Source of the DNA: Candidatus Rokuibacteriota bacterium
Lineage (GTDB): Bacteria > Methylomirabilota > Methylomirabilia > Rokubacteriales > CSP1-6
Direction of reading: 5' to 3'
DNA: 37,855 nucleotides
NCBI GenBank assembly: GCA_003220345.1
Contig: QHSC01000089.1
Coordinates: 1,790-39,644 of the forward strand
Positions 1 through 37,855 of this stretch are shown piece by piece. The notes under the pieces are model-generated. The model saw only the letters and a program-made list of their open reading frames with translations, searched no databases and was not told the DNA's origin. Positions within the stretch are counted from its first letter, which is position 1. Each line of letters opens with the position of its first letter. The position numbers were made by a program, and so were the translations under genes.

Positions 1-402
1 ATCGCGTTCTACGTCTATCTGCGGCGAAGCCTCGTGGGCAAGGCCATTCGCGCCCTCATGGAAGAGTCGGAGGGGGCCCAGCTCGTGGGCGTCAACCTGA
101 CCCGGCTCCACGGCATCTGCTTCGGTCTGGGCGTGGCCATGGCCGCGGTCACGGGCTCCCTGATCAGCATGCTCTTCGAGCTGACGCCCTTCGTGGGGCT
201 GCCCTATACCGTGACCGCGCTCGTCGTCGTCATCCTGGGCGGTCTCGGCAATGTCGCGGGAAGCCTGCTCGCCGCCCTGCTGCTCGGGGTGGTGGAAACG
301 GTGGGCGTGTACCTCGCCTCGTCGGATATCCGGCTCATCTCCTCGTACGCCGTGCTCTCTCTCATCTTGATCCTCAAGCCCGCGGGCCTCTTTGGCCGCT
401 AG
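1..402 (+). CDS. livH: Branched-chain amino acid-type ABC transporter permease LivH, C-terminal part
   Basis: The gene enters from the left edge; 133 residues of its C-terminal part are visible and it has no start in the window. It is an inner-membrane permease of the LivH family, which pairs with LivM to form the channel of a HAAT-type ABC importer. The visible part has the conserved cytoplasmic stretch around residues 10-37 (KAIRAL, then GVNLTRLH) that contacts the ATPases, followed by hydrophobic segments and the family's glycine-rich VVVILGGLGNVAGS motif. It ends in KPAGLFGR, the usual LivH C-terminus. The next gene, livM, starts 11 nt before its stop, so the two are translationally coupled. 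The matching LivK, LivG and LivF are not between here and tatD and presumably lie upstream of the window. Substrate unknown. Confidence 0.93.
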   Translation: MAFYVYLRRSLVGKAIRALMEESEGAQLVGVNLTRLHGICFGLGVAMAAVTGSLISMLFELTPFVGLPYTVTALVVVILGGLGNVAGSLLAALLLGVVETVGVYLASSDIRLISSYAVLSLILILKPAGLFGR

Positions 403-1297
403 CCGCGTCCTGCTTGCCGCCGTGGCTCTGGCGCTCGCGGCCGCGCCATGGCTCGTCACCGGCTATCAGCGCTCCCTCCTCCTCGCCATCCTGGCCGACA
501 TCGCGCTCGCCGTGTCGTGGGCGTTCTTCTCCGGGCCCACGCGGTACCTCTCGCTGGCCACCGGGGCATTCTTCGGCGCCGGCGCCTACGCGACAGCCGT
601 GGTGGGCGGGCGACTCGCGTGGCCGCTCCCCGTGCTGGCCGGCGCGGCCGTGGGCGGCGCCATGGCCCTCGTCGTCGGCGCCCTGGCGCTGCGACTGCGC
701 GGGCCGTACTTCGCCGTCTTCACCTTCGGACTCGCGGAGCTGGCCAAGCACACGCTGATCTGGTACGAGACGCGCGTGACGGGCACGGTGGGGCGGCTGC
801 TCCTCTCTCCGCCGGAGCCGTGGACGCTCTACTACACGGTGCTCGGCCTGGCGGGGCTCGCGGTGGTCACGGCGCTCCTCCTGCGCCGCTCGCGCTGGGG
901 ATACGCGCTCGTCGGCATCGGAGAGGACGAGGAGCGCGCCTTGACCCTCGGGATCGACACGACGCGGGTGAAGGTCGGGACCTTCGCCCTCAGCGCCGCC
1001 TTCATGGGCGCGGTCGGCGCGGCCATGGCGCCGCGCTGGACCTATCTCGATCCCCAGGTCTTCAACCCGCTCGTCTCGTTCCAGACGGTGATCATGGCCC
1101 TGGTGGGCGGAGCCACCACCGTGGTGGGGCCGGCGCTCGGAGCCGCGTTCCTCGGTCTGGTCTCGGAGCTCTTCCTGCTCCGGTTCCGCTATGCGTACAT
1201 GCTCGCCCTGGGGCTGACCCTCATCGCGGTCGTGGTGGCGTTCCCCTCGGGACTCGCAGGCATCGGGCGGCGGGCGCCGCGCGAGCGTCCGGACTGA
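392..1297 (+). CDS. livM: Branched-chain amino acid-type ABC transporter permease LivM
   Basis: A 301-residue, strongly hydrophobic inner-membrane permease and partner of the preceding LivH. Near residues 52-67 it has the LivM signature for the substrate path (YLSLATGAFFGAGAYA), and around residues 95-110 the RLRGPYFAVFTFGLAEL segment typical of the family. A cytoplasmic coupling loop follows (GEDEERALTLGIDTTRVK), then the glycine-rich MALVGGATTVVGP motif near residue 235. The start is TTG at 392, overlapping the livH stop by 11 nt; this overlap and the family N-terminus support it. It is likely the last transporter gene of this operon, because an unrelated membrane protein starts 2 nt after its stop. 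Family call firm; transported solute cannot be read from sequence. Confidence 0.93.
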   Translation: MAASRVLLAAVALALAAAPWLVTGYQRSLLLAILADIALAVSWAFFSGPTRYLSLATGAFFGAGAYATAVVGGRLAWPLPVLAGAAVGGAMALVVGALALRLRGPYFAVFTFGLAELAKHTLIWYETRVTGTVGRLLLSPPEPWTLYYTVLGLAGLAVVTALLLRRSRWGYALVGIGEDEERALTLGIDTTRVKVGTFALSAAFMGAVGAAMAPRWTYLDPQVFNPLVSFQTVIMALVGGATTVVGPALGAAFLGLVSELFLLRFRYAYMLALGLTLIAVVVAFPSGLAGIGRRAPRERPD

Positions 1298-1299
1298 GC

Positions 1300-2286
1300 A
1301 TGGCCAGGCCACTTCTCCGCTGGGTGAAGCGCTGGGGCGTCTCGGTCTTCTCGCTCAGCCTGGGCCTCGCCACTCTCTTCGTCTTTCGCCGCGGGCTGCC
1401 GCACGTGGGCTGGATCGTCGGCTACCTCTTGCTGCTGTGGCTGCTCATCGTGGTGGTGGCTGAGCTGCGGGCGCCGCTCGAATCCAAGCGACAGCGTCTC
1501 GTCGTGGACGCCGTCGACTACGTCATCCAGTCCCTATACCACGGGCTCCTCCTCTTCGTGCTGCCCGCCTACTGGGCGAGCGCGACCCTCGATTCGGTCA
1601 ATGTCGTCTTTCTGGTCGGCGTCGTGGCGGGTGCGCTCGTCACGGCCATCGATCCTTGGTACTCGGCGATCGTGCATCCGCGGCCCTGGCTCAACCAGCT
1701 CCTGCTCGGCTTCTCGATCTTCGCCGCCCTCAACGTGGCGCTGCCCCTCCTGCGCATCAAGCCCATCTTTGCCCTCGAGGGCGCCGCCGCGCTCTCGCTC
1801 CTGGCCATGACCCCGGTCTTCCGCGACCGCGGCGCGTTGACATGGCCGCGGGCCCATAGCCGGGCCGTGGCCCTCGCCGTGGTGGCCATGGTCGCGGTGT
1901 GGTTCGGGCGCGCGGCTGTGCCGCCGGCGCCGCTCTTCGTCGCGAGGGCCACGGTGGCTCGCGATGTCACCATGCTCGAGCCGCTGGAGCCCGTGTCGAG
2001 TCCAATCCCGGCGTCCTCCGTGGCGACATGGGGCGGCCTGACCGCGTATACGGCCGTGTATGCGCCGGCCGGTCTCGAGCAGGCCATCAGCCACCGGTGG
2101 TGGAAAGATGGCCGGCTCATCGGGATCGCGCCGCTCTCCCCGGTGCGCGGGGGGCGCAAGGAAGGCTTCCGCACCTACTCGAAGAAGACGGACCTGAAGC
2201 CTCCGTACCAAGGCCGCTACCACGTTGACGTCGTGACCGCCTCCGGCCAGCTCATCGGCCGTCTCCGCTTCACCATCTCGCCCTAG
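1300..2286 (+). CDS. DUF5924/DUF2914 membrane protein
   Basis: A 328-residue protein with an N-terminal half of about six or seven hydrophobic segments (residues 15-200) and a soluble C-terminal domain (about 235-328). The C-terminal part has the DUF2914 hallmarks: aromatic and basic HRWWKDGRL, then GFRTYSKKT, then a terminal strand pair with GRYHVDVVTASGQLIGR. In this family the C-terminal domain is thought to be extracytoplasmic, but no activity is established. ATG at 1300 lies 2 nt after the livM stop without a clear ribosome-binding site, so translation is probably coupled to livM. A much longer frame is open upstream on the same strand, but it reads as shadow of livM. Function unknown; a role with the transporter is only suggested by position. 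Confidence 0.82.
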   Translation: MARPLLRWVKRWGVSVFSLSLGLATLFVFRRGLPHVGWIVGYLLLLWLLIVVVAELRAPLESKRQRLVVDAVDYVIQSLYHGLLLFVLPAYWASATLDSVNVVFLVGVVAGALVTAIDPWYSAIVHPRPWLNQLLLGFSIFAALNVALPLLRIKPIFALEGAAALSLLAMTPVFRDRGALTWPRAHSRAVALAVVAMVAVWFGRAAVPPAPLFVARATVARDVTMLEPLEPVSSPIPASSVATWGGLTAYTAVYAPAGLEQAISHRWWKDGRLIGIAPLSPVRGGRKEGFRTYSKKTDLKPPYQGRYHVDVVTASGQLIGRLRFTISP

Positions 2287-2290
2287 ACGG

Positions 2291-2296
2291 TATGAT
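2291..2296 (+). promoter_or_regulatory. Candidate -10 box of tatD (possible leaderless transcript)
   Basis: TATGAT lies 9 nt before the tatD ATG (6 nt before an adjacent in-frame TTG). A TTCACC at 2269-2274 gives a 16-nt spacer as a weak -35. No Shine-Dalgarno sequence is present, so the mRNA may begin at or just before the start codon. Confidence 0.4.
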
Positions 2297-2305
2297 GGAC
2301 GCTTG

Positions 2306-3082
2306 ATGCTCTTCGACACCCACGCGCATCTGCATTTCCCCGACTTCGCCGATGACCTCGACGCCGTGCTCGAGCGGGCTCGCGCCGAGGGCGTGCGCGG
2401 CATGGTGACGATCGGCACCGATCGCGAGACCAACCGCGCCGTCGTGGAGCTGGCGGGGCGGTGGCCCGACGTCTGGGCGACGGTGGGCATCCATCCTCAC
2501 GACGCGGCCGAAGCGACGGAGGCGGACTTCGAGGAGATGGAGGGGCTCGCGCGCTCCGAGGCCAAGGTCGTCGGCCTGGGCGAGATGGGGCTCGACTTCT
2601 TCCGCAATCTCTCTCCGCGGGATGTCCAGGAGAGCGTCTTCCGTCGCCAGCTCGTCATGGCGCGCGCCGTCGCCAAGCCCGTGGTCATCCACTGCCGGGA
2701 CGCGCACGCGGAGACCCTCGCCATTCTTCGCGACGAGAAGGCGGGAGAGACGGGCGGGGTCATGCACTGCTTCTCGGGCGATGTCGAGGTCGCCCGGCGC
2801 TGTCTCGACCTGGGGCTGTTGATCTCGCTGGCCGGTCCCGTCACCTACAAGAACGCGCGCGCGCTCCCCGACGTCGCGCGGTTCGTGCCCGCGGACCATC
2901 TCGTGGTCGAGACCGATTGTCCCTACCTGCCGCCCACGCCCCACCGCGGCAAGCGCAACGAGCCCGCCTACGTCGCGCTGACCGCGGCCCGGATCGCCGA
3001 GCTGCGGAATGTGGACGCGGCGGAGCTCGGCGAGGTGACCACGCGGAATGCCGCGCGGCTCTTTCGCCTCCGTCTCGACTAG
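2306..3082 (+). CDS. tatD: TatD family metal-dependent hydrolase (deoxyribonuclease)
   Basis: A 258-residue TatD/YcfH-type amidohydrolase-fold enzyme; the family acts as cytoplasmic metal-dependent 3'-5' DNA exonucleases. All motifs are present: metal-binding DTHAH (residues 4-8), GIHPH near 68, GEMGLDFF near 93 with the bridging glutamate, VIHCRDA near 129, HCFSG near 152, and ETDCPYLPPTPHRGKRNEP around 203-221, which holds the last metal aspartate and the family's arginine-rich loop. Length is normal for the family. ATG at 2306 is preferred over the in-frame TTG at 2303 because family members start MLFDTHAH. There is no Shine-Dalgarno sequence, but a good -10 hexamer lies just upstream, so this may be a leaderless single gene. 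Precise substrate unproven. Confidence 0.93.
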   Translation: MLFDTHAHLHFPDFADDLDAVLERARAEGVRGMVTIGTDRETNRAVVELAGRWPDVWATVGIHPHDAAEATEADFEEMEGLARSEAKVVGLGEMGLDFFRNLSPRDVQESVFRRQLVMARAVAKPVVIHCRDAHAETLAILRDEKAGETGGVMHCFSGDVEVARRCLDLGLLISLAGPVTYKNARALPDVARFVPADHLVVETDCPYLPPTPHRGKRNEPAYVALTAARIAELRNVDAAELGEVTTRNAARLFRLRLD

Positions 3083-3120
3083 CCCACGAGCCTGTCCGAG
3101 TAATTCCCCAGTCGCCCGAG

Positions 3121-3390
3121 TTATTTCTTGGAGAGGATGGCGCGGGCGGCCTCGGCCTCGTCGGGGGGCACGAGGATCACGATCTCGCCCTGCGCACCCA
3201 CGCTGAAGGGATGGACGGACTGGGCGAGGCGACTGCGCAGGACCACCCGGATGCTCTCGCTCTCGAGGAGGCTGCGCACGACCATCGCTTCGAGCTGATT
3301 GGCGCAGCGGCACACCTCGGTGAAGCCGACTTCAGGCTCGGGGGGGCGGCGAGCTCCGGGGAACGGGATGACCTTGCCCCGCCGCCTCAT
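3121..3390 (-). CDS. DUF2007 domain protein
   Basis: A small 89-residue protein. After a basic, proline-rich start (residues 1-20), the rest looks like a DUF2007 domain: EVCRCANQLEAMVVRSLLES, then a hydrophobic strand with arginines (IRVVLRSR), and a terminal EIVILVPPDEAEAARAIL. The family was described as putative signal-transducing proteins and has a fold related to PII-like or ACT-type sandwiches; no biochemical function is known. Its ATG overlaps the stop of the deacetylase-like gene upstream (ATGA), so it is translated as the second cistron of that pair. The shared operon suggests a link but does not say which. Confidence 0.78.
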   Translation of the reverse strand: MRRRGKVIPFPGARRPPEPEVGFTEVCRCANQLEAMVVRSLLESESIRVVLRSRLAQSVHPFSVGAQGEIVILVPPDEAEAARAILSKK

Positions 3391-4256
3391 CGCGACGACC
3401 TGTACCACTCGTAGATGTCCTCGCCCGTGGTGAACCACACGCCCTTCTTCTTGCGCATGTAGTCGTACGCCGCCTCGAAATACTTGATCCGGTGCGGCAC
3501 GCCCGAGATGTACGGATGCACGGCGAGGGCCATCACCCGCGGGTTCTTGGCGCCTTCCGCGTAGAGCCGGTCGAACTGGTCCTTGACCCGTTGCAGCCAT
3601 TCGGACGAGGTGTGGTGCTGGATCACCATCATGGGAATGTCGTTGAGCTCGATCGAGTACGGCACGGAGACGAGACGGCCCGCGGCGGTGCGGATCTCGT
3701 AGGGCTGATCGTCGTTGACCCAGTCGGAGACGTACTCGATGCCCTCGGCGGCCAGATGGTCGAGCGTCTCCCACGTCTCCGTGAGGCCCGGCCCGAGCCA
3801 GCCCTTGGGCTTCCGGCCCGTGAACTTCGTCAGCATCTCGATCGACTGGCGGATGGCCGCGCGCTGGTCGGGCAGGAGATGCATGGCGCCCTGGATCACG
3901 CCATGGGCCATGAACTCCCATCCCGCCTCGAGCATGGCCCGCGCCACGGGCTCGTAGGACTCGATAACATGAGCGTTGATGGCGGTGGTCGCGCGCAGCT
4001 TCCGCTTGGCGAGCGCCTCGAGAAGCCGCCAGAAGCCCACGCGCATGCCGTAGTCGTGCCAGGCCCAGTTCGGCACGTCGGGCACGGCGCTCACGCCCTG
4101 GGGAGCGGTCAGATACTGGCGGGCCATCGCCTTCTCGATGTCCCACTCCTCGACGTTGACGATGGTCCACACGGCGATGCGGGCGCCCTTGGGCAGCTTC
4201 CACACGGGACGGCTCGCCATCGGCGAGTAGTCGAAGCGTTCGCCTGGCAGCTTCAC
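3387..4256 (-). CDS. Polysaccharide deacetylase family (PuuE-like) hydrolase
   Basis: A 289-residue protein of the NodB-fold deacetylase superfamily, closest in style to the PuuE/allantoinase-like branch. Supporting segments are IAVWTIVNVEEWD (about 27-39), the YGMRVGFWRLLEAL helix, ATTAINAHV near 91, and the metal-site histidine segment WEFMAHGVIQGAMH (113-126). Then come KPKGWLGPGLTETWETLDHLA, and VMALAVHPYISGVPHR near 241-256, which holds the late catalytic histidine. It probably hydrolyses a C-N bond in a small amide or N-acetyl compound in the cytoplasm, as no signal peptide is seen. GTG at 4256 is chosen because AAGGAGG sits 5 nt upstream of it. Transcribed divergently from the amidohydrolase at 4380 and coupled to the DUF2007 gene. 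Confidence 0.85.
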   Translation of the reverse strand: MKLPGERFDYSPMASRPVWKLPKGARIAVWTIVNVEEWDIEKAMARQYLTAPQGVSAVPDVPNWAWHDYGMRVGFWRLLEALAKRKLRATTAINAHVIESYEPVARAMLEAGWEFMAHGVIQGAMHLLPDQRAAIRQSIEMLTKFTGRKPKGWLGPGLTETWETLDHLAAEGIEYVSDWVNDDQPYEIRTAAGRLVSVPYSIELNDIPMMVIQHHTSSEWLQRVKDQFDRLYAEGAKNPRVMALAVHPYISGVPHRIKYFEAAYDYMRKKKGVWFTTGEDIYEWYRSSR

Positions 4257-4365
4257 TCGCTCCTCCTTCGCGGTCTGGGGCTCGGGCGCCGGGTGGCTCG
4301 GGCAGCCGCGCGCCGAACCGGCGTCCCGGTCGGCCTTGAGACTACCATCGCCCGGGCATTGAGAG

Positions 4366-4371
4366 TAGAAT
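4366..4371 (+). promoter_or_regulatory. Candidate -10 box of the amidohydrolase gene
   Basis: TAGAAT ends 8 nt before the GTG start at 4380, in the divergent gap between two genes. No convincing -35 and no Shine-Dalgarno sequence are visible, which fits a leaderless transcript. Confidence 0.35.
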
Positions 4372-4379
4372 GCCGACCC

Positions 4380-5384
4380 GTGGCCCGACCGCCGGGTATC
4401 GACGTCCACGCGCACTTCTTCCCAGAGTCTTTCATCCGGCTCATCGAGGAAGCGGGCGCGCCCTTCGGCGCCGGGATCGACCGCAGCAATCCCCAGGGCC
4501 CCGTCATCATGTTCGGCGCGTCGCGCACGGCGCCGCTCGAGCCGCGCTTCGTGGACCTGGACCTTCGCATCCGCTCGATGAATCGTCAGGGCGTGGGCGT
4601 CCAGGCCCTCTCCCTCACCGTGCCCATGGTGTACTGGGCGGACGGCCCGACAGGGACGCGTCTCTCCGCCGCCTTCAACGACGCCGCGAGCGCTGCGCAC
4701 GTGGCGTACCCGGACCGGTTCGTGGGCTGCGCCATGCTGCCCATGCAAGATCCCCTGCGCGCCCTCGAAGAGCTCGATCGCGCGGCCGGGCTCCCGGGCA
4801 TCCGTGGCGTCTACATGGGCACCAACGTGAGCGGCCGCGAGCTGTCCGATCCGGAGTTCCTTCCGATCTTCGAGCGCGCGGCCGCCCTCCGCCTGCCCGT
4901 GCTCCTGCATCCGCTTCGCGTCGTGGGCGCCGAGCGCCTGCAGCCGTTCTACCTCGGCAATCTCCTCGGCAATCCCTTCGACACCGCCATCGCCGCCGCC
5001 CACCTCGTCTTCGGCGGCGTCCTCGACCGGTTGCCCAAGCTCGAGGTGTGCCTGCCCCATGCGGGCGGAGCGCTGCCTTACCTGCACGGCCGGCTCCGGC
5101 ACGGCCAGCGGGTGCGCCCGGAGGCGCAGAAGCGCGCGAAGAAGCCGTTCAGCTCCTACCTGCGCCGCTTCACCTACGACATCATCAGCCACGACCCGGG
5201 CGCGCTGCGATATCTCGTGGCCACCGTGGGCGCAGATCGCGTGATGCTCGGCACCGATTTCTGCTTCGACATGGGCTATGACCGGCCGCGCGCCGTCATC
5301 GAGTCCAAGGCCGCCGGGCTCAATCGAAAGGATCAGGATCGCGTGGTGCGTGACAATGCCGCCCGCCTGCTGCGCCTGAGGTAG
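4380..5384 (+). CDS. Amidohydrolase family protein (ACMSD-type, amidohydrolase 2)
   Basis: A 334-residue TIM-barrel metalloenzyme of the ACMSD/amidohydrolase-2 family, which mostly contains nonoxidative decarboxylases and hydrolases of aromatic or dienoic acids. Metal and active-site residues are visible: HxH at H10 and H12 (DVHAHFF), H177 in LLHP, H227 in CLPHAGG, and D293 in LGTDF. GTG at 4380 is chosen because members start just before the HAH motif; an in-frame TTG at 4359 is the alternative. Seven nt after its stop begins livH, and its end carries that gene's ribosome-binding site, so it probably heads the transporter operon. This suggests that the imported solute, or a product of it, is its substrate. 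Confidence 0.88.
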   Translation: MARPPGIDVHAHFFPESFIRLIEEAGAPFGAGIDRSNPQGPVIMFGASRTAPLEPRFVDLDLRIRSMNRQGVGVQALSLTVPMVYWADGPTGTRLSAAFNDAASAAHVAYPDRFVGCAMLPMQDPLRALEELDRAAGLPGIRGVYMGTNVSGRELSDPEFLPIFERAAALRLPVLLHPLRVVGAERLQPFYLGNLLGNPFDTAIAAAHLVFGGVLDRLPKLEVCLPHAGGALPYLHGRLRHGQRVRPEAQKRAKKPFSSYLRRFTYDIISHDPGALRYLVATVGADRVMLGTDFCFDMGYDRPRAVIESKAAGLNRKDQDRVVRDNAARLLRLR

Positions 5385-5391
5385 GCGCGGC

Positions 5392-6252
5392 ATGCGGTCG
5401 GACTTCTGGATCCTCCAGACGTTCAACGGGCTGACCTACGGCGCCCTCCTCTTTCTCCTCGCGAGCGGGCTCTCCCTCATCTTCGGGGTCATGCGTGTCG
5501 TCAACATGGCGCACGGCTCCTACTTCCTCCTGGGCGGCTACATCGGGCTGACGGTGGCCCTGCGCACGAAGAGCTTCGCCATGGCCCTGGTGGCGGGCAC
5601 GGTGGCCATCGCGCTCGTGGGCATCGCCATGGAGCGTCTCTTTCTCCGGCGTCTGCGTGGCCAGGAGCTCGGGCAGGTTCTGATGACCGTCGGCTTCTCG
5701 CTGATCTTCCAGGATCTCGCGCTCCTGATCTGGGGCGGCGATCCCTACAATCTGCCCGTGCCCGCCGCGCTGAGCGGCGCCCTGCGCCTGGGCGGGATCA
5801 CGTTTCCCATCTACCGCATCTTCATCATGGGCGTGGCGGTGGCGGTGGGCCTGGGTCTCTGGCTCCTCCTGGATCGGACGCGGATGGGAGCCATGATCCG
5901 CGCCGCCGTCGACGACGGCGAGATGGCCCAGGGCGTGGGCATCAACGTGCCGCGCATCTCCCTCGTGGTCTTCGGCCTGGGCGCCGCCCTCGCCGCTCTC
6001 GGCGGCGTGGTGGGCGCGGGCTTCCTCGGCGTGTATCCCGGGGCCGATGCCGAAGTCTTGCCTTATGCCTTCGTCGTCGTGATCGTGGGCGGGCTCGGGA
6101 GCCTGCCCGGCGCCATGGCGGGCAGCCTCATCGTCGGTCTCCTCGACAATTTCGGGAAAGCCCTCTTTCCCGAGCTCGCCTACTTCACGCTCTTCGCCCC
6201 CATGGCCGTGATCCTGGCCCTGCGGCCCACCGGGCTCTTCGGCCGCGCGTGA
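5392..6252 (+). CDS. livH: Branched-chain amino acid-type ABC transporter permease LivH
   Basis: A complete 286-residue LivH permease. The N-terminal hydrophobic segment carries the family signature FNGLTYGALLFLLASGLSL, followed by VMRVVNMAHGSYFLLGGY. The coupling loop is at about residues 165-190 (RTRMGAMIRAAVDD and GINV), with the glycine-rich VVIVGGLGSLPGAMAGS near 225-245 and a terminal RPTGLFGRA. It forms the inner-membrane channel with LivM. ATG at 5392 is preceded by GAGGTAGG, which overlaps the end of the amidohydrolase gene. This begins the second, complete liv transporter in the window; it is clearly different in sequence from the first LivH at 1-402. Confidence 0.94.
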   Translation: MRSDFWILQTFNGLTYGALLFLLASGLSLIFGVMRVVNMAHGSYFLLGGYIGLTVALRTKSFAMALVAGTVAIALVGIAMERLFLRRLRGQELGQVLMTVGFSLIFQDLALLIWGGDPYNLPVPAALSGALRLGGITFPIYRIFIMGVAVAVGLGLWLLLDRTRMGAMIRAAVDDGEMAQGVGINVPRISLVVFGLGAALAALGGVVGAGFLGVYPGADAEVLPYAFVVVIVGGLGSLPGAMAGSLIVGLLDNFGKALFPELAYFTLFAPMAVILALRPTGLFGRA

Positions 6253-6277
6253 TGGCCCGCGAGCCGAGCGTGGCCTC

Positions 6278-7201
6278 GTGATCCGCCGTCGCGTTCTCTG
6301 GGCCGTCGCGGTCATGGCGGGGCTGGCCATCGTCGGGCCCTTCTTGCCCGCCTATCCGCTCACCCTTTTGACCCAGGCGCTCATCCTGGGCATTCTCGCC
6401 ATGAGTCTCGACGTGCTCCTCGGCTATACGGGGCTGCCGTCGCTCGGCCACGCCGGCTATTTCGGCGTCGCCGCCTACGCGGTGGCGCTCCTCGCCACCG
6501 AGCGCCAGGTCGGCCTCCTCGGCTGCGCCGCCGCCGGCCTCGCGCTGGCCACCCTCACCGCCGCCGTCTTCGGCATCATCGCCATCCGCGCCCGCGGCAC
6601 CTATTTCCTCATGATCACCCTCGCGCTCGGGATGGTCGTGTGGGGGCTCGCCTTTCGCTGGGTCTCCCTGACCAAGGGCGACAACGGCGTTTCCGGAGTC
6701 GCCCGGCCGGAGCTCGGCACCCTCAGCCTCTCCGCTCCGCTGCCCTTCTTCTACTTCTCGCTGGTGTGCGCGGGGGTGGCCTTCGCGCTCCTGGGACTGC
6801 TCGTCGTCTCGCCCTTCGGGCTCGGGCTCAAGGGGATCCGGGGCAGCGAGTCGCGCATGGAGGCCCTGGGCTACAACGTGTGGCTCCACAAGTACCTCGC
6901 CTTCGTGATCTCGGGTGCCTTCGCGGGCGCGGCCGGGGTCCTCTGGGCCTACTACAACGGCTTCGTGGGGCCCACCGATGTCCAGCTCCTGACCTCGGTC
7001 GAGGCCCTGCTCATGGTCGCCCTCGGCGGTCCTGGCACTCTGGTCGGCCCCGCCATCGGCGCTGGCCTCATCGTCTTCCTCAAGAACTTCGTGAGCGTCT
7101 ACACGAAGCGCTGGCTCCTCATTCTCGGCGCCGTCTACATCGGCGTCATCCTCTTCGCCCCGCATGGCGTCGTGGGCGCGCTCCGCGGCCGGCGGCGCTG
7201 A
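6278..7201 (+). CDS. livM: Branched-chain amino acid-type ABC transporter permease LivM
   Basis: A 307-residue LivM permease with about eight or nine membrane segments. Characteristic parts are the LPSLGHAGYFGVAAYA signature (about 52-67), the IRARGTYFLMITLALGMV stretch near 108-125, the loop KGIRGSESRMEALGYNVW around 186-204, and LMVALGGPGTLVGP near 245-258. It starts with GTG at 6278, 25 nt after the livH stop. In that gap a nine-codon frame (ATG at 6252) ends in a TGA that overlaps this GTG, so reinitiation may feed the gene; this is only a suggestion. It is followed 16 nt later by the binding-protein gene. Solute unknown. Confidence 0.92.
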   Translation: MIRRRVLWAVAVMAGLAIVGPFLPAYPLTLLTQALILGILAMSLDVLLGYTGLPSLGHAGYFGVAAYAVALLATERQVGLLGCAAAGLALATLTAAVFGIIAIRARGTYFLMITLALGMVVWGLAFRWVSLTKGDNGVSGVARPELGTLSLSAPLPFFYFSLVCAGVAFALLGLLVVSPFGLGLKGIRGSESRMEALGYNVWLHKYLAFVISGAFAGAAGVLWAYYNGFVGPTDVQLLTSVEALLMVALGGPGTLVGPAIGAGLIVFLKNFVSVYTKRWLLILGAVYIGVILFAPHGVVGALRGRRR

Positions 7202-7217
7202 TCATGGGAGGCCCGTC

Positions 7218-8453
7218 ATGCTGACCCGCTTGCTTGCCCTCGTCGCCACCCTGACCCTGGCCCTCGCGGGCGCGGCGCCGGCCATGGCCCAGGGCGGACC
7301 CATCAAGATCGGGCTCCTGACCCCGCTCACCGGCGCCGCCTCTGCCCTCGGCAAGGACATGCTCGGCGGCACCGAGCTCTACCTGGACGAGATCGGCCGG
7401 CAGGTGGCGGGGAGGAAGATCGAGCTCATCGTGGAGGACACCGAGGGTGTGACCGCGACGGCGCTGACCAAGGCGCGCAAGCTGGTGGACCAGGACCGCG
7501 TCCACATCCTCACGGGCGGGCTCCTCGCCTCCACGGGCTATGCCATCCACCCCTTCGCGGACGGCGCGAAGATCCCCACCACGTACCCGGTCATGTCCTC
7601 CGATGACCTGACCCAGCGCAAGCCCGCGAAGTGGGTGGTGCGGACGGGCTGGAACAGCAGCCAGTCCATGCACGCTTTCGGGGAATGGGTGGCCAAGAAC
7701 CTCAAGCACAGGAAGATCGCCGTGGTCGCCTTCGACTACGCCTTCGGCTGGGAGTCGGTGGGAGGCTTCCAGCGCACCTTCGAGGAGCAGGGCGGCCAGA
7801 TCGTGCAGAAGATCTGGGTGCCCCTGAGCACCACGGACTTCGCCCCGTTCCTCGCCCAGATCAAGCGGGATGCCGACGCCGTCTTCGCCGTCTTCTTCGG
7901 CCGCGGCTCGCTTCAGTTCGTGAAGCAGTACGCGGAATCGGGACTCAAGACCAAGCTTCCCCTCCTCGGCAACGGCACCGTCACCGACGAGTCGGTGCTG
8001 CCGCAGATGGGTGACGAGGCGCTGGGCGTCCACACGGCGCTGCACTACTCGGCCGCCCTCGACAATCCCGCCAACCAGAAATTCGCCAAGGCGTTCGAGG
8101 CCAAGATGAGCAAGGTGCCCTCCTACTACGGGGAGACCTGCTACACCAACGCGCGCTGGATCGTGGAAGCGATCAAGGCGATCAACGGCAAGGTCGAGGA
8201 CCGCGAGGCGTTTCTGGCCGCCCTCAGGAAGGTCGAGCTGAAGGACTTCCCGCGCGGCCCCGTCGTCATCGACCGCTGGGGCAATCCCATCCAGAACATC
8301 TACGTGCGCAAGGTCGAGCGTGTGGGCGGCCATCTCCAGAACAGCGTGCTCTTCACCTACCCGACTGTGAGCCAGTTCTGGAAGTACAACCCGGAGGAGT
8401 TCCTGAAGCAGCCCCTCTACACGCGCGACCATCCCCCATGCAAGTACTGCTAG
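7218..8453 (+). CDS. livK: ABC transporter substrate-binding protein (LivK-type, Peripla_BP_6)
   Basis: A 411-residue periplasmic solute-binding protein. The N-terminal 24 residues form a Sec signal peptide (arginine, hydrophobic core, then APAMA before the cut at about 24/25). The mature start IKIGLLTPLTGAASALG is the classic type-I LivJ/LivK binding-fold opening. Further marks are EDTEGVTATALTKARKLV, then KIAVVAFDYAFGW and LLGNGTVTDE. GGGAGG lies 7 nt before the ATG at 7218. Its C-terminus is unusual, ending in CKYC, a terminal CxxC in an otherwise cysteine-poor exported protein. Two strong hairpins follow the gene, separating it from livG. The ligand cannot be told from sequence; the neighbouring amidohydrolase suggests a carboxylate or amide. 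Confidence 0.93.
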   Translation: MLTRLLALVATLTLALAGAAPAMAQGGPIKIGLLTPLTGAASALGKDMLGGTELYLDEIGRQVAGRKIELIVEDTEGVTATALTKARKLVDQDRVHILTGGLLASTGYAIHPFADGAKIPTTYPVMSSDDLTQRKPAKWVVRTGWNSSQSMHAFGEWVAKNLKHRKIAVVAFDYAFGWESVGGFQRTFEEQGGQIVQKIWVPLSTTDFAPFLAQIKRDADAVFAVFFGRGSLQFVKQYAESGLKTKLPLLGNGTVTDESVLPQMGDEALGVHTALHYSAALDNPANQKFAKAFEAKMSKVPSYYGETCYTNARWIVEAIKAINGKVEDREAFLAALRKVELKDFPRGPVVIDRWGNPIQNIYVRKVERVGGHLQNSVLFTYPTVSQFWKYNPEEFLKQPLYTRDHPPCKYC

Positions 8454-8472
8454 CAGCCGCCCCCTCACCCTG

Positions 8473-8595
8473 CCCTCTCCCCAGAGGGGAGAGGGATTCT
8501 ATTCGCACGCGCTCCTCTATATCCCTCTCCCCCACCTCGGGGAGAGGGCCGCAGTTCGAGCTGAGCGGCGCAGCCGCGAGGCGAGAGCTGAGTAG
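8473..8595 (+). repeat. Dispersed palindromic repeat, copy A (two hairpins plus tail)
   Basis: Between livK and livG. Two hairpins share one 10-bp stem, CCCTCTCCCC pairing with GGGGAGAGGG: the first at 8473-8495 with loop AGA, the second at 8523-8548 with a 6-nt loop. A conserved tail follows at 8550-8595 (GTTCGAGCTGAG ... GGCGAGAGCTGAGTA). Related copies lie at 32235-32312 and, inverted, at 37241-37292. Neither hairpin is followed by a T-run, so they are not classical intrinsic terminators. Like REP elements they could protect the upstream mRNA from 3' decay. Confidence 0.85.
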
Positions 8596-8610
8596 ATCAG
8601 GGGGCGAGCG

Positions 8611-9357
8611 GTGACAACGGACTTCGCCCTCAAGCTCGACGGGGTCTCGAAGTATTTCGGGGGACTGCAGGCCGTCGGAGGCGTGTCGCTCGCCGTCCGC
8701 CCCGGCGAGCGACGGGCCCTCATCGGGCCGAACGGCGCCGGGAAGACCACGCTGTTCAATCTCATCTCCGGCTCGCTGCCCGTGAGCGCGGGCGCCATCA
8801 CGCTCTTCGGGCGCGACGTGACGGGCGCGCCCACGCATCGCCGCGCCGCTCAGGGCCTGGCCCGCACCTTTCAGATCACCAACCTCTTCGCCGACCTCAC
8901 GGTGCTGGACAACTGCCTGCTCGCCATTCAGGCCCTGACGCGCGAGAGATTCGCCATGTTCCGCCCCCTCGCGGCCTTCCGCGACCTTCACACCGCGGCC
9001 CTCTCCACCCTCGAAGCGGTCGGCCTCGGCGCCGTGGGTGACGTGCCCGTGCGCAATCTCTCCCACGGCGAGCAGCGCCAGCTCGAGATCGCCCTCGCCC
9101 TGGCGGGAAAGCCCCGGGTCCTCCTGCTCGACGAGCCCACGGCCGGGCTCTCGCCAGCGGAGTCTCGGCTCATGGCAGGGTTGCTCGCGCGGCTGGATCC
9201 CGCCATCACCGTGCTCATGATCGAGCACGACATGGACATCGCCCTCGAGCTGGCCGCGCAGGTGACCGTGCTGCACTACGGCCGCGTCATCGCCGACGGC
9301 TCGCGCGAAGAGATCAGGGCGGATGCGCAGGTGCGGGAGATCTATCTCGGTGCGTGA
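8611..9357 (+). CDS. livG: Branched-chain amino acid-type ABC transporter ATPase LivG
   Basis: A 248-residue cytoplasmic ATPase that powers the adjacent LivH-LivM channel. Walker A is GPNGAGKT (39-46), the Q-loop is around FQIT (87-90), the ABC signature is LSHGEQ (150-155), and Walker B is LLLDE (171-175). The switch histidine is in IEHDMD near 209. The extended region between the Q-loop and signature is the LivG-type insertion. GTG at 8611 is preceded by AGGGGGCGAG as ribosome-binding site. It is separated from livK by 157 nt containing the repeat hairpins, and overlaps livF by 8 nt. Confidence 0.94.
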   Translation: MTTDFALKLDGVSKYFGGLQAVGGVSLAVRPGERRALIGPNGAGKTTLFNLISGSLPVSAGAITLFGRDVTGAPTHRRAAQGLARTFQITNLFADLTVLDNCLLAIQALTRERFAMFRPLAAFRDLHTAALSTLEAVGLGAVGDVPVRNLSHGEQRQLEIALALAGKPRVLLLDEPTAGLSPAESRLMAGLLARLDPAITVLMIEHDMDIALELAAQVTVLHYGRVIADGSREEIRADAQVREIYLGA

Positions 9358-10072
9358 GGCCCGCGCCGGCTCGTCGGACGTCCTCGAGGTGGAGGATGTG
9401 CACACCTACTACGGCGAGAGTCACGTGCTCCAGGGCATCTCGCTCCGGGTAGGCGAGGGCGAGGTGCTGACCATCCTCGGCCGCAACGGGGCGGGCAAGA
9501 CGACGCTGGTGCGCTCCATCATCGGCTTCACGCCCCCGCGCCAGGGCCATGTCAGATTCAAGGGCCGCGACATCACGGAGTGGCCGTCGTACCGGATGGT
9601 GGGGGCGGGGATGGCCCTGGTGCCCCAGGGCCGGCGCGTGTTTCCCTCGCTGACCGTGCAGGAGAATCTCGAGGTCGCCCGGGCCGGCCAGGGGCAGTGG
9701 ACGGTCGAGCGCGTCCACACGCTCTTCCCGCGCCTCCGCGAGCGCGCGGGGAATCGCGCCAACAAGCTCTCGGGCGGCGAACAGCAGATGCTCGCCATCG
9801 GCCGCGCCCTCATGACCAATCCCGAGCTGCTCCTCCTGGACGAGCCCACCGAGGGCCTCGCCCCCCTCCTCGTGCGCGAGGTGGGGCGGGTCATCGGCGA
9901 GCTCAAGCGAGAAGGGCTCTCCATCCTGCTCGTGGAGCAGAATCTGCCGCTGGCCCTCTCCGTGGCCGACCGCACGCACATCCTCAGCCGGGGGCAGATC
10001 GTGCACTCCTCGAGGCCCGAGGAGCTTCTCGCCAACGAAGAGGTCAAGTCGCGCTATCTTGGAGTGAGCTGA
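9350..10072 (+). CDS. livF: Branched-chain amino acid-type ABC transporter ATPase LivF
   Basis: A 240-residue second ATPase of the transporter, pairing with LivG. Walker A is GRNGAGKT (44-51), the ABC signature is LSGGEQQ (140-146) and Walker B is LLLDEP (161-166). The LivF hallmark HTYYGESHVLQGISL lies at 18-32, and VPQGRRVFPSLTVQENL holds the Q-loop. The start is taken as GTG at 9350, which overlaps the livG stop by 8 nt and has GGGAGA about 9 nt upstream. A longer in-frame start exists at 9323, but it would add residues not typical of the family. Last gene of the transporter; an LLM oxidoreductase follows after 15 nt and probably shares the transcript. Confidence 0.92.
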   Translation: MREARAGSSDVLEVEDVHTYYGESHVLQGISLRVGEGEVLTILGRNGAGKTTLVRSIIGFTPPRQGHVRFKGRDITEWPSYRMVGAGMALVPQGRRVFPSLTVQENLEVARAGQGQWTVERVHTLFPRLRERAGNRANKLSGGEQQMLAIGRALMTNPELLLLDEPTEGLAPLLVREVGRVIGELKREGLSILLVEQNLPLALSVADRTHILSRGQIVHSSRPEELLANEEVKSRYLGVS

Positions 10073-10087
10073 AAGCGAGGGCACGAG

Positions 10088-11149
10088 ATGCGATTCGGCA
10101 CCTTCTACTTCTTCCAGGCCGCGCCGGGGCAGCGCCACGAGGACATCATCCGGGGCGAGCTCGAGCAGATCGTGTGGTCGGAAGAGCTGGGCTTCGACGA
10201 GATCTGGCTCACCGAGCACCACTTCATCAACTATGGGCTCTCCGTCGACCCTGCCACCCTGGCCGCCGCCGCCGCCTCGCGCACCCAGCGGATCCGCATC
10301 GGGCTCGCCGCCGCCATCCTGCCTTTCCATCACCCGGTGCGGCTCGCCGAGCAGATGGCCCTCGTCGACATCATCTCGAATGGGCGGCTGGATGTGGGGG
10401 TGGGGCGTGGCAATCGCCCCATGGAGTTCCGCGGCTACCGCGTGCCGCAGGAGGAGAGCCGCGACCGCTTCGACGAGGCCGTGGAGATCATGCGGCGCGC
10501 GTGGACGGAGGAGCGCTTCAGCTACGACGGACGCTTCTTCAAGGTGCCCGAGATGTCCGTGATCCCCAAGCCGGTGCAGCGCCCCCATCCGCCCCTCTAC
10601 CAGGTGTGCGTGACCAAGGACGGCATCGAGAACACGGCTCTGCGCGGCTGGCCCATGCTCAACTCCGTCCTCTTCGGCCCCGTGGACCAGCTCATCGCCA
10701 ATCGGGACATCTATGTCGACACGCTGAAGAAGGCCGGCCGGGGCGCGGACGAGGTCAAGAGCCTCCTCGCCCGCTGGGGCGTCTCGCGCCAGATCTACGT
10801 GGCGGAGACGGATGCCCGCGCGCTGGCCGAGGCCAAGGATGCCGAGCTCTGGTACCAGGAGTCTTTCCGCAAGTTCGTGGTGCCCGATCGCCTCGAAGAG
10901 GCGCACCCCTCGCTCCAGCCGGCATTCCGCGCCATGGCCGAGCGCCTTTCGAAGATCACCTGGGAAGGCCTGGTGGCCGAGACGCTCGCCTTCGGCTCGC
11001 CCGACACGGTGGCGCGGCACATCGAGGTCATGCGCGACATGGGTGTGGGCCAGGTGATGTGCTGGATGAACTTCGGCGGCCTCGCCCAGGACAAGGTGCG
11101 CCGCTCCATGGAGCTCTTCGCTCGCGAAGTGATGCCACGCTTTCGGTGA
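10088..11149 (+). CDS. LLM-class flavin-dependent oxidoreductase (bacterial luciferase family)
   Basis: A 353-residue TIM-barrel flavoprotein of the luciferase-like monooxygenase family. Recognisable are the strand MRFGTFYFFQ, the LGFDEIWLTEHHF motif (34-46) with the paired histidines typical of the FMN- or F420-binding alkanal-monooxygenase branch, RIRIGLAAAILPFHHPVRLAEQ near 75-95, and RLDVGVGRGN near 115. Such enzymes oxidise small organic substrates with reduced flavin and O2, or use F420; which applies here is unknown. Being 15 nt downstream of livF, it probably processes a compound brought in by that transporter, together with the amidohydrolase heading the operon. Family call strong, substrate not known. 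Confidence 0.9.
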   Translation: MRFGTFYFFQAAPGQRHEDIIRGELEQIVWSEELGFDEIWLTEHHFINYGLSVDPATLAAAAASRTQRIRIGLAAAILPFHHPVRLAEQMALVDIISNGRLDVGVGRGNRPMEFRGYRVPQEESRDRFDEAVEIMRRAWTEERFSYDGRFFKVPEMSVIPKPVQRPHPPLYQVCVTKDGIENTALRGWPMLNSVLFGPVDQLIANRDIYVDTLKKAGRGADEVKSLLARWGVSRQIYVAETDARALAEAKDAELWYQESFRKFVVPDRLEEAHPSLQPAFRAMAERLSKITWEGLVAETLAFGSPDTVARHIEVMRDMGVGQVMCWMNFGGLAQDKVRRSMELFAREVMPRFR

Positions 11150-11162
11150 GATCCCCGACGGC

Positions 11163-11264
11163 ATGAGCGACCTCATCGCGTTCGTGGGCACCGCCGCTCT
11201 CGAAGGGCTGACGGGCGCTGTCCTCGTCGGTCTCGGTTTCCGCTTGGCGTTCGAGCGGCGCTAG
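11163..11264 (+). CDS. Possible small hydrophobic protein (33 residues)
   Basis: A short frame of 33 codons between the LLM gene and the zinc-ribbon gene. It starts ATG at 11163 and encodes MSDLIAFVGTAALEG followed by a hydrophobic stretch and a basic end (FERR), the shape of a single-pass small membrane protein. No clear ribosome-binding site is present and I do not recognise a family. It fills an otherwise empty 139-nt gap. It could equally be chance; treat as tentative. Confidence 0.25.
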   Translation: MSDLIAFVGTAALEGLTGAVLVGLGFRLAFERR

Positions 11265-11288
11265 CGCCGCCCGCGAGGGAGCGCGCGC

Positions 11289-11894
11289 GTGTACTGTACC
11301 CGATGCGGCCAGCGTAACGAGGCCGCCTCTCGCTTTTGCGCGACCTGCGGAAACCAGCTGGATGTGCAGACGGCGACCCGGGGGCCCGCGGCCCCCACCT
11401 CTGCCACGCCGGGCTCAACGCTGCCGGGATTGAGGCGGACGAGCGTCCTCCTCCTGATCTTTCTGAGCTTCATCACCGTGGCCATCTACTATCCCGTGTG
11501 GTTCTTGCGAAGGCGAAGCGCCTTGAACGGCCTGCGGTCCAGGGACAAGCTCAATACCGGCGTCTTCGTGGTCGCCATCGTGCTGTTCTCCGTCGGTCTC
11601 TTGCTGATGCTGATGGCGGGGGCGCTGGAGGGGTTCGGCGAAGGGCTCGGGCGGCGCGACATCCTCGCCGTCTCCAAGGGCCTGGAGGGCTTCGCTCAGT
11701 TCCTGAATCTCGTGGCCGGCATCGCGCTCCTCATTCAGTCCTTCAAGGTGCGGCGCATGCTGACCGAGCACCTGGCCAGCCTTGGGCAAGCGAGGCCTAT
11801 TTCCGGCGTGGCAACCTTCTTCTTTCAGATCCTCTACCTGCAGCACAAGATCAACCAGGTCCTGGCCCGTTCGACGGGCGCCGGATCTCGCTGA
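11289..11894 (+). CDS. Zinc-ribbon and DUF4234-like membrane protein
   Basis: A 201-residue protein. A rubredoxin-like zinc ribbon is at the extreme N-terminus, with C3, C6, C17 and C20 (YCTRCG and FCATCG). A low-complexity linker of alanine, proline and threonine follows to about residue 48. Hydrophobic segments lie near 50-72, 88-112 and 132-150; the first ends in AIYYPVWFLRRR, characteristic of DUF4234 proteins. GTG at 11289 has GAGGGAG 8 nt upstream and directly precedes the first zinc cysteine, which fixes the start. Domain of unknown function with no partner nearby; converges on the dehydrogenase gene that follows. Confidence 0.82.
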   Translation: MYCTRCGQRNEAASRFCATCGNQLDVQTATRGPAAPTSATPGSTLPGLRRTSVLLLIFLSFITVAIYYPVWFLRRRSALNGLRSRDKLNTGVFVVAIVLFSVGLLLMLMAGALEGFGEGLGRRDILAVSKGLEGFAQFLNLVAGIALLIQSFKVRRMLTEHLASLGQARPISGVATFFFQILYLQHKINQVLARSTGAGSR

Positions 11895-11924
11895 CGCAGG
11901 AGAAGGTGAGGCTTCGCAGGGCGG

Positions 11925-12800
11925 TCAGCGCCCGCTCGCCGAATCCAGCGCCGTCACCACCACCGCGAGATCTTCGCCGCCGTGTCCCTGGGCCTGGGCG
12001 GCCGCGTAGAGGCGCTCGGCGAGATCCGTGAAGGGCAGGGGAGCGCCCACGGCCGTCGCGGCCTCCTGCATGAGGTGGATGTCTTTCATGAACAGGTCGA
12101 GCTTCATCTGGGCGGGGAACTCGCCGCGGACGATCATGGGACCGCGCACCTTGAGCATGCTGGAGGCGGCGGCGCTGGCGTTGAGGACGTCGAGGGCGAG
12201 GGAAAGATCGAGGCCGGCCTTGCGCGCGAGGGTGAGGGCCTCGGCGGCCGCCGCGCTGTTCAGGGCCACGAGCAGGTTGGCCACGAGCTTGAGCACCATG
12301 GCCTGACCCACCCGGCCCACGAGGACGGCGCGCGCGAGCACCGACTCGAGCACGGGCTGCCAGCGCTCGAAGAGCGCGCGATCCCCGCCCACGAAGAAGA
12401 TGCCATCGCCCCGTTCGACCATGCTGCTCGTCCCGCTGACGGGACAGTCGAGGAATCCGAGACCTCGGGCGGTCACCTCGCGGGCGAGACGCTCGGTCAG
12501 CGTGGGGGAGATGGTGCTCATCTGGATGACCGCGAGGTCCGGGCGCGCGCCTGCGAGGATGCCGCCGGCGCCGAGGATGGCCGCCTCCGCGGTGGCGAGA
12601 GAGGGCAGGAGCGTGCAGACGGCCTCGGCCGACTGGGCGACGGCGGCGGCCGAGGAAGCGGGCGTGCCGCCCATGGCGGCGAGGGCGGAGACGCGGTCGG
12701 GCAGGACGTCGAAGCCGATGACCGTATGGCCCGCCTTGATCAGCCGTGAGGCGATGGCGTGGCCGAGAAGGCCGAGGCCGACGATGCCGATGGTGGACAT
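11925..12800 (-). CDS. NAD(P)-dependent beta-hydroxyacid dehydrogenase (3-hydroxyisobutyrate dehydrogenase family)
   Basis: A 291-residue oxidoreductase. The N-terminal Rossmann motif is GLGLLG (8-13) within IGIVGLGLLGHAIA, and the acidic FD at 30-31 after the second strand suggests NAD preference. The substrate-binding block DCPVSGTSSMVERGD lies mid-protein, and GQAMVLKLVANLL carries the catalytic lysine. The C-terminal helical domain has DIHLMQEAATAVGAPLP. Members oxidise 3-hydroxyisobutyrate, tartronate semialdehyde or related hydroxyacids. A strong GAGAGGAGAG precedes the ATG. Single gene, divergent from the LVIVD-protein gene; exact substrate undecided. Confidence 0.9.
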   Translation of the reverse strand: MSTIGIVGLGLLGHAIASRLIKAGHTVIGFDVLPDRVSALAAMGGTPASSAAAVAQSAEAVCTLLPSLATAEAAILGAGGILAGARPDLAVIQMSTISPTLTERLAREVTARGLGFLDCPVSGTSSMVERGDGIFFVGGDRALFERWQPVLESVLARAVLVGRVGQAMVLKLVANLLVALNSAAAAEALTLARKAGLDLSLALDVLNASAAASSMLKVRGPMIVRGEFPAQMKLDLFMKDIHLMQEAATAVGAPLPFTDLAERLYAAAQAQGHGGEDLAVVVTALDSASGR

Positions 12801-12935
12801 GACTCTCCTCTCTGTTTTCCTTTCCGAGTAGGCTGGGTGACTCGGAGCGATAGCATACCCGGAGCCCCGATGCTAGTCTTGGGCGCCGACGGCAAGACGC
12901 GGGGCACGATACCAGCAGGACGGAGGAACGGTGAC

Positions 12936-14408
12936 ATGGCGAAAGTGACGAAGCTTCGGTATGCGCCGCGGGCGTGGTCGAGCATGGCCGTGCTCCTCGC
13001 GCTCCTGGCCGGCTCGGTCGGACACGGCTCCGCTCAGGCGCCCGCCGCCCGAGAGGCGGAGCAGCGCGACATGCGGCTGCTCGGCCACGACGATCTCCAG
13101 GGCCGCTCCGCCTATCAGCCCCTCATCCATCACCAGGGCAACCGCTGGATCGCCTACGTCGGCCATCACGGCGGGCTGAAATCGAATCCCCTCACCGGGC
13201 AGATGGAGCGGAGCGGCACCTCCATCGTGGATGTGACCGATCCCCGTCGCCCGCGCTACCTGAGTCATATCCCGGGCTCCCCCGGCGAGGCGGAGGCGGG
13301 AGGGGCGCAGATGGTGCGCGTCTGCGACGGCGCCTCGCTGCCACGGGGGACGCGCGGCAAGACCTATCTGCTTCGCACGTTCGGCAATCTCGCCCACGAG
13401 GTGTGGGACGTCAGCGACACCGCCAAGCCCGCGCTGCTGACCACGGTGGTCGCGGGCCTCAACATGACCCACAAGAACTGGTGGGAGTGTGACAGCGGCA
13501 TCGCCTACCTCGTCTCCGACGGCCATCCCCGCGGCTGGCGGACCCATCGCATGACGAAGATCTACGATCTCTCCGATCCCGCGCAGCCGCGCTTCATCCG
13601 CGACTTCGGGCTCGTGGGCCAGGAGCCGGGCTCGACGGGCCCGGCGCCCGAAGGCGTCCACGGGCCCATCGTGTACAAGAACCGCGTCTACTTCGCCTAC
13701 GGCACGGGCTCCGAGGGCGTGCTGCAGATCGTGGATCGCGACAAGCTGCTCGCCGGCGATCCCAGCGTGGCCGACCGCTTCGCTCCCACGCCCGCCAACC
13801 TCCTCTATCCGCAGATCGGCCGGCTCGACATGTCGCCGGCCTGGGGCGGGCACACGAGCTACCCCATCCTGGGCATGCCTGTGCCGGACTGGGCCGCGAA
13901 TGCCAAGGGGCAGACGCGCGATTTCCTGCTCCTCGTCTCGGAGTCGCTCCGCAACGAGTGCCAGGAGTTCCGTCAGCTCTCCTTCATGGTCGACATCACC
14001 ACGGAGTCCAAGCCCTTCCCTGTCTCCACCATCCAGGTGCCCGCCTCCCCCGGCGACTTCTGCAGCCGGGGCGGGCGCTTCGGGCCCCACTCGAGCCATG
14101 AGTCGTTCACGCCCATCTACTACGGCCGGCTCGTCTTCATCGCCTATTTCAACGCGGGCGTGCGCGCATTTGACATCCGCGACCCCTTCAACCCGAAGGA
14201 GGTCGCGTACTTCATCCCCGCCGTCACCGCGAAGACGGACAAGCGCTGTCTCAAGGTCGACGGCGCCGACCGCTGCAAGGTGGCCATCCAGACGAACAAC
14301 GTGGAGGTGGACGATCGCGGGCTCATCTATCTGGCCGACCGCGCCGACACGGGGCTGCACATCGTCGAGCTGACAGGCGCCGCGCGCGCCATAGCGCGCA
14401 AGCCGTAG
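12936..14408 (+). CDS. Exported LVIVD-repeat protein
   Basis: A 490-residue protein with an N-terminal signal sequence: positive MAKVTKLRYAPR, a hydrophobic core at about 17-27, and a cut near GSAQA at 34-35. The mature part is a predicted beta-propeller of LVIVD-type repeats, seen as repeated strand-turn units: TSIVDVTDPRRPRYL, VWDVSDTAKPALL, IYDLSDPAQPRFI, VRAFDIRDPFNPKEV and LHIVEL. Six or more cysteines in the mature protein suggest disulfides. GGAGG lies 9 nt before ATG 12936; the frame is open further upstream, but this start gives a proper signal peptide. The cyclase gene follows after 8 nt. No enzymatic role is established for the family; a secreted binding or scaffold role is possible. 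Confidence 0.85.
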   Translation: MAKVTKLRYAPRAWSSMAVLLALLAGSVGHGSAQAPAAREAEQRDMRLLGHDDLQGRSAYQPLIHHQGNRWIAYVGHHGGLKSNPLTGQMERSGTSIVDVTDPRRPRYLSHIPGSPGEAEAGGAQMVRVCDGASLPRGTRGKTYLLRTFGNLAHEVWDVSDTAKPALLTTVVAGLNMTHKNWWECDSGIAYLVSDGHPRGWRTHRMTKIYDLSDPAQPRFIRDFGLVGQEPGSTGPAPEGVHGPIVYKNRVYFAYGTGSEGVLQIVDRDKLLAGDPSVADRFAPTPANLLYPQIGRLDMSPAWGGHTSYPILGMPVPDWAANAKGQTRDFLLLVSESLRNECQEFRQLSFMVDITTESKPFPVSTIQVPASPGDFCSRGGRFGPHSSHESFTPIYYGRLVFIAYFNAGVRAFDIRDPFNPKEVAYFIPAVTAKTDKRCLKVDGADRCKVAIQTNNVEVDDRGLIYLADRADTGLHIVELTGAARAIARKP

Positions 14409-14416
14409 GAGCCGAC

Positions 14417-15082
14417 ATGGGACGGTTCGTCGATCTCTCGGTGACGGTGGACTCGAGCACCATGAGCCCGCCCTCGACCAACATGCGGCTCGAGGTGACG
14501 CCGCACCGGCGCGGCCCGGGCTTCTGGCAGGTCTCCAGCGTGCACCAGAGCCTGCACACGGGCGCGCACATCGACTCGCCCCTGCACGTTTTCAAGAACG
14601 GCATCACCACGGCGGAGATCACGCTGGACCAGGTGATGGGCGAGGCGCTCGTGGTCGACCTGTCCTGGGTGAGCGCCAACCACGCGATCACCATCGACGA
14701 TCTCAAGAAGGCCGGCGCGGGCGACGTGCAGCGCGGGGACATCGTGCTCCTGCGCACGGACTGGACGGACAAGATGTACGGGAGGTGGCCCGACTACTTC
14801 ACCCAGTCGCCGTACTTCCCACCCGAGACCGCGCAGTGGCTCGTGGAGCGCGGCCCCAAGAACATCGGCTTCGACTTCTTCGAGGAGTACTGCGCGCGGC
14901 TGCCCGACTTCGGCTCGGAGGACTTCGCCATGCACCGGGTCATCCTCGGCGCGGGCGTGGTCATCATGGAAGGGCTGACCAATCTGGGCGCGCTGCCCCG
15001 CCGCCGCGTGGACTTCGCCGCGCCCTTCTACAAGATCGCGGGCACCGAGGGCGCCCCCGCCCGCTTCTTCGCCACGGTGTAA
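14417..15082 (+). CDS. Cyclase family protein (kynurenine formamidase-like metal hydrolase)
   Basis: A 221-residue protein of the putative cyclase/KynB superfamily. The defining metal motif is HTGAHIDSPLHV (47-58), matching HxGTHxDxPxH with alanine for threonine. It is preceded by the opening strand FVDLSVTVDSST and followed by VVDLSWV, IVLLRTDW near 112, and the VIMEGLTNLGAL segment near 178-189. Family members hydrolyse amides or esters such as N-formylkynurenine or isatin with Mn or Zn. AGGAG lies before ATG 14417. Located 8 nt after the exported LVIVD protein, but it has no signal itself. No other kynurenine-pathway genes are seen, so the substrate is open. Confidence 0.88.
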   Translation: MGRFVDLSVTVDSSTMSPPSTNMRLEVTPHRRGPGFWQVSSVHQSLHTGAHIDSPLHVFKNGITTAEITLDQVMGEALVVDLSWVSANHAITIDDLKKAGAGDVQRGDIVLLRTDWTDKMYGRWPDYFTQSPYFPPETAQWLVERGPKNIGFDFFEEYCARLPDFGSEDFAMHRVILGAGVVIMEGLTNLGALPRRRVDFAAPFYKIAGTEGAPARFFATV

Positions 15083-15091
15083 GTTCTCGTC

Positions 15092-16318
<1,227 letters not shown>

Positions 16319-16504
16319 TGCCTCCTCATCCAACTCGACTCTCGCCTCAGGGGTTCACCCTTCAGCCGGAACCGCGACTCTCAGGCTCGCTGCTTCTCTC
16401 AATCGTAGATCACGAGCTCCAGGAAGGCGAGGCCGCCGCTTCGGAATGACCGGGCTGGCGCAGTTCCGGGTGGGCGTGTAGGCTTCCTCCAGGAGGGCAC
16501 AGCC

Positions 16505-17815
16505 GTGGACAAATTCGAATACTTCAGCGGCATTCCCGAGGTCGGCATCGTCCCTCGCGCGCCCCATGCCGGCCCGCTCCTTCGCCATGTCTACGAGCAG
16601 GAGCTGGGCCGCGGCGGCTTCGCGGGCAAGGTGACCCACACCTATCATCTCTACCCGCCCAACAACTGGCTGCCCGACGAGACCAAGACGCTCGAGGGCG
16701 CCGCCTGGGCGCCCCACTGGGATTCGCCGCTCCGGGACGTCGGAGGGACGCATCACGCGCTCGGCACCATCGAGCCCGCGGTCACGGGCGACGTCTATCG
16801 CGGCATGGCGCGGCTGATCGCCAACCCCACGGTGGCCATGAACGTGACGGCGCCCGGCGCGTCCATGGACTACTTCTTCGAGCATCATGGCGCCACCCTC
16901 GTCTTCTTCATCCATCAGGGCTCGGGCACGCTGGAGACCCTGCTCGGCCCCATCGCGTATCGTCGCGGGGATTTCCTCATCGTGCCGAAGGGGCTGACGC
17001 ATCGCTTCGAGCTGGGCGCCGGGCCGCACTACTACTGGGTCTACGAGAGCTTCACGGGCGACCCGGAGAAGGCCGAGGCGGTCACCACGGGGCAATTCTT
17101 GACGCACAGCCGGAGCGACTACAAGTTTCCGCGCTCGCTCGAGACGCGCAACGAGGCGGGCCGCTTCGAGATCGTGTCCAAGGTGAGCGGGAGCTACACG
17201 CGGCGCGTGCACCCGACGCATCCCTTCGACGTGGTCGGCTGGCGGGGCACGTATCTGCCCTATCGCTTCGCGGTGGAAGACGTGCGTCCCGTCGTGGCGG
17301 ACCGCTCGCACGTGCCGCCCTCGGGGCATACCGTGTTCATCCTGCCCGGCTGCTACATCTGCGTCTTTACCGTGCGCTCCGCCGAGAAGGAAGGACTCTG
17401 GGTACCCTTCTTCCACAAGAACCTGGATTACTGTGAGACGCTCGGGTACCACTCCGGCCAGTTCTTCAGCCGGGGCGGTGTCTTCACCGAAGGCATGGTC
17501 TCCGTCCACCCGGTGGGACTGCCGCATGGTCCGCATCCCACCGCCCTCAAGGCGCTCCTCGACGGCAAGCGCCCGGAGCGCTTCGAGGAAGTGGGAATCA
17601 TGGCTGACTTCGCAAACCCCGCGCAGATCTCCGACTTCGCGCTGGGGATCTCGCGCCCCGACTACATGAAGACCTGGTCGGGCTATGTGTCCGACCCGCG
17701 CTTCCAGCACAGCCCGACGCGGCTCGGGGAAGTCCAGGCGGCCGCAGAGAGCGTGGCCGACGTGCGCGACGTGCTCAGGCCCAAGGGCTCGGAGGGCGAG
17801 GCAGGCTCGCTCTGA
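16505..17815 (+). CDS. hmgA: Homogentisate 1,2-dioxygenase family protein
   Basis: A 436-residue mononuclear iron ring-cleavage dioxygenase of the HmgA family. Iron ligands can be placed as H304 (PFFHKN), E311 and H341 (LPHGP). The seven-residue H-to-E spacing matches the bacterial branch that reads HRNxDYDE, not the human enzyme. Other landmarks are WLPDET near 55, the cupin core with GDFLIVPKGLTHRFEL at 155-170, and VVGWRGTYLPYRF at 243-255. It would open homogentisate, or a related hydroquinone acid, to maleylacetoacetate. GTG at 16505 has GGAGGG upstream. The alpha/beta hydrolase gene begins 2 nt after its stop, and a gentisate-dioxygenase-type gene follows, giving an aromatic-catabolism cluster. 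No fumarylacetoacetase or isomerase gene is in the window. Confidence 0.87.
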   Translation: MDKFEYFSGIPEVGIVPRAPHAGPLLRHVYEQELGRGGFAGKVTHTYHLYPPNNWLPDETKTLEGAAWAPHWDSPLRDVGGTHHALGTIEPAVTGDVYRGMARLIANPTVAMNVTAPGASMDYFFEHHGATLVFFIHQGSGTLETLLGPIAYRRGDFLIVPKGLTHRFELGAGPHYYWVYESFTGDPEKAEAVTTGQFLTHSRSDYKFPRSLETRNEAGRFEIVSKVSGSYTRRVHPTHPFDVVGWRGTYLPYRFAVEDVRPVVADRSHVPPSGHTVFILPGCYICVFTVRSAEKEGLWVPFFHKNLDYCETLGYHSGQFFSRGGVFTEGMVSVHPVGLPHGPHPTALKALLDGKRPERFEEVGIMADFANPAQISDFALGISRPDYMKTWSGYVSDPRFQHSPTRLGEVQAAAESVADVRDVLRPKGSEGEAGSL

Positions 17816-17817
17816 CC

Positions 17818-18669
17818 ATGGCCTGCGGCGAAGCCCGCGCGGTCGAGGCCAACGGGCTTCGCCTCAGGCTCTGGAAGTGGGGAGGCGCCGGCCCGCCCGC
17901 GCTCCTCCTTCACTCGCTGGCCGCTCACAGTCACTGGTGGGACTGGACGGCCCCGCTCCTCGCCACCCGCTTCTCGGTGATCGCGCTCGACCTTCGCGGC
18001 CACGGCGAAAGCGGCTGGGCCGACCCGGCCGCGTATCATGCCTCCGACTATGCCGGCGACATCGTGGCCGTGCTCGACCATCTGGGCTGGCAGGCCCCGC
18101 TCGTCATCGGGCACTCGCTGGGCGGCTATGTCGGCGCCTGGCTGGCCGCTCATCATCCTGAGCGGGTCGGCGCTCTCGTCATCGCCGACACCTTGACCCA
18201 GTGGTCGGAGGAGGAGACGGCCTGGGTGCTCGGACAGTCCGAGCGGCCCGGGCCCCGGTTCGCCGATCCTGGCGAAGCAGGTGGCCGCTTCCGACTATCG
18301 CCTCCGGAGACTGCGGCCACAACGGAGTGCTTGCGTCACCTCGGCGAGGCCGCTGTCGTCGAGCGCGCGGCCGGGGCCTGGCACTACTCCTTTGACCGCA
18401 AGGTCTTTGCTCAGGCAAGACCCGAAGACTGGTCCATCCTGCCCAGGATCGTCTGTCCCACGCTGGTCGTGCGCGGCGAAGGCAGCCGCATGATGGACCG
18501 CGCCGCCATGCTGCGCGTCGCCACCACCGTACCGCGAGGCCAGTTCGCCGAGCTCAAGGGCGCCTGGCACCACCTCGTTCTCGACGATCCCCCTCGCTTC
18601 GCCTCCCTGGTGACAGACTGGTTCGAGCGGGTCAATCTTGCCGCCGCCGCTGGCCGGGAGCATTCTTGA
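17818..18669 (+). CDS. Alpha/beta hydrolase
   Basis: A 283-residue alpha/beta-hydrolase-fold enzyme. The oxyanion HS segment is in LLLHSLAAHSHWWDW (29-43), the conserved ALDLRGHGES turn at 56-65, and the nucleophile elbow GHSLGG has S100. The catalytic histidine is H251 or H252 in GAWHHLVLDDP. The ATG lies 2 nt after the dioxygenase stop and has no ribosome-binding site of its own at a useful distance, so it is coupled to that gene. By position it could hydrolyse a ring-fission product or an aromatic ester feeding the pathway. Family certain, substrate not. Confidence 0.88.
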   Translation: MACGEARAVEANGLRLRLWKWGGAGPPALLLHSLAAHSHWWDWTAPLLATRFSVIALDLRGHGESGWADPAAYHASDYAGDIVAVLDHLGWQAPLVIGHSLGGYVGAWLAAHHPERVGALVIADTLTQWSEEETAWVLGQSERPGPRFADPGEAGGRFRLSPPETAATTECLRHLGEAAVVERAAGAWHYSFDRKVFAQARPEDWSILPRIVCPTLVVRGEGSRMMDRAAMLRVATTVPRGQFAELKGAWHHLVLDDPPRFASLVTDWFERVNLAAAAGREHS

Positions 18670-18736
18670 CGCTGCCCGGCGGCGCTCGTAAGCTGAGTCA
18701 CTTTGGCCGACAGCCCCGCTCGAAGAGGAGGTCGAG

Positions 18737-19786
18737 GTGAATCCTGCGATGACCACGCGCGACGCGAACCTGCCCGCGGAATATTCGGCCGGGCTCGATA
18801 GGCTTTCCCTCGCCCCGCTGTGGACCGCGCTCCACGTCCTGTTGCCGCAGGAGCGCGTGACGGAGGCGGTGCCCCACCGCTGGCGCTGGGCCGAGATGCG
18901 CGAGCCGCTTCTCGAGGCCGCGCGCCTCGTGCCGCTCGATCAGGCCGAGCGCCGCGTCCTCGTCCTGCGCAATCCCGGGCTCGGAGGCGCCTACGCGGTG
19001 ACGGCCACGCTCTTCGCCGGGCTGCAGATCATCCTGCCGGGGGAAGCGGCCCCGAGCCATCACCACACCCCGGCGGCCCTCCGGCTCATCGTCGAGGGGC
19101 GGGGGGCCTTCACCACCGTGGACGGCGTCAAGTGCGCGATGGAGCCGGGCGACCTCATCATCACCCCGCCCATGCGCTGGCACGACCATGGCCACGAGGG
19201 AAGCGAGCCCGTGATCTGGCTCGACGGCCTCGACATCCCGCTGGTGAGGAGCTTCGAGGCGGCCTGGGCATCCAAGATGCGGCCGGCCGTCGTTCCGGCC
19301 ACGGCGATCGATTCCTCACAGGATGAGTTCACCGCCGCGGGTGTGGTGCCGCGCGCCTCTCGCTACGAAGACACGGGCTACCCGCAGGTGCGCTGGCCGT
19401 GGACGACCGTGCGGCGGGCGCTCGAGGCAATGGCCGCCGCCGCTCAGGCTGATCAGCCCGTCGTGCTCCGCTACGTGAATCCGGGAACCGGCACCTTTCC
19501 GCTTCGCACCATCGGCTCAGAGGCGCAGTGGCTCCGGCCGGGCGAAGCGACCCGCGCTGAGCGCCGCACGGCCAGCGGGGTCTTCCACGTGATCGAAGGG
19601 CAGGGGGAGAGCCGCATCGGCGACGAGGTTTTCACCTGGGAGCGGGGCGACTGTGTGGTGGCGCCGCCGTGGCACTGGATCCAGCACAAGAACCTCTCCC
19701 GATCGGCGCCGGCCTGTCTCTTCCACTTCAACGACGAGCCCGCGCTCCGCGCGCTGGGACTGTGGCAGGAGGAGACGCGAAGCTGA
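18737..19786 (+). CDS. Gentisate 1,2-dioxygenase-like bicupin protein
   Basis: A 349-residue protein with two cupin domains. The N-terminal half closely follows gentisate 1,2-dioxygenases: LAPLWTALHVLLP (25-37), RRVLVLRNPGLGG (72-84), LQIILPGEAAPSHHHTPAA (96-114) with iron-binding histidines at 108-110, then the strand TPPMRWHDHGH with H149 and H151, then VIWLDGLDIPLV. The second cupin (about residues 260-340) contains GDCVVAPPWHWIQHKN. It would cleave gentisate or a related 2,5-dihydroxy acid to maleylpyruvate. GTG at 18737 has AGGAGG 6 nt upstream. It follows the homogentisate-type dioxygenase and hydrolase by 67 nt, so the cluster carries two dioxygenases for para-hydroxylated aromatic acids. 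Confidence 0.9.
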   Translation: MNPAMTTRDANLPAEYSAGLDRLSLAPLWTALHVLLPQERVTEAVPHRWRWAEMREPLLEAARLVPLDQAERRVLVLRNPGLGGAYAVTATLFAGLQIILPGEAAPSHHHTPAALRLIVEGRGAFTTVDGVKCAMEPGDLIITPPMRWHDHGHEGSEPVIWLDGLDIPLVRSFEAAWASKMRPAVVPATAIDSSQDEFTAAGVVPRASRYEDTGYPQVRWPWTTVRRALEAMAAAAQADQPVVLRYVNPGTGTFPLRTIGSEAQWLRPGEATRAERRTASGVFHVIEGQGESRIGDEVFTWERGDCVVAPPWHWIQHKNLSRSAPACLFHFNDEPALRALGLWQEETRS

Positions 19787-19799
19787 AGGGTGGGCGCTC

Positions 19800-20189
19800 T
19801 CAGGAATCCTTCGTCATCGCCGCGGTTCCGCCGCCCAAGAAGAACTGGGCAATGGTGGCGATCAGGATCGTCAGCGAGTACTCGTAGCCGACCACGGTGG
19901 CCTTGCCGCGGGAGCTCTCGGCGATGACGGCGCGGAGGAAGAAGCCGTCATTGAGCTGAAAAAGGAGCACCACGACGAGCATGACGGGGACATTGACGAG
20001 GGCCGCCCAGCGCGAGAAGAGGCCCAGCACGAGCATGATCCCGCCCACGAGCTGCGCGGCGAGCAGATAGAAGACGAGGGCATCGGGAAAGGGCAGCCCG
20101 AGATCCTTGGTTATCATGGCGGCCATGGCATCCGGCGTCACGTCGAAGTACGCGTGGTACGCGTGGGCGATGTAGACGACGCCGAGCAT
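19800..20189 (-). CDS. DoxX family membrane protein
   Basis: A protein of at least 129 residues with about four hydrophobic segments, typical of the DoxX/DoxD family: VVYIAHAYHAYFD, LVGGIMLVLGLFSRWAALVNVPVML near 47-71, and a final SLTILIATIAQFFLGGG. The family is linked to redox and thiol stress in some bacteria, with no general function. The start is uncertain. ATG at 20189 lacks a ribosome-binding site and begins inside what looks like the first membrane helix. The frame remains open for 29 codons upstream, back to the peptidase stop, and reads like the normal DoxX beginning (AILSPFGATILRV), but holds no ATG, GTG or TTG there; a CTG at codon position 20216 with GAGG upstream is the best non-canonical candidate. 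Confidence 0.8.
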   Translation of the reverse strand: MLGVVYIAHAYHAYFDVTPDAMAAMITKDLGLPFPDALVFYLLAAQLVGGIMLVLGLFSRWAALVNVPVMLVVVLLFQLNDGFFLRAVIAESSRGKATVVGYEYSLTILIATIAQFFLGGGTAAMTKDS

Positions 20190-20276
20190 GACGCGAAGGA
20201 TCGTGGCGCCGAAGGGGCTCAGGATCGCCTCACGCTGAAATATTACAGCGCGGTCGTCCAGCCCCCGGCGAGAATT

Positions 20277-21230
20277 CTAGCGGGAGAGATCCCGCGCGGT
20301 GGGCAGCCCGGGCAGGGGCGTGGCGCTCAGAACGCCCCGCGCGATGGCCGTGGCCACCGCCTCGGCCGCGGCGGCGCCCACGCCGGCCACGTCGGCCGGC
20401 TCCTCCCCGATGGAGAGGCAGAAGAGACAGTCGCCGTCCGTGTCGAGGTGCGGGGGAGAGAGCGCCCGCCCGAATCCCGCGAGGCCGAGCCGCGCCACGC
20501 GGGCCGCCTCCGCCTTGCTCAAGGCGGCCGTGGTCGCGACCACGCCGATGGTGGTATGGGCGGGGCGGAAGCGCGGCGGACTCACCCCCGCCGCCAGCGC
20601 AGCCGCGGTATCCACGAGCTGCCGACCGTCGGGCGCGTCGCGGGCGCCGGCGAGGAGCCGCCCCGTGGCGGGATCCCGCACGTCTCCCGCGGCGTTCACG
20701 ACCATGAGCGCGGCCGTGGTGATTCCGTCCCGGTCCACGCGGGCCACGCCCAGTCCGCCGCGCATGGCGCGCTCGATGCCGTAGAGCTTGCCGACGGTGG
20801 CGCCCGTGCCCGCGCCCACGCTGCCTTCGGCCACGGGGCCCGCGCCGGCCGCGGCGGCGGCGGCATGGCCCATGGCCCGGTCGGGTCTCGCGCGATGGTC
20901 GCCCACGGAGAGATCGAAGATGATGGCGCCTGCCACATGCGGGACCACGGTGCGGGACACGGGAAAGCCGCGCCCGCGCTCCTCGAGCCACTGCATCACG
21001 CCCCAGATCGCCTCGAGGCCATAGGCGCTGCCGCCGGCCAGCACGACCGCGTCCACCGTCGGCGCGAGGTGACGCGGGTCGAGGAACTCGAGCCCGTGCA
21101 CGGCAGCCGCCCGTCCGGCGATCTCGAGCGCGCCCGCGGCGGGGCGCTCAGGCATGATGACGGTGCACCCGGTATGCCCACGGTTGTCGGTGACATGGCC
21201 CACGCTCAGTCCGGGAATCACGCGGGCCAC
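20277..21230 (-). CDS. P1 family peptidase (DmpA/NylC-type autoprocessing hydrolase)
   Basis: A 317-residue N-terminal-nucleophile hydrolase of peptidase family S58. It has the strongly conserved VLAGGSAYGLEA (63-74), the glycine-rich GSVGAGTGATVGK (136-148), TTAALMVVNA (171-180), and TTIGVVAT at 226-233. By analogy with DmpA and NylC, self-cleavage should occur before T226, freeing it as nucleophile. LDTDGDCLFCLSIG near 267-280 completes the site. Such enzymes cleave N-terminal amino acids from peptides or amides, or oligoamides. The GTG start at 21230 faces the coiled-coil gene divergently; upstream a CAGAAT 8 nt away is a possible weak -10. Same strand as DoxX downstream. Confidence 0.92.
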   Translation of the reverse strand: MARVIPGLSVGHVTDNRGHTGCTVIMPERPAAGALEIAGRAAAVHGLEFLDPRHLAPTVDAVVLAGGSAYGLEAIWGVMQWLEERGRGFPVSRTVVPHVAGAIIFDLSVGDHRARPDRAMGHAAAAAAGAGPVAEGSVGAGTGATVGKLYGIERAMRGGLGVARVDRDGITTAALMVVNAAGDVRDPATGRLLAGARDAPDGRQLVDTAAALAAGVSPPRFRPAHTTIGVVATTAALSKAEAARVARLGLAGFGRALSPPHLDTDGDCLFCLSIGEEPADVAGVGAAAAEAVATAIARGVLSATPLPGLPTARDLSR

Positions 21231-21266
21231 TCTAGCAAATTCTGGCGGGCATTGACCCCGCGGTGC

Positions 21267-21272
21267 TACGCT
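21267..21272 (+). promoter_or_regulatory. Candidate -10 box of the coiled-coil gene
   Basis: TACGCT ends 8 nt before the ATG at 21281; no Shine-Dalgarno sequence or convincing -35 is present. Fits the leaderless pattern seen at several other genes here, but is weak on its own. Confidence 0.3.
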
Positions 21273-21280
21273 CGGACCAC

Positions 21281-21616
21281 ATGCGCAGGGGAGACGCCCC
21301 GGACGATGAGCCGGCCGACCATCGGGAGCGCCACCGGCAGCCGCGTCGGCCGTGGTTTCTCATCGCCGCCTGCCTCACCCTGGTCGTGCTCTCCGCCGTG
21401 CTGTGGGTCAAGTGGAGCGACAATCGGCGGGAGGCGGCCCGGCTCCAGCGGGAGCTGACGCGCGTGTACAAGGAGGCCGAAGATCTGCGCATGCAGGCCA
21501 CCCTCGGCCAGGAGCGTATCGCGCGGCTCGAGCGGGAGCTGCGCGCGCTCAAAGCCGAGAGCCAGGCCCGGCCCGCGGAAGACAAGAAGGCTGGGCGCTC
21601 CGCGCCCAAGCGGTAG
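21281..21616 (+). CDS. Single-pass membrane protein with coiled coil
   Basis: An 111-residue protein I do not recognise as a named family. A polar, acidic and basic cytoplasmic head (residues 1-24) is followed by one membrane helix (about 25-44, PWFLIAACLTLVVLSAVLWV). A heptad-patterned helix of roughly 50 residues comes next, rich in R, E, L and A (RREAARLQRELTRVY ... RLERELRALKAE), with a basic tail. The layout resembles small inner-membrane coiled-coil proteins that project into the periplasm, like FtsB/FtsL-type or envelope scaffolds, but without specific motifs. ATG 21281 is preferred; GTG 21263 in frame is possible. The cyclic-nucleotide-binding gene follows after 24 nt and may share its transcript. 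Confidence 0.72.
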   Translation: MRRGDAPDDEPADHRERHRQPRRPWFLIAACLTLVVLSAVLWVKWSDNRREAARLQRELTRVYKEAEDLRMQATLGQERIARLERELRALKAESQARPAEDKKAGRSAPKR

Positions 21617-21640
21617 CGTTCCGACGCTCGAGGAGATCGC

Positions 21641-22150
21641 ATGGAATTGATCAGTCGCATCCTGGACGGCTCCATCCCGCAGGATCTGAAGGACGCGCTT
21701 CGCCGGGCCGAGCCCGCCGGGCCGCGCATGAGCCATGACGAGAAGATCGCCCATCTCGAGGACGTGCCGCTCTTCGCGGACTGCAGCCAGAAGCAGCTCC
21801 GCTCGGTCTCCGACATCTCGCGCGTGGTCGAGGTACCCACGGGAACCTCGCTGACGCGGGCCGGCCAGCCCGGCGACGAGTTCTTCGTGCTCGTCGACGG
21901 CACCGCGGCCGTCGAGAAGCCGGGCAAGAAGAAGCAGTTCCTCAAGCCCGGCGCCTTCTTCGGTGAGATGAGCTTGCTCGATGGCGGCCCGCGCTCCGTG
22001 ACGGTGCGCGCGGCCACGCCGTTGCGGGTGCTCGTGATTGACCGGAAGAACTTCCAGATCCTGCTGCGGGATGTGCCCGACCTGACCTACAAGCTGCTCG
22101 TCACCCTGTCGAAGCGCGTCCGGATGCTGGAGCAGGCCGAGCAGCCCTGA
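21641..22150 (+). CDS. Cyclic nucleotide-binding domain protein
   Basis: A 169-residue protein consisting of a short N-terminal region (1-38) and one CRP-type cyclic-nucleotide-binding beta-roll (about 39-155), with no DNA-binding helix-turn-helix or kinase domain attached. The domain start VPLFADCSQKQLRSV is typical, and the phosphate-binding cassette FGEMSLLDGGPRSVTV keeps the glutamate and arginine that hold cyclic nucleotide, so ligand binding is plausible. A basic helix ends the protein. GAGGAG lies upstream of the ATG. Probably acts by protein-protein contact; the preceding coiled-coil membrane protein is a candidate partner. Converges on hisC. Confidence 0.85.
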   Translation: MELISRILDGSIPQDLKDALRRAEPAGPRMSHDEKIAHLEDVPLFADCSQKQLRSVSDISRVVEVPTGTSLTRAGQPGDEFFVLVDGTAAVEKPGKKKQFLKPGAFFGEMSLLDGGPRSVTVRAATPLRVLVIDRKNFQILLRDVPDLTYKLLVTLSKRVRMLEQAEQP

Positions 22151-22165
22151 CCCGCCGGCGGTCCC

Positions 22166-23263
22166 TCAGGGGGCTGCGAGAGTCTCGTCCAGGACTTCCA
22201 GAAGTCGAGCATTGTCCTCGGGCCGCCCGATGGCGATCCGAAGATGCTCCGGGAAGCCCACCGCTCCCCCGTCTCGCACCAGGATGCCCGCCTTGAGCAG
22301 TGCGGCAGCGAGCTCTCGCGCCTGCGCACCGATTCTCGGCAGGAGAAAATTCGCCTGCGAGGGCGGTGCGGGACAGCCGCGCCGGGCGAGCTCGGCCAGG
22401 AGGCGCGGGCGTTCCGACAGGACCAGCGCGCGCGTTCGCTCGAGATGGGCGCGATCCTCGAGAGCGGCGACCGCCGCGACCTGGGCGAAGCGGTTGACGT
22501 TGAAGGGCGCGCGCACGCGGTTGAGCCAGCCCATGATCTCGGGCGCTCCCACGACATAGCCCACGCGCAGGCCGGCGAGCGCAGCGATCTTGGAGAACGT
22601 GCGGAGCGCGATCAGCCGTGGCCAGCGTCTCGCCAGCGCCACCCCGTCGGGGGTCTCCGGGTCATCGGAGAAGTCCCGGTACGCCTCGTCGAGGATCACG
22701 AGCGGGCCGTCATCGCCGAGCTTCGCCAGGAATTGGTCGAGGGGCCCTCTCCGGATGATCGTCGTGGCGGGATTGTGCGGCGTGCACAGGAAGATGGCCT
22801 TGGTCTTGGGCCCCACGCGCGCGAGCATGGCGTCGAGATCGGTGTCGTACCCGCGGAGCGGGATCTCCACCGGCGTGGCCCCGGACAGGCGCGCCTCGAT
22901 CCCGTAGGGCTCGAAGGCAGGCTTCGGCATGAGGATCTCGTCCCCGGGCTCGAAGGCCGCGCGCGCGATCAGCCCGAGCAGCTCGTCTCCGCCATTGCCC
23001 GCCATCAGCCAGTCGGGCGGCACGCCGAGCCACGAGCCCAGGGCCTCACGTAGTCGCGTCGAGCCCCCGTCCGGGTAGAGATGGGCCCGCGCCGCTTCCT
23101 GCCTCAGCGCCTCGATGACCAGAGGGGAGGGGCCGAGCGGGTTCTCGTTGGACGAAAGCCGCACGATGGCCGGCAATCCGAGTTCCTGAGACAGCGCTTC
23201 GAGGGATTTGCCTGCCTCATATGGCGTCACTGCCTCGAGCGCCTGTCGCCAGATCCGTCGCAT
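22166..23263 (-). CDS. hisC: Histidinol-phosphate aminotransferase
   Basis: A 365-residue class-II, fold-type-I PLP enzyme. It transfers the amino group from glutamate to imidazole-acetol phosphate in histidine synthesis. Visible are LSSNENPLGPS (36-46), YPDGGSTRLREAL (63-75), NPATTI near N164, VILDEAYRDF with D192 and Y195, and RTFSKIAALAGLRVGY, where K225 is the PLP lysine. Length matches HisC. There is no other his gene beside it, as is common for dispersed paralogs; a role with another aromatic amino acid or phosphonate cannot be excluded. No Shine-Dalgarno sequence, but TAGAAT lies 8 nt upstream of the ATG. Divergent from glnD with a gap of only 75 nt. Confidence 0.9.
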   Translation of the reverse strand: MRRIWRQALEAVTPYEAGKSLEALSQELGLPAIVRLSSNENPLGPSPLVIEALRQEAARAHLYPDGGSTRLREALGSWLGVPPDWLMAGNGGDELLGLIARAAFEPGDEILMPKPAFEPYGIEARLSGATPVEIPLRGYDTDLDAMLARVGPKTKAIFLCTPHNPATTIIRRGPLDQFLAKLGDDGPLVILDEAYRDFSDDPETPDGVALARRWPRLIALRTFSKIAALAGLRVGYVVGAPEIMGWLNRVRAPFNVNRFAQVAAVAALEDRAHLERTRALVLSERPRLLAELARRGCPAPPSQANFLLPRIGAQARELAAALLKAGILVRDGGAVGFPEHLRIAIGRPEDNARLLEVLDETLAAP

Positions 23264-23271
23264 GGTGAGTC

Positions 23272-23277
23272 ATTCTA
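23272..23277 (-). promoter_or_regulatory. Candidate -10 box of hisC
   Basis: On the minus strand TAGAAT ends 8 nt before the hisC ATG. No ribosome-binding site follows, fitting a leaderless mRNA. No good -35 seen. Confidence 0.35.
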
Positions 23278-23303
23278 TCCCGCCGTCCAAGTCCGCGCCA
23301 GAT

Positions 23304-23332
23304 TTGACATCCCTAATACCGGCATGTACCGT
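23304..23332 (+). promoter_or_regulatory. Candidate glnD promoter (-35 TTGACA, 17 nt, TACCGT)
   Basis: A perfect TTGACA at 23304-23309 is followed, after 17 nt, by TACCGT at 23327-23332, and the ATG at 23339 follows 6 nt later. Transcription would then start at about the start codon. The in-frame ATG at 23324 would fall within this promoter, which favours 23339 as the true start. Confidence 0.5.
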
Positions 23333-23338
23333 TTCGTC

Positions 23339-26044
23339 ATGTCCACAGACCTTTTCCGCCAGGTGAAACGCGTGGAGGCACAGGCGGAGAGGGGCTTCGA
23401 CGGGTCGTCCACCGAGCGCGCGGAAAGGAAGCGGCGGCTCCGGCTCGAGCTCCTCCGCCAGCACCTGACCTCCAATGTCGACTTTCTCAAGGCGGCCCAC
23501 CTCGGGGGCGCGTCGGGCCAGCAATCAGTGCAGGCCCACGCCGCCTTCATGGATGGCTTCCTCTCGACCCTCTTCCGACTGGCCGTGGACGACGCCAAGC
23601 GGGAAGGCATCGCGCCGGCTCCGCTCGTCCTGGTTGCCCTCGGCGGGTACGGGCGCGGTGAGCTGGGCCCGCTCTCCGATCTCGACCTCATGCTCATCTA
23701 CGACGGTGTCATGGAGCCTTTCATCCAGCGCGCCACCCAGGGCCTCCTCTACACCCTGTGGGACCTGGGCCTCACCGTCGGACATTCCGTGCGCAGCCTG
23801 CCCGACTGCGTGGCCATGGCCACGACGGATTTCTCCTCGCGCACCTCCATGCAGGAGGCGCGGTACCTCGTGGGAGACCGGCGGCTCTTCCAGCGCTTCC
23901 GCAAGGTGCTCTCGGCCAACGTCTACCGCAAGGACTTCGGCCAGTTCCTGGAGACGGCGCTCGCCGAGCGCGACCAGCGCTATCGCAAGTTCGGGGGCTC
24001 GCCGTACATGGGCGAGCCCAACGTCAAGGAGTCCGCGGGCGGGCTGCGCGACCTCCACACGGCCATGTGGCTCGCCTCGACCAAGTTCGGCGCGCGCACC
24101 CTCCGCGACCTTTTCGAGAAGGGCATGATCACCGAGCGCGAGCAGCGGCAGACGGACGAGGCCCTCACCTTCCTCTGGCGGGTACGGAACGAGCTCCACT
24201 TCCTCTCCGGCCACAAGAACGACGTGCTCTCGCGCGACATCCAGCCGGAGATCGCCGCGCACTTCGGCTACGTCAGCGACGACGATTCCCTCGCCGTCGA
24301 GAAGTTCATGCGCGACTACTATCTCCACGCGCGCGTCGTCCACCGGGTGTCGAGCCAGCTGATCTTGCGCTGCCAGGAGACGCTCTCGCGTCGCGGTACC
24401 GTCCAGCGGCGCCTGCGACAGGAGGCGCTCGCCGACGGGCTCTACGTCATGGACGAGCGCATCCATCTCGTGCATCCCGACGGCCGCGACCTGCGCGAGG
24501 ACCCGACGCGGCTCATGAAGATTTACTGGCACTCCCACCGGCTGGGATTCGACCTTGGCGTGGGCGCCGAGCGGGCGGTCGAGGAGGCGCTGGATCTCGT
24601 CGACGACCGCTTCCGCCGATCGCCCGAGGTGCGCGATCTCTTCCTCGACATCTGCCGGAGCTGGGGGCGGGTGGCCCAGACCCTCCGGTCCATGCACCAC
24701 CTGGGCTTTCTCGGGCGCTACCTGCCGGAGTTCGGCGCCCTCACCTGTCTGGTGCAGTACGACGTCTATCACAAGTTCACGGCCGACCAGCACTCGCTCA
24801 TCGCCGTGGAAGGTCTGGAGGCGCTGGCTCCCGGGGCCTCCACGGAGACCCAGAGTCTCGCGCAGGTGCTCAACGAGGTCGAGCATCCCGACCTCCTGAT
24901 GCTGGGCATGCTCCTGCACGATATCGGCAAGGGCAAGGGGCACGGGCATGTCGCCAAGGGCATCCCGCTCGCCGAGGAGCTGACGGCGCGACTGGGGCTG
25001 GCCGGCGAGGCCGCGGGCGCCGTGGTTTTCCTCGTGGCCAAGCACGTGGCCCTCTCGCACGTCGCGCAGCGGCGGGACGTCAACGATCCGAAGACCGTGG
25101 AGACTCTGGCGGAGATGTGCGGCACCCCGGAGCGCCTGCGCATGCTCTACCTCCTGACCTTCGCCGACATGCGCGCCGTGGGTCCCGGCGTCATGACGGG
25201 CTGGCAGGCGCAGGTGCTCTGGGAGCTCTACGCGGGCGCCATGCGGCGACTGACGGGAGGCCGTCTGGAGCCCCTGACGCGGGAGGAGGCGAGCCAGCGC
25301 GTGGCCGCGGAGCTGACGGATCCCTCCCTTCGACGCGCGGTGCCGGGGCACCTGGCCATGGTCTCCGAGCGATACCTCGCCACCACCGCGCCCGCGCGGA
25401 TGGCCGCGCACATGCGGCTGATCGAGCGGCTGGAAGAGGATCCCGTGGCCACGGAGCTCTTCCATCACCACGATCTTGGCTCCTCCGACCTCGTGATCGT
25501 CACCCGCGACGTGCCGGGGCTCTTCTCGCTCATCGCGGGCAGCCTCGCCGCCCACGGCATCAACATCCTCTCCGCGCAGATCCACACGCGGGCCGACGGC
25601 ATCGCCATCGATACCTTCCAGGTCAATGACCCGTTCGGCGAGGCCGTCACCGAGGAGGCGCGCTGGCGCCGCACCCTCGAATCCCTCCGCCGCGTGGTGC
25701 TGGGCGAGCAGTCCATCGAGGCGCTGCTCGCGGCGCGCAAGGGGGCGAGATCGGAGCCCGCCGCGGTGCCGGGGCCGCCCAAGGTCTCCGTGGACAATCA
25801 CCTCTCGGACACGCATACGGTGGTCGAGGTCAAGTGCCCCGACCGCGTCGGCCTCCTGTACCTCATCACCGTCACCCTCTCGAAGCTCGGCCTCAGCATC
25901 GCGAGCGCGCGCATCGCCACCGATATCGACCACGCCTTCGACACCTTCTACGTGGTGGACCGGCGGGGCCGGCGCATCGAGGACTCCGACGAGATGGCCC
26001 GGATCCGGGCGGCGCTGGAAGAGGCCCTGCTGAAGCCGTGCTAG
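23339..26044 (+). CDS. glnD: Bifunctional [protein-PII] uridylyltransferase/uridylyl-removing enzyme
   Basis: A 901-residue sensor of glutamine that adds and removes UMP on PII proteins, setting nitrogen assimilation. Domains in order are a nucleotidyltransferase with GGYGRGELGPLSDLDLM (102-118), the GlnD linker domain (VKESAGGLRDLH near 225), an HD domain with H527 and D528 in LLHDIGKGKGHGH (uridylyl-removing), and two C-terminal ACT domains (about 717-790 and 827-901) that sense glutamine. All catalytic motifs look intact. No Shine-Dalgarno sequence precedes either in-frame ATG (23324, 23339); the promoter placement favours 23339. The stop overlaps the start of the phosphatidyltransferase gene by 7 nt. 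No glnB or amtB gene is adjacent. Confidence 0.95.
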   Translation: MSTDLFRQVKRVEAQAERGFDGSSTERAERKRRLRLELLRQHLTSNVDFLKAAHLGGASGQQSVQAHAAFMDGFLSTLFRLAVDDAKREGIAPAPLVLVALGGYGRGELGPLSDLDLMLIYDGVMEPFIQRATQGLLYTLWDLGLTVGHSVRSLPDCVAMATTDFSSRTSMQEARYLVGDRRLFQRFRKVLSANVYRKDFGQFLETALAERDQRYRKFGGSPYMGEPNVKESAGGLRDLHTAMWLASTKFGARTLRDLFEKGMITEREQRQTDEALTFLWRVRNELHFLSGHKNDVLSRDIQPEIAAHFGYVSDDDSLAVEKFMRDYYLHARVVHRVSSQLILRCQETLSRRGTVQRRLRQEALADGLYVMDERIHLVHPDGRDLREDPTRLMKIYWHSHRLGFDLGVGAERAVEEALDLVDDRFRRSPEVRDLFLDICRSWGRVAQTLRSMHHLGFLGRYLPEFGALTCLVQYDVYHKFTADQHSLIAVEGLEALAPGASTETQSLAQVLNEVEHPDLLMLGMLLHDIGKGKGHGHVAKGIPLAEELTARLGLAGEAAGAVVFLVAKHVALSHVAQRRDVNDPKTVETLAEMCGTPERLRMLYLLTFADMRAVGPGVMTGWQAQVLWELYAGAMRRLTGGRLEPLTREEASQRVAAELTDPSLRRAVPGHLAMVSERYLATTAPARMAAHMRLIERLEEDPVATELFHHHDLGSSDLVIVTRDVPGLFSLIAGSLAAHGINILSAQIHTRADGIAIDTFQVNDPFGEAVTEEARWRRTLESLRRVVLGEQSIEALLAARKGARSEPAAVPGPPKVSVDNHLSDTHTVVEVKCPDRVGLLYLITVTLSKLGLSIASARIATDIDHAFDTFYVVDRRGRRIEDSDEMARIRAALEEALLKPC

Positions 26045-26625
26045 GCCATTACAAGGCCCCGCTCCATCGGCTCTTCGATCCCGTGGCGCGGCTTCTCTTC
26101 CGGGCGCGCCTCCGCCCCAATCACCTGACGGTGGCGGGACTGGGCGTGAGCATCGCCGCGGCCTACGTTTTCTCCATGGGGCGGCTGCGCTGGGGCGCCG
26201 TCCTTCTCGCCGTGGCCGGGCTCTTCGATTTCTTCGACGGCGCGGTGGCGCGCCTCGCCGGCTCGGACAGCGACTATGGCGCCTTCCTGGATTCCGTGGT
26301 GGACCGCTACTCGGACCTCGCCGTGCTCCTGGGCATCCTCGTCTACTACGAGACGCGTGGTGACACCACGGGCTCCATCGCCACCATGGCCACGCTCGCC
26401 GGCACCTTCATGGTCAGCTATACCAAGGCGCGGGCCCAGTCCATCGGTCTCCGCTGCGAGGTCGGCATCATGGAGCGCCCCGAGCGGCTCATCGCCCTGA
26501 TCGCGGGCGCCACCTTCCTCGTGCTCACGCCCATCATGGTGCTGCTCGCCGTCCTCACCAATGTCACGGCCGTCCAGCGCATCATCTACACGCGCCGGAT
26601 CGCCCGGGATCTGACGCTGCGGTAG
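26038..26625 (+). CDS. CDP-alcohol phosphatidyltransferase
   Basis: A 195-residue integral membrane enzyme that swaps CMP of a CDP-lipid for an alcohol headgroup. The defining motif DG(x2)AR(x8)G(x3)D(x3)D is complete: D67, G68, A71, R72, G81, D85 and D89. Five or six membrane helices surround it, and RPNHLTVAGLG lies at 26-36. The later SYTKARAQSIG and MERPERLI segments resemble phosphatidylinositol-phosphate or archaetidylinositol-phosphate synthases more than PgsA or PssA, so inositol phosphate is a reasonable guess for the acceptor. GTG at 26038 overlaps the glnD stop, giving coupled translation. Phosphatidylglycerophosphate synthase cannot be excluded. Confidence 0.88.
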   Translation: MLGHYKAPLHRLFDPVARLLFRARLRPNHLTVAGLGVSIAAAYVFSMGRLRWGAVLLAVAGLFDFFDGAVARLAGSDSDYGAFLDSVVDRYSDLAVLLGILVYYETRGDTTGSIATMATLAGTFMVSYTKARAQSIGLRCEVGIMERPERLIALIAGATFLVLTPIMVLLAVLTNVTAVQRIIYTRRIARDLTLR

Positions 26626-26628
26626 ACT
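26623..26628 (+). promoter_or_regulatory. Candidate internal -10 box before slt
   Basis: TAGACT ends 6 nt before the slt ATG at 26635 and includes the stop codon of the preceding gene. No Shine-Dalgarno sequence is present. Could give a separate leaderless transcript; the TAG being a stop codon lowers its weight. Confidence 0.3.
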
Positions 26629-26634
26629 CCCGAT

Positions 26635-28728
26635 ATGCGTCGCGCGTGCACGGCCGTGACGTGTGTTCTCTTCGTGGCGCTTCTCGCGTCCGCGTCGACG
26701 GCGGCGGGACCCGCGCCCGTCCGCCTGACTCCTGAAGCGCGCGACCGCTTCGCCGCGGCCCTCCAGAGCCATCGGGCGGCCGACTGGGCGACCGCCGCCC
26801 GCGAGTTTGCCGATCTCGCCCGCTCGGCGGCCCCCATCGCCGACTACGCGCTCCTCTATCACGCGGATAGCCTGGCCCGCCTGGGCGACGCCGCGAACGC
26901 GCGCCTGGTCGCCCAGCAGATTCCCGATCAGTGGCCCGACAGCCGTGCCGTATCCGCCGCCCTCATCCTCGCTGCCGAGCAGGCCTCGCGCGCGGGCGAC
27001 GAGGCAGGGGCCGCGGCCCTCTGGCGCCGTGTCCTCGATCGATTCCCGGATCTGCCTGATCTTCCGCGCGCGCGTCTGGCCTGGGCGCAGGCCCTCGGCA
27101 ATGCCGGGCGTCTCGGCGAGGCTGCGGTGGCGTATCGAGAGCTGTGGCTCCTTCTCCCCGCGTCCCCGCAGGGCGAGGCGGCGGCGCGCGAGCTCCGCGC
27201 CCTCGAGGGCCGCGGCGTCGCCCTGGCCGCGCTGACGCCTGTCCAGCGGGTGGAGCGCGCCGAGCGGCTCGTGGCGGCGGGAACAGCAGAGGCCGCGCGC
27301 AGCGAGGCCGAGCTTCTGCTCGCGGAGAAGCCCTCCACGGACGTGGCCCTGCGCGCCCTTCACGTGGTCATGGACGCCTCGCGGCGTCTCAATCGCGACG
27401 ACGCCGCGCTCCTCGCCGTCAACCGGGCCCTCGCCCTTGCCCCCGCCGACAAGCGCGCCCCCTGGATCCTCGACTCCGCGAAGATCCAGCAGAAGAAGAA
27501 TCGCGAGGGCGCCATCGTCCAGCTCGACCGGCTCGTCGCCGCCGAGCCCAAGAGCGCCGAGGCACCGGAGGCGTTGCTGCTCAAGGCGCGGCTCCTGGGA
27601 GCGGGGAGCGCGCCCAAGTCGGCGGAGCCCGTCTACGTCAAGCTGGCCCAGAGCTATCCGGAAAGCGACGAGGGTTTGGCCGCGACCTGGCGGCTCGGCT
27701 GGCTCTCCTGGCTGCGCGGCGACTATGGAGAGGCGATCGAGCGGTGGAGTCGTATCGCCTCGGTCCGGGCGGCCAGCCAGGGATACCGCGACGCTTCTGC
27801 GTACTGGATCGGCCGCGCCCACGCGGAGCTCGGCCAGACCGAGGCCGCGACCCGGCAGTTCGCTCAGCTCATCGCGGAGGCGCCGCGCAGCTACTACGGG
27901 ATCCTTGCCTCCCGCCGGGCGCCGCACGTCCAGCCGAGCCCTGGTCGCAATCCCGCCTCCGCCCAGCTCGCGGCATCGCTGCCCGCGGACCCTCGCGAGC
28001 TGCTCCAGGCCGAGGCGCCGTGGGCCCGCGTCGAGGCGCTGCGGGCGGTGGGGCTCGGCGACTACGCCGACGACGAGATGGATTCCATGGCGCGACGGGC
28101 GGCCGATAATCCCCGGCGGCTCTACGCGCTCTCCGCCGCCTATGCCCAGGAGTCGCGCTTCTACCTGTCCCTGCGCATTCTCAGGCGGAACTTCCTCGGG
28201 GTGGCGCGCAGCGCGCCGCCCGCGCCGCGGACCTTCTGGGATCTCTTCTATCCGATGGGATGGCGCAACGAGCTGACCGACGCCGCCTCGCGAGCGGTCC
28301 TCGATCCGTACCTCGTGGCGGCCATCGTGCGCGAGGAGTCCTCGTTCTATCCGCAGGCGCGCTCGCGCGTGGGGGCGCGCGGGCTCATGCAGCTCATGCC
28401 CACCACGGCGCGCCCGCTCGCCAAGAGCCGGGGGCTTCCCACGAGCGAGGAGTCGCTGGACGACCCTGCGGTCAATCTCGTCCTGGGCAGCGCCTACCTG
28501 AGCGTGCTCATGAAGGAGTTCGGCGAGCCCCGCCTGGCCGTGGCCGCCTACAATGCCGGCCCCACGAGCGTGCGCGAGTGGTGGAAGAGCCGGCCCACGG
28601 AGGATCTCGAGGTGTGGGTCGAGCTCATCCCCTACGGCGAGACCCGCCGCTTCGTCCGGCGCGTCATGCTCGCCTGGGAAGAGTATCGGCGTCTCTACGC
28701 TCCGGCGGCAGGGAACGTCAAGCCATGA
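26635..28728 (+). CDS. slt: Soluble-type lytic murein transglycosylase (Slt70-like)
   Basis: A 697-residue exported enzyme that cuts the MurNAc-GlcNAc bond of peptidoglycan, leaving 1,6-anhydro ends. It has a signal peptide over residues 1-23 (cut near STAAG). A long alpha-superhelical region of TPR-like repeats (about 30-520) forms the doughnut typical of Slt70. The C-terminal SLT domain has VREESSFYPQARS, with the catalytic glutamate at E568, then GARGLMQLMPTTA and AVAAYNAGPTSVREW. Length is a little above the E. coli protein. It begins 9 nt after the phosphatidyltransferase stop, and its own stop overlaps the RDD gene (ATGA). Confidence 0.92.
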   Translation: MRRACTAVTCVLFVALLASASTAAGPAPVRLTPEARDRFAAALQSHRAADWATAAREFADLARSAAPIADYALLYHADSLARLGDAANARLVAQQIPDQWPDSRAVSAALILAAEQASRAGDEAGAAALWRRVLDRFPDLPDLPRARLAWAQALGNAGRLGEAAVAYRELWLLLPASPQGEAAARELRALEGRGVALAALTPVQRVERAERLVAAGTAEAARSEAELLLAEKPSTDVALRALHVVMDASRRLNRDDAALLAVNRALALAPADKRAPWILDSAKIQQKKNREGAIVQLDRLVAAEPKSAEAPEALLLKARLLGAGSAPKSAEPVYVKLAQSYPESDEGLAATWRLGWLSWLRGDYGEAIERWSRIASVRAASQGYRDASAYWIGRAHAELGQTEAATRQFAQLIAEAPRSYYGILASRRAPHVQPSPGRNPASAQLAASLPADPRELLQAEAPWARVEALRAVGLGDYADDEMDSMARRAADNPRRLYALSAAYAQESRFYLSLRILRRNFLGVARSAPPAPRTFWDLFYPMGWRNELTDAASRAVLDPYLVAAIVREESSFYPQARSRVGARGLMQLMPTTARPLAKSRGLPTSEESLDDPAVNLVLGSAYLSVLMKEFGEPRLAVAAYNAGPTSVREWWKSRPTEDLEVWVELIPYGETRRFVRRVMLAWEEYRRLYAPAAGNVKP

Positions 28729-29231
28729 CGGAGCTGGTGGCAGCCGGCTTCTGGCGCCGCCTCGCCGCGCACTTCCTGGACTGTCTCGTCGGCTTCGGCG
28801 CCTGGCTCCTGGGCTCGATGTGGCTCTTGATCGGCGTCTGGGAGCTTCGCGGCGCCCCCAGCGATCTTCGAGAGATCTTCGTGCTCGCCCTGGCCGTGCC
28901 CGCCTTCGCGGTGGTTCTCCACCTCGCTTACCACGTTCTCATGCTCGTCGCGTGCGGCCAGACGCTGGGCAAGATGGCCGTGGGCGTGATCGTGGTGCGC
29001 CGCGACGGCGGTCCCGTCGGCGCGGCGGCGGCCTGTCTCCGCTGCCTGGGCGGCTTTCTCTCCGCCGCCTCCCTGGGATTGGGGTATGTGGGCATCCTGG
29101 TGACGCCGGAGCGACGCGGGCTGGCGGACATGCTGGCGGGTACGCGGGTGGTGGACGCGCGCTCGGCGCGCGCGGTGGCGGAGTCTGAGCCGGAAGCGCC
29201 GGCGGTGATCGAGCACCGGCTCAGCGCCTGA
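28725..29231 (+). CDS. RDD family membrane protein
   Basis: A 168-residue membrane protein. The RDD signature is at the N-terminus (FWRRLAAHFLDCLV, with the spaced arginine and aspartate), followed by two hydrophobic segments (about 22-40 and 48-75), then GQTLGKMAVGVIVVRRDGG, and at the end LADMLAGTRVVDAR. RDD proteins are small inner-membrane proteins, some of which act in ion transport; most are uncharacterised. The ATG overlaps the slt stop (ATGA), making it the last gene of the glnD run. Its tail of about 25 residues is low-complexity alanine and glutamate. Converges on the M48 protease gene. Confidence 0.88.
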   Translation: MTELVAAGFWRRLAAHFLDCLVGFGAWLLGSMWLLIGVWELRGAPSDLREIFVLALAVPAFAVVLHLAYHVLMLVACGQTLGKMAVGVIVVRRDGGPVGAAAACLRCLGGFLSAASLGLGYVGILVTPERRGLADMLAGTRVVDARSARAVAESEPEAPAVIEHRLSA

Positions 29232-29246
29232 CGGACGCCCCGCCCG

Positions 29247-29936
29247 TCACCGCTTCTTGGAGGGCCCCTCGGCGACGGCGGCCGGCTCGAGCGGCTCGAG
29301 CGCCTTGAGCCGGTCCTCGAGGGTGGGATGGGTGTCCAGCACGCTCCCGCCCTCGTCGCGAGTGCGGACGAGCACGGCGTCCACCGCGCGAAGCGACTCG
29401 GCGAGGCTCCGGCGCGGCGAGGGATTGCCCATGGCGCGAAGGATCTCGATGGCCCGCTGGTCGGCGGCGAACTCCTGCTGGCGCGAGAAGGCGCGTACCA
29501 CGAGAGGATTGACGACGAAGTCGAGGAGTCCCACGCCGGGGGCAAAGAAGCCCGCGGTGCCGAAGCCCGCGTTGAGCGACAGAGCGAGGCGTCGGCGGGT
29601 GCCGACGTGATCGAGCACCTCGTGGGCGACCTCGTGGGCGACGGCGGCCTCGAGCACCGGGCTCGGTAGCCGGGCCAGACCGTCCGTGATGTAGAAGGTC
29701 GCGTCTTCGTCCGTATAGGCCGCGGCATGCTGGCTCTTGATGAAGGCAAAGCTATAACGCGTGGGATCGTCACCGGCCGCGACGGCGGCGCGGTGCAGGA
29801 TATGGGCGACGCGGACGGTGTTCGGATCCGCGGGCGAGGGATAGTACGTACCCACGGGCAGGGAGGCACAGCCGGCCGACCAGGCGGCCACGGCGACGAT
29901 CACGAGCAGGGCGCGTTGTCGCATCGGGAGGAACAT
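29247..29936 (-). CDS. M48 family metalloprotease, probable lipoprotein
   Basis: A 229-residue zinc protease. The metal site is HEVAH (H101, E102, H105), with a third ligand E155 in RQQEFAADQ, which also provides the family's ExxxD. The N-terminal sequence has a hydrophobic signal ending SAGC at 20-23, a near-match to a lipobox, so the protein is probably anchored to a membrane on the outer side. The body lacks the multiple membrane helices of HtpX and resembles BepA/LoiP-type envelope proteases without the TPR part. Its role would be in outer-membrane or periplasmic quality control. ATG at 29936 is used; an in-frame ATG at 29924 is possible. Confidence 0.87.
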   Translation of the reverse strand: MFLPMRQRALLVIVAVAAWSAGCASLPVGTYYPSPADPNTVRVAHILHRAAVAAGDDPTRYSFAFIKSQHAAAYTDEDATFYITDGLARLPSPVLEAAVAHEVAHEVLDHVGTRRRLALSLNAGFGTAGFFAPGVGLLDFVVNPLVVRAFSRQQEFAADQRAIEILRAMGNPSPRRSLAESLRAVDAVLVRTRDEGGSVLDTHPTLEDRLKALEPLEPAAVAEGPSKKR

Positions 29937-29981
29937 CCTATCGCCCGGACCTTCTCATAATCAAGAAAACCCAGTGCCGCG

Positions 29982-30536
29982 CTAAGGGTCGTCGGGACGG
30001 ATGGTCTCCCACTCCGCTTCGAAGGCACTGGCCAGGGCCGGGCAATCGAAGGCCAGGATATTCTCCCGGTTCCGACCCTCCGCCCCCTCGGTCCAGTTGA
30101 AGCTCCCCGTGACGACCCAGCGGCCGTCCACGATCGCGAACTTGTCGTGGAGCAGTCGCCCCACGCGGGAGACTTCCACCTCGATGCCGGCCGCACGTAG
30201 CCGTGCCAGGAGCGCGGCCTGAGTCTTGCCCGCGCTCTGGAGATGGTCGGCCTTGATGGAGACGCGGACACCGGCCCGGGCGAGATCCAGCAGCGCCTGC
30301 TCGATCTTGCGGCTGGTCAGCCCGTAGATCGCGATGCGCACCGAGACGCGGGCCTGGGTGAGAGTGTCGACGACGAGGGCCTCGGCGCCGCCATGAGGAG
30401 AGAAGCGGGCGGTCCCCGGGCAGCTGAACTCCGCTTCCGGAGGGTGCTGGGCGTGGGAGGCGAAAGCCGGGCGGGAAGCGGGAGCGAGAAGCGTCAGCGC
30501 GAGCGCCCACCCTGCCCATGGTCGGGGCCGGATCAC
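29982..30536 (-). CDS. Secreted phospholipase D-family nuclease-like protein, single HKD motif
   Basis: A 184-residue protein with a signal peptide (about 1-27, AFASHA at the cut) and one phospholipase D-type domain. The HKD motif is H130, K132 and D137 in LLHDKFAIVDG, followed by the conserved GSFNWTEGAE and RNRENI. One HKD per chain and this size match Nuc-type endonucleases, which work as dimers with one active site at the interface. It probably degrades DNA in the periplasm or outside, though single-HKD phospholipases exist. GTG at 30536 follows GATAAT by 6 nt and lacks a ribosome-binding site. Convergence with no neighbour; M48 gene lies downstream on the same strand. Confidence 0.86.
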   Translation of the reverse strand: MIRPRPWAGWALALTLLAPASRPAFASHAQHPPEAEFSCPGTARFSPHGGAEALVVDTLTQARVSVRIAIYGLTSRKIEQALLDLARAGVRVSIKADHLQSAGKTQAALLARLRAAGIEVEVSRVGRLLHDKFAIVDGRWVVTGSFNWTEGAEGRNRENILAFDCPALASAFEAEWETIRPDDP

Positions 30537-30542
30537 CTGGTC

Positions 30543-30548
30543 ATTATC
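30543..30548 (-). promoter_or_regulatory. Candidate -10 box of the secreted nuclease gene
   Basis: On the minus strand GATAAT ends 6 nt before the GTG start. A TTGGGC 17 nt further upstream is a poor -35. No Shine-Dalgarno sequence follows, so the transcript may be leaderless. Confidence 0.4.
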
Positions 30549-30649
30549 TCAATGGGGGCGCGCAGGCCCAACCTTTCCCGGTCGAGCGAACCTATTCCCG
30601 CGCGAACCTGTTAGGATAATGAGGAGTCAAATGGGAGGGAGGTCGACCC

Positions 30650-31612
30650 ATGCTGATCAAGCGTGACCAGGACAGAAAACGGCGCGGAGAGGACATTCCG
30701 GCCTCTGAGATCACCGCGGAGCGGCTTTATCTCGACCGCCGGGCCTTCATTGCAGGCGCGGCCGCGCTGGCCCTGGCCCCGTCCCCTGTGAGAGCCGAGA
30801 ATCATCTCGCCCCGCTCAAGGCGGCCAAGAACCCGGCCTTCACGCTGCCCGATGCGCTGACCTCCTACAAGAACGTCACCTCCTACAACAACTTCTATGA
30901 GTTCGGCACCAACAAGGAGGACCCGGAGCGTCTGCAGGCTTCGCTGAAGACGCGACCGTGGACGGTCAAGGTCGAGGGGCACTGCGCCAAGCCCAAGACC
31001 TTCGACATCGAGGAGCTCCTGAAGTTCTCCCTCGAGGAGCGCGTCTACCGGCTCCGCTGCGTGGAGGCATGGTCCATGGTCATACCGTGGATCGGTTTTC
31101 CCCTGAGGGATCTGCTCAAGCGTGTGGAGCCCACGGGCCAGGCCAAGTACGTCGAGTTCACCACCCTCGTCAACCCCGACATGTTTCCCGGGCAGAAGCG
31201 GGGATTCTTCGGCTTCTCCCTCGACTGGCCCTACACGGAGGGGCTCCGGCTCGACGAGGCAATGCATCCGCTGACCCTCATGACCGTCGGGCTCTACGGC
31301 CAGGTGCTGCCGAACCAGAACGGCGCGCCGTTCCGCGTGGTGATCCCGTGGAAGTATGGCTTCAAGAGCGCGAAGTCCCTGGTGAAGATCCGCCTGACCG
31401 CCGAGGAACCCAAGACCGCCTGGAACAAGGCCGCCCCGAGCGAGTACGGCTTTTACTCGAACGTGAACCCGCAGGTCGATCATCCGCGCTGGAGCCAGGC
31501 GACGGAGCGGCGCATTCCCGAGGTGCGTCGCCGGGAGACCCTCATGTTCAACGGGTACGGCGATCAGGTCGCGTCGATGTACACGGGGATGGACCTGAAG
31601 AAGTTCTACTAG
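30650..31612 (+). CDS. msrP: Protein-methionine-sulfoxide reductase catalytic subunit MsrP
   Basis: A 320-residue periplasmic molybdopterin enzyme that repairs oxidised methionine in envelope proteins. The N-terminus has a twin-arginine signal (DRRAFIAG, R30 and R31, then a hydrophobic core, cut near VRAEN at 47-51), as expected for a cofactor-loaded Tat substrate. The Mo-ligand cysteine is C137 in [30 protein letters not shown] and the closing [10 protein letters not shown] are family hallmarks. GGAGGGAGG lies 8 nt before the ATG. A GATAAT at 30615-30620 could be its -10. The membrane partner MsrQ starts 7 nt downstream. Confidence 0.95.
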
Positions 31613-31619
31613 GGCTCGC

Positions 31620-32312
31620 GTGGCGTATCGCGGTCGGGTCGTCCTCAAGGCCGCCGTCTGGGTGGCCAGCCTCTGGCCGCTCGGGGTGCTGGTGCGCGGC
31701 TGGCTCGCGGACGATCTCACCGCCAATCCCATCGATTACGTCACGCGCACCCTGGGGCTCACCGCCCTCGTCCTGCTTCTCACCAGCCTCGGCATGACCC
31801 CGCTGCGCATCCTGTTCCGCTGGTCCTGGCCTATCCAGCTCCGGCGACTCCTCGGCCTCCTGGCCTTCTTCTACATCTGTGTCCACTTCTCCGTCTGGAT
31901 AGGTCTCGACCACTTCTTTGCCTGGAAGCGCATGGGACAGGATGTCCTCAAGCGGCCCTTCATCACGGTGGGCGTGCTCGCCCTCGCGCTGCTCATCCCG
32001 CTCGCCATCACCTCGACGCAGGGCATGATCAAGCGCCTTGGCGGCGCCCGATGGCGGCTGCTCCACCGCCTCGTCTGTGTGGCGGGCGTGCTCGGGGTCC
32101 TCCACTTCCTGTGGCTGGCCAAGAAGGGCCGTACCACACCCTACTACTACGCCATCGTGCTCGGAGTGCTGCTCGCCGTGCGCCTCTGGGACTGGGGACG
32201 GAAGCGGCTCGCCTCGAAAGCGTTAAAACACGAACCCTCTCCCCCACTGGGGGAGAGGGTCGCGGTTCGAGCTGAGACGCTCGCTTCGAGCGACGAGGCG
32301 AGGGCTGAGTAA
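31620..32312 (+). CDS. msrQ: Heme-binding membrane subunit MsrQ
   Basis: A 230-residue inner-membrane cytochrome b-type protein that carries electrons from the respiratory chain to MsrP. About six hydrophobic segments are present; candidate heme histidines are in YICVHFSVWIGLDH and in LLHRLVCVAGVLGVLHFLW, and RRLLGLLAFFY fits the ferric-reductase-like transmembrane domain. GTG at 31620 is 7 nt after the msrP stop. The normal protein seems to end around residue 204. The last 25 or so codons (HEPSPPLGERV onward) are supplied by the dispersed repeat at 32235-32312, so the C-terminal tail is repeat-encoded and probably not functional. Confidence 0.92.
   Translation: MAYRGRVVLKAAVWVASLWPLGVLVRGWLADDLTANPIDYVTRTLGLTALVLLLTSLGMTPLRILFRWSWPIQLRRLLGLLAFFYICVHFSVWIGLDHFFAWKRMGQDVLKRPFITVGVLALALLIPLAITSTQGMIKRLGGARWRLLHRLVCVAGVLGVLHFLWLAKKGRTTPYYYAIVLGVLLAVRLWDWGRKRLASKALKHEPSPPLGERVAVRAETLASSDEARAE
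32235..32312 (+). repeat. Dispersed palindromic repeat, copy B
   Basis: An 11-bp perfect hairpin (32235-32245 with 32249-32259, loop ACT) followed by the tail GTTCGAGCTGAGACGCTCGC ... GGCGAGGGCTGAGTA to 32312. It matches copy A in both parts and matches copy C, inverted, in the tail. The element sits between msrQ and the convergent Fe-S gene and is translated as the msrQ C-terminus; the msrQ TAA falls just at its end. Confidence 0.85.
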
Positions 32313-32326
32313 AAGAGCCTTGGTCG

Positions 32327-32605
32327 TTACTTGGCTGGCGTGTAGTAAGGGTTGGTGCCGGACGCGTGATCGGTGGAGTCCAGCACTTCCTCGATCTCCG
32401 GAAGCTCTTCCTTGATGAGGCGCTCGATGCCGGCCTTCAGCGTGACGTCCGCCGCGCCGCAGCCCTGACAGCCGCCGCCCATCTGGATGTAGACCTTGTT
32501 GTCCTTGACTTCCATCAGCTGGACGAAGCCACCATGGCCCGCCACGGCCGGATTGATGGTCGAGTCGATCAGCTCCTGCACCTTGGCCGCCAGATCCTCG
32601 CTCAT
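32327..32605 (-). CDS. NifU C-terminal-type Fe-S cluster scaffold protein
   Basis: A 92-residue protein made only of a NifU C-terminal (Nfu) domain. The cluster-binding CxxC is C46 and C49 in GGGCQGCGAAD; preceding it are INPAVAGHGGFVQLMEV (18-34) and a strand VYIQM. In dimers, the two CxxC pairs carry a [4Fe-4S] cluster for delivery to target enzymes. It lacks the A-type domain of NfuA and the IscU part of NifU. GGGAGG lies upstream of the ATG. Single gene; the C-terminal 20 residues after LPEIEEVLD are variable. Converges on msrQ. Confidence 0.92.
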   Translation of the reverse strand: MSEDLAAKVQELIDSTINPAVAGHGGFVQLMEVKDNKVYIQMGGGCQGCGAADVTLKAGIERLIKEELPEIEEVLDSTDHASGTNPYYTPAK

Positions 32606-32721
32606 GTCCTCACCTCCCTGGGGGGCCTAGTCTACACCCGTCGGCTGCGCGAATGCGAGCTTGCCTTGACAGCCGGGGCGGGCCCCCCTAGCATCGCGCG
32701 AGACCCTACCGGGAGGCCCTC

Positions 32722-33519
32722 ATGGACTACGCCGACTACCAGCACCTGCTGTTCGACCGCCGTCCGAACGGTGTCGTGCTCATCACCATCAATCGCCCCG
32801 AGGTGATGAACGCCACCAACGCGCGCCTGCACTGGGAGCTGACCCAGGTATGGTTGACCATCGACGCCGACCCCGCGGCGCGTGTGGCCCTCGTGACGGG
32901 GGCGGGGCGCGCCTTCTCGGCGGGTGGGGACATCTCGCTCGTGGAGGAGATGACGACGAATCGCGAGGCGGTGGCCCGCACGTTGCGCGAGGCCGCCGAC
33001 CTCGTCTACAACATGATCAATCTCGACAAGCCGGTGATCTCCGCCATCAATGGGGTGGCCGTCGGCGCCGGCCTCGTGGTCGCCCTCCTCGCCGACGTCA
33101 GCATCATCTCCGAGACGGCCCGGTTCACCGACGGCCACACGCGCCTCGGGGTGGCTGCGGGCGATCACGCCGCCATCATCTGGCCTCTCCTCTGCGGCAT
33201 GGCCAAGGCCAAGTACTATCTCCTCACGAGCGACTTCATCGACGGCCGTGAGGCCGAACGCATCGGGCTCGTCAGCCGCTGCGTCCCCGCGGACAAGGTC
33301 ATGGAGACGGCGCTGGGCGTGGCCGAGGCGCTGGCCGGAGGCAGCCAGCACGCGATCCGGTTCACCAAGCGCGCGCTCAACAACTGGCTGCGCCAGGCCG
33401 GCCCCATCTTCGACCAGTCCCTGGCCCTCGAGATGCTGTGCTTTGGCTTCGAGGATGTGAAGGAAGGCGCCCGCGCCATACGCGAGAAGCGCGCCCCGTC
33501 CTTTCCTTCGGCGCGGTGA
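32722..33519 (+). CDS. Enoyl-CoA hydratase/isomerase family protein (crotonase)
   Basis: A 265-residue crotonase-fold enzyme. The oxyanion-hole segments are visible: AFSAGGDIS (65-72) and VAVGAGLVVALLADVSI (112-128). By alignment to the rat hydratase, both classical catalytic glutamates are replaced, by V119 and H139. The GVAAGDHAA loop instead carries D148, as in a subfamily reading AGDGG. It is therefore probably not a standard enoyl-CoA hydratase, and the reaction on its acyl-CoA is open. GGGAGG lies 6 nt before the ATG. Its stop overlaps the GTG of the TPR gene. No other beta-oxidation gene is in the window. Confidence 0.87.
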   Translation: MDYADYQHLLFDRRPNGVVLITINRPEVMNATNARLHWELTQVWLTIDADPAARVALVTGAGRAFSAGGDISLVEEMTTNREAVARTLREAADLVYNMINLDKPVISAINGVAVGAGLVVALLADVSIISETARFTDGHTRLGVAAGDHAAIIWPLLCGMAKAKYYLLTSDFIDGREAERIGLVSRCVPADKVMETALGVAEALAGGSQHAIRFTKRALNNWLRQAGPIFDQSLALEMLCFGFEDVKEGARAIREKRAPSFPSAR

Positions 33520-35093
33520 GCTTCGCGGTCGCCCTCGTCATCCTCCTTGTCGCGCCCGCCTGGGTGATGGCGCAGACGCCCGACTGGGAGAGCTTGATGA
33601 GCGCGGCCCAACGCGCCGAGGAAGGAGGGCGCCTGGGCGACGCGGAGCAGCTCTATGCCGCGGCCATCGCCAAGACGCAGGGCTTCGACGAGAAAGATCG
33701 GCGCATCGAGCAGAGCCTCACCGCGCTCGGCGACCTGCACGGCGCGCGGGGACGCTATGCCGACGCGGCGCGCTTCTACGACCGGGCCCTGACCGCGCTC
33801 GAAAAGGCGCTTCCTGCCGGCGATCCCGGGCTGGTGCCGGGATTGAATCGCCTGGGCACCATGTGGCGGCTCCAGGGACGCGCGCCCGATGCCGAGCCGC
33901 TGCACCGTCGCGCCCTCGCCATCGCCGAGAAGACGCTCGGCGCCGACGATCCGGCCGTCGCCGCATCCATGGCAAACCTCGCGGAGATCTACATGGCGCG
34001 TGCCCGCTTTGCCGAGGCGGAGCCGCTCTTCCGCGGCGCCCGGAGCATCTACGAAAAGGCGCTCGGCGCGGGCCATCCGGAGGTGGCGAAGTCGCTGGCG
34101 AGCCTGGGAACGCTCTACAAGGAGCAGGGGCGCTTCCGGGAGGCGGAGCCGCTCTATCTCCAGTCCATCGGCATCGTCGAGGGCGCCCTCGGCGCGAGCG
34201 ACGCGCAGATGGCGCTCCCGGTGGCGAGCCTGGCCGCCCTCTACGCGGCGCAAGGACGCTACCGCGAGGCCGAGCCGCTCTTCACGCGCGCGCTCGCCAT
34301 CCAGGAGAAGACCCGCGGCCCCCAGCATCCGGCGGTGTCCACCACCCTCAACGAGCTGGGGGAGCTCTATCGCGCGCAGGCGCGCTGGGCCGAGGCCGAG
34401 CCGCTCTATCGCCGGTCGCTGGCCATTCGCGAGCGGGTCTTCGGGCCGGACAGCTCGAGCGTCGCGGTGGTCTTTGCCAACCTTGGTCTGCTCGACTTCG
34501 ATCGAGGCCGCTACGCCGACGCGGAATCAGCCTTCAAGCGCGCTCTCGCCATCGACGATAGGCCACCCGGGCGCGAGCATCCCGATGTGGCGACCGACCT
34601 GAGTAACCTGGGCGATGTCTATCGCGTCCAGCGCCGCTACGCCGAGGCCGAGCCGCTGTACCGGCGGGCGCTCGGCATTCGCGAGCGCACCCTCGGCCCC
34701 GATCACGCCAAGGTGGCCACGAGCCTCAACAACCTGGCCGTGCTCTACCAGTACCAGGGCCGCTTTGCCGAGGCCGAGCCCCTCTTCCGGCGCACCCTCG
34801 GCGTCCTCGAGAGATCCTTGGGGCCTGATCACCCGAACGTGGCGTTCACCCTCAACAATCTGGCGGAGGTCTACAAGGCCCAGGGACGCTACGCGGCGGC
34901 GGTCCCCCTCTATCCGCGCGCCATCGCCATCGCGGAGAAGCGGCTGGGCCCGGATCATCCGACGCTGGCCGCGCTCCTGGACAACTACGCCGTGGTGCTC
35001 CGCGGAGCCAAGCGGGACGCCGAGGCCCTCGAGGTCGAGGAGCGTGCGCGAGACATCCGCATTCGCCACGCCCAACAAAACCCTCGGCGCTGA
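33516..35093 (+). CDS. Exported tetratricopeptide-repeat protein (kinesin-light-chain-type TPR)
   Basis: A 525-residue protein with a signal peptide (residues 1-21, hydrophobic core then VMAQT at the cut). The rest is nearly all TPR repeats of the 42-residue kinesin-light-chain type. The unit motif (A/R)EAEPLYRRAL recurs at exact 126-nt steps from 33762 to 35022, eleven times with no insertion or deletion. Between these lie GP(D/Q)HP and NNLAxLY segments typical of TPR_12. Such arrays bind peptides or partner proteins; here it would act outside the cytoplasm. GTG at 33516 overlaps the crotonase stop (GTGA). The frame is open further upstream, but only this start gives a clean signal peptide. 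Confidence 0.88.
   Translation: MSFAVALVILLVAPAWVMAQTPDWESLMSAAQRAEEGGRLGDAEQLYAAAIAKTQGFDEKDRRIEQSLTALGDLHGARGRYADAARFYDRALTALEKALPAGDPGLVPGLNRLGTMWRLQGRAPDAEPLHRRALAIAEKTLGADDPAVAASMANLAEIYMARARFAEAEPLFRGARSIYEKALGAGHPEVAKSLASLGTLYKEQGRFREAEPLYLQSIGIVEGALGASDAQMALPVASLAALYAAQGRYREAEPLFTRALAIQEKTRGPQHPAVSTTLNELGELYRAQARWAEAEPLYRRSLAIRERVFGPDSSSVAVVFANLGLLDFDRGRYADAESAFKRALAIDDRPPGREHPDVATDLSNLGDVYRVQRRYAEAEPLYRRALGIRERTLGPDHAKVATSLNNLAVLYQYQGRFAEAEPLFRRTLGVLERSLGPDHPNVAFTLNNLAEVYKAQGRYAAAVPLYPRAIAIAEKRLGPDHPTLAALLDNYAVVLRGAKRDAEALEVEERARDIRIRHAQQNPRR
33762..35021 (+). repeat. Tandem 126-bp coding repeats (10 periods)
   Basis: The codons for (D/E)AEPL recur at 33762, 33888, 34014, 34140, 34266, 34392, 34518, 34644, 34770, 34896 and 35022, each exactly 126 nt apart. 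They are diverged at the nucleotide level but share GAGGCCGAGCCGCTC-type cores, so unequal recombination could still change copy number. Confidence 0.85.
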
Positions 35094-35099
35094 GCCGCC

Positions 35100-35468
35100 T
35101 CAGGCTTGGCCGTGGGGACGGCGACGCTCGGCGGGGGCGCCGGGGTCGAGCTCGACTACGAGACCGTCGCCCCAGCCGTACTTGCTCTTCGAGCGGGCCC
35201 GGATGTCGCGCACCAGCTCGGGCGAGCCCGCCGCGCGCAGCACGCGGGCGCGGCCGCGGAACTTCCGGCCGTCCACGCTCCAGCGCACGCGCGGCTCCTC
35301 CAGCAGATTCTGCACCCAGTGCGCGCGCAGCCGGCGCTCGGAAACGAGATAGAAGCAGCGGCCGCGCCGCGTGAACCAGATCTCGATCTCGCGCGGTTTG
35401 CCCGTCTTCCGGCCCCGCGTCGTGAGATAGAGATATTGCGGCTCGCTCGACGCAGCCGGGCCCGGCAC
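35100..35468 (-). CDS. Deazaflavin-dependent nitroreductase-like protein (split-barrel)
   Basis: A 122-residue protein resembling the DUF385/Ddn family of F420H2-dependent reductases. Supporting motifs are YLYLTTRGRKTGKPRE (12-27), the family's TxGRKSG opening, then RGRCFYLVSE, then HWVQNLLEEPRVRWSVDGRKFRGRARV (about 50-76), which matches the W-x-x-N-L-x-x-x-P-x-V block. The family binds F420 or FMN or, in some members, fatty acids or heme; the cofactor here is unproven. The GTG is 2 nt after the nicotinamidase stop, so it is the second gene of that operon. Shorter than classic Ddn at the N-terminus. Converges on the TPR gene, 6 nt between stops. Confidence 0.72.
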   Translation of the reverse strand: MPGPAASSEPQYLYLTTRGRKTGKPREIEIWFTRRGRCFYLVSERRLRAHWVQNLLEEPRVRWSVDGRKFRGRARVLRAAGSPELVRDIRARSKSKYGWGDGLVVELDPGAPAERRRPHGQA

Positions 35469-35470
35469 GG

Positions 35471-36211
35471 TCAGGCCGTGAGGTCGCTGGACTGGATCCG
35501 CTTGACGCCTGCCTTCTGCATCGCCGTCCAGGCCTTGGCCAGCGATCCCTCCGTGTCGATGCCGCGGCAGGCATCCTCGATGACCAGGGCCTGCAGGCCG
35601 ACCTTCCGTGCGTCGAGGGCGGACCAGCCGACGCAGAAGTCGGTGGCGAGGCCGACGAAGTAGAGGGTGCGGAAACCGCGGTCGCGGACATAGCCTCGCA
35701 GCCCCGTGGTCGCCTTGCCGTCGGCTTCGAAAAAGGCGGAGTAGGAGTCCATGTGCTGCCGATAGCCCTTACGAATGATGAGCTCGGCGTGCGGGATCCG
35801 CAGGTCTTTGTGGAAGGCAGCGCCCGGGGTGCCCTGGACGCAGTGATCCGGCCACAGCACCTGGGTACCGTAGTCGAGCGCGACCGTCTCGAAGGGCTTC
35901 TTGCCCGCATGCGTCGAGGCGAAGGAGATGTGCCCGGGTGTGTGCCAGTCCTGGGTCAGGATCACATGCCGGAAGCCGGCAGCGATCTTGTTCACCAGCG
36001 GGACGATCTGGTCTCCCTCCTTGACGGGCAGAGCGCCGCCGGGGATGAAGTCGTTCTGGACATCCACGATCACGAGCAGGGCCCGATCGTCCGGCGTGAT
36101 CTTGCCCGCCATGCCCTGGGCGCCGGCCTCACCGGCCCGCGCCATGAGCCCGGCCGCTGCCGCCCCCGCCATCACACCCGAGAGGAACTCGCGTCGATTC
36201 GATCTCGTCAT
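35471..36211 (-). CDS. pncA: Nicotinamidase/isochorismatase-family hydrolase with Tat signal
   Basis: A 246-residue cysteine hydrolase that turns nicotinamide into nicotinate and ammonia, or acts on a related amide. The catalytic triad can be placed as D50 (VDVQNDF), K148 (IRKGY) and C193 (ATDFCVGWSALDA); metal ligands are D88 and H90 (QDWH) and H123 in WPDHCVQGT. Residues 1-31 form a twin-arginine signal: NRREFLSG, then an alanine-glycine-rich core, then AGAQG. So this PncA-like enzyme seems to be exported folded with its metal, which is unusual because PncA is normally cytoplasmic. GGAGG lies about 7 nt before ATG 36211. Followed directly by the deazaflavin-reductase-like gene. Confidence 0.9.
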   Translation of the reverse strand: MTRSNRREFLSGVMAGAAAAGLMARAGEAGAQGMAGKITPDDRALLVIVDVQNDFIPGGALPVKEGDQIVPLVNKIAAGFRHVILTQDWHTPGHISFASTHAGKKPFETVALDYGTQVLWPDHCVQGTPGAAFHKDLRIPHAELIIRKGYRQHMDSYSAFFEADGKATTGLRGYVRDRGFRTLYFVGLATDFCVGWSALDARKVGLQALVIEDACRGIDTEGSLAKAWTAMQKAGVKRIQSSDLTA

Positions 36212-36234
36212 GGGACACCTCCTGATTGGGGGCA

Positions 36235-36240
36235 AGTATA
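36235..36240 (-). promoter_or_regulatory. Candidate -10 box of the nicotinamidase gene
   Basis: TATACT on the minus strand, 23 nt upstream of the ATG, leaves room for the visible GGAGG ribosome-binding site. No clear -35 is seen at 17 nt. Confidence 0.3.
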
Positions 36241-36296
36241 GTCGCAAGCCTCGCGACCCGCGAGGCGGCGCGCGACGGGCGCCGCCGCTCCTCCTG

Positions 36297-36305
36297 TGCG
36301 ATAAT
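36297..36305 (+). promoter_or_regulatory. Candidate extended -10 promoter of the VKOR selenoprotein gene
   Basis: TGCGATAAT, an extended -10 (TGnGATAAT), lies 49 nt before the ATG at 36355 in the divergent gap to the nicotinamidase gene. No -35 match, which extended -10 promoters can do without. Confidence 0.35.
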
Positions 36306-36354
36306 CCTCCCACGCAAACGCCCGCCGGGTCGCGGGCGGAGCTCGAGGGCCTCG

Positions 36355-37227
36355 ATGCCGAAGCTGAAGAAGCCGCGCGAAACACCGCCACCGCCTGCCC
36401 CTTCGAGGCCGGACTGGATCATCGTGGGGCTGGCCCTCGTTGGACTCGCGGTCGCCGGCTACCTGACCGCGCTCAAGCTCGGCGGCAACCAGGCTTTCCT
36501 CTGCCGCGACGGCAGCGGCTGCGACATCGTCCAGGCCAGCCGGTACTCGCTCCTGGCCGGCGTGCCCACCGCTCTCTGGGGCGCGGCGGTCTACGCCGCC
36601 ATCCTCGTCCTGAGCGTGATACCGCGGACCGTGCGGCGCTGGCAGATGGCCTTCATGCTCGCCGCGGCCGCCGTCGCCTTCTCGATCTACCTCACGTACC
36701 TGTCGGTCTTCGCGATCGGCGCCACCTGTCCGTACTGCCTCGCCTCGGGCGTCATCTCGCTCCTGCTTCTCGTCACCATGCTCGTGAGGCGGCCCGTGGC
36801 CCAGGGGAGGGCCGCCCAGGCCTATACCCTGAAGCGGCTGGCCGGGCTCGGGATCACCGCGGGAGTGGCGGCCGTGCTCGTCGGCGCCTTCATCTTCGCT
36901 GCCGATTTCTCTACGCCCGCGGGCTACCAGGTCGCCCTCGCGGAGCACCTCAAGAAGAACCAGGCGATATTCTATGGCGCCTACTGGTGACCCGCGTGCA
37001 AAGAGCAAAAGGCCCGGTTCGGGTCTGCCGCCGACCGCTTGCCGTACGTGGAGTGCAATCCACTCGGGGATCACAAGACCCTCGATGAGCGCTGCGTGAA
37101 GGCGGGTGTGCACGCCTATCCTACCTGGATGATCAACGGCCAGAAGCACGAGGGCGTCCTCCCGCTCGAGCGTCTGGCCGAGCTCTCCAAGTTCCGCTAC
37201 ACGGCTCAGGCGGGGGCCACGCAGTGA
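36355..37227 (+). CDS. VKOR-thioredoxin fusion, probable selenoprotein (Sec212 encoded by TGA)
   Basis: A 290-residue membrane thiol oxidoreductase if the TGA at 36988-36990 is read as selenocysteine. The VKOR part (about 20-185) has four or five membrane helices, the loop cysteines C50 and C56 (FLCRDGSGCDIVQ) and the active CxxC C125-C128 (ATCPYC). The thioredoxin-fold part follows: FYGAYW, then Sec212, then PAC215KEQKARFG, then C234 (YVECNP), C247 and HAYPTWMINGQ with the cis-proline. All eight redox positions, including the C234-C247 pair 13 apart, match cyanobacterial VKOR fusions as I recall them. Family members form disulfides using quinone. ATG 36355 has GAGGG upstream. Conventional calling stops at the TGA and loses 79 codons. 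Alternative: a nonsense mutation of TGC to TGA. Confidence 0.85.
36988..36990 (+). other. In-frame TGA, predicted selenocysteine codon
   Basis: The TGA lies between TGG (W211) and CCC (P213), at the first cysteine of the thioredoxin-domain CxxC, giving UPAC. The same frame continues for 78 codons with conserved thioredoxin-fold sequence before an ordinary TGA at 37225-37227. Confidence 0.82.
37010..37026 (+). promoter_or_regulatory. Candidate bacterial SECIS hairpin
   Basis: Seven base pairs: AGGCCCG (37010-37016) with CGGGTCT (37020-37026), including one G-U pair, closing a GUU loop. The loop starts 26 nt after the TGA. Position inside the coding region just downstream of UGA, and a G-U at the loop start, are the expected features of bacterial SECIS elements recognised by SelB. 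Confidence 0.65.
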
Positions 37228-37240
37228 CCCGGACCGACGA

Positions 37241-37292
37241 TACTCAGCTCTCGCCTCGCCACTCGAGGCGAGCGTCTCAGCTCGAACCGCGG
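37241..37292 (-). repeat. Dispersed palindromic repeat, copy C (inverted, tail only)
   Basis: On the minus strand it reads GCGGTTCGAGCTGAGACGCT, then CGCCTCGAGTGGCGAGGCGA, then GAGCTGAGTA. This is the tail of copies A and B without the CCCTCTCCCC hairpin. It lies in the 117-nt gap between the VKOR gene and the sulfurtransferase gene; the rest of that gap shows nothing recognisable. Confidence 0.8.
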
Positions 37293-37344
37293 GCGGTGCT
37301 CGAGGCGTCTCCGAACGGCGCGAAGACGAGGAGGTCTACCTGAA

Positions 37345-37855
37345 ATGGGAAGTCGATCTCGATCCCGCCGCTCTCGGCGTCGCGCGGTCACGGTACACCG
37401 CCGCGGGAAGCGCGCCGCGCGACCGACAGCTCGCAAGACAGCGCCCCGCAGGAAGGCGGCCCGCGGGCCGGCCGCCCTCAAGAGTCCCGGCGTCGTGGTG
37501 AGCACGGAGTGGCTCGCCGCGGCTCTTTTTGGTCCTCGCGGGGGCGGGCACGATCCCCGCGTGCGCGTCGTGGACGGCACCTGGCACATGCCGCAGCTGC
37601 AGCGGGACGCGCGACGGGAATTCGAGGAGGCGCATGTCCCGGGGGCCGTCTTCTTCGACATCGACGAGATCGCCGACCGCACCACGGCGCTTCCCCACAT
37701 GCTCCCCACCCCGGCGGAGTTCTCGCGCCACATGAGCGCCCTCGGCCTGTCGAACAATGACTTCATCGTGGTCTACGACACCCGCGGCGTGGTCAGTGCC
37801 GCCCGCGTCTGGTGGACCTTCCGGGCCTTCGGGCACGACCGGGTGGCCGTGCTCG
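37345..37855 (+). CDS. sseA: 3-mercaptopyruvate sulfurtransferase (rhodanese family), N-terminal part
   Basis: The gene runs off the right edge; 170 codons are visible. From residue 52 on it is the N-terminal rhodanese domain of an SseA/TST-type enzyme: VSTEWLAAAL, then VRVVDGTWHMP, then FEEAHVPGAVFFDIDEIAD, then FIVVYDTRG and ARVWWTFRAFGH. The active cysteine lies in the second domain, outside the window. Unusually, an in-frame ATG at 37345 with GAGGAGG upstream adds a 51-residue extension rich in arginine, lysine and alanine (MGSRSRSRRSRRRA ... RKTAPRRKAARG) before the conventional start GTG at 37498. The extension resembles basic nucleic-acid-binding tails. If it is not real, the gene starts at 37498, where no good ribosome-binding site is seen. 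Confidence 0.85.
   Translation, partial: MGSRSRSRRSRRRAVTVHRRGKRAARPTARKTAPRRKAARGPAALKSPGVVVSTEWLAAALFGPRGGGHDPRVRVVDGTWHMPQLQRDARREFEEAHVPGAVFFDIDEIADRTTALPHMLPTPAEFSRHMSALGLSNNDFIVVYDTRGVVSAARVWWTFRAFGHDRVAVL

Follow-up and report, generated by a model that had tools for sequence, protein, structure and literature searches.

The gene at positions 36355 to 37227 (plus strand) of the window, by which we mean the whole 37,855-nucleotide stretch of DNA analyzed here, is best read, at a probability of roughly 78%, as encoding a selenocysteine-containing VKOR-thioredoxin fusion of Methylomirabilota (Rokubacteria/NC10), a thiol:quinone oxidoreductase like the cyanobacterial fusion. The UGA at codon 212 is predicted to be decoded as selenocysteine (Sec), a part of the reading that we regard as nearly certain. 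Computation revealed a column in which homologs hold Cys or TGA, a hairpin, the selenocysteine machinery, and selection downstream of the TGA. The hosts are uncultured soil and groundwater bacteria, which apparently possess a membrane enzyme of the disulfide-making kind with Sec for a key active-site cysteine.

An in-frame TGA at the first CxxC cysteine of a VKOR-thioredoxin fusion

The coding frame opens with ATG at 36355, closes with a TGA stop codon at 37225 to 37227, and translates to 290 residues with Sec at residue 212. Its N terminus, MPKLKKP, is a start common to four genomes of the window's genus. Residues 21 to 141 (36415 to 36777, plus strand) match the VKOR domain model PF07884 at 95.6 bits, with a cutoff of 27.5, and hold the loop pair C50 and C56 together with the membrane CxxC formed by C125 and C128, all four invariant in the 23 full-length rows of our alignment. 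A thioredoxin-like domain covering approximately residues 192 to 280 (36928 to 37194, plus strand) was recognized by alignment to the solved domain 3kp8 over residues 192 to 280, and it contains U212-P-A-C215, C234, C247, and YPTW. The TGA of residue 212 (36988 to 36990, plus strand) lies in the context FYGAYW-TGA-PAC, where it stands in for the leading cysteine of the thioredoxin CxxC. An earlier note on this DNA had placed the TGA at 36988 on that cysteine, with C234, C247, and a PTW strand beyond it and a normal stop at 37227; translation of the frame from ATG 36355 bore out all of these points. The Pfam matches cover the VKOR domain part of the frame, and in NCBIfam release 20.0 two VKOR models and a zinc-ribbon model matched, each below its own cutoff. 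Seven TGA-interrupted frames were listed in the window, and a Cys near the TGA was found only for the VKOR-thioredoxin frame.

The best solved match, over residues 22 to 280 with an E value of 3e-45, was the Synechococcus VKOR-thioredoxin fusion (3kp9, 4nv2, 4nv5, and 4nv6, all entries of one VKORC1/thioredoxin domain protein). An excerpt of PMC4555120 names 3KP9 as a Synechococcus protein and supports the domain makeup of VKOR fusions and a ubiquinone contact at the CxxC. Both proteins carry a YGAYW-x-P-x-C site, which is a Cys form in Synechococcus (YGAYWCPHC) and a Sec form in the window (WUPAC). Indeed, in the alignment to 4nv2 and 3kp8 the first CxxC position is occupied by TGA and not by Cys.

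Residue 212 is Cys or TGA in the homologs examined

A protein search of the window's genome and 98 others gave a match in 45 of the 99; 95 of these genomes (G000 to G094) belong to the same class or are nearer, and four (G095 to G098) lie outside it. We counted as fusion loci those in which the thioredoxin part was included, excluding VKOR-only matches and leaving out a weak partial match in G053 (residues 88 to 209, one TGA). Among the resulting 24 fusion loci from the 95 genomes of the class, residue 212 was encoded by TGA in 21, was Cys in 3 (L034, L038, and L039), and was nothing else in any. One of the 21 Sec loci, L040, is only a partial gene at the start of its contig; the other 20 were used for the codon statistics, dN/dS, and the tree. 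At the active site, the sequence is WUPAC in the Sec forms (WUPVC in L031) and WCPHC in the three Cys forms, and the seven other cysteines (residues 50, 56, 125, 128, 215, 234, and 247) were invariant in the 23 full-length rows. Two internal Sec residues were considered for L021 and L036 and rejected, the second TGA lying at the very end of the gene, beyond the conserved part.

A scan of named genomes extended the comparison. In the best 80 of 571 relatives, residue 212 was Cys in 72 and TGA in 8, and all 80 retained the seven other cysteines. Because one of two search patterns demanded a Cys codon at position 212, these counts may miss Sec forms of other phyla. The eight TGA loci come from records labeled Rokubacteria, NC10, or Methylomirabilis and are already among the 21 Sec loci of the class; likewise, one of the Cys loci, L082, is the same as L038. 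Protein searches beyond the phylum by way of G095, G098, and G097 (1, 291, and 17 genomes, respectively) returned no match and are little informative. The earlier note had held that a selenoprotein should show Cys or Sec at this position and never another residue, and only Cys or TGA occurs there in the 24 class loci and in the best 80 of 571.

A candidate SECIS hairpin marked by codon invariance

Folding placed a hairpin, which the earlier note had not mentioned and which we propose as a bacterial SECIS, at 37010 to 37026 (plus strand), with a 6-bp core at 37011 to 37025 and the loop GUU at 37017 to 37019. It starts 19 nucleotides past the TGA in the window, in keeping with the spacing of bacterial SECIS elements. 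A hairpin was folded downstream of the TGA in 21 of 21 Sec loci. The codons GCC CGG TTC GGG are identical in all 21 and differ in the Cys genes, and the codon preceding them is AAG in 20 Sec loci and CAG in one (L023). Across the 20 full-length Sec genes there are 47 conserved columns whose residue is 4- or 6-fold degenerate, and a single codon is used throughout in only three of them, A220, R221, and G223, each within the hairpin. The hairpin core is absent from all three Cys genes of the class.

When the nine residues of this region were randomly recoded with synonymous codons, every one of the 21 Sec genes folded below the mean (z of -0.75 to -2.56), compared with z values of -0.73, +0.70, and +2.29 for the Cys genes. 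Against dinucleotide shuffles, the window hairpin by itself was unremarkable (z of +0.84 and -0.46 in two runs), and therefore the codon invariance is the real evidence for the hairpin. No compensatory changes were seen in the core, because the core does not vary. In the window's genome, a hairpin likewise follows the TGA of the Sec-containing SelD gene (z of -1.75).

The selenocysteine machinery is present in the same genome

The genome that supplied the window encodes tRNA-Sec (67.9 bits, cutoff of 47), selB (338 bits, at a contig start), selA (585 bits, on a contig shared with tRNA-Sec), and selD (345 bits, with an in-frame TGA of its own), all four scoring above cutoff. This is the set that the earlier note had wanted to see in the same genome, and together with the Cys-or-TGA column it supports that note's selenoprotein reading. 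Two selD genes above cutoff are in fact present, L049 on contig C105 and L050 on contig C175; an in-frame TGA interrupts just one of them. Rfam and ARAGORN searches of the window itself found nothing.

Over the 21 Sec genomes, selB was above cutoff in 18 and tRNA-Sec was above cutoff in 18; over all 99 genomes, the numbers were 85 and 80. These figures exclude matches of approximately 190 to 200 bits that cover the beginning of the selB model and lie in frames of about 400 amino acids; such matches resemble elongation factor Tu. G070 counts as lacking selB and has tRNA-Sec; G012 lacks tRNA-Sec and has selB and selA. In two Sec genomes, G003 (locus L018, 95% complete) and G025 (L030, 81% complete), our searches found none of selA, selB, and tRNA-Sec. 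Relatives such as G001 and G002 keep selB and tRNA-Sec on one contig, a few kilobases apart, so a single piece missing from the assembly could account for this gap. A rule that genomes with the Cys form have lost the machinery was rejected, as G006, G069, and G071 retain selB and tRNA-Sec above cutoff.

Selection past the TGA and descent of the Sec form

The part of the gene after the TGA is under purifying selection. By simple Nei-Gojobori counts over 190 pairs, the median dN/dS was 0.44 before the TGA and 0.39 after it. Within the genus, dN/dS is below 1 and looser past the TGA: comparison of the window gene with L018, L019, and L020 gave 0.14, 0.32, and 0.30 before the TGA and 0.17, 0.46, and 0.53 after it, respectively.

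In a tree of 94 rows, the Cys gene L034 fell together with all 20 full-length Sec genes in one group (support of 100/95), and the Cys genes L038 and L039 grouped with an acidobacterial Cys form and deltaproteobacterial Cys forms. The Sec label needed two changes on this tree, the minimum being one, and one change sufficed in 38% of the bootstrap trees. These data fit a Sec form that arose once in the phylum, with L034 as either a reversion or a basal branch. L034 is a Cys form on a long branch in the Sec group, and its genome, G006, keeps selB and tRNA-Sec. It is a possible case of a change from Sec to Cys.

Predicted mechanism and relation to known selenoproteins

In VKOR fusions, electrons pass from the thioredoxin-like domain to the loop cysteine pair, then to the membrane CxxC, and finally to quinone. 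All of the relay cysteines are kept in the Sec protein, and therefore the same relay is the simplest reading. SelB and tRNA-Sec would decode UGA 212 as Sec, aided by the downstream hairpin. The thioredoxin domain, predicted to be periplasmic, would accept electrons from substrate thiols through a U212-C215 selenenylsulfide and would hand them to the loop pair C50/C56, from there to C125/C128, and on to the membrane quinone, the outcome being disulfides in exported proteins. U212 presumably occupies the place of the exposed attacking Cys of thioredoxin-like sites, where Sec may allow faster exchange and resistance to overoxidation. Compared with a disulfide, a selenenylsulfide usually has greater reducing strength, faster exchange, and better recovery after overoxidation, and because of this combination the gain from Sec would be kinetic or protective. 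In this scheme, the topology, the direction of electron flow, and the benefit of selenium are predictions. Judged from homology, an oxidase role is probable, and quinone-coupled thiol oxidation is the putative activity of the fusion. The earlier note had imagined that a selenol here might serve a reductive or peroxide-handling role; we found no support for that, and the conserved relay cysteines would point instead to ordinary VKOR thiol oxidation.

The Sec variant of the VKOR fusion appears to be new, Deng et al. 2026 and Haft and Tolstoy 2025 aside. A 2026 review (PMC13188914) puts the number of prokaryotic selenoprotein families and subfamilies at 119; VKOR is absent from its Table 1, and neither VKOR nor vitamin K occurs in its text. 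The same two terms are absent from the texts of PMC9312934, PMC5029168, PMC12013277, and PMC2398784, and the VKOR phylogeny of PMC4555120 contains no word beginning with "selen." None of the publications found on VKOR or vitamin K epoxide reductase and selenium is about a VKOR selenoprotein, as far as titles and the opening lines of abstracts tell. With the same two publications set aside, Table 1 of PMC13188914 agrees with the guess in the earlier note that the fusion lies outside the standard selenoprotein set.

Several catalogued thioredoxin-fold selenoproteins, namely, thioredoxin, DsbA-like form 1, DsbG-like, and a thiol:disulfide interchange protein (PMC13188914), likewise have UxxC in a thioredoxin-like domain. 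Unlike those families, none of which is named VKOR, the protein described here has that domain fused to a quinone-linked membrane oxidoreductase domain. Thioredoxin-fold selenoproteins are common, yet in the sources covered none is an enzyme that makes disulfides de novo by way of quinone, and the question raised is why a more reducing residue should be placed in an oxidase. A Methylomirabilota genome with a large selenoproteome of 63 predicted selenoprotein genes is attributed to Deng et al. 2026 in an excerpt of PMC13188914. To the Methylomirabilota selenoproteome, insofar as that excerpt portrays it, the Sec-VKOR protein would add a family linked to multiheme cytochrome clusters. Annotation under the standard code would truncate the protein at residue 211 and conceal its thioredoxin domain.

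Multiheme cytochrome genes near Sec loci of other genera

In other genera, Sec-VKOR genes lie near multiheme cytochrome genes, an arrangement that was unexpected and that the earlier note did not foresee. We took the flanks of all 24 loci, up to 8 kb per side where the contig allowed (253 kb for the 21 Sec regions), and compared them with 40 control regions from arbitrary contig numbers in 20 of the 21 Sec genomes (460 kb). To count cytochromes, we took stop-to-stop frames of either strand that contain five or more CxxCH motifs, a count that may include antisense frames. Such a frame was found in the flanks of 14 of 21 Sec loci (L134, L135, L137, L138 in G018, L139 in G072, L140 to L143, L146, L148 to L150, and L153). 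It was found at none of the 3 Cys loci and in only 2 of the 40 control regions; for this contrast Fisher's test gave a P value of 5e-7 with relatedness ignored. On the same strand, an octaheme frame ends 16 to 178 nucleotides upstream of the aligned VKOR segment in six Sec loci and a decaheme frame opens 53 to 360 nucleotides downstream of it in seven; both occur in two loci, and a close neighbor of either type is present in 11 of the 21.

At L138, the decaheme protein belongs to the DmsE family (TIGR03508) and the next gene encodes an MtrB/PioB porin (TIGR03509), both above cutoff. At L139, an MtrB/PioB porin is accompanied by a Rieske protein, a cytochrome b, NapC-like and 13-heme cytochromes, and a molybdoenzyme that matched TtrA best, though below that model's cutoff. 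At an E value of 1e-10, MtrB/PioB was found in 12 of 18 Sec genomes of the window's own family versus 3 of 39 others and, class-wide, in 15 of 21 Sec genomes versus 18 of 74 others. Selenium also occurs beside multiheme and porin systems in the ExtKL cytochrome and the GSU2204 MtrB/PioB family (PMC13188914); in those cases the cytochrome or porin itself bears Sec, whereas here the adjoining thiol oxidoreductase does. The porins near Sec-VKOR genes match the GSU2204 model below its cutoff.

Alternative explanations

TGA is a stop codon in translation table 11, and the library models detect only the VKOR part, both as they would be if the gene stopped at the TGA and made a VKOR protein of 211 residues, the remainder being decayed or a separate piece. 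We consider this very improbable, for the stretch past the TGA is kept in 21 genomes under purifying selection, C215, C234, and C247 are unchanged, and TGA stands only where other homologs carry Cys. Still less probable is a sequencing error or a TGA that specifies some other residue under a changed code. Though the draft assembly is fragmented and carries 7.27% contamination, 21 assemblies agree on the TGA, and error was rejected on that ground. A different code or read-through was rejected as well, since TGA is also the gene's own terminator and other homologs have Cys in this column; in addition, Trp 211 is TGG in the rows printed. Against decoding as Sec stand the machinery not found in 2 of 21 Sec genomes, as discussed above for G003 and G025, the failure of the window hairpin to stand out from dinucleotide shuffles, and the higher dN/dS past the TGA for two of the three congeners (0.46 versus 0.32 and 0.53 versus 0.30).

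A different kind of alternative accepts Sec and concerns what the enzyme is for. The Sec form might be a dedicated part of porin-cytochrome conduits, either handling the numerous cysteines of multiheme cytochromes during maturation or giving periplasmic thiol or selenol electrons entry into the cytochrome chain. The contrast among Sec loci, Cys loci, and controls speaks for it, as do the same-strand octaheme and decaheme neighbors, the DmsE-type decaheme protein and MtrB/PioB porin of L138 with a porin also at L139, and the porin frequency in Sec genomes of the window's own family. However, seven Sec loci are without such neighbors, including all four of the window's genus (in the window's own case the downstream flank is 0.6 kb), and its genome gave no MtrB/PioB match at an E value of 1e-10. 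Neither the window locus nor its genus nor its genome showed membership in a DmsE/MtrB porin-cytochrome cluster. The Fisher tests ignore relatedness, and nearness does not show a direct link. On balance, we think a dedicated conduit role unlikely. Equally doubtful is a broader version, in which a selenol thiol:quinone oxidase arose once in Methylomirabilota as a conduit module and the window's genus kept the enzyme for envelope folding; if true, it would link selenium supply, periplasmic disulfide chemistry, and outer-membrane electron export.

Surroundings of the window gene

In the window, the VKOR-thioredoxin gene is flanked by an opposite-strand gene of the isochorismatase family and by a rhodanese gene truncated where the contig stops. 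Approximately 5 kb upstream, a protein with a molybdopterin-binding oxidoreductase domain is encoded at 30650 to 31609 (plus strand; PF00174, 112.5 bits), and a 551-residue protein with many tetratricopeptide repeats is encoded at 33438 to 35090 (plus strand).
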